NCBI GenBank assembly: GCA_022340515.1
Contig: JAJDNT010000118.1
Span: forward strand, 1 to 46,959
DNA from: Deltaproteobacteria bacterium
GTDB taxonomy: Bacteria > Desulfobacterota > Syntrophobacteria > BM002
DNA: 46,959 bases
Direction: 5' to 3'
Shown: piece by piece, positions 1 to 46,959 of the stretch
Layout of the letters: each line of letters begins with the position of its first letter
Position numbering within the stretch: position 1 is the stretch's first letter
Program-made: the position numbers and the translations under genes
The notes under the pieces: generated by a model
Told to the model about the DNA's origin: nothing
The model's input: the letters and a program-made list of their open reading frames with translations, nothing else
The model's database searches: none

Positions 1-558
1 AAAAAATTGAGCAAACGAGTCTGGATACCTTCAGACCTAACTAGGCTGCATTTAGATAAGTTTTTTGTTCCCGAGGAGAACCTTGTTGGTGAACGGGGTA
101 AAGGACTGCATCAGGTACTTGCCACCTTCACTCAGAGCAGAATCCCTATTAGCGGACTCACATTGGGTACAGCGGTGGGAGCTTTTGAGGCGGGACTAGA
201 ACGGGCCACAAAGCGTGAAATATTCGGACAAAGGATTGCAGATTTCCAGGCTAAATCTTTCGAAATTGCCGATTTTTTTACCCGCATCCAAGCAGCCCGC
301 TTACTGGTGCTAAAGGCGGGTTGGACCAAAGACCAGGGCAAAGATTTCCGCCTGGAAGCTTCCATGGCCAAATACATGTCGGTGGAAATCGCCAGGCAGA
401 TTGGGGTTTGGGCGGCTGACCTTTTTGGTGCTGCTTCAGTGATGCAGGATCACCCCGTGCACAAATTCCCCATGGATGCCTGGGGTTCATCATTGGGAGA
501 GGGAACCCAGGACGTGCAAAAATTGATAATTTTTAGGGAAGTTATGAAGAAAAACTAA
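1..558 (+). CDS. Acyl-CoA dehydrogenase, C-terminal part (5' truncated by window edge)
   Basis: The reading frame is open from base 1, so the gene begins outside the window; the TTG at 7 is probably an internal codon. The visible 185 residues match the C-terminal helical domain of the acyl-CoA dehydrogenase flavoprotein family: FGQRIADFQA followed by a helix, and near the end the HPVHKF...GEGTQDVQKLIIFR stretch, which corresponds to the family's EGT-x-x-Q FAD/subunit contact. These enzymes oxidise acyl-CoA to enoyl-CoA, passing electrons to electron-transfer flavoprotein. Substrate cannot be told because the N-terminal and middle domains are missing. A GC-rich hairpin follows directly after the stop. 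Confidence 0.88.
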   Translation, partial: KKLSKRVWIPSDLTRLHLDKFFVPEENLVGERGKGLHQVLATFTQSRIPISGLTLGTAVGAFEAGLERATKREIFGQRIADFQAKSFEIADFFTRIQAARLLVLKAGWTKDQGKDFRLEASMAKYMSVEIARQIGVWAADLFGAASVMQDHPVHKFPMDAWGSSLGEGTQDVQKLIIFREVMKKN

Positions 559-564
559 AGGCTT

Positions 565-669
565 GCGCCCGCCCGCCTCGCCCTGCCCGTCCGCCATCGG
601 CTTCGCCGTCAGGCGATTGCCGGGCGGGCTCGCATGGCGGGCGGGGATTTCGGATTGCGGATTGGGCGA
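565..669. repeat. GC-rich REP-like hairpin plus GATTTCGGATTG word repeat
   Basis: A 10-bp outer stem (568-577 with 636-645) and an inner 8-bp stem (582-589 with 621-628) form a long GC-rich hairpin just after the acyl-CoA dehydrogenase stop. There is no clear T-tract, so it is more REP-like than a classical terminator. Bases 628-643 (GCTCGCATGGCGGGCG) recur exactly, in reverse orientation, at 34091-34106 inside the second structured repeat. A short run of the word GGATTTCGGATTGCGGATT follows at 648-666. Confidence 0.7.
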
Positions 670-797
670 TGATCTTATACCTTTGCCTGTATAGACATTC
701 CTCTATTTATGTTTAACGTTTTACAGAAGAAAAGCTTATCTGATAAATTAAATACTAGGAAAAACAACAATACCTTACGGTCGAGGAGGAGAGCAGC

Positions 798-2690
798 ATG
801 GCCAAAAGGACAGATCGCCCATCATCGGAGGATAAAAATGTCTTCGAAAAACTCAGGTCTTCACTCGGCGACATTCCGCCCAAGGGGGATCCCGGCCGTC
901 GCAAATTTCACTTCTCTTTCTGGTACTTTCTTTTGGCGCTACTGGCTTTGTCGCTTATTCACGACTATTTCATGGCCAGTAAGGTCAACACCATCCCTTA
1001 TTCAGAATTCAAACGCTACGTAACCGAGGGCAAGGTCCAAAAACTGTCCATAAAGCCGCAGCAAATAACCGGCACACTTACTCAAGACGAAAAAGGAGGC
1101 GAGGCTCGGCAGTTTGTTACCGTAAGGGTGGATGATCCAGAACTGGTAAAACTACTGGACGAGAAGAAAATCGACTACACCGGTCATTACGAAAGCAAAT
1201 GGCTGGCCAACATTCTGGCCTGGGTTCTGCCCCTTGCTTTATTCATCATTGTTTGGAGGTTTCTCATTGGCCGCATGGCTGGCGGCCCGCAAGGGGTTCT
1301 CTCCGTGGGCAAAGCCCGGGCGAAGATCTACGCAGAACGTGAGGTGGGCGTAACTTTCAAGGACGTGGCCGGCATTGACGAGGCCAAGCAAGAGCTTCAG
1401 GAAATTGTCGAATTCCTCCAGACACCGGAGAAGTTCACTCGTCTCGGGGGAAAGATTCCCAAGGGTGTCTTGTTAGTGGGCGCGCCGGGCACGGGCAAGA
1501 CCTTGTTGGCCAAGGCCGTGGCGGGTGAGTCCGGAGTGCCTTTTTTCAGCATCAGCGGCTCTGATTTTGTCGAGATGTTCGTTGGCGTGGGTGCTGCTAG
1601 AGTGCGCGATCTCTTTGCCCAGGCCAAGGAGAATGCTCCCTGCATCATCTTTGTGGACGAACTGGATGCCTTGGGCAAAGCCCGGGGCATGAGTCCCCTC
1701 GGGGGGCACGATGAGCGGGAACAGACCCTTAATCAACTCTTGGTAGAAATGGACGGTTTCGATGCCACTGTTGGGGTAATTATCATGGCTGCCACAAATC
1801 GCCCCGAGATCCTCGATCCTGCCCTTCTGCGGGCAGGACGCTTCGACCGGCATGTAGCCTTAGACCGTCCTGACATTCGAGGTCGGGAAGCTATTCTCAA
1901 GGTTCATGCAAAAGGTGTGAAGCTTGGATCTGATGTGGAACTCGCCAAGGTGGCGGCCCTTACTCCTGGTTTTGTGGGGGCGGACCTAGCCAACCTCATC
2001 AACGAGGCAGCCCTGCTTTCAGCCCGCCGCAACAAGAAAAGTGTTGGTATGGCTGAATTTCAAGAGGCCATAGATCGGATCATTGGTGGGCTGGAAAAGA
2101 AAAACCGGATGATGAACGAAAAGGAAAAACACATCGTAGCCTACCATGAAAGCGGTCACGCCCTGGTGGCCATGAGCGTGCCCACCGCCGATCCCGTCAA
2201 TAAAGTCTCCATTATTCCCAGAGGAATTGCTGCCCTGGGTTACACCCAGCAACTTCCCACCGAGGACCGTTACCTCATGACTCGGGAGGAACTCCTTGAC
2301 CGGCTTTGTGTACTTTTAGGAGGCCGGGTGGCGGAGGAAATTGTCTTTAAAGACATATCCACGGGTGCACAGAATGACTTGCAGCGGGCTACCGACATTG
2401 CCCGCAGTATGGTGACAGAGTATGGCATGAGCGAGAAGTTGGGCTTGGTCACCTACGCCAAAGAGAGAAGGCCACTTTTTCTGGAAACGGGCTTTTCCCC
2501 CGCCAAGGAATATAGTGACCAGACCGCCAAAGAGATCGATGCCGAGGTCTCACGCTTAATGTCGGAGGCTCACGACCGGGTCCAGAAGATACTTACGGAA
2601 AAGCGAGAAAAACTAGAAGTCCTTTCGCAAACTCTGCTGGAAAAAGAGACCATCCTCGGGGACGAACTTAAGAAACTATTAGAATTGTAG
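798..2690 (+). CDS. ftsH: ATP-dependent zinc metalloprotease FtsH
   Basis: Membrane-anchored AAA+ protease that extracts and degrades misfolded membrane proteins and selected soluble regulators. The 630 residues are of usual length. Two N-terminal transmembrane segments (about residues 37-56 and 135-153) flank a periplasmic domain. The AAA+ module has Walker A GAPGTGKT (about 227-234), Walker [12 protein letters not shown] and the second region of homology [20 protein letters not shown]. The zinc site is HESGH at 450-454, with a third ligand expected in the later [12 protein letters not shown] segment. Walker B region reads [11 protein letters not shown] where most FtsH have DEIDA.GR.RG, a mild variation. 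The ATG at 798 is preceded by GAGGAGAG. It is transcribed alone between hairpin repeats. Confidence 0.97.
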
Positions 2691-2702
2691 ATTGGCAAGA
2701 TA

Positions 2703-2840
2703 GGTGTCGGGTGTCAGGTTTCAGGTTTCAAGAAGAAAAAGCAAAAACGCTAAACTTTAATCCTATATAGTTATACCTGAACACTGAAGATCGGCTGCAA
2801 AAAATCCCAGCTCCCTTTAGGGTAGTTCCTTTGCATGAGG
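2703..2840. repeat. GTGTCAGG word repeat, copy 1
   Basis: Starts with tandem GGTGTCGGGTGTCAGG words and ends with the related complementary word ACCTGAACACTGAA. Bases 2703-2780 closely match 46575-46655 (shared words GAAGAAAAAGC and ACGCTAAACTTTAATCCT). It fills the gap between the convergent ftsH and pepA genes. Confidence 0.7.
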
Positions 2841-2845
2841 TAGGA

Positions 2846-4363
2846 TTATTTATTGTCCTTTGTAAGAGGCTTCCAGCTCTGCACTAGCCGGGTGAGCAAT
2901 TGCACACCCATGCCTGTGGCCCCTTTGGGCACCAAAGCACTCCCTTTATCCTCCCAGGCACAGCCGGCAATGTCCAGATGAGCCCAAGGAACTCCTTCGG
3001 GTACGAATTGTTTCAGAAAAATCGCAGCAGTAATTGCTCCTGCTTTGCGGCCGTCAACGTTTTTGAGATCGGCAACCTCGCTCTTCATCGACTCCAAGTA
3101 GCTATCCCAAAGGGGAAGTGGCCAAACCTTCTCCCCACTTTCCTCCGAGGCAGCCTGCAACCTTGCGTGTAGTTCCTCGTTATTACCCATAAGTCCCGCG
3201 ACATTGTCTCCCAGTGCCACAACGCATGCTCCGGTAAGAGTGGCAAGATCGATTATGGCCTGCGGCTTATAGCGTTCGGCATAAGTGAGAGCATCGGCTA
3301 AAATCATTCGTCCCTCTGCGTCGGTGTTTATAACCTCAACGTTTAAACCGCTCAAGGAGTGGATTACATCTCCCGGCTTGTAGGCCTTGCCGCTAGGGAG
3401 ATTTTCCGTGAAGGGAATTATAGCCACAACCCTCACCGGCAAGTTCAAGGCAGCGATAGTCTGCATGGCCCCGATTACGGCAGCACTTCCCGCCATGTCA
3501 TGCTTCATCTTGTCCATGTCCTTTGCCGGCTTTATGGAAATTCCACCACTGTCAAAAGTGATACCTTTGCCCACAAGAACCACGGGGGGCCCCTTTTCGC
3601 CCGAAGGCCGATAATCCATCACCGCCATGAGACCCGGTTCTTCACTTCCCTGGGCTACCGCTAGAAAAGCGCCCATCCCCAGTTTCTTGGCCTCAGGCTC
3701 CCGGATAAGCTTGAAGCGCATACCAGCCCGCGCCGCCACATCTTTGGCCTTCTTGGCCAAAAAACTAGGAGTAGCTTGATTGGAGGGCAAAGTGACTAGA
3801 TCCCGAGCCAGATAAATCCCTGCCGCCATCTTTTTTGCCTGGTCAACACCAGTTAATAAGGCTTTGGTCTTCCTGCCGCTGATAATAGTTAAGCAGTCAA
3901 AATCCTTGATTTTATCCCGCTCCTTGGTAAGTAGTTCAGTGAACTGGTAAAGGCCCAGCATTCCACCCAAGACGCAAGCTTCAGCCGTTTCCCCCACAGC
4001 GAGAGGGAATTCGCTGTCCAGTGGAATCGGTAAAACCGCTCGAGGCTGACGCCGATCCCTCAGGGTTTTGAGGGCCTGGGCCGTTGCCTCTCTCAAAGTC
4101 TGGGCAGTGAAATTCTGCCTTTTCCCCAGCCCCATGAGAAAAATGCGTTTTATTGCCGCAGAATCCTGAGTAAAGAGAAGAACATTTTCCAGGTGTTCGC
4201 CGCGAAAATCACCGGCTTCTATCACCCGGCTGATTATTGATCCAGTAACACCGTTGACTGCAGCCGCAGACTCGAGCAACTTATGGTCTCCGTCGAAATG
4301 AAAGAGTAACACCGCTTCCGCTGCCGAAGTGGATATGTCACCTTTCTGAATCTTTATTTCCAT
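2846..4363 (-). CDS. pepA: Leucyl aminopeptidase (M17 family)
   Basis: Cytosolic two-metal aminopeptidase that removes N-terminal residues from peptides; some relatives also bind DNA. The 505 residues are typical. The C-terminal catalytic domain contains GKGITFDSGGISIKP, giving metal-binding K266 and D271 and catalytic K278, and NTDAEGRMILADAL with D348, E350 and catalytic R352. The N-terminal macro-like domain is more divergent, as usual. The ATG at 4363 follows AAAGGAGTG on the coding strand. It is convergent with ftsH and lies downstream of the TPR lipoprotein gene on the same strand with about 190 bp between them, so it may have its own promoter. Confidence 0.96.
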   Translation of the reverse strand: MEIKIQKGDISTSAAEAVLLFHFDGDHKLLESAAAVNGVTGSIISRVIEAGDFRGEHLENVLLFTQDSAAIKRIFLMGLGKRQNFTAQTLREATAQALKTLRDRRQPRAVLPIPLDSEFPLAVGETAEACVLGGMLGLYQFTELLTKERDKIKDFDCLTIISGRKTKALLTGVDQAKKMAAGIYLARDLVTLPSNQATPSFLAKKAKDVAARAGMRFKLIREPEAKKLGMGAFLAVAQGSEEPGLMAVMDYRPSGEKGPPVVLVGKGITFDSGGISIKPAKDMDKMKHDMAGSAAVIGAMQTIAALNLPVRVVAIIPFTENLPSGKAYKPGDVIHSLSGLNVEVINTDAEGRMILADALTYAERYKPQAIIDLATLTGACVVALGDNVAGLMGNNEELHARLQAASEESGEKVWPLPLWDSYLESMKSEVADLKNVDGRKAGAITAAIFLKQFVPEGVPWAHLDIAGCAWEDKGSALVPKGATGMGVQLLTRLVQSWKPLTKDNK

Positions 4364-4551
4364 CGGTCACTCCTTTGGTCAGCATCCAGCGATCAGCGCT
4401 TCCATTAGATGTTTTGCCACAGAATAGTGTTTTTACCACAAGGGCTACAAAGAAAGCATGATAATCTGCAGCTTGATGCGTGGTAGCGAATTAGGCGCAA
4501 CTGCTGTGTGATGTGAGATATGGGGTCTAGACATTTAGAATTCTAGATCCT

Positions 4552-5265
4552 TTATCTGGGATCTCTAGGCTCTCTAGGGTCATTGGGAGCTGGAATTCCT
4601 CCCTTTGATGGAAAAATTTCTAGCAGGAATGGATCAAGCCGGTAATCGGAATCCAGCTTCCGCAATTCCTTCAACGCACTCCACGACTCTCCAACTTCGT
4701 CTGCCCTGGCCGCAGCCAGGGCCAAGCAGTGCCAATTATCCGGGTCATTCGGTTCTAATTTTGTGGCTCGCCGACATGAAATTAGAGCCTCGTGGTAGTG
4801 TTTCTGTTTCAGGGTAGCCATGCCGAGGCCACGATAATTTTCACCACACTCGGGCTCTATGTCCACAGCCTGGCGAAAGGTCTGCTCTGCTCTCCCATAT
4901 TCACCCAATTCCATGTATGCCATCCCAAGATTGTAGAAAAGATCCCCTCTTTCCATACCAAGATCAATTGCTCGCAAATATTCGCCCACTTCATCTGAGT
5001 GCAGGCCGAGCTGGCCATAGGCGTAGCCCAGATGATAATGAGCCAGCCCATTACCGGGCTCTTGACTTAACACGCGCAAATGTTGTTCAACAGCCTCTTC
5101 GAAACGACCTTGCCTGAGAGGCAAATCAGCATATTCGGGACAGACCCAGCGTTCATCTGCGAGGTATTTTTTCTGCTCGTTCAGACTTTGACAACCAAAG
5201 GTAACGAGTAAGAGAATGATTAAAATTAGTGCCAGCACTATGCTTTTGCACTTACTGAGGCTCAT
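4552..5265 (-). CDS. TPR-repeat lipoprotein
   Basis: Start set at ATG 5265, because AAAAGGGG lies just upstream and the residues from here form a signal sequence (MSLSKCKSIVLALILIILLLVTFGC); an in-frame start at 5316 would add 17 residues unlike an export signal. The Cys after TFG suggests lipidation although the lipobox is imperfect. At least four tetratricopeptide units follow (for example ALAHYHLGYAYGQLG-like, FYNLGMAYMELGEYGRAEQ and YRGLGMATLKQKHYHEA), a scaffold for protein contacts at the inner or outer membrane. The C-terminus is proline-rich. Specific partner unknown; related proteins accompany pilus or envelope assembly systems, but nothing adjacent points to one. Confidence 0.82.
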   Translation of the reverse strand: MSLSKCKSIVLALILIILLLVTFGCQSLNEQKKYLADERWVCPEYADLPLRQGRFEEAVEQHLRVLSQEPGNGLAHYHLGYAYGQLGLHSDEVGEYLRAIDLGMERGDLFYNLGMAYMELGEYGRAEQTFRQAVDIEPECGENYRGLGMATLKQKHYHEALISCRRATKLEPNDPDNWHCLALAAARADEVGESWSALKELRKLDSDYRLDPFLLEIFPSKGGIPAPNDPREPRDPR

Positions 5266-5287
5266 TGTCTGACCCCTTTTTTCCCTC

Positions 5288-5441
5288 GGAGTGATGGAGG
5301 AATGGAGGAGGGTCAAATTCGGATCTCGGATTTCGGATTTCGGATTGAAAAAAGAATAAATTTCATATCAAAAACTCAATTTGAAGTCCACAATCCGCAA
5401 TCCGCATTCCCAAATCCGCAATCGAATTACTCCAGCACTCC
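5288..5441. repeat. GGATTTCGGATTG hairpin repeat, copy 1
   Basis: Left arm runs from GGAGTGATGGAGG through iterated GGATTTCGGATTTCGG; right arm carries AATCCGCAATCCGC and ends CTCCAGCACTCC, so the element folds back on itself. The unpaired middle (TTTGAAGTCCACA) and the arms recur at 29747-29877. It occupies the 5' flank of the TPR lipoprotein gene. Confidence 0.75.
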
Positions 5442-5830
5442 AATATCGATTCGACCCTCCCCCCAAGTAAACTTGGGGAAGATAGTCTATCATACCAATG
5501 GCGACTGCAGACATCTAAATGCTGCAAACTTGATGCCGATATGTTAATAAGAGTTTCCCCAAAAATGAGTGGATGATTCTTATAACCTATGTTCTAGAGT
5601 TAGTTTACCTTTGCTAGGTAAATGAAAGGGGCCTTGCTGATGTCTCGTCTGTCGTTCCAGGGCTCACGGTCTGGTCACTTCTACCCCTTGCTAGGGCCTG
5701 CATGGAGATGTGGTGCACACTAAACAGGAATCCTGCCAATGGATGCCGCGAATCATGCGCGTTGTGGAGTAGCTTCCCCGTGGCCTATGTCACGAGAATA
5801 TTTTTGGGAAAACTCCTGAGATGTTACCAA
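5442..5830. other. Non-coding gap upstream of the acyl-CoA synthetase gene
   Basis: No convincing gene: the short frames here lack ribosome sites and recognisable residues. One small perfect hairpin is visible, CCCCAAGT-AA-ACTTGGGG at 5461-5478, without a T-tract on either strand. Confidence 0.55.
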
Positions 5831-5859
5831 TTGACAGGGCAAAATCCCACCGTTAGTAT
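5831..5859 (+). promoter_or_regulatory. Sigma70-type promoter for the acyl-CoA synthetase gene
   Basis: Perfect -35 TTGACA (5831-5836), 17-bp spacer, -10 TAGTAT (5854-5859), about 73 bp upstream of the GTG start at 5933. Predicted from consensus only. Confidence 0.6.
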
Positions 5860-5932
5860 GTGCTTTCCTGCAGACCCGTTGCAAGAACTCCCGAATTTCT
5901 AAATTCTTAAATGTATTCCTCGAGGTGCTACT

Positions 5933-8029
5933 GTGAAAGACTTCTTCTACCCAGAGAGTGTTGCAGTTGTTGGTGTCTCCCCCTCTCCCACCAACCTCGC
6001 CAGAGCTATTGTCTATCATCTCAATGAATTTCGCTACACGGGCAAGATCTATTTAGTCGGCCCCAAGGGCGGCTCTTTCATGGATTACCCTATCTATCCG
6101 ACAATTTCCCACATACCCGAGGAGGTTGATCTTGCGGCAATCCTTACCCCGGCCTCTACCTTACCTGAAATTATGGAAATGTGTGGACACAAGGGTATAA
6201 AGCGACTGGTAATCGAATCTGCCGGCTTCAGCGAATTGGGGGATGAGGGCAAAGAGTTGGAAGAGCAGCTGGTCGCCATAGCAAGCAAATATGGCATCCG
6301 CTTCATCGGCCCTAACTGCATCGGGGTAATCAACAAGGAAAATGGTCTGGCCACTCCATTCATGCCCTTCAGCAACACCTTCAATTTAGGTCCCCTTTCT
6401 ATCATTTCTCAGAGTGGAGGAGTGGGAGGTGCTTTGTTAAACGAGCTGGCAAGTGAAAATCTTGGTTTCAACAAATTCGCCTCTATTGGCAACAAGTTGG
6501 ACACCGATGAGAACGACCTCCTCGAGTACTTCTTAGAGGATAGCGGTACAGAGACTGCTTTTCTTTATTTGGAAGGCATTGCGGACGGTCGCCGACTCAT
6601 GGAAATCGCTTTCCGCTCCAACAAACCCATCCTAGTACACAAATCCAATACTAGCGAGGCCAGTACCAGAATCGCCAGGTCACACACTGGTTCTCTCTCC
6701 GCCTCCGAGGAGGTGGTCAATGCAGCTTTTCGACAATGCTCCATCCATCGGGTCACCGACATGACCTCAACTTTAACAGCCATCAAGGCACACGGCCTGC
6801 CCCCAATGCGTGGCAACCGGCTCGCGGTAATCTCACGCTCAGGGGGTCACGCTGTGGTTGCAGCCGACGCTGCTGCCAAATACAGTTTTGTCCTGCAACC
6901 CTTTCCGGAAGAATTCTTGAGGATGGTTGAAGGCCGTCTCCGTGCTGGGGTTATCCGGTTGGGAAACCCCATGGATTTGGGGGACCTTTTTGATTTTGAC
7001 CTTTTTCACCAAATCGTAAGAGACACCCTGGGCCGTGAGGACATTGATGGGATGCTGGTTGTATTGAACTACAATGGCATTTTTTTTCAGGAAGATAGCC
7101 GAAATTTGGCAGGAAAAATCAAGGAGATCTGTTTGCAAGGGCAAAAACCTGTGGCCCTATGCCTTGTCACCACAGAAGAGGAGTGGCGTTTAAACCGTCG
7201 TAATCACCCCGGCTTTCCCATGTTCACCGACCCGGAAGAGGCCGCAAAGGCTCTGGCCATTTCCAGAGACTTCTACCACCGTCGTAATATCTCCAGCTTT
7301 GAAGAGGCTAAAACCATCGCAGTTGATCAGCGGAAACCCTTAGCTATTTTGGCCGAGGCCAAAACTAGACAAGCACAGCAGCTCACCACGGTTGAGTCCT
7401 TTGAAATTCTGTCAAATTACTCCATTCCCTTAGCTTCATGGCGCCAAGCCAGAAGCAGTCAAGAGGCGGCAGCTCAAGCCACAGCCTTGGGATTCCCAGT
7501 GGCCATGAAGGTGGTGGGTGAGGGGTTTGTCCACAAATCCGACGCAGGGGGAGTGCTACTCGATCTTAACTCCGAAGTTGAGGCGAGGGATGGATACGAT
7601 CGGCTGGCTGCCATAATTCAGACCACTGAATCGCAGGCCAAGGAAAAAGTTACTTTGGTGCAAAAAATGGTTTCTCAAGGCTATGAAGTTTTTGTGGGCG
7701 CCAAGCAGGATCCCGTCTTTGGGCCAGTGATTCTTGCCGGCCTGGGGGGAGTATATGTGGAGGTCTTCGGAGATGTGGCTTTTAGAGTGGCTCCTGTGAG
7801 CGCTGCCGAAGCCAGGAAGATGTTTGCCGAAATTCGTGGCAGCCAGATTCTGAAAGGAGTGCGAGGGCAGCCACCTGGAGACCTCGAGGCTCTCATCGAC
7901 ACTGTGCAGCGGATCTCTCAACTAGTCTGCGATCTACCCCAGATCCAAGAACTAGACTTAAATCCCATCAAGGTTTTACCGAAGGGTCAGGGATGCCTGG
8001 TAGTGGATTGCAGGATGGTACTTTCGTGA
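5933..8029 (+). CDS. Acetate/acyl-CoA ligase (ADP-forming), fused alpha-beta subunits
   Basis: NDP-forming acyl-CoA synthetase that interconverts acyl-CoA, ADP and phosphate with free acid, CoA and ATP; in anaerobes it recovers ATP from acyl-CoA or activates acids. The 698 residues hold an N-terminal CoA-binding Rossmann domain (about 1-130, starting FYPESVAVVGVSPSP), a succinyl-CoA ligase-like domain with the SHTGSLSASEE motif whose H251 corresponds to the conserved phosphohistidine region, and a C-terminal ATP-grasp domain (about 470-698, GFPVAMKVVGEGFVHKSDAGG). The GTG start at 5933 follows CGAGGTG; a TTGACA promoter lies upstream. Substrate is not readable; acetate, propionate, branched or aromatic acids are possible. 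Confidence 0.92.
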   Translation: MKDFFYPESVAVVGVSPSPTNLARAIVYHLNEFRYTGKIYLVGPKGGSFMDYPIYPTISHIPEEVDLAAILTPASTLPEIMEMCGHKGIKRLVIESAGFSELGDEGKELEEQLVAIASKYGIRFIGPNCIGVINKENGLATPFMPFSNTFNLGPLSIISQSGGVGGALLNELASENLGFNKFASIGNKLDTDENDLLEYFLEDSGTETAFLYLEGIADGRRLMEIAFRSNKPILVHKSNTSEASTRIARSHTGSLSASEEVVNAAFRQCSIHRVTDMTSTLTAIKAHGLPPMRGNRLAVISRSGGHAVVAADAAAKYSFVLQPFPEEFLRMVEGRLRAGVIRLGNPMDLGDLFDFDLFHQIVRDTLGREDIDGMLVVLNYNGIFFQEDSRNLAGKIKEICLQGQKPVALCLVTTEEEWRLNRRNHPGFPMFTDPEEAAKALAISRDFYHRRNISSFEEAKTIAVDQRKPLAILAEAKTRQAQQLTTVESFEILSNYSIPLASWRQARSSQEAAAQATALGFPVAMKVVGEGFVHKSDAGGVLLDLNSEVEARDGYDRLAAIIQTTESQAKEKVTLVQKMVSQGYEVFVGAKQDPVFGPVILAGLGGVYVEVFGDVAFRVAPVSAAEARKMFAEIRGSQILKGVRGQPPGDLEALIDTVQRISQLVCDLPQIQELDLNPIKVLPKGQGCLVVDCRMVLS

Positions 8030-8069
8030 GCACTGTGAGATCAGTATCCAAATTGCGGCGAGTATTCTA

Positions 8070-8140
8070 ACCACAAAGAGCACAAAGGGCACAAAGATAT
8101 ATTTGGTTATTCTCTTTGTGTTCTTTGTGTCCTTGGTGGT
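8070..8140. repeat. CACAAAG iterated hairpin, copy 1
   Basis: Left arm has ACCACAAAGAGCACAAAGGG words; right arm has TCTTTGTGTTCTTTGTGTCC and ends GGTGGT. The arms are imperfect inverted copies over about 30 bp with a roughly 11-base AT-rich loop. It lies between the convergent acyl-CoA synthetase and AbrB-like genes, where it could also help end transcription. A second hairpin of the same words is at 31358-31432. Confidence 0.8.
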
Positions 8141-8187
8141 GAAATCACCTAGATGTCGGATGTGCGCTCTCCATGCTGAGTGAACTA

Positions 8188-8544
8188 TCACTCGACCTTG
8201 CGAAGTATGAGATCGTCTCCTTGGCGGAGAACCTGAAAAACATCACCTTGGTGAAAGCCAAGTTTCTCTAAAAGGAGAGAGCGAGTCAGAGTAATGCTCC
8301 CACTTTGGCCTATACTTCTTCTATAGCCCGGGTCAGTAATCTGTAGCATCGCCTTATCCTTGGCTTTTGGCATCTCGAATTCTGGAATCTCACCAAGCTG
8401 TCGTAGGCCCTTCACATAAAGATCCTGCACCTGGCTTTTCATCTTTATCCCAAATATGCGTTGGACCTCTTCCAGTGACTTTCCTTTTTGTACCTCCAGG
8501 GCTACCGTTTTGGGATCCACAGGAGGACTCCCGCCTGCCGCCAT
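8188..8544 (-). CDS. Small protein with C-terminal AbrB/SpoVT-like domain
   Basis: A 118-residue protein not recognised as a named family. The last 45 residues (SGSITLTRSLLLEKLGFHQGDVFQVLRQGDDLILRKVE) resemble the swapped-hairpin AbrB/MazE DNA-binding fold: a hydrophobic strand, LLEKLGF-x-x-GD, then a second strand ending ILRK. The N-terminal half is helical and charged. ATG at 8544 follows GGAGGGA on the coding strand. No toxin gene accompanies it, so an antitoxin role is not supported; a transcriptional regulator is the simplest guess. Monocistronic and convergent with the acyl-CoA synthetase gene. Confidence 0.72.
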   Translation of the reverse strand: MAAGGSPPVDPKTVALEVQKGKSLEEVQRIFGIKMKSQVQDLYVKGLRQLGEIPEFEMPKAKDKAMLQITDPGYRRSIGQSGSITLTRSLLLEKLGFHQGDVFQVLRQGDDLILRKVE

Positions 8545-8809
8545 AAATGTCCCTCCATCAGTCGAGATGCCTTATCAATAATACTGGAGAAATTATCTGA
8601 AGCTAATATTGAGGTAGGTGGGTGACGTCCACTATTTACTAATTACTACATTTTAGCGGTATTTGCTTTGATGTCAATGCCTGATAACACTACCTCTTTC
8701 TTGTTACTCCAAAATCTGCTATGGTTATTTAGTGATATCAAATCCATAACGTCTTATTGCTTTTTATCAGATCATCGTCATTATTAGCCAATCCGGGGAG
8801 ACTTCACTA

Positions 8810-9604
8810 ATGATCAATTCAACTACCTGTTTTAACTCGAGACTAATTTGCTGCCTGTTGCTGGCTGTTCTTTTATTCCTACTGCCGGCATGCGGTAAAC
8901 GACGGGCTGATAAAATAGACGATTCTATCGCTCAAAATCCTCAGTACAAAGAACTACGTGGCGAGAACAAAAAGCTGCTGCAAAGCTTGGAGTCTCTAGA
9001 GGCCGAAATAGCCAAAACTAATCTACGAATACTAGAGAAGGAAGCTCAGATCAGAGAGCTTGAGGACCGCCTGGATTCGCAACAGAAGATGTTGGATGAA
9101 GCCATTCAGGAAGTGGTAAGGGCAAAAGCCAAGCTTCGTAGTCTGGAGAGCAAGGCTGAGGCAGCCTCTGAAATGGCTGAAGCTGAAATTGCGGTGAAAG
9201 CCCTGAAGGTTCAGCTGGCGGCTCGGGGCGAGGACCCCGAGGTAGCAAAGGCTGAGCAACTGTTGAAGATGAGCGTGGAGGAGTTCGAAAAGGAAAACTA
9301 CGGAGGCGCCCTCTATCTTACCAGCCAGGCCAAAGGACAAATCAAGTCCGGTCAGATGCGGTTGGGTGACAAGAAAAAGCTCAAATCAATCGAGGGTGAA
9401 GTGTTGTTCGCCCAGCCCCTCCCTCTACAGGTACTGAAAAATAGCAATTTAAGGGAAATGCCGGATCTCAAGAGCAACATACTCACCACCCTAGACAAAG
9501 GCACTCTACTCATCGGGTACTCTTACAAAGATCAGTGGGTTAGAGTGACTAGAGAAGATGGGATTAGCGGCTGGATTTTTCAAACCCTGGTAGGGGGTCG
9601 TTAA
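8810..9604 (+). CDS. Lipoprotein with coiled coil and C-terminal bacterial SH3 domain
   Basis: 264 residues. Signal peptide with lipobox LLPAC (Cys 28) predicts a membrane-anchored lipoprotein. Residues about 45-130 form a long charged coiled coil (LRGENKKLLQSLESLEAE, LEDRLDSQQKMLDEA), followed by a helical linker, and the last 65 residues match an SH3_3-type domain (NSNLREMPDLKSNILTTLDKG...WVRVTREDGISGWIFQTLV), often a cell-wall or protein-binding module. The ATG is preceded by GGGGAG. Gene stands alone with a 265-bp upstream gap and convergent with the cyclase gene. Likely an envelope structural factor; exact role unknown. Confidence 0.8.
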   Translation: MINSTTCFNSRLICCLLLAVLLFLLPACGKRRADKIDDSIAQNPQYKELRGENKKLLQSLESLEAEIAKTNLRILEKEAQIRELEDRLDSQQKMLDEAIQEVVRAKAKLRSLESKAEAASEMAEAEIAVKALKVQLAARGEDPEVAKAEQLLKMSVEEFEKENYGGALYLTSQAKGQIKSGQMRLGDKKKLKSIEGEVLFAQPLPLQVLKNSNLREMPDLKSNILTTLDKGTLLIGYSYKDQWVRVTREDGISGWIFQTLVGGR

Positions 9605-9712
9605 GACCCATAGAGCACAGGGCATGGCGCATAGAGTCCAGATTTCGAAATTCGAAACCGGGAACCCGCCCGGAGGGTGGGAGTCCGAAGGACAATTTCG
9701 AAATTCGAAATT
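9605..9712. repeat. Intergenic word repeats CATAGAGC and TTTCGAAATTCGAAA
   Basis: Between convergent genes. 9609-9636 holds CATAGAGCACAGGGCATGGC words. Then ATTTCGAAATTCGAAA occurs at 9642-9657 and again at 9694-9709, each nearly self-complementary, around a GC-rich core with CCGGGAACCCGCCCGG. The second copy abuts the cyclase stop codon. Similar words recur at 23735-23810. Confidence 0.7.
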
Positions 9713-11443
9713 TTAATTGGCCCCACTCTTTTTTCTCTTTTTTTTCTTTTTATTGGCGCCGGCTAGAACGACCTGGTTTCGTCCCATTTCTTTTGCCTCA
9801 TAGAGGGCCTCATCTGCCTTTCGGATGACTGACTCAGCATCTTCACCTTTATCCGGGTAGGAAGCGACACCCACGCTTATGGTTACTTTGATGGCCTCAT
9901 CCTCACCGCCAAATCTTTGTTCAGCCACTTTAGCACGAATTCGCTCTGCCGCCTCCACTCCCTGCTCTGAACCAATCTCCGGGAGCATAATTATGAATTC
10001 TTCCCCACCGTAACGAGCAGCGTAATCGCTACCGCGGATAGACTCTTTAAAAACTGAGCCCAGCCTGCTCAGCACTTCATCTCCTGCCAAATGACCATAT
10101 GTGTCGTTGTATTTCTTAAAGTGATCAATGTCGATAACCATCAATGAGAATGAATGGCCGTGCCGTTGACAGCGACTTACCTCTTTGTCAAGAGTCTCCA
10201 TTAGATGTTTGCGATTGTACAGCCCAGTAAGACTATCGGTTATGGAGATCTCGTGAAGCTCCACGTTCTTTTCCCGCAGTGTTTCGTTGATTGCGGCAAG
10301 TTCCTCTCGGCCTTGGCGCAGCCGGGCGACCATGTCGTTGAAAACCTCGGTCAGATAGCCCACCTCATTGCGACTACCCACGGGTACATCCACCTCTAGG
10401 TCGCCCGCAGCCACCTTGCCAGCCCCACTGGTCAACCTATTTAGCGGCCGGACTAAGCTGAGGCTAAGGAGGTAGGCTGCAAGACCGATGACAAGCAGCA
10501 GTCCAACAACTAGTGCCAAGGTGAGGTTGCGCAGCCTGACAATCTGAGCATAGGCCTTTGCTCTCTCTTTCTCAGCAACCACACCCCAACCCAGCTCTGA
10601 CATCCTTTTAAGGGCTCCCACCACTGGCTGGCCGTGATAACTTAGATAAGCATTGGGCTCTCCCTCTTGAGAAAAGAGTTTTTGCGTCGTGTTTTTTAAG
10701 AGTTTGGTTTCCAGGAACTTCGTTGAAATGGACTTAGAACTATCGAGCAAGAAGCCATGTTGGGTGATCAAGTAGAGCTCACCTATTTCGCCTTGGGCAT
10801 ACTTCTGCAAGACTTTACTAATGGTGCGAAAGTTTAACTTGGCCACCATTACGCCTAACAACCGATCGTTGCCAGTTCTAATGGGCTGAGCAATCACAAC
10901 AACGCCCGCCTGCAAGGTCTCGTCCCAATAAGCACTGCCAATAGTGTATTTGTTTGCCTGGGCTCTTTCAAGCCATCTCGGTGGTAGTTTGACGGTGGTG
11001 ACCATGTCAGAGCTGGTAGCCACCGATGCCCCCTGCAAATCCAAAAGCATGAGTTCCTGGTAATCGACGATTTTTCCCCTAACCGACCCCAGGTAATCTT
11101 TAAGTCTTCTGTGGGCTATAACGTTTTCGATGTGGGCGCTTCCCTCGCGCAAGATCTTTTCAAGATTTTCTAAGACAACATAGGAACTAGAAAAAACGCG
11201 AAGATCGTACAGTCGATCTTTCATCCATAAATCGAGCTCGCGAGAGACTTGACTGGTCACGACTCTCAGTTCCTGTTTGATCTTTTCATTGAGGAATTGA
11301 CGATTTTGCACATATGATAGCCAGCCCATGGTCACCGATGGGATGATGGTGGCAAGAAGAGCAAACACAATTAACTGGGTTTTAATGCTTTTCAAAAAGG
11401 CAACCTGGAAGAATTTCTCTTTACTAAGCTTTTTGACAGACAA
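9713..11443 (-). CDS. Membrane-bound diguanylate cyclase (dCache-HAMP-GGDEF)
   Basis: Makes cyclic di-GMP from two GTP. 576 residues: transmembrane helix about 21-45, a large periplasmic double-Cache-like sensor (about 50-300), a second helix (about 308-330), a HAMP linker (SLVRPLNRLTSGAGKVAAGD), then the GGDEF domain. The active-site motif is GGEEF at 479-483, and an RGSD inhibitory I-site lies at 470-473 at the correct five-residue spacing, so both catalysis and product inhibition are expected. The tail is strongly basic (KKKKKRKKSGAN). The start is TTG at 11443, supported by GAGAGG 7 bases upstream. It follows the FHA-cNMP-PilZ gene by about 50 bp and is probably co-transcribed. Confidence 0.93.
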   Translation of the reverse strand: MSVKKLSKEKFFQVAFLKSIKTQLIVFALLATIIPSVTMGWLSYVQNRQFLNEKIKQELRVVTSQVSRELDLWMKDRLYDLRVFSSSYVVLENLEKILREGSAHIENVIAHRRLKDYLGSVRGKIVDYQELMLLDLQGASVATSSDMVTTVKLPPRWLERAQANKYTIGSAYWDETLQAGVVVIAQPIRTGNDRLLGVMVAKLNFRTISKVLQKYAQGEIGELYLITQHGFLLDSSKSISTKFLETKLLKNTTQKLFSQEGEPNAYLSYHGQPVVGALKRMSELGWGVVAEKERAKAYAQIVRLRNLTLALVVGLLLVIGLAAYLLSLSLVRPLNRLTSGAGKVAAGDLEVDVPVGSRNEVGYLTEVFNDMVARLRQGREELAAINETLREKNVELHEISITDSLTGLYNRKHLMETLDKEVSRCQRHGHSFSLMVIDIDHFKKYNDTYGHLAGDEVLSRLGSVFKESIRGSDYAARYGGEEFIIMLPEIGSEQGVEAAERIRAKVAEQRFGGEDEAIKVTISVGVASYPDKGEDAESVIRKADEALYEAKEMGRNQVVLAGANKKKKKRKKSGAN

Positions 11444-11495
11444 AGGAAACCTCTCTACCTTAACCCTGATCTTTCGAAAATCCGCCTGAGTCGGG

Positions 11496-12710
11496 TTAGC
11501 CAGACAAGTACGCTTTCAGCTTTTTGGCATCCGACTCTGCCATGCCTGCGTAGTCGATGCCTAACATGGTCATCTTTTGATCCGTGCGGGCAGGTTTAAC
11601 CCGGCGAATTGTTCCTAGGGTTCTTATCTCCCCCCATGGTTGTGAAAGTTCAATTTCCAACCGCACCTCACTTTGGGGTTGAAATGCGTCCGCTGGTGCT
11701 CCCGCCACTCCCACTACGATGCCAGATTCGGCGATGTCAACGGAAACACCAGTCCAGGAACTCGCTTTTAAGGTTCCCCTCGGGGTGGTTTGGGGCAACA
11801 CTACCAGCTTCACTTGTATGCGTTCTTTGAGACGAGACTCAGTCGCACCCTCATCCACTCCTGCTTCGGCCCGTTTCTGTTCAGTGCTCCCCAATCTTTG
11901 TTGGTAATACTCAACCAGCACTTTCTTGACCGTGGGATGTTCCTTTACCACCCTTCTCATGCTGGTATAGCCGAGTTCCACAATCACACTGGTACCCACA
12001 GCCATCACTGAGCCCGAGCGTGGCTTACCGGTAAGAAATGACATTTCACCAAAGAATTGACTAACCTCCAAGAGGGCAAGCTCCAGTTCCTCTCCGTGAT
12101 GGTCTCTGGTGAAGACTCTTACCTGACCATCCAGAATTACATAGATTGACCGTCCTGGATCTCCCTCACGAATGATCATCTCCCCCCCATTAAATACGTG
12201 GAGTGTTGCTTCATCCGCCAGCTTCTTCCGCTCATCTGCATCCAAGGGGGAGAAAAAAGGAATAGCGGCAACTGCCTCCTGCAGCCTTTCAGACCACGGC
12301 TTGCTTTTTTGTACTGCCTCATCTTCTTTTTTCTCTGCAGAAACTTGGAAATCTGGATCCTCCGAGGCGGTGGCCAGGATCTCCACTGTCTCAAAAAGTT
12401 GGTCGCCACTGCCCGAAAGCTCTTTCTCTATAAAGCGGAAAGTAATTCCTCCAATTTTGAAGGTATCACCGGACTGGAGGACCACTCTTTTGACTCGTTG
12501 ACCACCGATCATGATACCATTGGCGCTTCCCAAATCCTCTACCACCCATTTGCCATCTGTGAATACTACTTTGGCATGGTTCCGTGAGGTGGTGGGATCG
12601 GGAAGGGTGATGGTGTTGTCCGCGGACCGGCCAATAGTGGTAGTTCCCAGCAAAGGATAGATCGTCTTTTGCATAGACCCTATTTCAAATGCCAGATAAC
12701 TCTGTTTCAT
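11496..12710 (-). CDS. FHA - cyclic nucleotide-binding - PilZ signalling protein
   Basis: A 404-residue soluble protein with three sensor domains in one chain. The FHA domain (about 20-95) has GRS, the phosphothreonine-contact SRNH and GSANG. The cNMP domain (about 150-265) has GEMIIREGDPGRSIYVILDG and the phosphate cassette FFGEMSFLTGKPRSGSV, with the Glu and Arg expected of a nucleotide binder. The PilZ-like domain (about 295-402) has RLKER and VDIAESG, matching RxxxR and D-x-(S/A)-x-x-G for c-di-GMP. ATG 12710 is preferred over the TTG just before it. It is upstream of the cyclase gene, so it may be the effector of that enzyme's product. No DNA-binding domain is seen. Confidence 0.88.
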   Translation of the reverse strand: MKQSYLAFEIGSMQKTIYPLLGTTTIGRSADNTITLPDPTTSRNHAKVVFTDGKWVVEDLGSANGIMIGGQRVKRVVLQSGDTFKIGGITFRFIEKELSGSGDQLFETVEILATASEDPDFQVSAEKKEDEAVQKSKPWSERLQEAVAAIPFFSPLDADERKKLADEATLHVFNGGEMIIREGDPGRSIYVILDGQVRVFTRDHHGEELELALLEVSQFFGEMSFLTGKPRSGSVMAVGTSVIVELGYTSMRRVVKEHPTVKKVLVEYYQQRLGSTEQKRAEAGVDEGATESRLKERIQVKLVVLPQTTPRGTLKASSWTGVSVDIAESGIVVGVAGAPADAFQPQSEVRLEIELSQPWGEIRTLGTIRRVKPARTDQKMTMLGIDYAGMAESDAKKLKAYLSG

Positions 12711-12713
12711 CAA

Positions 12714-13111
12714 CCCATTCCTGTCCGCTGCATAAGACAGTAGCGCTCGTTTATATGTTCGCGCTAAGTGTTGAAAATGCTACAGCGAGCCTCCATTTCG
12801 CACAGTGATCCCCTTCAAGCCAACTTTCCAGGTTCAAAGGAGCTTGAAACCCTGTTTGTTCACTAACTCATGGAGAACTTATGCACATTTCTTGCCAATT
12901 TTCTCGGGCTCTGGAACTGTGCGAACATGTGGATCGGGCCTACTGGGTTATTGGAGTGATGCAATGATGTCACAGGATTCGACTAGGGCGAGATTTGTAT
13001 TTTTTTCGAAGCTCACTTGGTTAAGACGTGTTATATTAGCAAACTCTTATCTCATATTAGTCTGGATGAGTCACGAAACGTCCGGACTAGGAAGCTGCAG
13101 AGGAATTCATT
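12714..13111. other. Divergent intergenic region with leader hairpin before map
   Basis: Holds the promoters of two divergent genes, but no strong consensus pair is readable. The clear structure is a hairpin at 13059-13088, AGTCTGGA / TCCGGACT with a 14-base loop, ending 23 bases before the methionine aminopeptidase start, so it would lie in that mRNA leader. No gene seen. Confidence 0.5.
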
Positions 13112-13987
13112 GTGAGCAAGATAAAAAGAAACGCGCCCTGCCCTTGCGGAAGCGGACTGAAGTACAAGAAATGCTGCTTGGGTAAAGAGAAATTAGTAGA
13201 GGAAAGGGTCAAGGAAATCTATGCCAAAAATTTTAATATCAGGCTAAAAGAAAAAGCGGATGTAGAGGGTATTAAACAAGCGGGACGGCTGGTTATCAAT
13301 ACCCTTGATCTAGTGGAGACCGAGATCAGGCCGGGGATTTCCACTGATGAGATCAACACCATAGTGCATGAGTTTACCATTAAGAATGGTGCCATCCCGG
13401 CGCCGTTAAATTATCGGGGATTTCCCAAATCGGTTTGTGTCTCGGTAAATGAAGTGATCTGTCATGGTATTCCGGGAGAGAGAGTTTTACAAGATGGTGA
13501 CATAGTCAATGTGGATGTGACTACCATCCTCAATGGCTACTATGCCGATGCCAATAAGACCTATTTCGTGGGCACACCAGGCCCTGAGGCCAAGAAGATA
13601 GTCAGGGTGGCTCGTGAGAGTCTCAAACTAAGCTTGGCCGTAGTCAAGCCCGAGAATACCATAGGAGACATTGGCTGGGCCATACATCAATATGCCGAAG
13701 CTGAAGGTTGCTCGGTGGTGGAGGAATTTACCGGTCACGGGATAGGATTTGAGTTCCACGAACCCCCACAGGTGCCCCATTTCGGACGGAAAGGTGAAGG
13801 GGTACCCCTGGTCCCCGGTATGGTATTCACCATAGAACCTATGATTAATCTGGGAAAGAAAGATTTACGAATTTTGGCTGATAACTGGACCGCAGTTACC
13901 CGGGACGGATCACTTTCTGCCCAATTTGAGCAGACAGTCCTAGTTACCAATAATGGCTATGAAAGCCTCACCCCTTACGAATTATAG
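13112..13987 (+). CDS. map: Methionine aminopeptidase with N-terminal SEC-C zinc motif
   Basis: Removes the initiator methionine from nascent proteins. The 291 residues begin with a SEC-C zinc-binding motif, CPCGSGLKYKKCC (residues 10-22), like that at the SecA C-terminus, then a type I M24 catalytic domain. Metal ligands are D135, D146, H209 (GHGIGFEFHEPP), E242 (FTIEP) and E273 (AQFEQT), all present. The GTG start at 13112 has AGAGGA upstream. The SEC-C motif probably aids ribosome docking, as proposed for SEC-C aminopeptidases of other bacteria (family knowledge). No plain short MAP is in the window, so whether this is the only one is unknown. Confidence 0.95.
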   Translation: MSKIKRNAPCPCGSGLKYKKCCLGKEKLVEERVKEIYAKNFNIRLKEKADVEGIKQAGRLVINTLDLVETEIRPGISTDEINTIVHEFTIKNGAIPAPLNYRGFPKSVCVSVNEVICHGIPGERVLQDGDIVNVDVTTILNGYYADANKTYFVGTPGPEAKKIVRVARESLKLSLAVVKPENTIGDIGWAIHQYAEAEGCSVVEEFTGHGIGFEFHEPPQVPHFGRKGEGVPLVPGMVFTIEPMINLGKKDLRILADNWTAVTRDGSLSAQFEQTVLVTNNGYESLTPYEL

Positions 13988-14258
13988 ACAGCACCTACTT
14001 CACACCTCCAAGTATAAAGGTCACCAATAGAGATAACGGATGTGCGATGTGTGATCTAGAGATTCAGGAATTGCGAATTCAGGGATTAGGGAATTGAGCC
14101 TGGTCTCGAAAAATCCCCGAATTCCTCAATGCCTAAATTCCTAAATTTGATTTCCATATCCCACATCTCAGATCTCACATCCCAGATATCTTAGACCTTC
14201 GTGCCCTTTGTGGTGAAACCGGGTGAAAAGTATTCCTATCACAAAGGTAGTTTTTCCA
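13988..14258. repeat. AGGAATT/CCTAAATT word hairpin and CTTTGTGG fragment
   Basis: Left arm 14066-14097 with words GGAATTGCGAATTC and GGGAATTGAG; right arm 14117-14149 with CCCGAATTCCTCAATGCC and TAAATTCC; these fold as a diverged hairpin. Words built on CACATCTCAGATCTCACATC follow (14161-14190), then a CACAAAG-family fragment CCTTTGTGGTG (14203-14213). No gene seen. Confidence 0.6.
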
Positions 14259-14287
14259 TTGACAGGGTCACTACTTCCTCGTAACCT
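14259..14287 (+). promoter_or_regulatory. Possible sigma70 promoter upstream of a leader ORF
   Basis: -35 TTGACA (14259-14264), 17-bp spacer, weak -10 TAACCT (14282-14287). It sits about 43 bp before the small ORF at 14330. Perfect -35 but poor -10, so only moderately supported. Confidence 0.4.
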
Positions 14288-14329
14288 ACTCGTAGATATA
14301 ACTTCTCTAACAACAAGGAGACTTTTCCA

Positions 14330-14392
14330 ATGGTACTCAAAATAATCCTTCCTCGCTCCCAGCGGGATGGTGCACTTTCCGTTGGGAGCTGA
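14330..14392 (+). CDS. Putative 20-residue leader peptide with overlapping hairpin
   Basis: ATG at 14330 with AAGGAG ten bases upstream, reading MVLKIILPRSQRDGALSVGS then TGA. The second half overlaps an 11-bp stem (GCTCCCAGCGG paired with CCGTTGGGAGC, one G-U, 14355-14390). Promoter-like sequence, ribosome site, short frame and hairpin in this order resemble a translated leader, but no run of a regulatory amino acid is present and there is no close downstream gene on the strand until 14798. May be chance. Confidence 0.3.
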   Translation: MVLKIILPRSQRDGALSVGS

Positions 14393-14797
14393 GAATAGTT
14401 AGTGACATGGATGAGCTAAAATCAGTTTATGGCAGCCTCTGTGCATTTTATGGTGCTGGTTGCTTCCACAGTCAATTAGTTACAAACCACGCCGTACAGA
14501 ACGGATTCAGGCCTGCTTAATCGCTCTGGACAGAACACCTTCTAAACTAGACCCTCAACATTTGATTCTCCCCCCCTCGTTCCTCGCTTTTCAGCTGATC
14601 AACCTCTTTCTGGAAAAATTATTCTCCCTATTCTAATTTGCCCTCACTCGTCTTGCATGGTTACTTTCATTGTCGGAGGATTTTCTGCTTTGGCTCGGGA
14701 ATACTAGCTATCTATTTAAAAAGACGCCCATACCCACGGTCCGCCTCAGGCGGATTTATGAAACCTCCGGGCTAGGGGGGACAGAAAGGAGAAGGAA
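14393..14797. other. Non-coding upstream region of the cNMP-binding gene
   Basis: About 400 bp with no convincing gene. Near its end is the 15-bp palindrome TCCGCCTCAGGCGGA (14740-14754), followed by GGATTTATGAAACCTCCGGG (14752-14771), both of which recur elsewhere in the window. Promoter elements of the following gene were not identified. Confidence 0.5.
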
Positions 14798-15304
14798 ATG
14801 TTTATTCAGCAAACGGATCTCTTTCGGGGAATGAGTAAGGACTTCGTAAAGAAAGTCTATGATACTGCAGTGAAAGAATCCTTTACGGACGGTGAGCTAA
14901 TATTCCCTGAAGGAGAAAAGGCCAAGTATTTCTACATCTTGCTAAAAGGACGGGTTAAGCTGGAAATTGGCGAATTTAGGCAGCTCGTCTATACGGTCGA
15001 ACATCCAGGGGAGGCCTTCGGTTGGTCCAGTCTCGTCGGTCGAGAAAATTATTCCGCCTCCGCCAAATGCATGGCAGACACCAAGCTGGTAAAGTTCGAC
15101 GGGGACACGTTATGCACTCTATTAGAAAAAGATCCTAGCAATGGCCTCCAGCTTTTCAGGCGGCTGTCAGGGGCTTTGGGAGAGAGGCTTATTAACATCT
15201 ACGGTGCCTTTGCTTTTGCCCAGCCAAGCGAAGACCACCGTACCTACGGCAGCTCTCTTACCCTCAAACAAACTGGCGGCGAGGTAAGCGAGAGTTCCCA
15301 ATAG
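14798..15304 (+). CDS. Stand-alone cyclic nucleotide-binding domain protein
   Basis: 168 residues, essentially one CRP-type cNMP-binding beta-roll (LFRGMSKDFVKKVYDTA... FTDGELIFPEGEKAKYFYILLKGRVKL) with no helix-turn-helix, so it cannot act as a classical CRP/FNR factor. In the phosphate-binding cassette, GEAFGWSSLVGRENYSASA has Trp where cAMP/cGMP binders normally carry the key Glu (FGE), so ligand binding is doubtful; the Arg-less or altered cassette suggests another ligand or a structural role. AAAGGAGAAGG precedes the ATG. It is convergent with tRNA-Phe, and the tRNA terminator touches its stop codon. Confidence 0.85.
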   Translation: MFIQQTDLFRGMSKDFVKKVYDTAVKESFTDGELIFPEGEKAKYFYILLKGRVKLEIGEFRQLVYTVEHPGEAFGWSSLVGRENYSASAKCMADTKLVKFDGDTLCTLLEKDPSNGLQLFRRLSGALGERLINIYGAFAFAQPSEDHRTYGSSLTLKQTGGEVSESSQ

Positions 15305-15345
15305 AAAAAACCCCCACCGACTATCATTTTGCAGCAGGTGGGGGT
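15304..15345 (-). terminator. Intrinsic terminator of tRNA-Phe
   Basis: Read on the minus strand: an 8-bp perfect stem (15337-15344 paired with 15311-15318), 18-base loop, then six T (15305-15310). It lies 14 bases after the tRNA CCA end. On the plus strand there is no T-tract, so it is directional. Confidence 0.88.
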
Positions 15346-15358
15346 CAAATATTAACTC

Positions 15359-15434
<76 letters not shown>

Positions 15435-15454
15435 ATTTTACCTGAGCGCCCCGA

Positions 15455-15483
15455 CTTATACGATCCAGTCGTTTTTTTGTCAA
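15455..15483 (-). promoter_or_regulatory. Strong promoter of tRNA-Phe with GC-rich discriminator
   Basis: On the minus strand: -35 TTGACA (15483-15478), exactly 17-bp spacer, -10 TATAAG (15460-15455), then TCGGGGCGC before the start. The GC-rich discriminator is the hallmark of stringently controlled stable-RNA promoters, so ppGpp control is inferred. Confidence 0.85.
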
Positions 15484-15496
15484 GGGGAAAAAAGCG

Positions 15497-15621
15497 AAGT
15501 TGCAAAGGGCAGAGCGCTAAGCGCAGAGCTCAAAACCTTTGGTAAACAGTGAACGGTGAACGGTAAACCGATTACGCCCTGACTCCGCAACCGTTCACCG
15601 TTTACCATTTACCGTTTACTC
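15497..15621. repeat. GGCAGAGCGC words and AACGGTGAACGGTAAAC hairpin
   Basis: 15508-15529 has AGGGCAGAGCGCTAAGCGC. Then an inverted repeat of iterated words: left arm 15541-15570 (GGTAAACAGTGAACGGTGAA) and right arm 15591-15620 (CCGTTCACCGTTTACCATTT), about 20-base loop. It precedes the tRNA promoter on one side and follows the zinc-ribbon gene on the other. Confidence 0.75.
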
Positions 15622-15689
15622 TTTTTTCGCTATGCTCTAGGCACTTGGCGAATTGGTAATCTTGGTGGTTTAAGGCGAGGGCTTTACTT

Positions 15690-16343
15690 TTACTTTTCTC
15701 CGCCTTCTGGATCCAAGTGGTCCTCGAGCTCTTTTGCCAGGGCAGAGAGATCATCATCATTAAGGTCCAATTCAAGCTCTGCTCCTGGATCGGCAGGTGC
15801 CGCCTCCACTGAAGCTTCCGGCTCCAAAGACATCTCATCCTCAAAACCGCCCAGATCTCCAAAGGCTTCGTCATCTGATTCAATTTCCAGCCCTAAAAAC
15901 CCTTCATCTTCATCAGCCGCACCAGAGTCTCCAGAGCTCAGTTCTGCAAGATCATCCAGCTGCAACTCCCCGCCTTCAGCATCTCCCAGGGAAGAGGCCT
16001 CAATGGTCTCCAGGTCATCCAGGGCAATCTCGCTAAGGCTCACTTCGTCAGAGGAGTTTTCCCCAGAGGGAATCTCCAGATCTCCCATATCGATACCTTC
16101 TGAGGCAGAAGGCTCGCTCATGCCCAATCCACCCAACTCCAGCTCAGTCTCCTGGGTAAGGCTGAGCTGTTGTTGAGCACCACCGCCTTCCATCTCCCCT
16201 ACCAGACTGCCGAGAAGGAAAGGCACTTCCGGTTTGAAATCCAGCAGATTGAGATCTTCTCGAGAGGCAGAAACATCTTTGCTGCATTTCGGACAGTTGT
16301 TCAAATGATCAAAACTAACATAGCCACACTTGGAACATCTCAT
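15690..16343 (-). CDS. Zinc-ribbon protein with long acidic tail
   Basis: Start chosen at ATG 16343, where AAGGAGGG lies upstream and the protein opens directly with MRCSKCGYVSFDHLNNCPKC; an in-frame start 39 bases earlier lacks this. The 217 residues have one N-terminal zinc ribbon (CxxC...CxxC, residues 3-20), then about 170 residues very rich in Asp, Glu, Ser, Gly and Leu (SDEVSLSEIALDDLETIE-type repeats) predicted to be disordered. This pattern is seen in deltaproteobacterial hypothetical proteins; function is unknown. It follows rsmE on the same strand. Confidence 0.8.
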   Translation of the reverse strand: MRCSKCGYVSFDHLNNCPKCSKDVSASREDLNLLDFKPEVPFLLGSLVGEMEGGGAQQQLSLTQETELELGGLGMSEPSASEGIDMGDLEIPSGENSSDEVSLSEIALDDLETIEASSLGDAEGGELQLDDLAELSSGDSGAADEDEGFLGLEIESDDEAFGDLGGFEDEMSLEPEASVEAAPADPGAELELDLNDDDLSALAKELEDHLDPEGGEK

Positions 16344-16444
16344 AACACCCTCCTTAATCTCGCACCCCCTACTTGCCCGCAAGCAGAGGCTGAGTGGATT
16401 CGGAGTAGGTTTTGTACGGCACTATAGCCGAAGCCGTCCTCAGG

Positions 16445-17200
16445 TCAAGACGATTGACCCAAGTCGCCCAGTTCGTATTGTATCAGGCCAATTACCACAA
16501 TTGCTGCAGTTTCTGACCTCAGTATTCGCCGACCCAGAGAAATACTTTGGAAGCCGGCAGAAGCAGCCTCCTCAGCCTCCTTCTCAGAGAAACCTCCTTC
16601 CGGACCAATGAGTATACATGCCTGACGGACTCTGCCTTTCGTTGCGAGTGCCTGCCGCAAGTTTTCCTTTTTTTCGTCTTCCCAGCAAAATAGCTTCACT
16701 GCCGTATCTTTCGTCTGCTGCAGCAGTTGAGGAAAATCGGTGAGCGGCCATATACGTGGAACCATGTTCCGCCCACTCTGTCTTGCCGCCTCTTGAGCTA
16801 TTTTACCCCACCTCTTTATTCTGTTAAGATCTTTCTCGCCTGTCAACCAACGTTGCGCCCTCTCTGTGCGGAGCGGGACAATTTCATTTACTCCAAGTTC
16901 GGTAACCTTCTGAACAATTAAGTCCATGATGGCTGGCCGGGGTAGCCCCAATGCCAACATCAGGCTAAGAGGCGACTCACGGTCTACCCTTTTACCAGCA
17001 CTCACCTTGAAGCGGATAAGCTGTCGCCCCACCTCCAAGATCTCTGCGGGGAACTCCCTTCCCCTGCCGTCAAAAAGCACGACGGGTACTCCCACTCCCA
17101 AACGCAGGACCCGGGTCAAATGGTGAGCTTTTTTGCCAGTTACTAGCCTCTCTCCTGGCTCCAAGGGCTCACCTTCAACAAAGAAACGGCGAGGTTTCAT
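16445..17200 (-). CDS. rsmE: 16S rRNA (uracil-1498-N3)-methyltransferase
   Basis: SPOUT-family enzyme that methylates U1498 of 16S rRNA using SAM, after subunit assembly. The 251 residues are normal. The N-terminal PUA-like segment (RRFFVEGEPLEPGERLVTGKKAHHLTRVLRL) is followed by the knotted domain with KVTELGVNEIVPLRTERAQ, EAARQSGRNMVP, LIGPEGGFSEKEAEEA and SLGRRILRSETAAI, the last two forming the SAM-binding knot. ATG 17200; no strong ribosome site seen. Lies between the prepilin peptidase and zinc-ribbon genes, all minus strand. Confidence 0.95.
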   Translation of the reverse strand: MKPRRFFVEGEPLEPGERLVTGKKAHHLTRVLRLGVGVPVVLFDGRGREFPAEILEVGRQLIRFKVSAGKRVDRESPLSLMLALGLPRPAIMDLIVQKVTELGVNEIVPLRTERAQRWLTGEKDLNRIKRWGKIAQEAARQSGRNMVPRIWPLTDFPQLLQQTKDTAVKLFCWEDEKKENLRQALATKGRVRQACILIGPEGGFSEKEAEEAASAGFQSISLGRRILRSETAAIVVIGLIQYELGDLGQSS

Positions 17201-17340
17201 GGAAACAGGCCAAGCCGACTGAGCCTAAAAGTGATCCTCCACCACCATAAGCAATCAGTCAAGTGAAGATTGTAAGCAAGATAAGTGCCTAAATTATCCT
17301 AACCCGGTCAAAGTAGCCGAAATTAGGTAATAAATCCCTC

Positions 17341-18129
17341 TCACACTGGCCCGGTGAGTCTATACAAATACCAGTGAATAAGGGGCGGTCCCCAAAAAAC
17401 GTAAGTCATAGCCCCCAAGGCCAAAAAGGGTCCGAAGGGAATTTTGGTTCCACCTCCAGATTTGTCCCTGAACATGAAAAGCACTCCCACCAGCGAACCT
17501 GCCAAGGAACTGGCGAATAGGGTGTAGATTACCCCTGGTAAACCCAGAAAAGCACCGATCATGGCCAAAAGCTTGATGTCACCTCCACCCATGCCTTCAC
17601 GTTTACGCAGCAATTGGTAGCCCATTGCCACCAAGAAAAGCACTCCCCCTCCTGCCAGCAGGCCGAGCAAAGATTGCCAGAGATTAACATTGGGAAGGAG
17701 GAAAGAGGCTGCCACACCAGCGACTATTCCCGGCAGGGTAATTAGGTCGGGAATCGTCCAGGTGTCTAAATCTATGAAAATGATTACCAACAAAGCGGAA
17801 AAGAATATGAAGTAGACCAGCAACTCCGGACTCAATCCGAAAGTCCTGAAAAGGGCGAGCCCATTCAGGCCGCTTAACCCCTCCACCAAGAAGTATCGTG
17901 GTGAAATGGACGCTTTACACTTACGGCACTTACCTCGGAGAATCAAGTAGCTTAGCAAGGGTATATTGTCGTAAAAACGAATAGGACTCTGGCAACTTGG
18001 ACAGTGCGAACCGGGCTTGACCAGAGAAAGTCCTTTAGGGAGTCTCACTATGCAGACATTGAGGAAGCTGCCAACAGCCGCTCCCACAGCGAAGACCCAT
18101 AAGGCTAAAATCGCATTCGGCATGTTCAT
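17341..18129 (-). CDS. Type IV prepilin peptidase / N-methyltransferase (A24)
   Basis: Inner-membrane aspartic protease that cleaves and N-methylates type IV pilins and type II secretion pseudopilins. 262 residues with about eight hydrophobic segments. The N-terminal cytoplasmic domain has two CxxC pairs (HCPSCQS and CRKCKAS), as in classical PilD. Catalytic Asp residues lie in FIDLDTWTIPDLITLP and GMGGGDIKLLAMIGAFLG. ATG at 18129, with a second ATG two codons later. No pilin genes are in the window, so its substrates are elsewhere. PilD, GspO and ComC cannot be told apart from sequence alone. Confidence 0.93.
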   Translation of the reverse strand: MNMPNAILALWVFAVGAAVGSFLNVCIVRLPKGLSLVKPGSHCPSCQSPIRFYDNIPLLSYLILRGKCRKCKASISPRYFLVEGLSGLNGLALFRTFGLSPELLVYFIFFSALLVIIFIDLDTWTIPDLITLPGIVAGVAASFLLPNVNLWQSLLGLLAGGGVLFLVAMGYQLLRKREGMGGGDIKLLAMIGAFLGLPGVIYTLFASSLAGSLVGVLFMFRDKSGGGTKIPFGPFLALGAMTYVFWGPPLIHWYLYRLTGPV

Positions 18130-18204
18130 GCTTTAGTCTGCTCCACCCGGTTAAGATTCACCCCACCTCCGATTTTGTTGAAAGCATTTATCGTACCAAT
18201 CGAA

Positions 18205-18375
18205 CGATTGTGTCCGTGGTCCGTGGTCAGTTGCATCTCACTATGTGCGCAGCAAGGCGCATAGCGCTGAGTGCATAGCTTTTGTCTGGCGAAGGTTCTA
18301 CCCTATGCTCTATGCTCTATGCAATTTTCAGCAACTGACAACGGATCCGCCTTAGGCGGAACAACTGACCTTATA
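18205..18375. repeat. Nested word-repeat hairpin downstream of topA
   Basis: Outer arms: GTCCGTGGTCCGTGGTCAGT (18211-18230) against CAACTGACAACGGAT (18332-18346). Inner arms: GCGCATAGCGCTGAGTGCAT (18258-18277) against CTATGCTCTATGCTCTATGC (18303-18322). Two word families are thus nested in one fold-back element. The palindrome TCCGCCTTAGGCGGA occupies 18346-18360. Confidence 0.75.
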
Positions 18376-18400
18376 CTAGAAAACCAAGCTCGCTAGGTAC

Positions 18401-20809
18401 TCACACACCGCTGGTTTGGTTCTCCTTATATCCACAAGACTTCACCGGGCAGGCTAGGTATTCTTCCCCCTTGCTCTTACGAACCAGCATATAGGGATTG
18501 CCGCACTGAGGACACTCTTTGTCAACCGGTCTTGACCAAGAGACAAACCTGCACTTGGGAAACTTACTACAACCGTAGAACCGCCTTCCTTTCTTGGATG
18601 CTCTTTCAACCAACTCTCCATCACAGGTCGGCTGGGGACAGGCAACCCCCGTGCCAATGGAGCGAGTGTTTCGGCAACGGGGATAATTTTCGCAGGCGAG
18701 AAATGGGATGCCCCGGCGGCTCTTGCGAATGACAAAACGTCCACCGCATTTGTCGCAAATTTCATCGGTGTATTGGACTTCTTTCTCTTTGCCTTCTTCT
18801 CTATCACCCTGAAGCGAGCGGGTATTTTTGCACTCAGGGTAACCGGTACAGGCCAAAAATGTGCCAAACCGCCCACTCTTTACCACCATGTCCCGGTTGC
18901 AAAGTTCACACTTACCCCTGACTTCACCCTCTGTGGCTGCCTGAATCTTTCCCTTACTATCCCTGGCAAAGTTCTTACTGTTCTTACATTTTGGATATCC
19001 GGAGCAGGAAAGAAACAGCCCATTCTTGCCCCAACGAATGTGCATCTTTTTGCCGCATTGCTCACATTCGATTTCGGTGGGTACTCCTTCCCTTTTTACA
19101 TCGGTCATTTCTGTTTGGGCCCGCTCCACCGCCTGGTGAAATCGTTGGTAGAAGTCTTCAATCACTTGCAGCCATCCTTGACTGCCGTTCTCTACCTGAT
19201 CAAGTTTTGCCTCCATCTGGGCGGTAAAAGCAACATTAAGAACCTCGGGGAAATTATCCACCAGCAAGTCATTCACCAGCATTCCCAACTCGGTGGGTTT
19301 GAAGCGCCCCTTTTCTTTTTTGGTATACTCCTTTTTCTGAATAACCCCCATGATACTGGCATAGGTACTCGGCCTCCCGATTCCTTGCTCTTCCAGTTCT
19401 CGAATAAGGGAAGCCTCGGTGAATCGAGGCGGCGGCTGGGTGAAATGCTGCTTCGGTGTCAGATCTATCAATTTCAGCGAGCTGCCCTCCTTTAGGTCTG
19501 GAAGCTTCAAACCCTCTTCTAATCCATTTTCTCCGTTGTCTGAACCTTCTATGTAAAGCTGCATGAATCCAGGAAAGCGGATCACAGTTCCACTGGCTCT
19601 TAGAATGAACTCTCCAGCGGCAACTTCCATGACCGTTTGGTCCAGTTGAGCCGGACTCATCTGGCTTGCCACGAATCGTTTCCATATCAATTCGTAAAGA
19701 GCAAGCTCTTCTTTCTTCAGGTAGGTTGCCATCTCCTTGGGTGTCCTAGCAACCGCAGTTGGCCTAATTGCCTCATGGGCATCTTGCGTTCCTTTGCGGC
19801 TGGGATATACCGGGGCTCTTTTGGGAAGATACTCCTCACCTAGATTGTCACGAATCCAGCTGCGCCCATCTGCGATCGCCTCTTTGGCGATCCGGGTAGA
19901 ATCTGTTCGCATGTAAGTGATGAGGCCCACAGCACCCGTGGTGCCAAGTTCGATTCCTTCGTAGAGTCGTTGCGCAATGGCCATGGTCCGCTGCGCAGTA
20001 TACCGCAGCTTGCGAGCCGCCTCTTGCTGCAGGGTGCTGGTGATGAAGGGCGGGGCAGGCGACCGTGACCGTTTCTTTTTTTCGACCTTTACCACCTGGT
20101 AGGTGACTTGCTTCAGGGCTGCCACTAGTTCCAAGGCCTGTTCTTGGTTGGCTATTTTGATCTTTTCATCAGCCCTCCGCCACAAGCGCGCCTCAAATTG
20201 TGGTTCCACCTCCCCTTCCAACAGGGCGACAATAGTCCAGTATTCCTCACTGTCGAAAGCCAGTATTTCAGCTTCCCGTTCACATATGAGACGGAGGGCT
20301 ACGGATTGGACACGACCTGCACTCAGTCCGCGACGGAGCTTATCCCAGAGAATGGGAGAAATCTGATAGCCAACCAGCCTGTCCAGGAGCCTTCTGGCCA
20401 ACTGGGCCTCGAATTTCTGCTGGTCGAGCTCTCCAGGTTTTTTTAAAGAGCTTTCAATGGCATTTCGAGTCAATTCATTGAACAGGACTCGGTAAATATC
20501 TTTGCGCGCAGAACGCAATTCCTCTGCTATATGCCAGGCGATTGCCTCGCCCTCTCGATCCGGGTCTGGTGCCAGATAGATATTTTCAGCTTCCTTAGCC
20601 GCCTTCCTCAGATCGCGAATGACCTTTTCCTTTCCTTTGATCACCTTGTAGTGTGGCTCGAAGGCGTTTTCGATGTCGATTCCAAGTTCATTTTCCGGAA
20701 GATCTTTAATGTGTCCTACGGAAGCCCGGATGTCGAAACGGTCGCCAAGATAGCGATTCAGCGTCCTCGCCTTCGTTGGTGACTCAACGATCAGCAGTGA
20801 TTTGCCCAT
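18401..20809 (-). CDS. topA: DNA topoisomerase I (type IA)
   Basis: Relaxes negatively supercoiled DNA by single-strand passage through a 5'-phosphotyrosine link. 802 residues. The Toprim domain opens the protein (LLIVESPTKARTLNRYLG, with DPDREGEAIAWHI carrying the acidic metal site). The catalytic Tyr is in GLITYMRTDSTRI. The C-terminal 220 residues hold at least four C4 zinc-ribbon modules (CEQCGKKM...CSGYPKCKN; CELCNRDM...CTGYPECKN; CDKCGGRF; CPQPTCDGEL) and a last one ending at the C-terminus. ATG 20809. It lies 84 bp after dprA, the order LysM-dprA-topA being usual in deltaproteobacteria. Confidence 0.97.
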   Translation of the reverse strand: MGKSLLIVESPTKARTLNRYLGDRFDIRASVGHIKDLPENELGIDIENAFEPHYKVIKGKEKVIRDLRKAAKEAENIYLAPDPDREGEAIAWHIAEELRSARKDIYRVLFNELTRNAIESSLKKPGELDQQKFEAQLARRLLDRLVGYQISPILWDKLRRGLSAGRVQSVALRLICEREAEILAFDSEEYWTIVALLEGEVEPQFEARLWRRADEKIKIANQEQALELVAALKQVTYQVVKVEKKKRSRSPAPPFITSTLQQEAARKLRYTAQRTMAIAQRLYEGIELGTTGAVGLITYMRTDSTRIAKEAIADGRSWIRDNLGEEYLPKRAPVYPSRKGTQDAHEAIRPTAVARTPKEMATYLKKEELALYELIWKRFVASQMSPAQLDQTVMEVAAGEFILRASGTVIRFPGFMQLYIEGSDNGENGLEEGLKLPDLKEGSSLKLIDLTPKQHFTQPPPRFTEASLIRELEEQGIGRPSTYASIMGVIQKKEYTKKEKGRFKPTELGMLVNDLLVDNFPEVLNVAFTAQMEAKLDQVENGSQGWLQVIEDFYQRFHQAVERAQTEMTDVKREGVPTEIECEQCGKKMHIRWGKNGLFLSCSGYPKCKNSKNFARDSKGKIQAATEGEVRGKCELCNRDMVVKSGRFGTFLACTGYPECKNTRSLQGDREEGKEKEVQYTDEICDKCGGRFVIRKSRRGIPFLACENYPRCRNTRSIGTGVACPQPTCDGELVERASKKGRRFYGCSKFPKCRFVSWSRPVDKECPQCGNPYMLVRKSKGEEYLACPVKSCGYKENQTSGV

Positions 20810-20892
20810 TCAGTGTCCTCGATGCTTTGTCTAGTCTAACTTCGATTCGGAGTAATTGATCATAATATAACAACTAAAAAGAACATAACCAT

Positions 20893-22002
20893 TTAACCAT
20901 AAAACTCTCGCACAAAAAATGTACCCGGAAGTTGCTTTATCAGCCCTTTTATTTCCAAATTCAAGAGGATTTCCGCTGTTTCGGCTAAAGCGAGATCAAC
21001 GGCGCGAGCAATTGCATCTATATGCAATGGATCCATACCCAGCAACTCCCACAGCTGCCGCTCTTTTTCATTTAGCTCGGGCTCTTCGCCAATTGGCAGA
21101 GTTTTGATTTCTCTATGCAACTTGCGGTCCACCATGGGAAGGAGATCTTCAATTATGTCCTCTGCACTCTCCACTAATTTGGCACCCTCTTTGATCAGCC
21201 GGTGTGACCCTTCCACTGTAGGACGGCCAATAGGGCCGGGTACAGCAAAAACCTGGCGGCCCTGGTCCAAAGCCATTCTTGCTGTGATGAGTGAGCCGCT
21301 TCTCACCGTGGCCTCTACCACGGTGACGCCCAAGGAAAGGCCGCTAATGATTCTATTGCGCACGGGAAAATTCCCTGGTTCCGGTGGGGTACCCAAGGGA
21401 AATTCACTTAGAATGGCTCCGGAAGCAGCTATCTCTTGAGACAAGGCAAGATTCTCAGTTGGGTAGACCACATCAAGTCCGGTCCCCCAGACCGCCAGAG
21501 TCCTGCCCCCACCTTCTAGGGCACCCCTGTGCGCAGCACTGTCGATACCTCGGGCCATACCGCTCACAACGGTCCAGCCATGCCATGCCAATTCTTTGCA
21601 GATTTTCTGGCAGACACTCAAGCCGTAGGCTGAGGCTTGCCTCGAACCTACCACCGCAACAGCTCGCTCATCCTCCGGCAATAGTGTACCCTTCAGATAA
21701 AGAAGTGGTGGCGGATCTGAGATGTTTGACAAATAGTTGGGATATTTCTCCGTGCCCCATTGAATGATTTGAATGCCAAGAGAACGAAGACGAATCATCT
21801 CCTTCTGGGCAGTCTCTCTTAAAGCAGAGGACTTGATGGCATCAATAGTCTTTTTCTTGAGACCTGGAATTTCCTTGAGCTCGCTGCGGCGAGAAGTGAA
21901 CACCTGCCCAGGGCTGCCAAAGCGGCCAAGTAAGCGATGAAAGGTTTTATAACCTATACCAGGAGCCAGGCTCAAGGCCAACCAGCCGAGTTCTCCTTCC
22001 AT
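20893..22002 (-). CDS. dprA: DNA-processing protein DprA (Smf)
   Basis: Loads RecA onto incoming single-stranded DNA in natural transformation; widely kept in bacteria not known to transform. 369 residues from ATG 22002; a TTG four codons upstream is possible, neither has a strong ribosome site. A helix-hairpin-helix-like N-terminus (IPGLKKKTIDAI) is followed by the Rossmann DprA domain with AVVGSRQASAYG, SGMARGIDSAAHRGAL, GTGLDVVYPTEN, FPVRNRIISGLS and SLITARMALDQGR. The C-terminal 70 residues form a winged-helix DML1-like domain. It is followed by topA. Confidence 0.96.
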   Translation of the reverse strand: MEGELGWLALSLAPGIGYKTFHRLLGRFGSPGQVFTSRRSELKEIPGLKKKTIDAIKSSALRETAQKEMIRLRSLGIQIIQWGTEKYPNYLSNISDPPPLLYLKGTLLPEDERAVAVVGSRQASAYGLSVCQKICKELAWHGWTVVSGMARGIDSAAHRGALEGGGRTLAVWGTGLDVVYPTENLALSQEIAASGAILSEFPLGTPPEPGNFPVRNRIISGLSLGVTVVEATVRSGSLITARMALDQGRQVFAVPGPIGRPTVEGSHRLIKEGAKLVESAEDIIEDLLPMVDRKLHREIKTLPIGEEPELNEKERQLWELLGMDPLHIDAIARAVDLALAETAEILLNLEIKGLIKQLPGTFFVREFYG

Positions 22003-22037
22003 ATCTATACCCAACTATATATCTAGTTTATAAATAA

Positions 22038-22271
22038 TAAGCCTGCGTTCCTCATGAAACGGTGTTGCGAGACCGCAAAGACGGGCGTGCCTGCCCGCCA
22101 TCGTCCGCCTGAGGCGGACTCAGGCGAGGCGTGCGGGCCACTGAGCACCCGCAGGGTCTCGCACCCGAGGCGTACTTGGAAAGTACGTCGCAGGGTTCGG
22201 GGCCCGAGGATGCTCGGAAGGACGGCCATATTTGTGGTCGCAGTAAGCGTTTCATGGGGAATGCAGGTTTA
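22038..22271. ncRNA. Candidate structured RNA / repeat, copy 1
   Basis: About 234 bp folding as a closed multibranch structure. P1: 22038-22061 with 22248-22271 (24 bp, three G-U). P2: 22071-22079 with 22231-22239. A pairing 22082-22090 with 22146-22152 encloses a REP-like insert containing TCCGCCTGAGGCGGA. P4: 22154-22166 with 22193-22205, enclosing P5: CGTACTT (22171-22177) with AAGTACG (22181-22187). Conserved single-stranded-looking words shared with copy 2 include GGAAGGACGGCCATAT and AGACCGCAAAGA. Lies between dprA and the LysM gene, no ORF. Strand is unproven. Confidence 0.7.
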
Positions 22272-22345
22272 AACCAAAAAAGGGGCCATGCAAGCTGATT
22301 TCCCAGCTCCATGGCCCGCAGGGTTTTCTTATGTCGATGGTTCGA

Positions 22346-23419
22346 TTATTCTCCGGTCTTGAGCCTAATGTGCTCTCCAGGGGTGAATTCTTGAAGAGCA
22401 TGGGTAACCAGAGCCGCGGCTGTTTCCTGCTCCACTGTCAACACAAGAAGTTCGCCGATGGGTTCAGCCGAAAGCTGAAGTTTGCCCTCTTTCGGAGCAA
22501 AGGGACCCGTCGCTTTAGGATCCCGAAAGACCTCGAAGCGATTTCCGGCCTTAATATCATCTGCCTCACCCAAATCTATGAAGACAATCTGTCTATCACC
22601 GATGAGAAAGGTCTCCCCTTTGGATAAAATGATTCTACCCTCAATGGGTTCAGCGCCGGGTTCAAGAGTAATCTCTTCAGACCTCTTCTTGTAGGGCATC
22701 AATTTATCGCCTGGGGAAATGGAGTCGTATGAGCTTCTGACTATTGCTTTGGCTAATTGTCCACTTACCTCAGTTACCTCCACCACACCCAGAATAGTGT
22801 TCAGATATCCCACTTCTTTATTGGTGACGGGGTGCCTGAACTTTTCTGAGGTCTTAAAAACAAAGAACCGGCTACCCGTTTCCGGTTCGGCTGATCTTTG
22901 GAACTCGAGGTAAATCTTATCAGCCGCGCCGATTAGTTGCCTCTGCCTCTCTTCCCCCACAATAATCCCATCGCCCTTTGGGATGAAGGGGGTTATGAAT
23001 CCCACCTGATCTATTTCTGAGAAAGTCAACGTGGGCACTTTGGGCGGCAGAGGAGGTGCAGTTGGAGGGGGAGTTATTTCCGGTTCTGGCTGCGGTTCTG
23101 GAGCTGTTTGCTCCATAGCAGTCACTGTCTCGAAAGATTTTGGTATCTTGTAGTAGACTCGCAACTCCGTACCTGGATAAATCCAGTGGGGATTGGTTAT
23201 TTGAGGATTTAACTGCCAGACCTTTGGCCAGACCCAGGGATTCCCATAAAGCCCTTCGCAGATATCCCAAAGGGTGTCACCTTTTACCACCACGTGGATA
23301 TAGGTTTCTTGATCAGCCTCAGCGGAAGGAGTTGCTTCTTGCGCCATCACTTGGGATATTTGGCTAAAACCCAAGAGCAAAGCACACACCATAATCCAAA
23401 CAAGGACTGTTCGTTTCAC
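22346..23419 (-). CDS. Secreted LysM-domain protein
   Basis: 357 residues. Signal peptide with predicted cut after VMA-QE (about residue 26). A LysM peptidoglycan-binding domain (about 40-92, HVVVKGDTLWDICEGLYGNPWVWPKVWQLNPQITN...IYPGTELRVY) is followed by a proline-rich linker (PQPEPEITPPPTAPPLPPK) and a 230-residue C-terminal region of beta-rich repeats without a known catalytic motif. The start is GTG 23419 with AAAGGAG upstream. LysM-dprA-topA order is common in deltaproteobacteria. It probably attaches to the cell wall; the C-terminal region's job is unknown. Confidence 0.9.
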   Translation of the reverse strand: MKRTVLVWIMVCALLLGFSQISQVMAQEATPSAEADQETYIHVVVKGDTLWDICEGLYGNPWVWPKVWQLNPQITNPHWIYPGTELRVYYKIPKSFETVTAMEQTAPEPQPEPEITPPPTAPPLPPKVPTLTFSEIDQVGFITPFIPKGDGIIVGEERQRQLIGAADKIYLEFQRSAEPETGSRFFVFKTSEKFRHPVTNKEVGYLNTILGVVEVTEVSGQLAKAIVRSSYDSISPGDKLMPYKKRSEEITLEPGAEPIEGRIILSKGETFLIGDRQIVFIDLGEADDIKAGNRFEVFRDPKATGPFAPKEGKLQLSAEPIGELLVLTVEQETAAALVTHALQEFTPGEHIRLKTGE

Positions 23420-23805
23420 GGTTGAATTCTCCTTTGTTTGGGTGGAGTCTTTTATTTGACAGCTCCCATTGATCTTCTAACCTGTGACCAATACACACAT
23501 TTTTGCTATGTGTCAACCTTGATGACTTAGCAAAAAGCATACCTTACCCGAGATCAAATCAATCTATCTAGTGTATTATCCTGATATGATTAGCCTTTAA
23601 AGAATCCGCTAAATTCCTAGTTACCTCATGCCAATCGCCAGATCAACCACAGAGAACACAGAGAACACAGAGAAAGGTCAAAAATGTGGAATATCAATCA
23701 TGGCCCACACAAAGGTGCTCCTCAGTGATTTTTCTCAGTTCGAAATCCGAAATTCGAAATTCTATCCTGTGCGCCATGCTCCATGCCCTATGCCCTATGC
23801 CTCTT
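23420..23805. repeat. Gap with CACAGAGAA, TTCGAAAT and CCCTATGC word repeats
   Basis: Between secF and the LysM gene, both minus. It contains single-arm word runs: ACCACAGAGAACACAGAGAA (23646-23665), TTCGAAATCCGAAATTCGAA (23739-23758), and CATGCCCTATGCCCTATGCC-type words to about 23802. Unlike the CACAAAG hairpins, the CACAGAGAA run has no complementary arm nearby. No gene seen. Confidence 0.6.
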
Positions 23806-24873
23806 TTACCTCTTCCTTTTAGCGCGTCCTCCAGGGCTGGCAAACCTGGCCTCCCAAGCAATCAAGACAGGGCTGGCAACAAAAATCGATGAGTAAGTAC
23901 CCACCACAACCCCCACTATCAGGGCGAAGGCGAAGTCGTGGATAACTCCGCCGCCCAAAATGAAAAGGGCGGTGACCACAATCAGTGTGGTTCCTGAGGT
24001 TAGTATAGTGCGACTGAGTGTCTGATTAATGCTGCTGTTGATTACCTCGGCAAAACCGCCCTTCTTGCTCTTGCGCAGATTTTCCCTGATCCTGTCGAAA
24101 ACTATGATGGTATCATTCAAGGAATAACCAATGATGGTGAGCAGGGCAGCCACCACGGTAAGATTGAACTCTTTGTTGGCGATGGCGAAGGCACCTAGGG
24201 TGATGAGCACGTCGTGGATGAGGGCGGTTACCGCTCCCAAAGCGAACTTCAGCTTCAATACCCAACAACAGGCCAGAGTTATAACCAAAGCGGCCAAGAT
24301 CAGCATGGGGATGCTCATGCCCACGGCCCGCAGGATATAAACCCCTAGAATTAGGGCCCCTGCCATTACGAAGGCCGGCATCCATTTGAGTTCAAACCTT
24401 CCTGAGATGTAAATAGCGATGAAAAGCAGGGCGTAGTAGATGGCCAGCAGCGCCTTCTGTCGCAAGTCTTTGCCTACTTTGGGACCCACCATCTCTACCC
24501 TTTCAACGGTCACCGCGTTTTCACCATACACCTTCGCCAGGTTGTCCTCTACCTTTTTGCTCAGGTTGCCCAAATCGGAACTGGAGATATCGGTGCGAAT
24601 CAGAAATACGTCTTCCCCTTCTCCGCCGAAGCGCTGGATCGCGCTGCGATCCAACCCCAGGGGCTTGAGCCCTTCCCTGATCTTTTTAACTTCAGTGGGG
24701 CTTTTGAACCGCAACTGCACAATTGTGCCGCCGGCAAAATCAATACCGTAAAGAGCTCCCCCGCGGTAGAGAAGGGCAGCGATACCAATGAGGATCAACC
24801 CCAGTGAAATAGCGAAAGCAATCTTTCGTCGGCCGACAAAGTCGATGTTAATGTCTGGTTTAATAAACTCCAT
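23806..24873 (-). CDS. secF: Protein translocase subunit SecF
   Basis: Partner of SecD; six-helix membrane protein that uses proton-motive force to pull proteins from SecYEG into the periplasm. 355 residues; first helix about 19-37, then the periplasmic P4 domain (GIDFAGGTIVQLRF...), then five clustered helices including GYSLNDTIIVFDRIRENLRK, the family signature, and a basic C-terminus. ATG 24873 with AGAGAGG upstream. Downstream of secD with about 100 bp between them. Length and motifs are normal. Confidence 0.96.
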   Translation of the reverse strand: MEFIKPDINIDFVGRRKIAFAISLGLILIGIAALLYRGGALYGIDFAGGTIVQLRFKSPTEVKKIREGLKPLGLDRSAIQRFGGEGEDVFLIRTDISSSDLGNLSKKVEDNLAKVYGENAVTVERVEMVGPKVGKDLRQKALLAIYYALLFIAIYISGRFELKWMPAFVMAGALILGVYILRAVGMSIPMLILAALVITLACCWVLKLKFALGAVTALIHDVLITLGAFAIANKEFNLTVVAALLTIIGYSLNDTIIVFDRIRENLRKSKKGGFAEVINSSINQTLSRTILTSGTTLIVVTALFILGGGVIHDFAFALIVGVVVGTYSSIFVASPVLIAWEARFASPGGRAKRKR

Positions 24874-24899
24874 AATGCCTCTCTGCTAGTGTCGTCTAT

Positions 24900-24960
24900 G
24901 CAACAGGATAAATGCCTAAAGTGAGCTAAAGTTTCTAAAATGTCTAAAATTGAAAGGCAA
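24900..24960. repeat. TGCCTAAAGTGAGCTAAAG word repeat
   Basis: In the secD-secF gap: AATGCCTAAAGTGAGCTAAA (24911-24930) followed by GTTTCTAAAATGTCTAAAAT. The complementary words CACTTTAGTTCATTTTAGGC occur in the argS-SPOR gap at about 33268-33297. Confidence 0.5.
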
Positions 24961-24976
24961 GCCAGCAAACGAGTAA

Positions 24977-26575
24977 TTAGATACTTATAGTCTTCATTCG
25001 CCTTTTTTGTAGTAAGTAGTCGAATAACAGCCTCGTGCCATAGATGGCGGTGAACATGCTGGCTATTATTCCAAGGCTGAGGGTGACGGCAAAACCTCGC
25101 ACCGGTCCTGTGCCAAACTGAAATAGAACAACGGCAGCAATTAGCGTAGTGACGTTTGCATCCAAAATGGTCAGGGTAGCTTTGCTATAACCGGTATCCA
25201 GAGCTGCCCGGGGCGTTTTGCCCAGCCGCAGCTCCTCTCGCACCCTTTCAAAAATCAAAACATTGGCGTCCACGGCCATACCAATGGTGAGAATGATACC
25301 GGCGATGCCCGGCAAGGTCAGGGTGGCGCGCAAGGCGGCCAGCCCAGCCATGATTAAAACGACGTTGAGAATAAGGGCCAGATCGGCAATTATCCCTGAA
25401 CCGCTATAGTAAATAACCATGAATGCCACTACCAGCACACCGCCCACTGCCATGGAAAACAGACCCTTGCGGATAGAATCTCTTCCCAGGGATGGGCCTA
25501 CTGTCCGCTCTTCCAGAATTTTCACTGGTGCGGGCAAGGATCCGGCCCTTAGCACTACGGCAAGATCCTTGGCCTCTTCCATGGTGAATTGGCCTTCGAT
25601 TATTGCATTGCCGCCGCTGATTCGGTCCTGGATGACAGGTGCAGAATAGACGTTGTCGTCAAGTACTATGGCCAAACGTTCTTTTACGTGATCCCCAGTG
25701 ATTTTTTCGAAAAGTTTAGCCCCGCGATCGTCAAAACTCAGCGCCACGTAGGGGCGATTGTACTGCCTGTCGATACGCACTTCGGCATTGGTGAGGTACT
25801 CGCCAGTGAGCAGGGTACGGTCTTTGAGCAGATAGGCGCTGCGACTCACCTGGCCGGTTACCGGATCGACCCGGCGGCCATAGTAGATTTTGTCACCCGA
25901 GGGTATTTTGCCTTTGAGGGCCTCTTCTACGCTCTGTTGCCCATCAAGCAGCTTGAATTCCAGTAAGGCAGTCTTACCTATTAAATCAATTGCCCTCTGC
26001 GGATCTTTGATTCCCGGCAGCTGGATGAGAACACGATTTTCGCCCTGAGTCCTAATGTCAGGCTCACTAACACCAAACTGATCAATGCGGTTACGAATTG
26101 TCTCGAGACCTTGGTCCACAGCAAGCTTCTTTATGTGGCGGACCTGGTCTGCTGCAATCTTCAGGTTTACCTGGAGTTGTTCCTGGGTGACTTTACGATC
26201 TACAACCTCCAACAAGGGAAATTTGTCTTGGATTAGCCGAGCCACCTGTTGCCAGTCTTGGTCCTGGGCCAAGAGCAATTTCACCCCGTCTTTACCTTGG
26301 CGCTCCACCAGACGAAAGCGAATATGTTCACTGCCTAGTTCATCTTTTAACTCCTGGGCAAATCGCTCTGCCGTATTTTCCACGGCCTTGTCAGTCTCCA
26401 CCTCGAGAATCAGATGCATTCCCCCCTGGAGGTCTAGTCCTAGATGGATTTTTTCACTAGGGAAGAATTTCACCCACCACTGAGGCAGTTCCTCGCCCAC
26501 CGTGGGGAGCAGATAGACCAAGGCCACCACCAAAACCGCTAACATCAGTACTGCACGCCATCTCAGGTCCTTCAC
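24977..26575 (-). CDS. secD: Protein translocase subunit SecD
   Basis: Secretion accessory RND-type protein. 532 residues: N-terminal helix (about 7-24), large periplasmic P1 domain beginning LGLDLQGGMHLILEVE and containing the GLETIRNRIDQFGVSEPDI segment, then five or six C-terminal helices with the GMAVDANVLIFERVREELRLG motif carrying the Asp of the proton pathway. GTG start 26575 with GAGGAG upstream. It follows yajC, and its order yajC-secD-secF is the standard operon. Confidence 0.96.
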   Translation of the reverse strand: MKDLRWRAVLMLAVLVVALVYLLPTVGEELPQWWVKFFPSEKIHLGLDLQGGMHLILEVETDKAVENTAERFAQELKDELGSEHIRFRLVERQGKDGVKLLLAQDQDWQQVARLIQDKFPLLEVVDRKVTQEQLQVNLKIAADQVRHIKKLAVDQGLETIRNRIDQFGVSEPDIRTQGENRVLIQLPGIKDPQRAIDLIGKTALLEFKLLDGQQSVEEALKGKIPSGDKIYYGRRVDPVTGQVSRSAYLLKDRTLLTGEYLTNAEVRIDRQYNRPYVALSFDDRGAKLFEKITGDHVKERLAIVLDDNVYSAPVIQDRISGGNAIIEGQFTMEEAKDLAVVLRAGSLPAPVKILEERTVGPSLGRDSIRKGLFSMAVGGVLVVAFMVIYYSGSGIIADLALILNVVLIMAGLAALRATLTLPGIAGIILTIGMAVDANVLIFERVREELRLGKTPRAALDTGYSKATLTILDANVTTLIAAVVLFQFGTGPVRGFAVTLSLGIIASMFTAIYGTRLLFDYLLQKRRMKTISI

Positions 26576-26805
26576 GCTAGATTTCTCCTCGAACAGTAAA
26601 TTTTTAAGCCGGCTAAGGTCTTAAAAATTTCAAAATATCACGGAATCAAAAGATATCGAGTCTAGAACCAGGAACCGCAGAATCGGGATAGTGCCGAGTG
26701 CATACCGCCCAGCCCCTAGTGCTTTACTACTGCTGTCTGCTGCCCGTTGCCCGCTGGTTGCTGTGCCGAGCGCTATGCCTTTGACCACCGACCTCTCAGG
26801 CTCTC
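26576..26805. repeat. yajC-secD gap with word repeats
   Basis: Contains words of the GCATAG/CTATGCC kind (for example GTGCCGAGTGCATACCGCCC about 26692-26711 and GTGCCGAGCGCTATGCC about 26763-26779), with CCCGTTGCCCGCTGGTTGCT between. No gene seen. Confidence 0.45.
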
Positions 26806-27144
26806 CTACTTCTTATCCGGCTCCGGCTCTTGGGATGCCAAGCCGGCTATGTAGCCTCGTCCCACTTTTACCCTCACCTTTTCGGCGATTTCCAAGGTGA
26901 TTACTTTTTCGGTAATGCCGGTGATCTTGCCGTGCAGGCCCCCAACAGTTACCACTTGATCGCCCCTCTTCAAAGTACCCAGTAATTCGCGGTGCTTTTT
27001 CTGTTTTTTCTGCTGCGGTCGAATCAACAAGAAATAGAAGATGGCAAACATCAACAGCAGAGGCACCAAAGCGGCAAAGCCACCTCCCTGACCGCCACCG
27101 GTCCCTCCGGTCCCCATGGCATACGCCACGCCTATCCAGTTCAT
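26806..27144 (-). CDS. yajC: Preprotein translocase subunit YajC
   Basis: Small membrane protein of the SecDF-YajC complex. 112 residues: one transmembrane helix (about 25-42, FAALVPLLLMFAIFYFLLIRPQQKKQKKHRELL) and a cytosolic domain with GDQVVTVGGLHGKITGI, the YajC signature. ATG 27144 follows GAGGAGG. It is 80 bp downstream of tgt and precedes secD, a typical cluster that begins with queA. Confidence 0.95.
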   Translation of the reverse strand: MNWIGVAYAMGTGGTGGGQGGGFAALVPLLLMFAIFYFLLIRPQQKKQKKHRELLGTLKRGDQVVTVGGLHGKITGITEKVITLEIAEKVRVKVGRGYIAGLASQEPEPDKK

Positions 27145-27223
27145 AGAAAGCCTCCTCGTGCTTAAATGGAAGCAGATGGGATTTGGAGGTATGGTTTTCT
27201 ACTGCCCAAACCCGTTTCCAATT

Positions 27224-28339
27224 CTAGCTCCCGATGTGCACATGTCGCAGTTGATAAAAGTGTGCCCTAAATTGTTCGAACCTACCGGCCGCAATCGCAC
27301 GCCGCATCTGGCGCATTAACTCTAGAAAATACCATAGATTGTGGATGGTATTGAGTCGATAAGCCAGAATCTCTTTGGCAATAAAGAGATGACGTAAATA
27401 CGCTCTACTGTAATGCCTGCAAGTATAACAGGTGCAGAGATCGTCAATGGGCATGTCCTCGTCCCGATGCTGGCTGTTCTTAATGATTATCCGTCCGCGG
27501 CTGGTGAAGAGCATACCATTGCGTGCATTGCGAGTGGGCAAAACGCAATCGAACATGTCCCCTCCCAGGGCAACCAATTCCACCAAATCTTCCGGAGTGC
27601 CAACCCCCATAACATATCGGGGTTTATCCACTGGCAGCTGCGGCAGGCAAGCAGCCGTTACCTCCAGCATCAACTCTTTGGGCTCCCCCACGCTCAAACC
27701 CCCGAGGGCGTAACCCGGAAAATTCATCTCCACTAAATTGTCAATGCAGTACCGTCGGAGTTCGGAAGACATGCCTCCCTGGACGATGGCAAAAAGAGCC
27801 TTATCCTCGCTGTTAAATGTTTCCTTACACCGCTTGGCCCACCGCAGGGTTCGTTTCATAGAATCTTGCAAGTATTCTTGATCCGCCGGGTAAGGTGTAC
27901 ATTCGTCCAGACACATCATTATGTCGGCACCCAGAGCCTCCTGGATTTGCACTGCCCTCTCCGGCGTGAGAAAGTGACGAGAGCCGTCCAAATGAGACTG
28001 GAAGGTCACCCCTTCCTCACTAATCTCCCTGGTCGGCGCCAGACTGAAAACTTGATAACCACCGCTGTCCGTGAGAAGAGGGCCATACCAGTGCATGAAT
28101 CTGTGCAGCCCTCCAAAACCCTTTACCAGATCGGCCCCTGGCCGCAACCAGAGATGGTAAGTATTGGCGAGCAAAATCTTAGCGCCGAGAGAATGCAGAT
28201 CTTCAGAAGTAAGGCCTTTTACCGTGCCCTGTGTCCCTACCGGCATGAACACCGGAGTGGGCACTACACCGTGAGCCGTCCGTATCTCTCCCAAGCGGGC
28301 TCCGCTTGTATCTTGTTTCCAGAGATAAAACTCCACCAC
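27224..28339 (-). CDS. tgt: Queuine tRNA-ribosyltransferase
   Basis: Exchanges guanine-34 of GUN-anticodon tRNAs for preQ1 in queuosine synthesis. 371 residues. The TIM-barrel has LTDSGGYQVFSL with the catalytic Asp, DECTPYP, and GVGTPEDLVELVALGGDMFDCVLPTRNARNG. The zinc site is the CTCYTCRHY region with a later His. The start is GTG 28339, five bases after the queA stop, so translation is probably coupled. Followed by yajC. Confidence 0.97.
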   Translation of the reverse strand: MVEFYLWKQDTSGARLGEIRTAHGVVPTPVFMPVGTQGTVKGLTSEDLHSLGAKILLANTYHLWLRPGADLVKGFGGLHRFMHWYGPLLTDSGGYQVFSLAPTREISEEGVTFQSHLDGSRHFLTPERAVQIQEALGADIMMCLDECTPYPADQEYLQDSMKRTLRWAKRCKETFNSEDKALFAIVQGGMSSELRRYCIDNLVEMNFPGYALGGLSVGEPKELMLEVTAACLPQLPVDKPRYVMGVGTPEDLVELVALGGDMFDCVLPTRNARNGMLFTSRGRIIIKNSQHRDEDMPIDDLCTCYTCRHYSRAYLRHLFIAKEILAYRLNTIHNLWYFLELMRQMRRAIAAGRFEQFRAHFYQLRHVHIGS

Positions 28340-28344
28340 AAATA

Positions 28345-29382
28345 CTACTCGATGAACATGGCATTGCCATAACTGTAAAACCGGTATCGCATGCGAACCG
28401 CCTCATCATATGCTCTAAGCAAAAGATCCCGTCCGGCCCAGGCAGAAACTAGTAGAATCAAGCTAGAACCAGGCAGATGGAAATTGGTAAGTAGTCTATC
28501 GATTATCTGGAAGCGGTAGCCGGGATAAATCAACAGGTCGCACCAGCCACTGCCTGCATTTACCCGCCCAGCACTGGCTGCAAACTCCAAAGCCCGCACT
28601 GTGGTGGTGCCAACCGCCATAACCCTCTTGCCCTCTTCCTTGGCATGATTAACCACCGTGGCGGTTTCCGGGGGAATTTCGAAGAACTCCTCCTGCAGTT
28701 TGTGCTGGCGAATATCCGCTACCCGAACAGGCTGAAAGGTGCCATAGCCTACGTGTAGCGTCAAGGTGGAAATGATTACACCTTTTTCCTTCAGACGTGC
28801 CAAAAAATCACCGGTGAAATGCAGTCCTGCCGTTGGTGCTGCCACAGCACCTGGCTTTGCGGCGTATACAGTCTGGTAGGAACAAGCATCGTCCACCTGC
28901 GCTGGACCACCGTTGCGCTTTATATATGGTGGTAGCGGAACGGATCCCCACCTCTGGAGAATCTCCAAGAGAGGTCTATCATCCAAAAATTTGACCCGCG
29001 TTTGACCATCCACCACCTCTTGGCAAACCTTTGCCCGCAGGCCATTGACAAAGGTAAGGATTGCGTCCTTCTTTATCGGTTTACTGGACTTGATCAGACA
29101 GCGGTAGGGGTCTCGATCCGTAGCCGGATTAAGCACTAAAAGCTCCACCCGCCCGCCAGATTCTTTTCTTCCCAACAATCGAGCCGGTACAACCTGGGTG
29201 TCATTCAACACAACCACATCGCCCGCTGTCAGGTAGTCTTCCAAAGCGGTTACTTTCTTGTGGGTAATGCTCCCCTCGAACCGGTTGAGAACCAACATCC
29301 GGGACTGATCCCGCTTCTGGGCCGGCACCTGGGCGATAAGTTGTTTGGGCAAATTATATTGATAATCTTCCAGGAAATACAT
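28345..29382 (-). CDS. queA: S-adenosylmethionine:tRNA ribosyltransferase-isomerase
   Basis: Transfers and isomerises the ribosyl group of SAM onto preQ1-tRNA to make epoxyqueuosine. 345 residues, usual length. Recognisable segments: YNLPKQLIAQVPAQKRDQSRMLVL at the N-terminus, VVLNDTQVVPARL, GAVAAPTAGLHF, LTLHVGYGTFQPV and LLTNFHLPGSSLILLVSAWAG near the end. First gene of a queA-tgt-yajC-secD-secF run, downstream of a DUF2065 gene 77 bp away. Confidence 0.97.
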   Translation of the reverse strand: MYFLEDYQYNLPKQLIAQVPAQKRDQSRMLVLNRFEGSITHKKVTALEDYLTAGDVVVLNDTQVVPARLLGRKESGGRVELLVLNPATDRDPYRCLIKSSKPIKKDAILTFVNGLRAKVCQEVVDGQTRVKFLDDRPLLEILQRWGSVPLPPYIKRNGGPAQVDDACSYQTVYAAKPGAVAAPTAGLHFTGDFLARLKEKGVIISTLTLHVGYGTFQPVRVADIRQHKLQEEFFEIPPETATVVNHAKEEGKRVMAVGTTTVRALEFAASAGRVNAGSGWCDLLIYPGYRFQIIDRLLTNFHLPGSSLILLVSAWAGRDLLLRAYDEAVRMRYRFYSYGNAMFIE

Positions 29383-29459
29383 TTATCTAGTACCATAGAG
29401 ACCGATTGACAGGCGAAGCAAGCTAAGCACAGTTGTTGATTGAAGTCAACTGCTGTCCG

Positions 29460-29657
29460 TCAGAAAAGGTTACTTTTCTGGCCCAAATAGATAAGCACCA
29501 TACCAAGGCACATGGCCAGAAGACCAAAGGTCCGCAATTGGACTGCTGGTATTTCGCTAACTTTGACCAACCAAGCTTTGATCTTCTCAGGAAAGGCAAA
29601 GTAAGGCAGACCTTCAACAATCAAAACCATACCCACAACACTGAGGAAAAACTTCAT
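29460..29657 (-). CDS. Small inner-membrane protein, DUF2065 (YjeT-like)
   Basis: 65 residues with two transmembrane helices (about 4-22 and 41-60). The sequence MKFFLSVVGMVLIVEGLPYFAFPEKIKAWL matches the DUF2065 pattern, including G-L-P-Y-F-x-F-P-E-K, and the second helix starts RTFGLLAMCLGMVL. Function unknown; members are often encoded near hflC/ftsH-type or purA genes. ATG at 29657 with TAGGATA upstream. It lies just before queA on the same strand and could be its first operon gene. Confidence 0.85.
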   Translation of the reverse strand: MKFFLSVVGMVLIVEGLPYFAFPEKIKAWLVKVSEIPAVQLRTFGLLAMCLGMVLIYLGQKSNLF

Positions 29658-29746
29658 AGCATATCCTAGCGACTTCGACGATGTGCATTTAAAGACTTAC
29701 GACTACAGGGCTCAAGCTTGAACAGAGCGGCCCTCCCCTCGCATTT

Positions 29747-29877
29747 GGAGTAATGGAGCAAAAGTAATTTTGGATTTCGGATTGAAAAAGATAAATTGCA
29801 AACCAGAAACCAAAATTGAAGTCCACATTCCGCATTCCCAAATCCGCAATCGACTTGCTCCATTACGCCAACACTCC
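29747..29877. repeat. GGATTTCGGATTG hairpin repeat, copy 2
   Basis: Left arm GGAGTAATGGAGCA (29747-29760) and right arm TGCTCCATTACGCC (29856-29869) match at 13 of 14 positions as inverted copies. Inside, GGATTTCGGATTGAAAAA and TGAAGTCCACATTCCGCATT repeat copy 1 at 5288-5441. Confidence 0.8.
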
Positions 29878-30210
29878 AGCAGAATCCTTGCTGCCAACCT
29901 CTGCCCCCAATCCAGAACATCTTTTGAACTTTGGCCAACATCAAAATAGTGAATTCTAAGTCGCCCCCTCACTGCATGTCAAGAAAACGATAGCTTTACT
30001 CTTGACTAAGAGTAAAGCTATCGTAGGGCAAGACGGGAGGTCGGGCGTGACGAGAGGTCGGGAGAAAATGGATATATCGAACCTCGTCTCGCTGCGCCCA
30101 ATGCCCTATGCCATTCCCCCTTTGTACTTGAATATGGCGGGAAAATGGGCTAGCTTTGGGCGCACGGAACGGGTAATTAGGAAATTGAGGAATTCGCAAT
30201 TGGAGCAAAC
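29878..30210. other. Region upstream of alr with a perfect hairpin and word repeats
   Basis: 29987-30024 is a perfect 17-bp stem with a 4-base loop (ACGATAGCTTTACTCTT-GACT-AAGAGTAAAGCTATCGT). Word repeats of the CCCTATGCC and AGGAAATTGAGGAATTCGC kind follow at 30095-30205. No gene seen. Confidence 0.65.
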
Positions 30211-31344
30211 ATGGTTGGTAGTACTATCGAAATCGATTTAGCAGCCCTCCGCTACAACTTCTCAAAAGTAAGAGAGTTGGTGGGACCAAGCACCGCAGTG
30301 TTAGGGGTGGTCAAATCAGATGCTTACGGACACGGAATGCTACCGGTGGCACGAGAACTGGAGAACCTGGATGTCGACTACCTTGGTGTCAGTAACTGTC
30401 GGGAGGCTGTGATCCTTCGCCAAGGAGGGTTAAAAACTCCCATACTTCTTCTGCTTGGGATTGAAGAAGATGAGCTTGCTCAGGTTATTCAACATAATCT
30501 AACTCCGACAATCTACCGAAGTGACGTTGCCATGGCGGTTTCCGCCGCAGCTCTGGCCGCGAAGACCAAAATATCTGTTCATCTGAAAATCGACACCGGC
30601 ATGGGCCGTTTAGGAGTTCCTTTTGCCGAGGCCCCCGGGTTTTTGGAGTTGATTAAATCACTTGAGGGTATACGAGTAGAAGGATTGCTCTCCCATTTCG
30701 CCTCTGCCGATGAGCACGACAAGTCCTTCAGTAAGGCGCAGCTGGAGCGTTTTCGCCGCATACTAACCCAAGCGCAAACCCTTGGTTTGAATCCACGCTA
30801 CGCCCACATTGCTAATTCTGCTGGGGTGATTGATCTTCCTGATTCTTACCTCCAATTAGTCCGACCTGGGTTGATGCTATATGGCGCGCCACCATCGCAA
30901 GAACTCCATCACCCTATCCCCCTCAAGCCGGTGATGAGTTTAAAAACCCGGGTGCTGCAACTTAAGGAAGTTCCCGCCGGCTCGGCCATTGGCTACGGTT
31001 GCACCTACACCACCTCTCGGCCCAGTCGCATCGCCACCTTGCCTGTGGGTTATGACGACGGCTATGACAGGTTGTTGTCCAACAAGGGTGAGGTCTTGGT
31101 GCGAAACCGAAGGGCACCTGTGGTTGGTCGTATCTCAATGTGCCTCACCACGGTAGACGTAACTGATATTCCTGAAGTGCAGCCGGATGACGAAGTTGTT
31201 CTTTTGGGCAAACAGGGAGAAGAGCAGATCACCGCCGATGATATTGCTGCCAAGATTTCTACTATCAATTATGAGATATTTTGCAACTTAGGTGGTTATC
31301 GCCAAAAGGTGTTTCTAAACAGCTTCGATCCTGAGCAAAGCTAG
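30211..31344 (+). CDS. alr: Alanine racemase
   Basis: PLP enzyme making D-alanine for peptidoglycan. 377 residues. The Schiff-base Lys is K35 in VVKSDAYGHG. The C-terminal beta domain has GYGCTYTTSRPSRIATLPVGYDDGYDR, with the second catalytic Tyr in GYGCTY, and later RISMCLTTVDVTD. ATG 30211 with GGAG nearby. First of the alr-argS-SPOR gene run, 190 bp upstream of argS. Confidence 0.96.
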   Translation: MVGSTIEIDLAALRYNFSKVRELVGPSTAVLGVVKSDAYGHGMLPVARELENLDVDYLGVSNCREAVILRQGGLKTPILLLLGIEEDELAQVIQHNLTPTIYRSDVAMAVSAAALAAKTKISVHLKIDTGMGRLGVPFAEAPGFLELIKSLEGIRVEGLLSHFASADEHDKSFSKAQLERFRRILTQAQTLGLNPRYAHIANSAGVIDLPDSYLQLVRPGLMLYGAPPSQELHHPIPLKPVMSLKTRVLQLKEVPAGSAIGYGCTYTTSRPSRIATLPVGYDDGYDRLLSNKGEVLVRNRRAPVVGRISMCLTTVDVTDIPEVQPDDEVVLLGKQGEEQITADDIAAKISTINYEIFCNLGGYRQKVFLNSFDPEQS

Positions 31345-31357
31345 CTGATCAAAGTCA

Positions 31358-31432
31358 ACCACAAAGTACACAAAGGACACAAAGTACAGAAGAGAAATGA
31401 AGTCTTCTTTGTGGGCTTTGTGACCTTTGTGG
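31358..31432. repeat. CACAAAG iterated hairpin, copy 2
   Basis: Left arm ACCACAAAGTACACAAAGGA and right arm CTTTGTGGGCTTTGTGACCTTTGTGGT fold on each other in the same way as copy 1 at 8070-8140, with different mid-sequences. Lies between alr and argS on the same strand, where a terminator would separate the two genes if it acts as one. Confidence 0.8.
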
Positions 31433-31537
31433 TAAAAATGCATCGCCGATGTAGGAAACCGAACCGAGGTGCTCGACAGTAGGAATTGCCTGTGATACTA
31501 AGAACGGTCCAAATATAACTCTTCGAGCAAAACTCTA

Positions 31538-33205
31538 ATGATCAAAGACAAAATTTTAGAAAAACTCAACCAAACTCTGGTGCAATGCGGTGATCGGGAC
31601 CTTTTGCAAATTCCTCCGGGATTTGAGGTTCAGTTGGAGGTTCCAAGAGTAGAGGCCCACGGAGATTTTGCCACCAATCTCGCCCTGAATCTTGCCAAAC
31701 CCAACCGCTGCTCTCCTAGGGACATCGCCACATCTTTTGTTGAACAGCTGGGAGACGGTGACGGGCTCTTTGCCGAGGTGGAAATTGCCGGACCGGGATT
31801 CATTAACTTAATGATTAGTCCTTCAGCCTGGTATGAGGTTCTGGATGAAATTAACCTTTTGCAGAGGAACTATGGCCGCTCTGATTTCGGTCGCGGTAAG
31901 TACGTACAGGTGGAGTTTGTTAGTGCCAATCCTACCGGTCCCCTCCACGTGGGTCATGGGCGAGGAGCCGCAGTTGGCGATGCCTTGGCCAGCATACTAG
32001 AAGCTACTGGCCATCGGGTGGAACGTGAATACTATATAAACGACGCCGGGACCCAGATCGAGACTCTCGGCCGCTCCGTCTTTCTCCGCTACCAACAACT
32101 TCTAGGCCGCCAGGTAGAATTTCCCGAAACTTGCTACCAGGGTGACTACATTCAAACCCTGGCAAAGGAGATGCAGGAAGTCCATGGCGACTCCTACTTC
32201 AATAGCGCGGAGGAGGAGGTCTTGCCTTTATTCAGTAATTTTGCGGCTCATAGCATTCTCAAGGGTATTCGCCAGGACCTGGAAGATTTCGGCGTTCATT
32301 ACGATCGCTGGTTCAGTGAGAATAGTCTTTACGAGAACGGTGCAGTGGACCGGGTGATCTCAACCCTCAAAGCTTCCGGTAATATTTTCGAAAAAGATGG
32401 TGCTCTTTGGTTTCGCTCCACCGCCCTGGGAGATGAAAAAGATCGGGTGGTGGTCAGAGCCAATGGCATGACCACCTATTTAGCCTCGGATTTGGCTTAT
32501 CATCAGGACAAATATCTCCGTGGCTTCGATCTGGTTATAAATCTTTGGGGTGCTGACCACCACGGCTATATGGAGCGAATGTATGCCGGGGTTATGGCGC
32601 TGGGCCGAAAGAGGGAAGATCTCAGATTACTTTTGGTCCAGTTGGTCAACTTGCTGCGCAAAGGCAAGCAAGTTACCATGTCCACCCGGGCCGGTGAATT
32701 CGTCACTCTAAAAGACGTAATCGATGAAGTGGGTCGCGACGCCGCCCGTTTTATTTTCCTCACCCGGCGTTCGGACAGCCCACTGGAATTCGATCTTGAG
32801 CTCGCCAAAGAAAAAAGCGCTGACAACCCAGTTTACTACGTCCAGTATGCCCACGCTAGGATTAGTAGCATCATTAGGTTGGCCAAGGAAAGGCAGCTGG
32901 ACTTGGACGGTCCGGAAAACTTAGACCTCAAGCGGCTGAGCTTGTCCGAAGAAATGGCCCTTATCAAGCAACTCAGCCTGTATCCTGAAGTTGTAGAAAA
33001 CAGTGCCCGCTTTTTGGAGCCCCATCGGCTACCTTACTATTTAACCGAGTTGGCTTCTGCCTTTCATAGCTACTACAAACATCACCGAATCATCCAGGAT
33101 GATCTGGGCCTGGCCCAAGCCCGCTACCACCTGGTCAAGGCCATTCGCGTAGTCGTTGGCAATGGTTTGGGGCTCCTCGGGGTCTCAGCTCCTGAACAGA
33201 TGTAG
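31538..33205 (+). CDS. argS: Arginyl-tRNA synthetase
   Basis: Class I synthetase that charges tRNA-Arg. 555 residues. The N-terminal Add1-type domain is followed by the Rossmann fold with NPTGPLHVGHGRGAAVGDAL (HIGH motif as HVGH) and the VTMSTRAGEFVTL segment (the KMSKS-like position, with reduced Lys as is usual in ArgRS). The C-terminal DALR anticodon domain ends at EQM. Followed by the SPOR protein. Confidence 0.96.
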   Translation: MIKDKILEKLNQTLVQCGDRDLLQIPPGFEVQLEVPRVEAHGDFATNLALNLAKPNRCSPRDIATSFVEQLGDGDGLFAEVEIAGPGFINLMISPSAWYEVLDEINLLQRNYGRSDFGRGKYVQVEFVSANPTGPLHVGHGRGAAVGDALASILEATGHRVEREYYINDAGTQIETLGRSVFLRYQQLLGRQVEFPETCYQGDYIQTLAKEMQEVHGDSYFNSAEEEVLPLFSNFAAHSILKGIRQDLEDFGVHYDRWFSENSLYENGAVDRVISTLKASGNIFEKDGALWFRSTALGDEKDRVVVRANGMTTYLASDLAYHQDKYLRGFDLVINLWGADHHGYMERMYAGVMALGRKREDLRLLLVQLVNLLRKGKQVTMSTRAGEFVTLKDVIDEVGRDAARFIFLTRRSDSPLEFDLELAKEKSADNPVYYVQYAHARISSIIRLAKERQLDLDGPENLDLKRLSLSEEMALIKQLSLYPEVVENSARFLEPHRLPYYLTELASAFHSYYKHHRIIQDDLGLAQARYHLVKAIRVVVGNGLGLLGVSAPEQM

Positions 33206-33261
33206 AGGTTTTGCAGACTGTTTCAGTTTCTTGGGCTTGCATTATATTATTCTTTCTTTAT

Positions 33262-33303
33262 ACTTTAGGCACTTTAGTTCATTTTAGGCACTTTAGCCAT
33301 TTC
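33262..33303. repeat. TTTAGGCACTTTAG word repeat
   Basis: Tandem words TACTTTAGGCACTTTAGTTC and ATTTTAGGCACTTTAGCCAT in the argS-SPOR gap, the complement of the words in the secD-secF gap. Confidence 0.55.
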
Positions 33304-33313
33304 TCCTAACACC

Positions 33314-34024
33314 ATGAGTCCACCTAGGAAAGCCAAAAGTCAAAAAAAGGTACTGCGCTTCGAGTTGAGCAGACTAGCCCTTGCAGGCTGGTGTTTCGCT
33401 ATTCTCGTGGCCTTGCTTTGGATGTTTGTCCTTGGGGTTTTTGTGGGCAAGGGAATAACTCCTGCCAACATCAATTTAGCTGAAATTAAGAAGAGAATGG
33501 TTGACGAAGGGGTCTGGCCCGGATCTAGTAAAAGTGTGCAGCAGGAAGAATCTGCCCGAACCACTAATACGAAAAGAAAAATCCCCCTCGATGACCTAGA
33601 ATTCTACGAAAAGCTGGCCCAAAAAAAGAAGGCGCGGCTGCAGGAGTCCACCCCGGAAAAAATAGCGGTCAAGAACGAACCAGCTGCTGCCGAGGCTCCA
33701 CCCAAAGCAGTCGCTCCCAAGGCTCAATCCAAGTCAGTCCCCCAGCAAACCGCGGAAGTTCCTAAAAAGGAAAAGCCCTCTGAAGGCAACTTCACCGTGC
33801 AGTTAGCCTCTTTCAAGGATCAAAACAGCGCCAACAAATTTGCTGCCCAATTTAAAGATTTGCAGCCCAAACCAACTGTCAGAACAGTGGATCTGCCCGG
33901 TAAAGGGCGTTGGTATAGGGTGCAAGTTGGACAGCTTTCGAGCCGTGACGAGGCCTCAGCCCTGGCAGATCGCCTTGCCAACAAATATCAACTCAAAGCT
34001 TTCGTCATAAGTCTGGACGGGTAG
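33314..34024 (+). CDS. Membrane protein with C-terminal SPOR domain
   Basis: 236 residues. A basic N-terminus and one transmembrane helix (about 24-45, LALAGWCFAILVALLWMFVLGVFVG) are followed by a long Pro/Ala/Lys-rich linker, and a SPOR domain in the last 80 residues (FTVQLASFKDQNSANKFAAQFKDLQPKPTVRTVDLPGKGRWYRVQVGQLSSRDEASALADRLANK). SPOR domains bind denuded peptidoglycan at the septum, so this is a candidate FtsN/DedD-like division protein. Follows argS by about 110 bp. The second structured repeat starts at its stop codon. Confidence 0.92.
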   Translation: MSPPRKAKSQKKVLRFELSRLALAGWCFAILVALLWMFVLGVFVGKGITPANINLAEIKKRMVDEGVWPGSSKSVQQEESARTTNTKRKIPLDDLEFYEKLAQKKKARLQESTPEKIAVKNEPAAAEAPPKAVAPKAQSKSVPQQTAEVPKKEKPSEGNFTVQLASFKDQNSANKFAAQFKDLQPKPTVRTVDLPGKGRWYRVQVGQLSSRDEASALADRLANKYQLKAFVISLDG

Positions 34025-34026
34025 AG

Positions 34027-34254
34027 CCCGTATATCTCTTGAATTGCTGTTGCCAGACCGCAAAGATGGGCGTGCCGGCCCGCGCCACCACGCCCGCCAT
34101 GCGAGCAAGGAGAGGCGGGCGGGCCAACAGGCACCCGCAGGGTGTTGGTCCCGAGGCGCACCTAAACGGTACGTCGCAGGGACCAAGACCCGAGGACGCC
34201 AGGAAGGACGGCCATATCCGTGGTCGCAGCAGGCGGATTCATGAAATATGCGGG
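34027..34254. ncRNA. Candidate structured RNA / repeat, copy 2
   Basis: Same layout as the copy at 22038-22271. P1: 34027-34045 with 34236-34254 (15 Watson-Crick pairs, two G-U, two mismatches), of different sequence from copy 1. P4: 34140-34152 with 34179-34191, 12 of 13 paired. P5 is weaker, with one mismatch. Shared words AGACCGCAAAGATGGGCGTG, GCACCCGCAGGGT and GGAAGGACGGCCATAT. The REP-like insert in the loop differs. Begins within three bases of the SPOR gene stop. Confidence 0.7.
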
Positions 34255-34296
34255 ATCACGGTCTCAGAAAAAATTGCCATGGTGTTCTAGATTTAC

Positions 34297-34325
34297 TTGA
34301 CAACCTGCACGCATGTATGTTTATT
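34297..34325 (+). promoter_or_regulatory. Likely promoter of the radical SAM gene
   Basis: -35 TTGACA (34297-34302), 17-bp spacer, -10 TTTATT (34320-34325, four of six). Sits 100 bp before the ATG at 34426, after the structured repeat. Consensus match only. Confidence 0.5.
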
Positions 34326-34425
34326 TTTACTATTCCTCCTCCTGTTGTTCTCCATGCTGCTCTCGCCGAACCTCTGCTCCTGAAACCCTTCGAAACCTTC
34401 TGCCTAGCAGGAATGGACTAATAAC

Positions 34426-35904
34426 ATGAAAGTCCTGATGGTCTACCCAGAATACCCTGTTACCTTTTGGAGCTTCGATCACGCCCTTAAGTTCATCTCC
34501 AAAAAGGCGGCCTATCCTCCCTTAGGGCTTCTCACGGTGGCAGCAATGCTTCCTCGAGACTGGGAAGTCCGGCTAGTAGATTTGAACATTGAAAGACTGC
34601 AAGACCTGGACTTGGAGTGGGCTGATTATGTGATGGTCAGTGCCATGTTAATCCAGAAACCATCAGTACACTCTATTTTACAGAGATGCCGCTCTTTGGG
34701 AAAGAAGGTCGTCGCCGGAGGACCTCTTTTCAACAGTACCCCCCAAAAATATCTCCATCTGGTGGACCATTTGATCTTGAACGAAGCAGAGATCACCCTG
34801 CCACTTTTTCTAGCCGACCTCGAAAAGGGAAACCCCCAGAAGGTTTATCGCGCCGATACCTACCCTGAATTGAGCATGACACCTACCCCCCGCTGGGACC
34901 TGATCAAGATAAAAAAGTATGCCACCCTGATGATTCAGTGTTCACGAGGCTGTCCATACGACTGTGAATTTTGCGATATCACCACCTTGTATGGCCGTAG
35001 ACCACGGGTAAAGGGTGCTGACCAACTGATTGGCGAGCTGCAGGCGATTTACGACTTAGGCTGGCGAGGTACAGTGTTCATCGTTGATGACAATTTCATC
35101 GGCAATAAAGTGAAGATCAAAAAGATGCTTCCCGATTTGATCGAATGGATGGAGGCTCACCAGTATCCTTTCCAGTTTACCACTGAGGCATCCATTAATT
35201 TGGCTGATGATGACGAACTCATAGAGTTGATGGTCGAGGCAGGCTTTGACACCGTCTTTATCGGCCTGGAAACACCTAACGAGGACAGCCTGCTGGAGTG
35301 TGCCAAGATTCAGAACCGCGGTCGTGACATGGTCGCCGCCATAAAAAAACTTCAGGTGGCAGGCATCCAGGTTCTGGGTGGGTATATAGTGGGATTCGAC
35401 AGTGATGATGAGGGCATCTTTTCTCGACAAATCAAATTCATTCAAGAATCCGGAGTGGTGACAGCGATGGTTGGACTGCTTAATGCACTGCCAAAGACCA
35501 AACTCTGGAAGAGACTCATGGCGGAAAATCGTCTTGAACTAGACACCACTGGCGACAATACCGACGGTACCATTAATTTTATTCCCAAAATGGACAAAGA
35601 TTTGCTTATCAACGGCTACCGCTCTATCGTCCGAACCATCTACAGCCCACGTCATTATTACCGTCGAGTCTGCAACTTTTTAGATAACTATCAGCCCCGC
35701 CGGAAATGGGCGGTGCAGCGCCGTGATATCAAAGCCTTTTTCAAATCGATCTTTTATCTCGGCATTGTGGGCAATGGGATATCTCAGTGGTACTATTGGA
35801 AAATGTTGTGTAAATCTATAATCTTCCATAGAAAGTTATTACCAGATGCGATAAAATTGATGGTCTTTGGCTATCACTTCCGCAAAGTTGCTAAAAAGGT
35901 GTAA
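34426..35904 (+). CDS. B12-binding radical SAM protein
   Basis: 492 residues. The N-terminal B12-binding-like fold (about 1-150, MKVLMVYPEYPVTFWSF with a Rossmann-type core) precedes a radical SAM domain with the cluster CxxxCxxC at C176, C180 and C183 (CSRGCPYDCEFC). A C-terminal extension with LPKTKLWKRLMAENRL and FYLGIVGNGISQWYYWKMLCK resembles the DUF4070 region, shared with hopanoid C-2 methylase HpnP and relatives. It may methylate or rearrange a lipid or cofactor; substrate unknown. ATG 34426. It is not in an obvious operon. Confidence 0.88.
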   Translation: MKVLMVYPEYPVTFWSFDHALKFISKKAAYPPLGLLTVAAMLPRDWEVRLVDLNIERLQDLDLEWADYVMVSAMLIQKPSVHSILQRCRSLGKKVVAGGPLFNSTPQKYLHLVDHLILNEAEITLPLFLADLEKGNPQKVYRADTYPELSMTPTPRWDLIKIKKYATLMIQCSRGCPYDCEFCDITTLYGRRPRVKGADQLIGELQAIYDLGWRGTVFIVDDNFIGNKVKIKKMLPDLIEWMEAHQYPFQFTTEASINLADDDELIELMVEAGFDTVFIGLETPNEDSLLECAKIQNRGRDMVAAIKKLQVAGIQVLGGYIVGFDSDDEGIFSRQIKFIQESGVVTAMVGLLNALPKTKLWKRLMAENRLELDTTGDNTDGTINFIPKMDKDLLINGYRSIVRTIYSPRHYYRRVCNFLDNYQPRRKWAVQRRDIKAFFKSIFYLGIVGNGISQWYYWKMLCKSIIFHRKLLPDAIKLMVFGYHFRKVAKKV

Positions 35905-36164
35905 CTTTCTCATTTCACCTTTATCATCTCTCATCTGTCATTGCCCATCTATCATTTGACATTTCCTCTTCTAACAACACCTTTTCATCCCTCCAGCGTC
36001 TACAGTTGACAGGTGATAGGTAAGAGACATCCCCTAACCCATTACCTATGACCCTTCGCGACGCTATGCGCTCTGCGCCAGGCGAACTCGGCGTTTAGTG
36101 CCTAGTAACGATCGAGAAGTACCTGCCTATATCCGTCAAAATTGCCTTGGATATCTTGGCATCA
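35905..36164. repeat. TCATCTGTCATTG / GACAGGTGATAGG word repeats
   Basis: Gap between convergent genes. Words TTTATCATCTCTCATCTGTC and CCCATCTATCATTTGACA on the left face TTGACAGGTGATAGGTAAGA (36007-36026) on the right, a diverged fold-back. 36059-36104 has GCGACGCTATGCGCTCTGCG words of the CATAGCGC family. No gene seen. Confidence 0.55.
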
Positions 36165-36737
36165 TCACCCCTTAATATCTTTTCCGATAGAGAAAGCCTT
36201 ACCGAGATAATCTCCAATTCCATGGTAAGCACGGTTTTCCGGGGCAAACAGTATTGGTTTGAGCTTGTCTAGGGCCGGCAGTTTGTCCTCACCAAGAGCC
36301 TTCTCATCAACCTTGACATCGAGTATCTCGCCAATGAACTGAGTATGAAGACCCAACTCGAAAGTGTGGAGCAACTTGCACTCGATAACGAAGGGGAATT
36401 CTTCTATGTACGGCGCATTTATCAAATCACTTTTAACCGGAGTCAGTCCGGTGGCAGCAAATTTATCTACGTCCCGCCCTGAAACCATGCCAAAATAATC
36501 AGCCTCCTTGACGTAATCTTCAGAGGGTAAGCTGATGGTGAATGCTTTCTGTTCCACCAGGCAACTGTAGGTATAAGTTGCCTTGCGAAGAGAAACTGCC
36601 ACACAGGGAGGAACTGAACAGGAAATCCCTCCCCAGGCGGCGGTCATCACGTTAGGCTTCCCGTCTCTGTCGTAAGTTCCCACAATGAAAATCGGAGTTG
36701 GATAAAGTATGGTTTTGGCACCTAAAGATTTTTTCAT
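36165..36737 (-). CDS. Flavoredoxin-like flavin reductase domain protein
   Basis: FMN-binding split-barrel protein of the flavin reductase family. 190 residues from ATG 36737, which has GGGGAGG just upstream; a TTG two codons earlier is less likely. Features include [25 protein letters not shown] and the [16 protein letters not shown] region that surrounds the FMN phosphate. The overall pattern resembles flavoredoxin of Desulfovibrio gigas, an electron carrier in sulfite or other sulfur metabolism (family knowledge). The partner here is unknown. It stands alone, downstream of the MFS gene on the same strand. Confidence 0.9.
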
Positions 36738-37093
36738 CGACAACCTCCCCAGTTTTTAGATCGATGGTCCTGTATGATTTTCCTCAACGTCTCGTTGATT
36801 TTAGACAGTTCGGTTAGCTACAGCAACATTTTATAGATGGTAATCCGCCGATATTTCGGCGCAAGCATCTGACCCTTCCCTGAATTCCCGCTCCCCGATC
36901 GGAGTCGGGGACAAGCTTCGCGGGAATGACTGCAGTCTAAGGTCGCCCGTCATCCTGGTCCCGCATCCCCGATGAATCGGGAGCTCCGCTTCCCTCCGAC
37001 AAGCCGCGGGATAGACTCCGGCAGGGATCCAGATGAAACACAGTTAGAAGATACATAAGAGCGAAGTATTAACCAGTTTTAATTTTGTTTCTC
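36738..37093. repeat. Gap with REP-like CATTCCCG hairpins
   Basis: Upstream of the flavoredoxin-like gene. 36846-36861 is a small CGCCGA/TCGGCG hairpin. 36893-36927 holds an ATTCCCGC...GCGGGAAT fold-back with a nested TCCCCGA/TCGGGGA stem, and 36968-37025 a TCCCGCATCCCCGATGAATC type element. No gene seen. Confidence 0.55.
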
Positions 37094-38296
37094 TTATTTT
37101 TGCGCTTCAAAATTTTTCATAAAAAGGTAAAAAAAACCTAATAAGAAAAAATTTAGCAAACCCGTAAGATGAAAGCTATTTTCAAAACCAATTCTCTCAA
37201 TTACACCACCCATGAGAGCAGAACTGAGCATCATACCTAAATAGATGCAAGTATTGTAACCCCCCATAGCCAACCCTCGCGACTTCAGGTCAACAACCTC
37301 TGCGATAAGAGCGCCCACGGAGGTAAAGGCCAAGCCCATGCTGATCCCCAAAAGAGTTGCCGTTAGTATGAAGTGAACTACACTTTCAGACAGGGCAAAT
37401 CCAACCATGGCAACGGCATAGCCAAGAAGACCTATAATCACCAAGGTACCACGCCTAGCAACCCTGTCGCTGAGGTGACCAAAGGGAATACGAGATAGGG
37501 CGTTCCACAACCCTTGCACCGCAAAAACCAGTCCGATTTCAGCCAGACTGAGACCCCGATTATGAGCATGGAGAGGAAAGAAGGTTACAAACATCCCTAG
37601 GCCAAAACAGCCCCCGAGGGTAACCAACCAACAACCCACAAGAGGACGATTATGCAAAAGTTCCCTGGCTACAGCAGGTTCATTCTTTTTGGCCTTTTCT
37701 TTGAGAATATGGCGAGCCCGAGGCAAATAAAAAAGGACCAGCCAAAAAGTGATAAAGATAAGAATTCCTGAGATGAGAAAGACCTGAAGGAACCCTAACT
37801 CCTCAGCCAAGAACCCTCCCAATGCCGGGCCAAGACTCATGGAAGTGTAGAGAGCCGTAGTATACCAACCATATGAACGCCCAAGGTGAGTGACTGGAGA
37901 AATATCAGCCACCAGTGACATCATGGTGGGGCCGAAGGCAGCCAAGCCGATACCAAAGAATAGATAAATCCAAACCATCTGCCAAGGGGTTTTGCTGAAG
38001 TAGAGCAAGAACGAGGTGGCTGAAAGAATGAGAGCTCCAAAGGAGGCCAGTCGTTTACGCCCCAAGCGATCAGACATTATCCCAAAAGGAAGAGACAACA
38101 AGGCTGCCATAACCAGAAAGGCGGAATTGATGATCCCCACTAATACTGTATCAGCACCCAGAGATCTGGCGTAAAGGGGAACCACCGGCAGCCGCATGTG
38201 CGAACCGAGGTAGCCTCCAAAGGCGACTCCACAGCAGATAAATAGCAGGGTAGAATATGAGGGGGCAGCAGCTTTGTCGCGAGCAAGAAGAGTCAT
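37094..38296 (-). CDS. Major facilitator superfamily transporter
   Basis: 400 residues with twelve predicted transmembrane helices; the loop 2-3 signature is GIMSDRLGRKRLASFG and its second-half copy is PFGHLSDRVARRG. Likely a drug, sugar or small-molecule exporter of the MFS_1 type; substrate not readable. Start placed at ATG 38296: upstream in-frame starts (38335, or TTG 38365) would run through a dispersed repeat (AGTCATGAAATATCCGGGAT, 38291-38310) that otherwise sits outside coding sequence. No strong ribosome site. Divergent from the sensor kinase gene. Confidence 0.85.
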   Translation of the reverse strand: MTLLARDKAAAPSYSTLLFICCGVAFGGYLGSHMRLPVVPLYARSLGADTVLVGIINSAFLVMAALLSLPFGIMSDRLGRKRLASFGALILSATSFLLYFSKTPWQMVWIYLFFGIGLAAFGPTMMSLVADISPVTHLGRSYGWYTTALYTSMSLGPALGGFLAEELGFLQVFLISGILIFITFWLVLFYLPRARHILKEKAKKNEPAVARELLHNRPLVGCWLVTLGGCFGLGMFVTFFPLHAHNRGLSLAEIGLVFAVQGLWNALSRIPFGHLSDRVARRGTLVIIGLLGYAVAMVGFALSESVVHFILTATLLGISMGLAFTSVGALIAEVVDLKSRGLAMGGYNTCIYLGMMLSSALMGGVIERIGFENSFHLTGLLNFFLLGFFYLFMKNFEAQK

Positions 38297-38400
38297 GAAA
38301 TATCCGGGATAACTTTTCAGACAATGGGGCAGCATACGATAAAGCCGCTTTGGATACCAGCACAAATGGCGAACCCCATGAATTAATGCAGACCCTAATG

Positions 38401-38463
38401 AGGTGTCAGGTTTCAGATTTCACCCTCGATTTTTCTTTTCCCGACACCCGAAACCTGACACCT
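38401..38463. repeat. GTGTCAGG word hairpin (perfect 14-bp stem)
   Basis: AGGTGTCAGGTTTC (38401-38414) and GAAACCTGACACCT (38450-38463) are exact inverted copies around a 35-base spacer. Lies between divergent genes, so a terminator function is unlikely. Confidence 0.8.
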
Positions 38464-38475
38464 GACTCTATCTTA

Positions 38476-38504
38476 TTGGTCGCCCTTTAAAAAAGGAGTA
38501 TACT
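38476..38504 (+). promoter_or_regulatory. Likely promoter of the sensor kinase gene
   Basis: -35 TTGGTC (38476-38481), 17-bp spacer, strong -10 TATACT (38499-38504), about 30 bases before the ATG at 38535, with AAGGGAG between them. Confidence 0.55.
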
Positions 38505-38534
38505 CAGATCAATATCTAAGGGAGTATTTTTTTA

Positions 38535-40283
38535 ATGAATGCCAGTCACTCCAAGGCAGAGATTCTTACACTTCCCAATATATTAACCAGTCTACGTTTG
38601 GTAATCGCCCCTCTACTACTCTATCTTGCTGCCGTGGGCGAGCATACTTTTTTTGTCACTCTCTTGGCCTTCTCACTTGTCCTAGGCTTTACTGACGGCT
38701 TGATTGCCAGGAGGTTGCATCAGGTCTCCGAACTGGGTGGCAAATTAGACAGTTGGGGCGATCTGATCACCATCATCACTGTGGCAATTGGCGCCTGGTG
38801 GCTTTGGCCGGAGATGATTCGACAAGAAGCTCCCCTAGTGATCGCAGTGCTCCTAGGCTATATCGTCCCGGTTATACTCGGTTTTTTAAAATATGGCCGC
38901 CTTACTACCTACCATACCTGGACTACCAAGCTTTCTTTGGTCTTAATCGGTATTGGCATACTTTTGGCCTTTGTTGGAGGACCCCTATGGCTCTTTGAGT
39001 TGTCCGTTCCCGTTTTGGTTTTCGCCGGCATCGAAGAAATTGCTATAACTACCATTCTACCCCGATGGAAGTCCAACGTGCCCACCCTTTGGCATGCCAT
39101 TACCATCGAACGGCAGAGAGCAAGAGAAGAGGTAATGGAGAGCGAGGAGAAACTTCGAACCATCCTCACCAACATAGAAGACGGCTATTTCGAGGTGGAT
39201 CTCGCGGGAAACTTTACCTTTTTCAACCCTATCCTGTCTAAATATCTCGGTTATTCCGAAAAGGAATTGCTTGGGATGAACAACCGGCAAATCATGACTG
39301 ATGAGACCGCCAGGGAAGCTTACCGGGTTTTTAATGAAGTTTACCGCACTGGTAAACCTGCACAAGCATTCGATTGGGATGTTATAGCAAAAGACGGCGA
39401 GAGAAGGTTTTTCGAAACCTCCGTTTCTCTACTCCGTGACTCTGCAGGTGAGCCCATTGGCTTTAGAGGTATTGCCCGGGACACTACCGAGCGTAAGCAG
39501 TCCGAAGAGCAACTCTACCATGCCAGCCGAATGGTAGCCCTGGGAACGCTTGTTTCTGGCGTAGCCCACGAGATAAATAACCCAAATAATTTCATAATGT
39601 TAAACACCCCCCTGCTGAGAGAAGCGTGGGAGAGTGCCTTGCCCATCCTTGAGGAGTATTACCAAGAAAACGGGGACTTTGTCTTGGCAGGCATGAACTA
39701 TACGGAGATGCGAGAGAAGGTCCCCCTGCTCTTTTCGGGGATATCGGATGGATCCCAGCGCATCAAGCAGATCGTAGATGACCTCAAAAGTTTCGTCAGA
39801 AAAGCTGTCCCTGACGTCACCCAATCAGTGGATATCAATGATGTACTAAAGTCGGCCTTGGCACTGGTTTCGAATATGGTCTACAAGGCGACAAAAAATT
39901 TCTCGGTCCGCTACGGCAAGAACATCCCGCCCATAAAAGGCAACTTCCAGCGGCTAGAACAGGTGGTGATCAATCTGATCCAAAATGCCTGCCAAGCATT
40001 GCCAGACAATGAAAGATCGATACGGGTGTCAACTTTTATTGATCAAGAAGAAGGTACCGTTGTCTTGCGAATTAACGACCAAGGACGGGGTATCCCGGCT
40101 GAGAATTTGCCCCACATTACCGACCCATTCTTTACCACCAAACATGATTCCGGGGGTGTTGGCTTGGGCCTATCAATTTCCGAGCGAATTGTGGAAGAGC
40201 ACGGGGGCAGGATCACTTTCGCCTCAAGGGTCGGCAAAGGTACTCAGGTTGAAGTCATTCTTCCCCTTGACAACAGTAGCTAG
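38535..40283 (+). CDS. Histidine kinase fused to a CDP-alcohol phosphotransferase-like domain, with PAS
   Basis: 582 residues. N-terminal 180 residues look like a six-helix CDP-alcohol phosphatidyltransferase (LPNILTSLRLVIAPLLLYL) with D54-G-x2-A58-R59-x8-G68-x3-D72-x3-D76, but the leading Asp of the family motif D-x2-DG-x2-AR is Gly at 51. Then a helical linker, a PAS domain (about 205-320, LRTILTNIEDGYFEVDLAGNFTFFNPIL), the dimerisation helix with H345 (VAHEINNPNN), and an ATPase domain with N (LIQNACQAL), G1 (DQGRGIP) and G2 (GVGLGLSI). ATG 38535. It is 41 bp before the response-regulator gene. Confidence 0.9.
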   Translation: MNASHSKAEILTLPNILTSLRLVIAPLLLYLAAVGEHTFFVTLLAFSLVLGFTDGLIARRLHQVSELGGKLDSWGDLITIITVAIGAWWLWPEMIRQEAPLVIAVLLGYIVPVILGFLKYGRLTTYHTWTTKLSLVLIGIGILLAFVGGPLWLFELSVPVLVFAGIEEIAITTILPRWKSNVPTLWHAITIERQRAREEVMESEEKLRTILTNIEDGYFEVDLAGNFTFFNPILSKYLGYSEKELLGMNNRQIMTDETAREAYRVFNEVYRTGKPAQAFDWDVIAKDGERRFFETSVSLLRDSAGEPIGFRGIARDTTERKQSEEQLYHASRMVALGTLVSGVAHEINNPNNFIMLNTPLLREAWESALPILEEYYQENGDFVLAGMNYTEMREKVPLLFSGISDGSQRIKQIVDDLKSFVRKAVPDVTQSVDINDVLKSALALVSNMVYKATKNFSVRYGKNIPPIKGNFQRLEQVVINLIQNACQALPDNERSIRVSTFIDQEEGTVVLRINDQGRGIPAENLPHITDPFFTTKHDSGGVGLGLSISERIVEEHGGRITFASRVGKGTQVEVILPLDNSS

Positions 40284-40303
40284 CCCGGATATTCGATGAA
40301 TCC
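40281..40303. repeat. Dispersed GGATTCATCGAATATCCGGG motif
   Basis: On the minus strand reads GGATTCATCGAATATCCGGG then CTA, in the short gap between kinase and response regulator. Related copies at 14752-14775, 34235-34257 and 38291-38312. Confidence 0.55.
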
Positions 40304-40324
40304 CTTTTTGCAGGAGAAAATGCA

Positions 40325-41734
40325 ATGAGCTATCCCCGTCTTCCAGTGATGTTAGTGGATGATGAGGCACAGGCATTGGACAGTTTTGAATTGGCCCTTC
40401 GGTCGGCAAACGTAAATAATTTTCTTCGTTGTCAAGACAGTCGGGATGTTATGCCTCTGCTGGCAGAGCAAGACGTCGAAGTCATGCTACTGGACCTGAG
40501 AATGCCCCACCTGTCGGGTGAAGAGCTGCTTCCAAAAATTACCAGTGATTTTCCCCATGTTCCCATTATCGTCATTACCGGTGCGGACGATGTCGAAACT
40601 GCGGTCAAGTGTATGAGGGCTGGCGCCTTTGACTACATAGTCAAACCGGTTGAAAGAAGTCGGCTGGTTGCCAGTGTTAAGACAGCCTTAGAGCTCCGTG
40701 AATTGCAGCGGCAAAATGAGTTGCTCAGGGCTCATGTTTTATCCGATCAACTGGCGGATCCCGAACCATTCGCAGAGATCGTCACCAACAGCAAAATGAT
40801 GAAATCTATCTTCCAATACATTGAGACAATCGCCCATAGCCCTCAACCTGTATTCCTCACTGGTGAGACCGGCGTAGGCAAAGAACTGGCTGCCAGAGCT
40901 ATTCACACTGCCAGCGGCCGCCAAGGAGATTTCATCGCCATTAATGTTGCCGGGCTGGATGATAATGTTTTTGCCGATACACTTTTTGGGCACAGGAAGG
41001 GTGCTTTCACCGGTGCCGACCAGAGCCGCACCGGCATGGTTGAGATGGCTGCGGACGGCACCCTTTTTCTGGATGAGATAGGAGATCTCAGCCCCGCTTC
41101 CCAAGTAAAACTTCTGCGTTTTTTGCAAGATGGCGAATTTTTCCCCCTTGGTTCAGACGTGGCCAAACGCTCAAATGCGCGTGTAGTCGTAGCCACCAAT
41201 CAAGAAATTGAGACCTTGCAGGACTCGAGCAAGTTTCGTAAGGACCTTTATTACAGACTAAGGATCCACCATGTCCATATTCCACCACTTCGTGACCGGA
41301 AAGAGGACCTACCTCTTCTCCTAGACCATTTTTTAGAAAAAACTGCCAAAACCCTGGAAAAAAAGAAACCAACCCCCCCTATCGAGTTGATAACCCTTCT
41401 CGGAGCCTATCATTTCCCTGGAAATATTAGAGAGCTGGAATCGATAATTTTCGACGCCGTAAGCAAGCATGTCTCTGGAAAGCTCTCAATGGAGGTGTTT
41501 AAATCTTATATTTCCAAGCAGCAACCTGCTCTTAAGGCAGACTCAAAAGGGTTACCATTAGATGACTCTGCCCCCATATCTTTTTCTGAAAAACTACCCA
41601 CCCTAAAACAAGCTGAGCTGCTGCTGATTGCCGAGGCCATGAAACGCTCCCAGGGTAACCAGGCCATTGCTGCTATGCATTTAGGCATATCTCGGCAGGC
41701 ATTAAATCGACGTTTGAGACAAGCTGACAAGTAA
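40325..41734 (+). CDS. Sigma54-interacting response regulator (NtrC family)
   Basis: 469 residues: receiver domain with phosphoacceptor D57 (VMLLDLRMP), an AAA+ sigma54-activation domain with Walker A GETGVGKE (180-187) and the GAFTGA loop (226-231), and a C-terminal Fis-type helix-turn-helix (NQAIAAMHLGISRQALNRRLRQ). It activates transcription at sigma54 promoters when phosphorylated, presumably by the kinase encoded just upstream. ATG 40325 after AGGAG. No matching sigma54 promoter was recognised in the window, so targets are unknown. Confidence 0.96.
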   Translation: MSYPRLPVMLVDDEAQALDSFELALRSANVNNFLRCQDSRDVMPLLAEQDVEVMLLDLRMPHLSGEELLPKITSDFPHVPIIVITGADDVETAVKCMRAGAFDYIVKPVERSRLVASVKTALELRELQRQNELLRAHVLSDQLADPEPFAEIVTNSKMMKSIFQYIETIAHSPQPVFLTGETGVGKELAARAIHTASGRQGDFIAINVAGLDDNVFADTLFGHRKGAFTGADQSRTGMVEMAADGTLFLDEIGDLSPASQVKLLRFLQDGEFFPLGSDVAKRSNARVVVATNQEIETLQDSSKFRKDLYYRLRIHHVHIPPLRDRKEDLPLLLDHFLEKTAKTLEKKKPTPPIELITLLGAYHFPGNIRELESIIFDAVSKHVSGKLSMEVFKSYISKQQPALKADSKGLPLDDSAPISFSEKLPTLKQAELLLIAEAMKRSQGNQAIAAMHLGISRQALNRRLRQADK

Positions 41735-42164
41735 GTAACCGAGCCCAGAGGGGGTTTTTCAGGTGTCAGGTGTCAGGGAAAAGAACAATCATGGGTAAAA
41801 CCTGAACACTGAAACCTCTTCCAGGGTGCAATTTTTTTTGCACTGTAAACACTCTTTGCTTTATCTTATAACTTGCCGCATTTATGGTGATTATCCTCCC
41901 TAATCCTGCCTAACATGTCAATCTTAGTTGCATCCTTACACTTAGAGATTCCTCGCAAGAATCGCCTACCTAGAGGGGTGATCAACATATTTTTTTTGAA
42001 CTCTCACCCTTAAGCAAAAGATTATAACAGCTTGAAACCTCAAACATTTATTTAAAGCCCGGGGACTACAGTCCAGTAGGGTCAAGATGAGTTGCCAAGG
42101 AAAACCATCACATGTGGAACAGCCATTGCTCAAAGATGCAGCAAAAGAAGGGAGGGTGAACAAA
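41735..42164. repeat. Upstream flank of activase operon, GTGTCAGG direct-repeat copy L
   Basis: 41758-41936 is a diverged direct copy of 46575-46773. It starts with CAGGTGTCAGGTGTCAGG words, then CCTGAACACTGAAACCT, a GTGCAATTTTTTTTGCAC hairpin (about 41825-41842) and CATGTCAATCTTAGTTGCAT (41914-41933). After 41937 no gene and no clear promoter seen before the start at 42165. Confidence 0.75.
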
Positions 42165-45100
42165 ATGGCGAAAAGTGAGATGGGTAACTCCAGGGTTCAC
42201 TACCATGCTGGCATTGACGCCGGCTCGGTTAGCCTCAAGTGTATGGTGATCAATGACAGGAAAGAAATTGTCCACGAATTCCCTTACAAACGTCACCAAG
42301 GTAGAGTGGAAGAGAGAACTGCAGAGTTGATTCAAGTCCTTTACCGTAAATTCGGAGAACAATCCATTCGTTCTATTTCCTTCACCGGAAATCACGGAAA
42401 GAAGCTCAGCCAAAGGTTTGGAACTTTCTATGAGTTCGAAACCATCAGTCAGGTCCTTGGCGTCCTTCACCTAAATCCTGATGTACGGACCATAATTGTC
42501 CTGGGGGGCCAAGACACGGCCCTTTTTCAAATTAGTCACTCTGGTGAAAACTGGGAATTGGAATATTTCAGTACGAATGGCCCCTGCGCCTCAGGTACAG
42601 GGTCTTTCATCGATCAACAGGCTCAGAGATTGGCAACCTCACTTTATGGCAACGAACAAGATATTTCCCAAGATCAGATCGACACTATACTGGCCGACTT
42701 CATAGAACTCGGCCTCAAAAGCGATAAGCCTGCCAACGTGGCCTGCCGTTGCACCGTGTTCACCAAGTCAGACATGATTCATCTGCAAAACAAGGGAGAA
42801 AAGCTCGAGGACATCATTTACGGCTTGCACCTAGGAAACGCCATGAACTACATGAGCACTATCGTTTCCAATCGGACTTTGGCAGAGCCCATAGTCTTCG
42901 TGGGAGGGCTATCATTAAATCGTCTTCAACTAAAAGCATTCAAGAGTTACCTTCCGAATCTCATCGTCCCTGAACACAATACTTCCACTGGAGCCCTAGG
43001 GGTAGCACTGCGCGCCCTTGAATTGGGGAGCGCAAACAGACTGGATCTGGCCAAGCTCGCAAACTCTGACCAAAGACTGACAGTGCCCACTGCTGCCAAA
43101 TTAAAACTGGAAAAGACCCTTTTTCAGAGTACCAATGAGGTCCAAAGAACAATTTTTACAGGCACTAACAGAGTATATCTGGGCATCGATATAGGCTCCA
43201 CAACCACCAAATACGTGCTGGTCGATGAGGACCGCAAGATCATCCACAAAAAATACGTTCCCACCCAAGGCAGGCCCATAGAAGTGACCAAGAAACTCCT
43301 GGGCTACATTCAGAGCGACCTTGGCGAAAGGATTGAAATCATAGGAACCGCCACTACCGGATCGGGTAGAAACGTAGTGGGAGATTTTCTCAATGCGGAT
43401 CTAATCATTGATGAAATAACAGCTCACGCCAGAGGGGCAATTGAAATAGACCCCCAGGTGGATACCATTTTCGAGATAGGCGGTCAGGACTCAAAATACA
43501 TCTGTATCGCCAATACCTATCCTCTCGATTTTGACATGAACAAGGTATGTGCGGCGGGGACGGGCAGCTTTCTCCACGAACTGGCAAATAAATATGGAAT
43601 CAACATAGTAGGAAAGTTTCAGGAAATTGCCCTATCTTCCAAAAGACCGGTAAAGCTGGCCGAGAGATGTACCGTGTTTATGGAGTCGGACCTTGTCTCC
43701 TACGACCAGATAGGCATACCCCTAAAAGATCTGGTAGGAGGACTATGCTATGCCATTGTTCACAATTACCTCAACCGAGTAGTGGGCGACAGGAAAATAG
43801 GACAGCGAGTGATGTTTCTAGGAGGCCCCTCTTTGAACAAAGGGGTCGTGGCCGCCTTTGAAAAAGTCCTTGGCCGTGGCCTCATTGTCCCCTGCCACCG
43901 AGAGGTTCTAGGTGCTTACGGCGCCGCCCTGAGTGTCCAAGAGATGGTAGAAGCCAAGACCATCAACAGAAGTAAGTTCCGAGGGCTTTCTAGTGCCATT
44001 GCAGACCAGATGAGTTACCGAGAGAAAACATGTCAGGCAGACCGATTCTGCCACAACCAATGCAAACTAAAAATATATGATTTTGACGGTCGGCGGTCCG
44101 TATGGGGAGGCGAATGCGGCCGCTATGAAATTACAAAAAGCAGGGGAGATAAAAAAGAAAACCTCTTTAAAGCCAGGGATAAACTTTGGCAAAGATATAT
44201 GGCCGGAGTTTTCGTAGAGTCCAATGCAGAACCTCTCATGGCCATAGACGGACGGCCAACTGTGGGAAAGCAAAGGGCACTCTATGGACATCAAACAACT
44301 ATTATGTGGGCTCATTTTTTTGACCGCCTTGGCTTCCGCCTAGTTCTTACTCCACCGACCAATACCGCTATATCCAGGGCCGGCGTAGAAAGCGTAGCCG
44401 CCGAGACTTGCTATCCCGTGAAAATCTCCCACGGCCACATCAAAGAATTGCTCGGCAAGACCAAATACCTCTTTATTCCCAGCATGATCAACATGACCAC
44501 AGCTAAAAAATCGGAGGTCTGCACCTACTGCCCCATGGTTCAGACCAATTCTTACACGGCACGGATGGCCTTGGACATAGACCGCTCAGCCATTCTTAAT
44601 CCAGTAATCCATGGCAAATATGATCCTGATACCCTCGCTCTGGAGATTGCAGAGCAGATAGGAGCAAAACTTGCCGTAAGCAAATCTGCAATCAAGCACG
44701 CCCTTTATTTTGGCCTAGACAAACAGAATCAGTTTATCCATCAGCTCCAGAAAAGGGGGCGCACCCTTATCGAGGAACGGGAGACCCATGAACCAATTGT
44801 GCTGGTCACGGGTAGACCTTACAACCTCTACGATGAGCGCTTGAATCTGAGGCTTGGACAGAACCTGGCCAAGATCGGGTTATTCTCTTTGCCAATGGAT
44901 TTCATCGATGTCAGTTCAATAGACCTCGAGGATTTCTCATTTATGTATTGGGGGCTGGGTGGTCAAATTCTAAGGATGGCCAAATTTATCAAAAGACATC
45001 CTAACTATTTCGGCCTCCATTTGACCAACTTTGGCTGTGGCCCAGACTCTTTTATCGAACATTTTTACAGGTTCATTATGGGGGAAAAACCTTATCTAAT

Positions 45101-45230
45101 CTTGGAACTGGATGAACACAGTGCTGTTGCCGGTGTAATGACCAGGCTAGAGGCATACAAAAACGTCATAGAAAATAAAATGAAAAGTCAAAGTTCAAAC
45201 TTGGGCCAGCGGGCTGACATGAGGGAATAG
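42165..45230 (+). CDS. Acyl-CoA dehydratase activase, tandem BadF/BcrA domains plus DUF2229
   Basis: Likely ATP-driven electron activator of a 2-hydroxyacyl-CoA dehydratase or benzoyl-CoA reductase-like enzyme. Start at ATG 42165, 8 bases after GGGAGGG; the frame opens at 42087 without one. 1021 residues. Two ASKHA ATPase domains (about 14-300 and 336-600) each have GIDxGS and the Cys pair that normally ligates a bridging [4Fe-4S]: C141/C196 and C462/C502. C-terminal 340 residues match DUF2229 (AETCYPVKISHGHIKELLG, CTYCPM). No dehydratase subunit genes are visible beside it. Next gene is 3 bp away. Confidence 0.9.
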   Translation: MAKSEMGNSRVHYHAGIDAGSVSLKCMVINDRKEIVHEFPYKRHQGRVEERTAELIQVLYRKFGEQSIRSISFTGNHGKKLSQRFGTFYEFETISQVLGVLHLNPDVRTIIVLGGQDTALFQISHSGENWELEYFSTNGPCASGTGSFIDQQAQRLATSLYGNEQDISQDQIDTILADFIELGLKSDKPANVACRCTVFTKSDMIHLQNKGEKLEDIIYGLHLGNAMNYMSTIVSNRTLAEPIVFVGGLSLNRLQLKAFKSYLPNLIVPEHNTSTGALGVALRALELGSANRLDLAKLANSDQRLTVPTAAKLKLEKTLFQSTNEVQRTIFTGTNRVYLGIDIGSTTTKYVLVDEDRKIIHKKYVPTQGRPIEVTKKLLGYIQSDLGERIEIIGTATTGSGRNVVGDFLNADLIIDEITAHARGAIEIDPQVDTIFEIGGQDSKYICIANTYPLDFDMNKVCAAGTGSFLHELANKYGINIVGKFQEIALSSKRPVKLAERCTVFMESDLVSYDQIGIPLKDLVGGLCYAIVHNYLNRVVGDRKIGQRVMFLGGPSLNKGVVAAFEKVLGRGLIVPCHREVLGAYGAALSVQEMVEAKTINRSKFRGLSSAIADQMSYREKTCQADRFCHNQCKLKIYDFDGRRSVWGGECGRYEITKSRGDKKENLFKARDKLWQRYMAGVFVESNAEPLMAIDGRPTVGKQRALYGHQTTIMWAHFFDRLGFRLVLTPPTNTAISRAGVESVAAETCYPVKISHGHIKELLGKTKYLFIPSMINMTTAKKSEVCTYCPMVQTNSYTARMALDIDRSAILNPVIHGKYDPDTLALEIAEQIGAKLAVSKSAIKHALYFGLDKQNQFIHQLQKRGRTLIEERETHEPIVLVTGRPYNLYDERLNLRLGQNLAKIGLFSLPMDFIDVSSIDLEDFSFMYWGLGGQILRMAKFIKRHPNYFGLHLTNFGCGPDSFIEHFYRFIMGEKPYLILELDEHSAVAGVMTRLEAYKNVIENKMKSQSSNLGQRADMRE

Positions 45231-45233
45231 AAA

Positions 45234-46577
45234 ATGGCGACCAATAAAGTGATCAGTTTTCCAATAAAGGTTAATGGACCTCATCTAAAAGGTAAGACCT
45301 TACTGATTCCGGAGATGAATCGGATTGCGGCAAATCTTCTTGCTGCAACCTTCAGGGGTTTTGGGGTGCGGGCCAAAGTGATGGAGACCTACAAGGGTAT
45401 GGATTTGGGTAAAGAATACACTTCTGGCAAAGAATGCTATCCTTGTCAGGTAACCATGGGGGATATACTGCATTTTATTGAGAAGGAGAAAGACAGCCTA
45501 GGCGATAGTTTCAATCCGGGGGACTATATTTACTTCATGCCCGAGGCAGAGGGACCATGCCGCTTTGGCATGTACAACAAATACCAACGAATAGTGCTGG
45601 ATTCATTCCCCGGTTTGAGGGAACTGCAAATCATTTCCCCCAGTAACAGTGATGCTTATTCGCTAGGGGATATCCTTGAAGAGAACCAAGAGCAAGATTT
45701 TAGAAAAACCGCATATTTTTCCATGGTGGTGTCTGACGTCCTCGAAAGGCTACTCTGGAAAATCAGACCCTATGAGCGAGAATCAGGGATAACCGATGCT
45801 TTTATCCAAAAATCTGCAGAGTCTCTCGCACATGCCTTCGAACTCTACGGAAGAAGAAAACTTTTTGGCAAGATTATGAATAAGGTGGAAGAAATCGTCA
45901 GAGAGGCTAAAAACTTTGTAGATCCCGCTATCCCCCCCAAACCCTTGATCGGTATTGTTGGCGAGATCTTCTTGCGAATGCATGACCATTCCAATCAAAA
46001 CCTGGTAAAGATCTTGGAGAAGCACGGGGCTGAGGTGGTAAATGGTTCTATTTGCGAATGGGTAAACTACGTAAGCTATGATGGGTTAAGAGAGGCGAAA
46101 AAAGAGTTTCTTTTGAATCTCAAGCAGCTACGTTTGCGGCCAATGACAGGTGCTCTGAAAAATATTTTTGATTTCGGCGGGGACCTCCTCTACAAGGAAT
46201 TTAGACAAAAGAAGGTTTATAGACAGGTTAGAAATCTCGTTGATATTCCAGAAGATCACAAAATATCCCACCTAGAGCACAGTCTACAACAAAGTGACCT
46301 CTTTTCCTTTGATCTTAGTACAGAGGCCTGTCTCAGTATCTCTTCAATAGTGGAATTTGCCAAGGGAGGTTACAACGGCGTGGTAAACGTTTATCCCTTT
46401 ACCTGCATGCCGAGTATGGCTACCTCAGCCATTGTCAAGCCTTTCCTGCGTAAACTGAAGATACCCTATCTGGATGTCCCCTGCGACTCTACTATACAAC
46501 CGGGAAGGGAAGCGACAATCAGGACTTTTATGTATCAAGCCCGCCAACACTTTAACCATTCAATTACAAGGTGTTAG
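45234..46577 (+). CDS. Activase-associated CoA-dehydratase D-component-like protein
   Basis: 447 residues, start ATG three bases after the previous stop, so probably co-translated. Motifs with cysteines: GKECYPCQ (C68, C71) and EGPCRFG (C109), then NVYPFTCMPSM and VPCDSTIQPGREATI near the end, which resemble the cysteine-containing segments of the 2-hydroxyglutaryl-CoA dehydratase D-like family. Some genomes carry this part fused to the DUF2229 activase as one polypeptide of about 1400 residues or more (family knowledge), so this appears to be a split form. Cluster or substrate not shown. Confidence 0.82.
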   Translation: MATNKVISFPIKVNGPHLKGKTLLIPEMNRIAANLLAATFRGFGVRAKVMETYKGMDLGKEYTSGKECYPCQVTMGDILHFIEKEKDSLGDSFNPGDYIYFMPEAEGPCRFGMYNKYQRIVLDSFPGLRELQIISPSNSDAYSLGDILEENQEQDFRKTAYFSMVVSDVLERLLWKIRPYERESGITDAFIQKSAESLAHAFELYGRRKLFGKIMNKVEEIVREAKNFVDPAIPPKPLIGIVGEIFLRMHDHSNQNLVKILEKHGAEVVNGSICEWVNYVSYDGLREAKKEFLLNLKQLRLRPMTGALKNIFDFGGDLLYKEFRQKKVYRQVRNLVDIPEDHKISHLEHSLQQSDLFSFDLSTEACLSISSIVEFAKGGYNGVVNVYPFTCMPSMATSAIVKPFLRKLKIPYLDVPCDSTIQPGREATIRTFMYQARQHFNHSITRC

Positions 46578-46959
46578 GTGTCAGGTGTCAGGTGTCAGGA
46601 AGAAAAAGCAGAAACGCTAAACTTTAATCCTCAATAATTATGCCTGAACACTGAAACCTTTATGACGGTGCAACTTTTTTTGCCTGGTAAACATTTCTTC
46701 ATCCCACCTATGTTATTGATTCAAAATTACTTTCTCAAAATAACTAGAGTCATGTCAACCTTGGTTGCATCCTCCTGAAGATCCTGCCAGTAGAACAGCA
46801 AGCCCTGATAACCAAATTCAGTCTGGTTCCCATTTTTGTCTTATAAAACATAAGCGACTGATATACATCAATTAATTGGCATCGACCAGTTTCCAGCATA
46901 TAACTCTTCTCCGGCCCACCGCCAGGAATTCAGCCCGGGGGTGATTTCTGGAACGCTCT
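46578..46959. repeat. Downstream flank of activase operon, GTGTCAGG direct-repeat copy R
   Basis: Begins with GTGTCAGGTGTCAGGTGTCA words and runs through GCCTGAACACTGAAACCT, GGTGCAACTTTTTTTGCC and CATGTCAACCTTGGTTGCAT (46751-46770), matching 41758-41936 in order. The last 180 bases contain no recognisable gene or promoter. Confidence 0.7.

What the first reader, a model, noticed from the sequence alone, without database searches (positions are those of the whole stretch)
22038..22271. Candidate structured RNA, copy 1, whose fold is supported by comparison with 34027-34254
The two elements are partly identical in sequence (AGACCGCAAAGA, GCACCCGCAGGGT, CCCGAGGCG, GGAAGGACGGCCATAT, GTGGTCGCAG) but the paired arms differ and still pair. 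P1 here is 24 bp with three G-U pairs, of sequence unrelated to P1 of the other copy. In the P4 helix, C-G becomes T-A at its middle pair and A-T becomes T-A at pair 10; P5 shows T-A to C-G. Such compensatory changes argue for a maintained fold. Size and two stand-alone copies are reminiscent of HEARO/omegaRNA-type or repeat-borne RNAs, but no IscB/TnpB gene is present and I cannot claim membership.
Basis: partly seen in the sequence, partly recalled or inferred. Interest (0 to 1): 0.82.

Follow-up and report, generated by a model that had tools for sequence, protein, structure and literature searches.

The report
Mobile repeat carrying rod-shaped RNA fold
The two look-alike stretches are copies of a small jumping DNA element that sits at about 64 places in this genome and has the ends of a known transposon type; unusually, its interior has been kept able to fold as a single strand, on one strand only, into a long rod, which suggests that an RNA copy of it does something.

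Summary
Copy 1 (22039-22270) and copy 2 (34024-34257) belong to one 184-nt family found at about 64 places in this genome, in all 10 genus genomes checked, and patchily in other families of the phylum. It is not in Rfam. It is not a pair of stand-alone RNA genes: it is a MITE. All copies examined lie between genes. Copies end in near-perfect inverted repeats (TAGCCCGGATATTTCATGAAT). Filled and empty sites show insertion at YTAR. Autonomous IS1380-family transposons elsewhere in the phylum carry the same ends. The interior is unusual for a MITE: a rod of helices separated by tandem G.A loops (GA/GCA, GA/GA), conserved across four families whose stem sequences differ. Selection for it is strand-specific: in 141 copies, wobble (G.U) variants outnumber A.C variants 367:100 (25:2 among variants seen in five or more copies), while mis-registered pairs give about 1:1. 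So the + strand acts as a folded single strand, most likely RNA. What the fold does is not shown; I lean towards a role in the element's own spread, because orientation towards genes is random, but that step is inference. HEARO membership is not supported. A new variant of a known kind.

The parts
22039..22270 (+). Copy 1 of the element (folded strand is +), 232 nt = 184-nt family form plus a 48-nt nested palindrome
   Evidence: cmsearch R1 96.9 bits, full length 1-184
22039..22063 (+). P1 left arm / left inverted repeat of copy 1
   Evidence: 24 of 25 pairs form with 22246-22270; 7 compensated against family consensus
22246..22270 (+). P1 right arm / right inverted repeat of copy 1
22069..22070 (+). 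GA side of conserved GA/GCA internal loop 1 (partner GCA 22240-22242)
   Evidence: read from sequence; conserved loop in family folds
22151..22153 (+). GCA side of GA/GCA internal loop 2, flipped (partner GA 22206-22207)
22167..22168 (+). GA side of GA/GCA internal loop 3 (partner GCA 22190-22192), closing the apical GGCGTAC...GTACGTC hairpin
22092..22139 (+). Nested small palindrome inserted in the rod of copy 1 (GCCCGCC...GGCG...GCGGGCC)
   Evidence: absent from 184-nt copies; similar inserts at the same point in L041, L120 and copy 2
34024..34257 (+). Copy 2 of the element; its start overlaps the stop codon of the upstream SPOR-domain gene (33314-34024)
   Evidence: core 34094-34236 87 bits on +; full-length bounds from the shadow match; neighbour Pfam
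34077..34125 (+). Nested palindrome in copy 2, same insertion point as in copy 1
46303..46592 (-). Unoccupied site: the window lacks here an element that is present in the homologous locus L079 (372-555)
   Evidence: joined-flank BLAST and junction comparison

Best explanation
The feature is one copy of a non-autonomous transposable element (MITE), 184 bp in its plain form. Its ~20-bp inverted-repeat ends match those of an IS1380-family transposon clade, whose transposase presumably moves it in trans to YTAR (CTAG/TTAA) sites between genes, with at least TA duplicated. Unlike an ordinary MITE, its interior encodes, on one strand only, a conserved rod: about six helices separated by tandem G.A internal loops and capped by a GGCGTAC/GTACGTC hairpin. 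Shown: multicopy, mobile, IS1380-type ends, a strand-specific fold under selection, and conservation in several families. Inferred: that the folded molecule is RNA rather than single-stranded DNA, and that it serves the element's own propagation (for example, a nascent transcript that stays at its own copy and recruits or protects the transposition machinery) rather than a host function at each site; I put that last step at about one in three.
For: Copies: 64 places in this genome; present in all 10 same-genus genomes and in 3 of 3 other genera of the family, absent from 28 other genomes of the class, present in 17 of 395 genomes sampled across the phylum. Mobility: filled/empty-site pairs with insertion at a single YTAR site; 0 of 140 copies inside predicted genes. 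Mobilizer: L165, L170/L208 and L334 carry IS1380 transposases (NF033539, E = 6.6e-123 for L165) with ends CTAGCCCGGATNATYCAYGA; L336 has a looser version. Fold: 95.6% of cells paired, 20 pairs with double changes, 0/500 shuffles. Strand: G.U 367 against A.C 100; variants in 5 or more copies 25:2; slid-register controls near 1:1; asymmetry absent at unpaired sites; the + strand folds better in 201 of 201 copies of four families, with recurrent GA/GCA and GA/GA loops. Orientation to the upstream gene random, 57:49.
Against: No IS1380 transposase was found in this genome, and the one in the same genus (L173) has no matching ends. The known IS1380 member IS1247 makes 5-bp duplications (PMC3281130), whereas the two 4-mers flanking these elements are identical no more often than chance, so the duplication may be only TA. 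About a third of copies carry nested palindromes, some replacing one strand of a helix, so not every helix is essential. A tree-based count shows G.U excess on terminal as well as internal branches (213:83 and 44:7, p = 0.04), so 'selected only while spreading' is not settled. Within the f25 family alone the counts are even (45:42, little divergence). No transcript data.
Confidence: 0.75

Rival explanations
1. Plain MITE: only the ends matter. The rod is a by-product of an ancient inverted duplication, and arms stay complementary through hairpin-templated correction (quasipalindrome repair) or copying of source copies.
For: Ends, insertion sites and intergenic dispersal are fully MITE-like. 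Nested palindromes that break helices are tolerated. Private variants show no G.U excess (singletons 18 GU, 18 AC).
Against: Templated correction is strand-symmetric and cannot give 25:2 G.U over A.C among common variants with ~1:1 in slid registers, nor conserved unpaired GA/GCA loops shared by families whose stem sequences differ.
Confidence: 0.2
2. Host-side RNA element: each insertion acts in its transcript as a structured 3'-UTR/operon element (stability, processing or protein binding), and copies that fold are favoured where they land.
For: Many copies lie within tens of bases of stop codons. Rare variants lean to G.U when the upstream gene runs in the same direction (26:21 against 13:26, p = 0.05). 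Terminal branches also show a G.U excess.
Against: Orientation to neighbouring genes is random (57:49). Copy 1 is antisense to both flanking genes. Singletons show no G.U excess.
Confidence: 0.25
3. The folded molecule is single-stranded DNA of one strand (a transposition, uptake or replication intermediate), as in IS200/IS605 or REP systems.
For: Tandem sheared G.A loops are also stable in DNA, and G.T is tolerated better than A.C (established knowledge). The fold spans the whole mobile unit.
Against: Ends, inverted repeats and insertion at YTAR sites are those of a DDE cut-and-paste element with an IS1380 transposase; no Y1/HUH transposase is tied to the element; orientation is random.
Confidence: 0.12
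4. HEARO/omegaRNA-type guide RNA of an IscB/TnpB system living as a non-autonomous copy.
For: Size (~184 nt), multicopy, mobile, structured.
Against: No Rfam match in any family form. No IscB/TnpB beside the window copies. True inverted repeats with IS1380 ends, not the end structure of IS200/605-type elements.
Confidence: 0.02

Closest known systems
MITEs of bacterial insertion sequences (e.g. Nezha, MITEAba12, TIMEs)
   Same: Short, multicopy, non-coding, inverted-repeat ends shared with autonomous transposons, intergenic, filled/empty sites
   Different: Interior is conserved and under strand-specific selection for a single-strand fold; MITE cores are normally neutral filler
ERIC / RU-1 and other palindromic intergenic repeats
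   Same: 100-200 nt imperfect palindrome, intergenic, TA-centred insertion, folds as RNA
   Different: No sequence relation tested or found; here the ends tie to IS1380, and the fold has recurring tandem G.A loops with a measured one-strand bias
IS1380-family transposons (Pfam DDE_Tnp_1_4, NF033539)
   Same: Near-identical ~20-bp ends CTAGCCCGGATNATTCAYGA in L165 and L170/L208
   Different: No transposase gene; the rod is not seen in the autonomous copy read here (L165); the published 5-bp duplication of the family member IS1247 is not seen
HEARO / omegaRNA (IscB, TnpB) and IS110 bridge RNAs
   Same: Structured RNA of similar size carried by a mobile element
   Different: No associated nuclease or recombinase of those kinds found, no Rfam match, different ends; no guide segment identified

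Membership tests
MITE | Short, non-coding, many dispersed copies | tested here: met
   184 nt; 64 places in the genome; no conserved open frame
MITE | Terminal inverted repeats shared with an autonomous transposon | tested here: met
   L165, L170/L208, L334 IS1380 elements have the same ends
MITE | Target-site duplication and empty sites | tested here: met
   Filled/empty pairs at YTAR; exact duplication length unresolved, at least TA
IS1380-derived element | IS1380 transposase acts on the ends | not testable with these tools
   Needs a transposition assay; end identity only
IS1380-derived element | Direct repeats of the length published for the family member IS1247 (5 bp) | tested here: not met
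   Flanking 4-mers identical in 29 of 138 against 26.8 expected; IS1247 value from PMC3281130
IS1380-derived element | Autonomous partner in the same genome | tested here: not met
   No NF033539 match in G000, an 87% complete assembly
HEARO / omegaRNA | Match to the HEARO covariance model | tested here: not met
   No gathering-level match and none among listed sub-threshold matches
HEARO / omegaRNA | Next to IscB/TnpB in at least some copies | tested here: inconclusive
   Neighbours of the two window copies are DprA, LysM, SPOR and radical SAM genes; other copies not annotated
Structured non-coding RNA | Covariation beyond shuffles and slid controls | tested here: met
   0/500 shuffles on all five measures
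Structured non-coding RNA | Strand-specific wobble tolerance | tested here: met
   25 GU against 2 AC common variants; not seen within f25 alone
Structured non-coding RNA | A transcript | not testable with these tools
   No RNA-seq available

The most novel reading that the evidence does not exclude
A DDE-type (IS1380) miniature transposon whose movement depends on a structured RNA made from its own + strand: an RNA-assisted cut-and-paste element, selected for the rod fold in source copies and released from selection after insertion.
Probability: 0.2. Interest if true: 0.9.

Novelty: new variant of a known kind. Interest (0 to 1): 0.6.

Why it matters
MITE interiors are usually treated as meaningless filler. 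Here a MITE family keeps a one-strand-only rod with recurring tandem G.A loops across at least four bacterial families, so either the RNA helps the transposon spread or the host uses it. Both can be tested with strand-specific RNA-seq and compensatory mutants, and the family should be added to repeat and RNA libraries so that its hundreds of copies are not taken for independent RNA genes.

Tried and rejected
Rfam membership: only sub-threshold chance hits (RsmZ 16.9 bits; MIR1858 44 bits against a cut-off of 137, both strands, a long-hairpin artefact). Viral origin: the core pattern gives 0 hits in viral contigs, and a looser apical pattern gave two unrelated hits; no match in phage or plasmid collections. 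CsrA/RsmZ-like sponge (GGA motifs): the motif is not kept in other families. Coding: no frame is open in more than 90 of 141 copies. Intrinsic terminator: no T-run after the hairpin. A 4-bp CTAG duplication was my first reading; the flank statistics do not support it. 'Selected only while spreading', first inferred from rare variants, was weakened by the tree count and is now marked as a lean. Literature: no paper in the held library contains the end or core sequences.

Full report
WHAT IS THERE. Copy 1 (22039-22270) and copy 2 (34024-34257) are both real and fold far better than shuffled sequence (z -11.6 and -6.6). A core pattern from them hits seven places in the genome exactly. A covariance model built from 51 relatives (R1, 184 positions, 71 pairs) finds 64 distinct places in the 3.8-Mb, 87%-complete genome. 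The plain form is 184 nt. The two window copies are longer because each carries a nested palindrome of 48-49 nt at the same point. Neither the family nor its distant relatives matches Rfam above a curated threshold.

DISTRIBUTION. All 10 genomes of the same genus and 3 of 3 genomes of other genera in the family carry it, mostly in dozens of copies (two genomes have 6-7 matches); 28 genomes of other families in the same class have none. Across the phylum 17 of 395 sampled genomes have it, in families f25, f31, f42, f100 and singly elsewhere. Named records with it are uncultured Desulfobacterota (bin435, bin63, bin617, BM002, CSMAG, ALJrbin series), plus one Zixiibacteriota chromosome with two matches. 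It is absent from phage, plasmid and viral-contig collections. The patchy spread fits a mobile element.

IT MOVES. Joining the flanks of 140 copies and searching the other loci gave 12 candidate unoccupied sites, several of them clean; one lies in this window at 46303-46592. Insertion is at a single YTAR (CTAG, TTAA, TTAG). Outer bases vary while the inner G/C pair stays, and the flanking 4-mers are identical no more often than chance (29 against 26.8), so the duplicated part may be only TA; a weak inner-outer correlation remains (p = 0.004 and 0.015). No copy lies inside a predicted gene, and orientation towards genes is random.

WHO MOVES IT. In the complete genome G021 two matching ends lie 1.7 kb apart around a 459-aa transposase (locus L165). 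It is an IS1380-family enzyme (NF033539 E = 6.6e-123; Pfam DDE_Tnp_1_4 E = 1.1e-156). A 47%-identical relative in G223 has the same end, and L334 (same class as this genome, 81% identical) and L336 carry similar ends. No partner was found in this genome, and the published 5-bp duplication of IS1247 (PMC3281130) is not seen, so the assignment rests on end identity.

THE FOLD. In 51 copies 95.6% of pair cells are standard pairs, 20 pairs have changes on both sides, and none of 500 shuffles reaches any of the five measures. In 141 copies, departures from Watson-Crick pairs are 367 G.U against 100 A.C. Counting distinct variants, those in five or more copies are 25 G.U to 2 A.C, while slid registers give about equal numbers. 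Unpaired positions show no such asymmetry. A strand-symmetric DNA process cannot do this, so the + strand is selected as a folded single strand. In four families with different stem sequences the + strand folds better in every copy (201 of 201), and the helices are separated by tandem G.A loops: GA/GCA at three places in the window's family, and AGAT/AGAT plus GA/GCA in the others.

WHAT IT MAY DO. Resident copies look partly relaxed: singleton variants are 18 G.U to 18 A.C, and orientation is random. That suggests the fold matters for making or establishing new copies more than for a function at each site. The evidence is not clean. On a tree, terminal branches also show a G.U excess (213:83, against 44:7 on internal branches, p = 0.04). 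Copies with a same-strand upstream gene lean towards G.U among rare variants (p = 0.05). The f25 family alone shows no bias (45:42). I therefore commit to 'IS1380-type MITE carrying a selected one-strand rod, most likely an RNA', and only lean (about one in three) to a role in propagation.

VERDICT. Observation confirmed; structured-RNA reading partly supported; HEARO membership not supported. New variant of a known kind.

Noticed in passing
22092-22139 and 34077-34125; also L041, L120, L010, L014, L024, L083, L101: About a third of copies carry one or more small palindromes (GTCCCGCGG..CCGCGGGA; CCTGTCCTGAGCCTGTCGAAGGA; GGGACTGAGCGGAGC..; TCACGCCAGGGCGTGA; GCCCGCC..GGCGGGC) at fixed points of the rod, sometimes replacing one helix strand. 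They look like other mobile palindromic repeats nesting in this one.
   Followed up: partly
L166 1142-1601 (G223:C102): A 460-bp element with the same ends and a longer, different middle: a second non-autonomous form.
   Followed up: no
L074 (CP070839, Zixiibacteriota bin1014) and L096 (Flavobacteriaceae MAG Ww435): Copies in records labelled as other phyla; horizontal transfer or mis-binning not resolved.
   Followed up: no
L273 (G268:C238): A related rod with different terminal repeats (TAGTGYAGCGTCTCGCAAATA) but a similar GGCGTACT..AGTACGCC apical hairpin, suggesting that rods of this type pair with more than one kind of end.
   Followed up: no
L007 322-505: One copy in this genome ends a few bases before a tRNA gene.
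   Followed up: no
L098 (JAUWKY010000227): A copy sits in the middle of a perfect flanking inverted repeat (TCGCGTGGGGATATT...AATATCCCCACGCGA), as if inserted into a hairpin.
   Followed up: no
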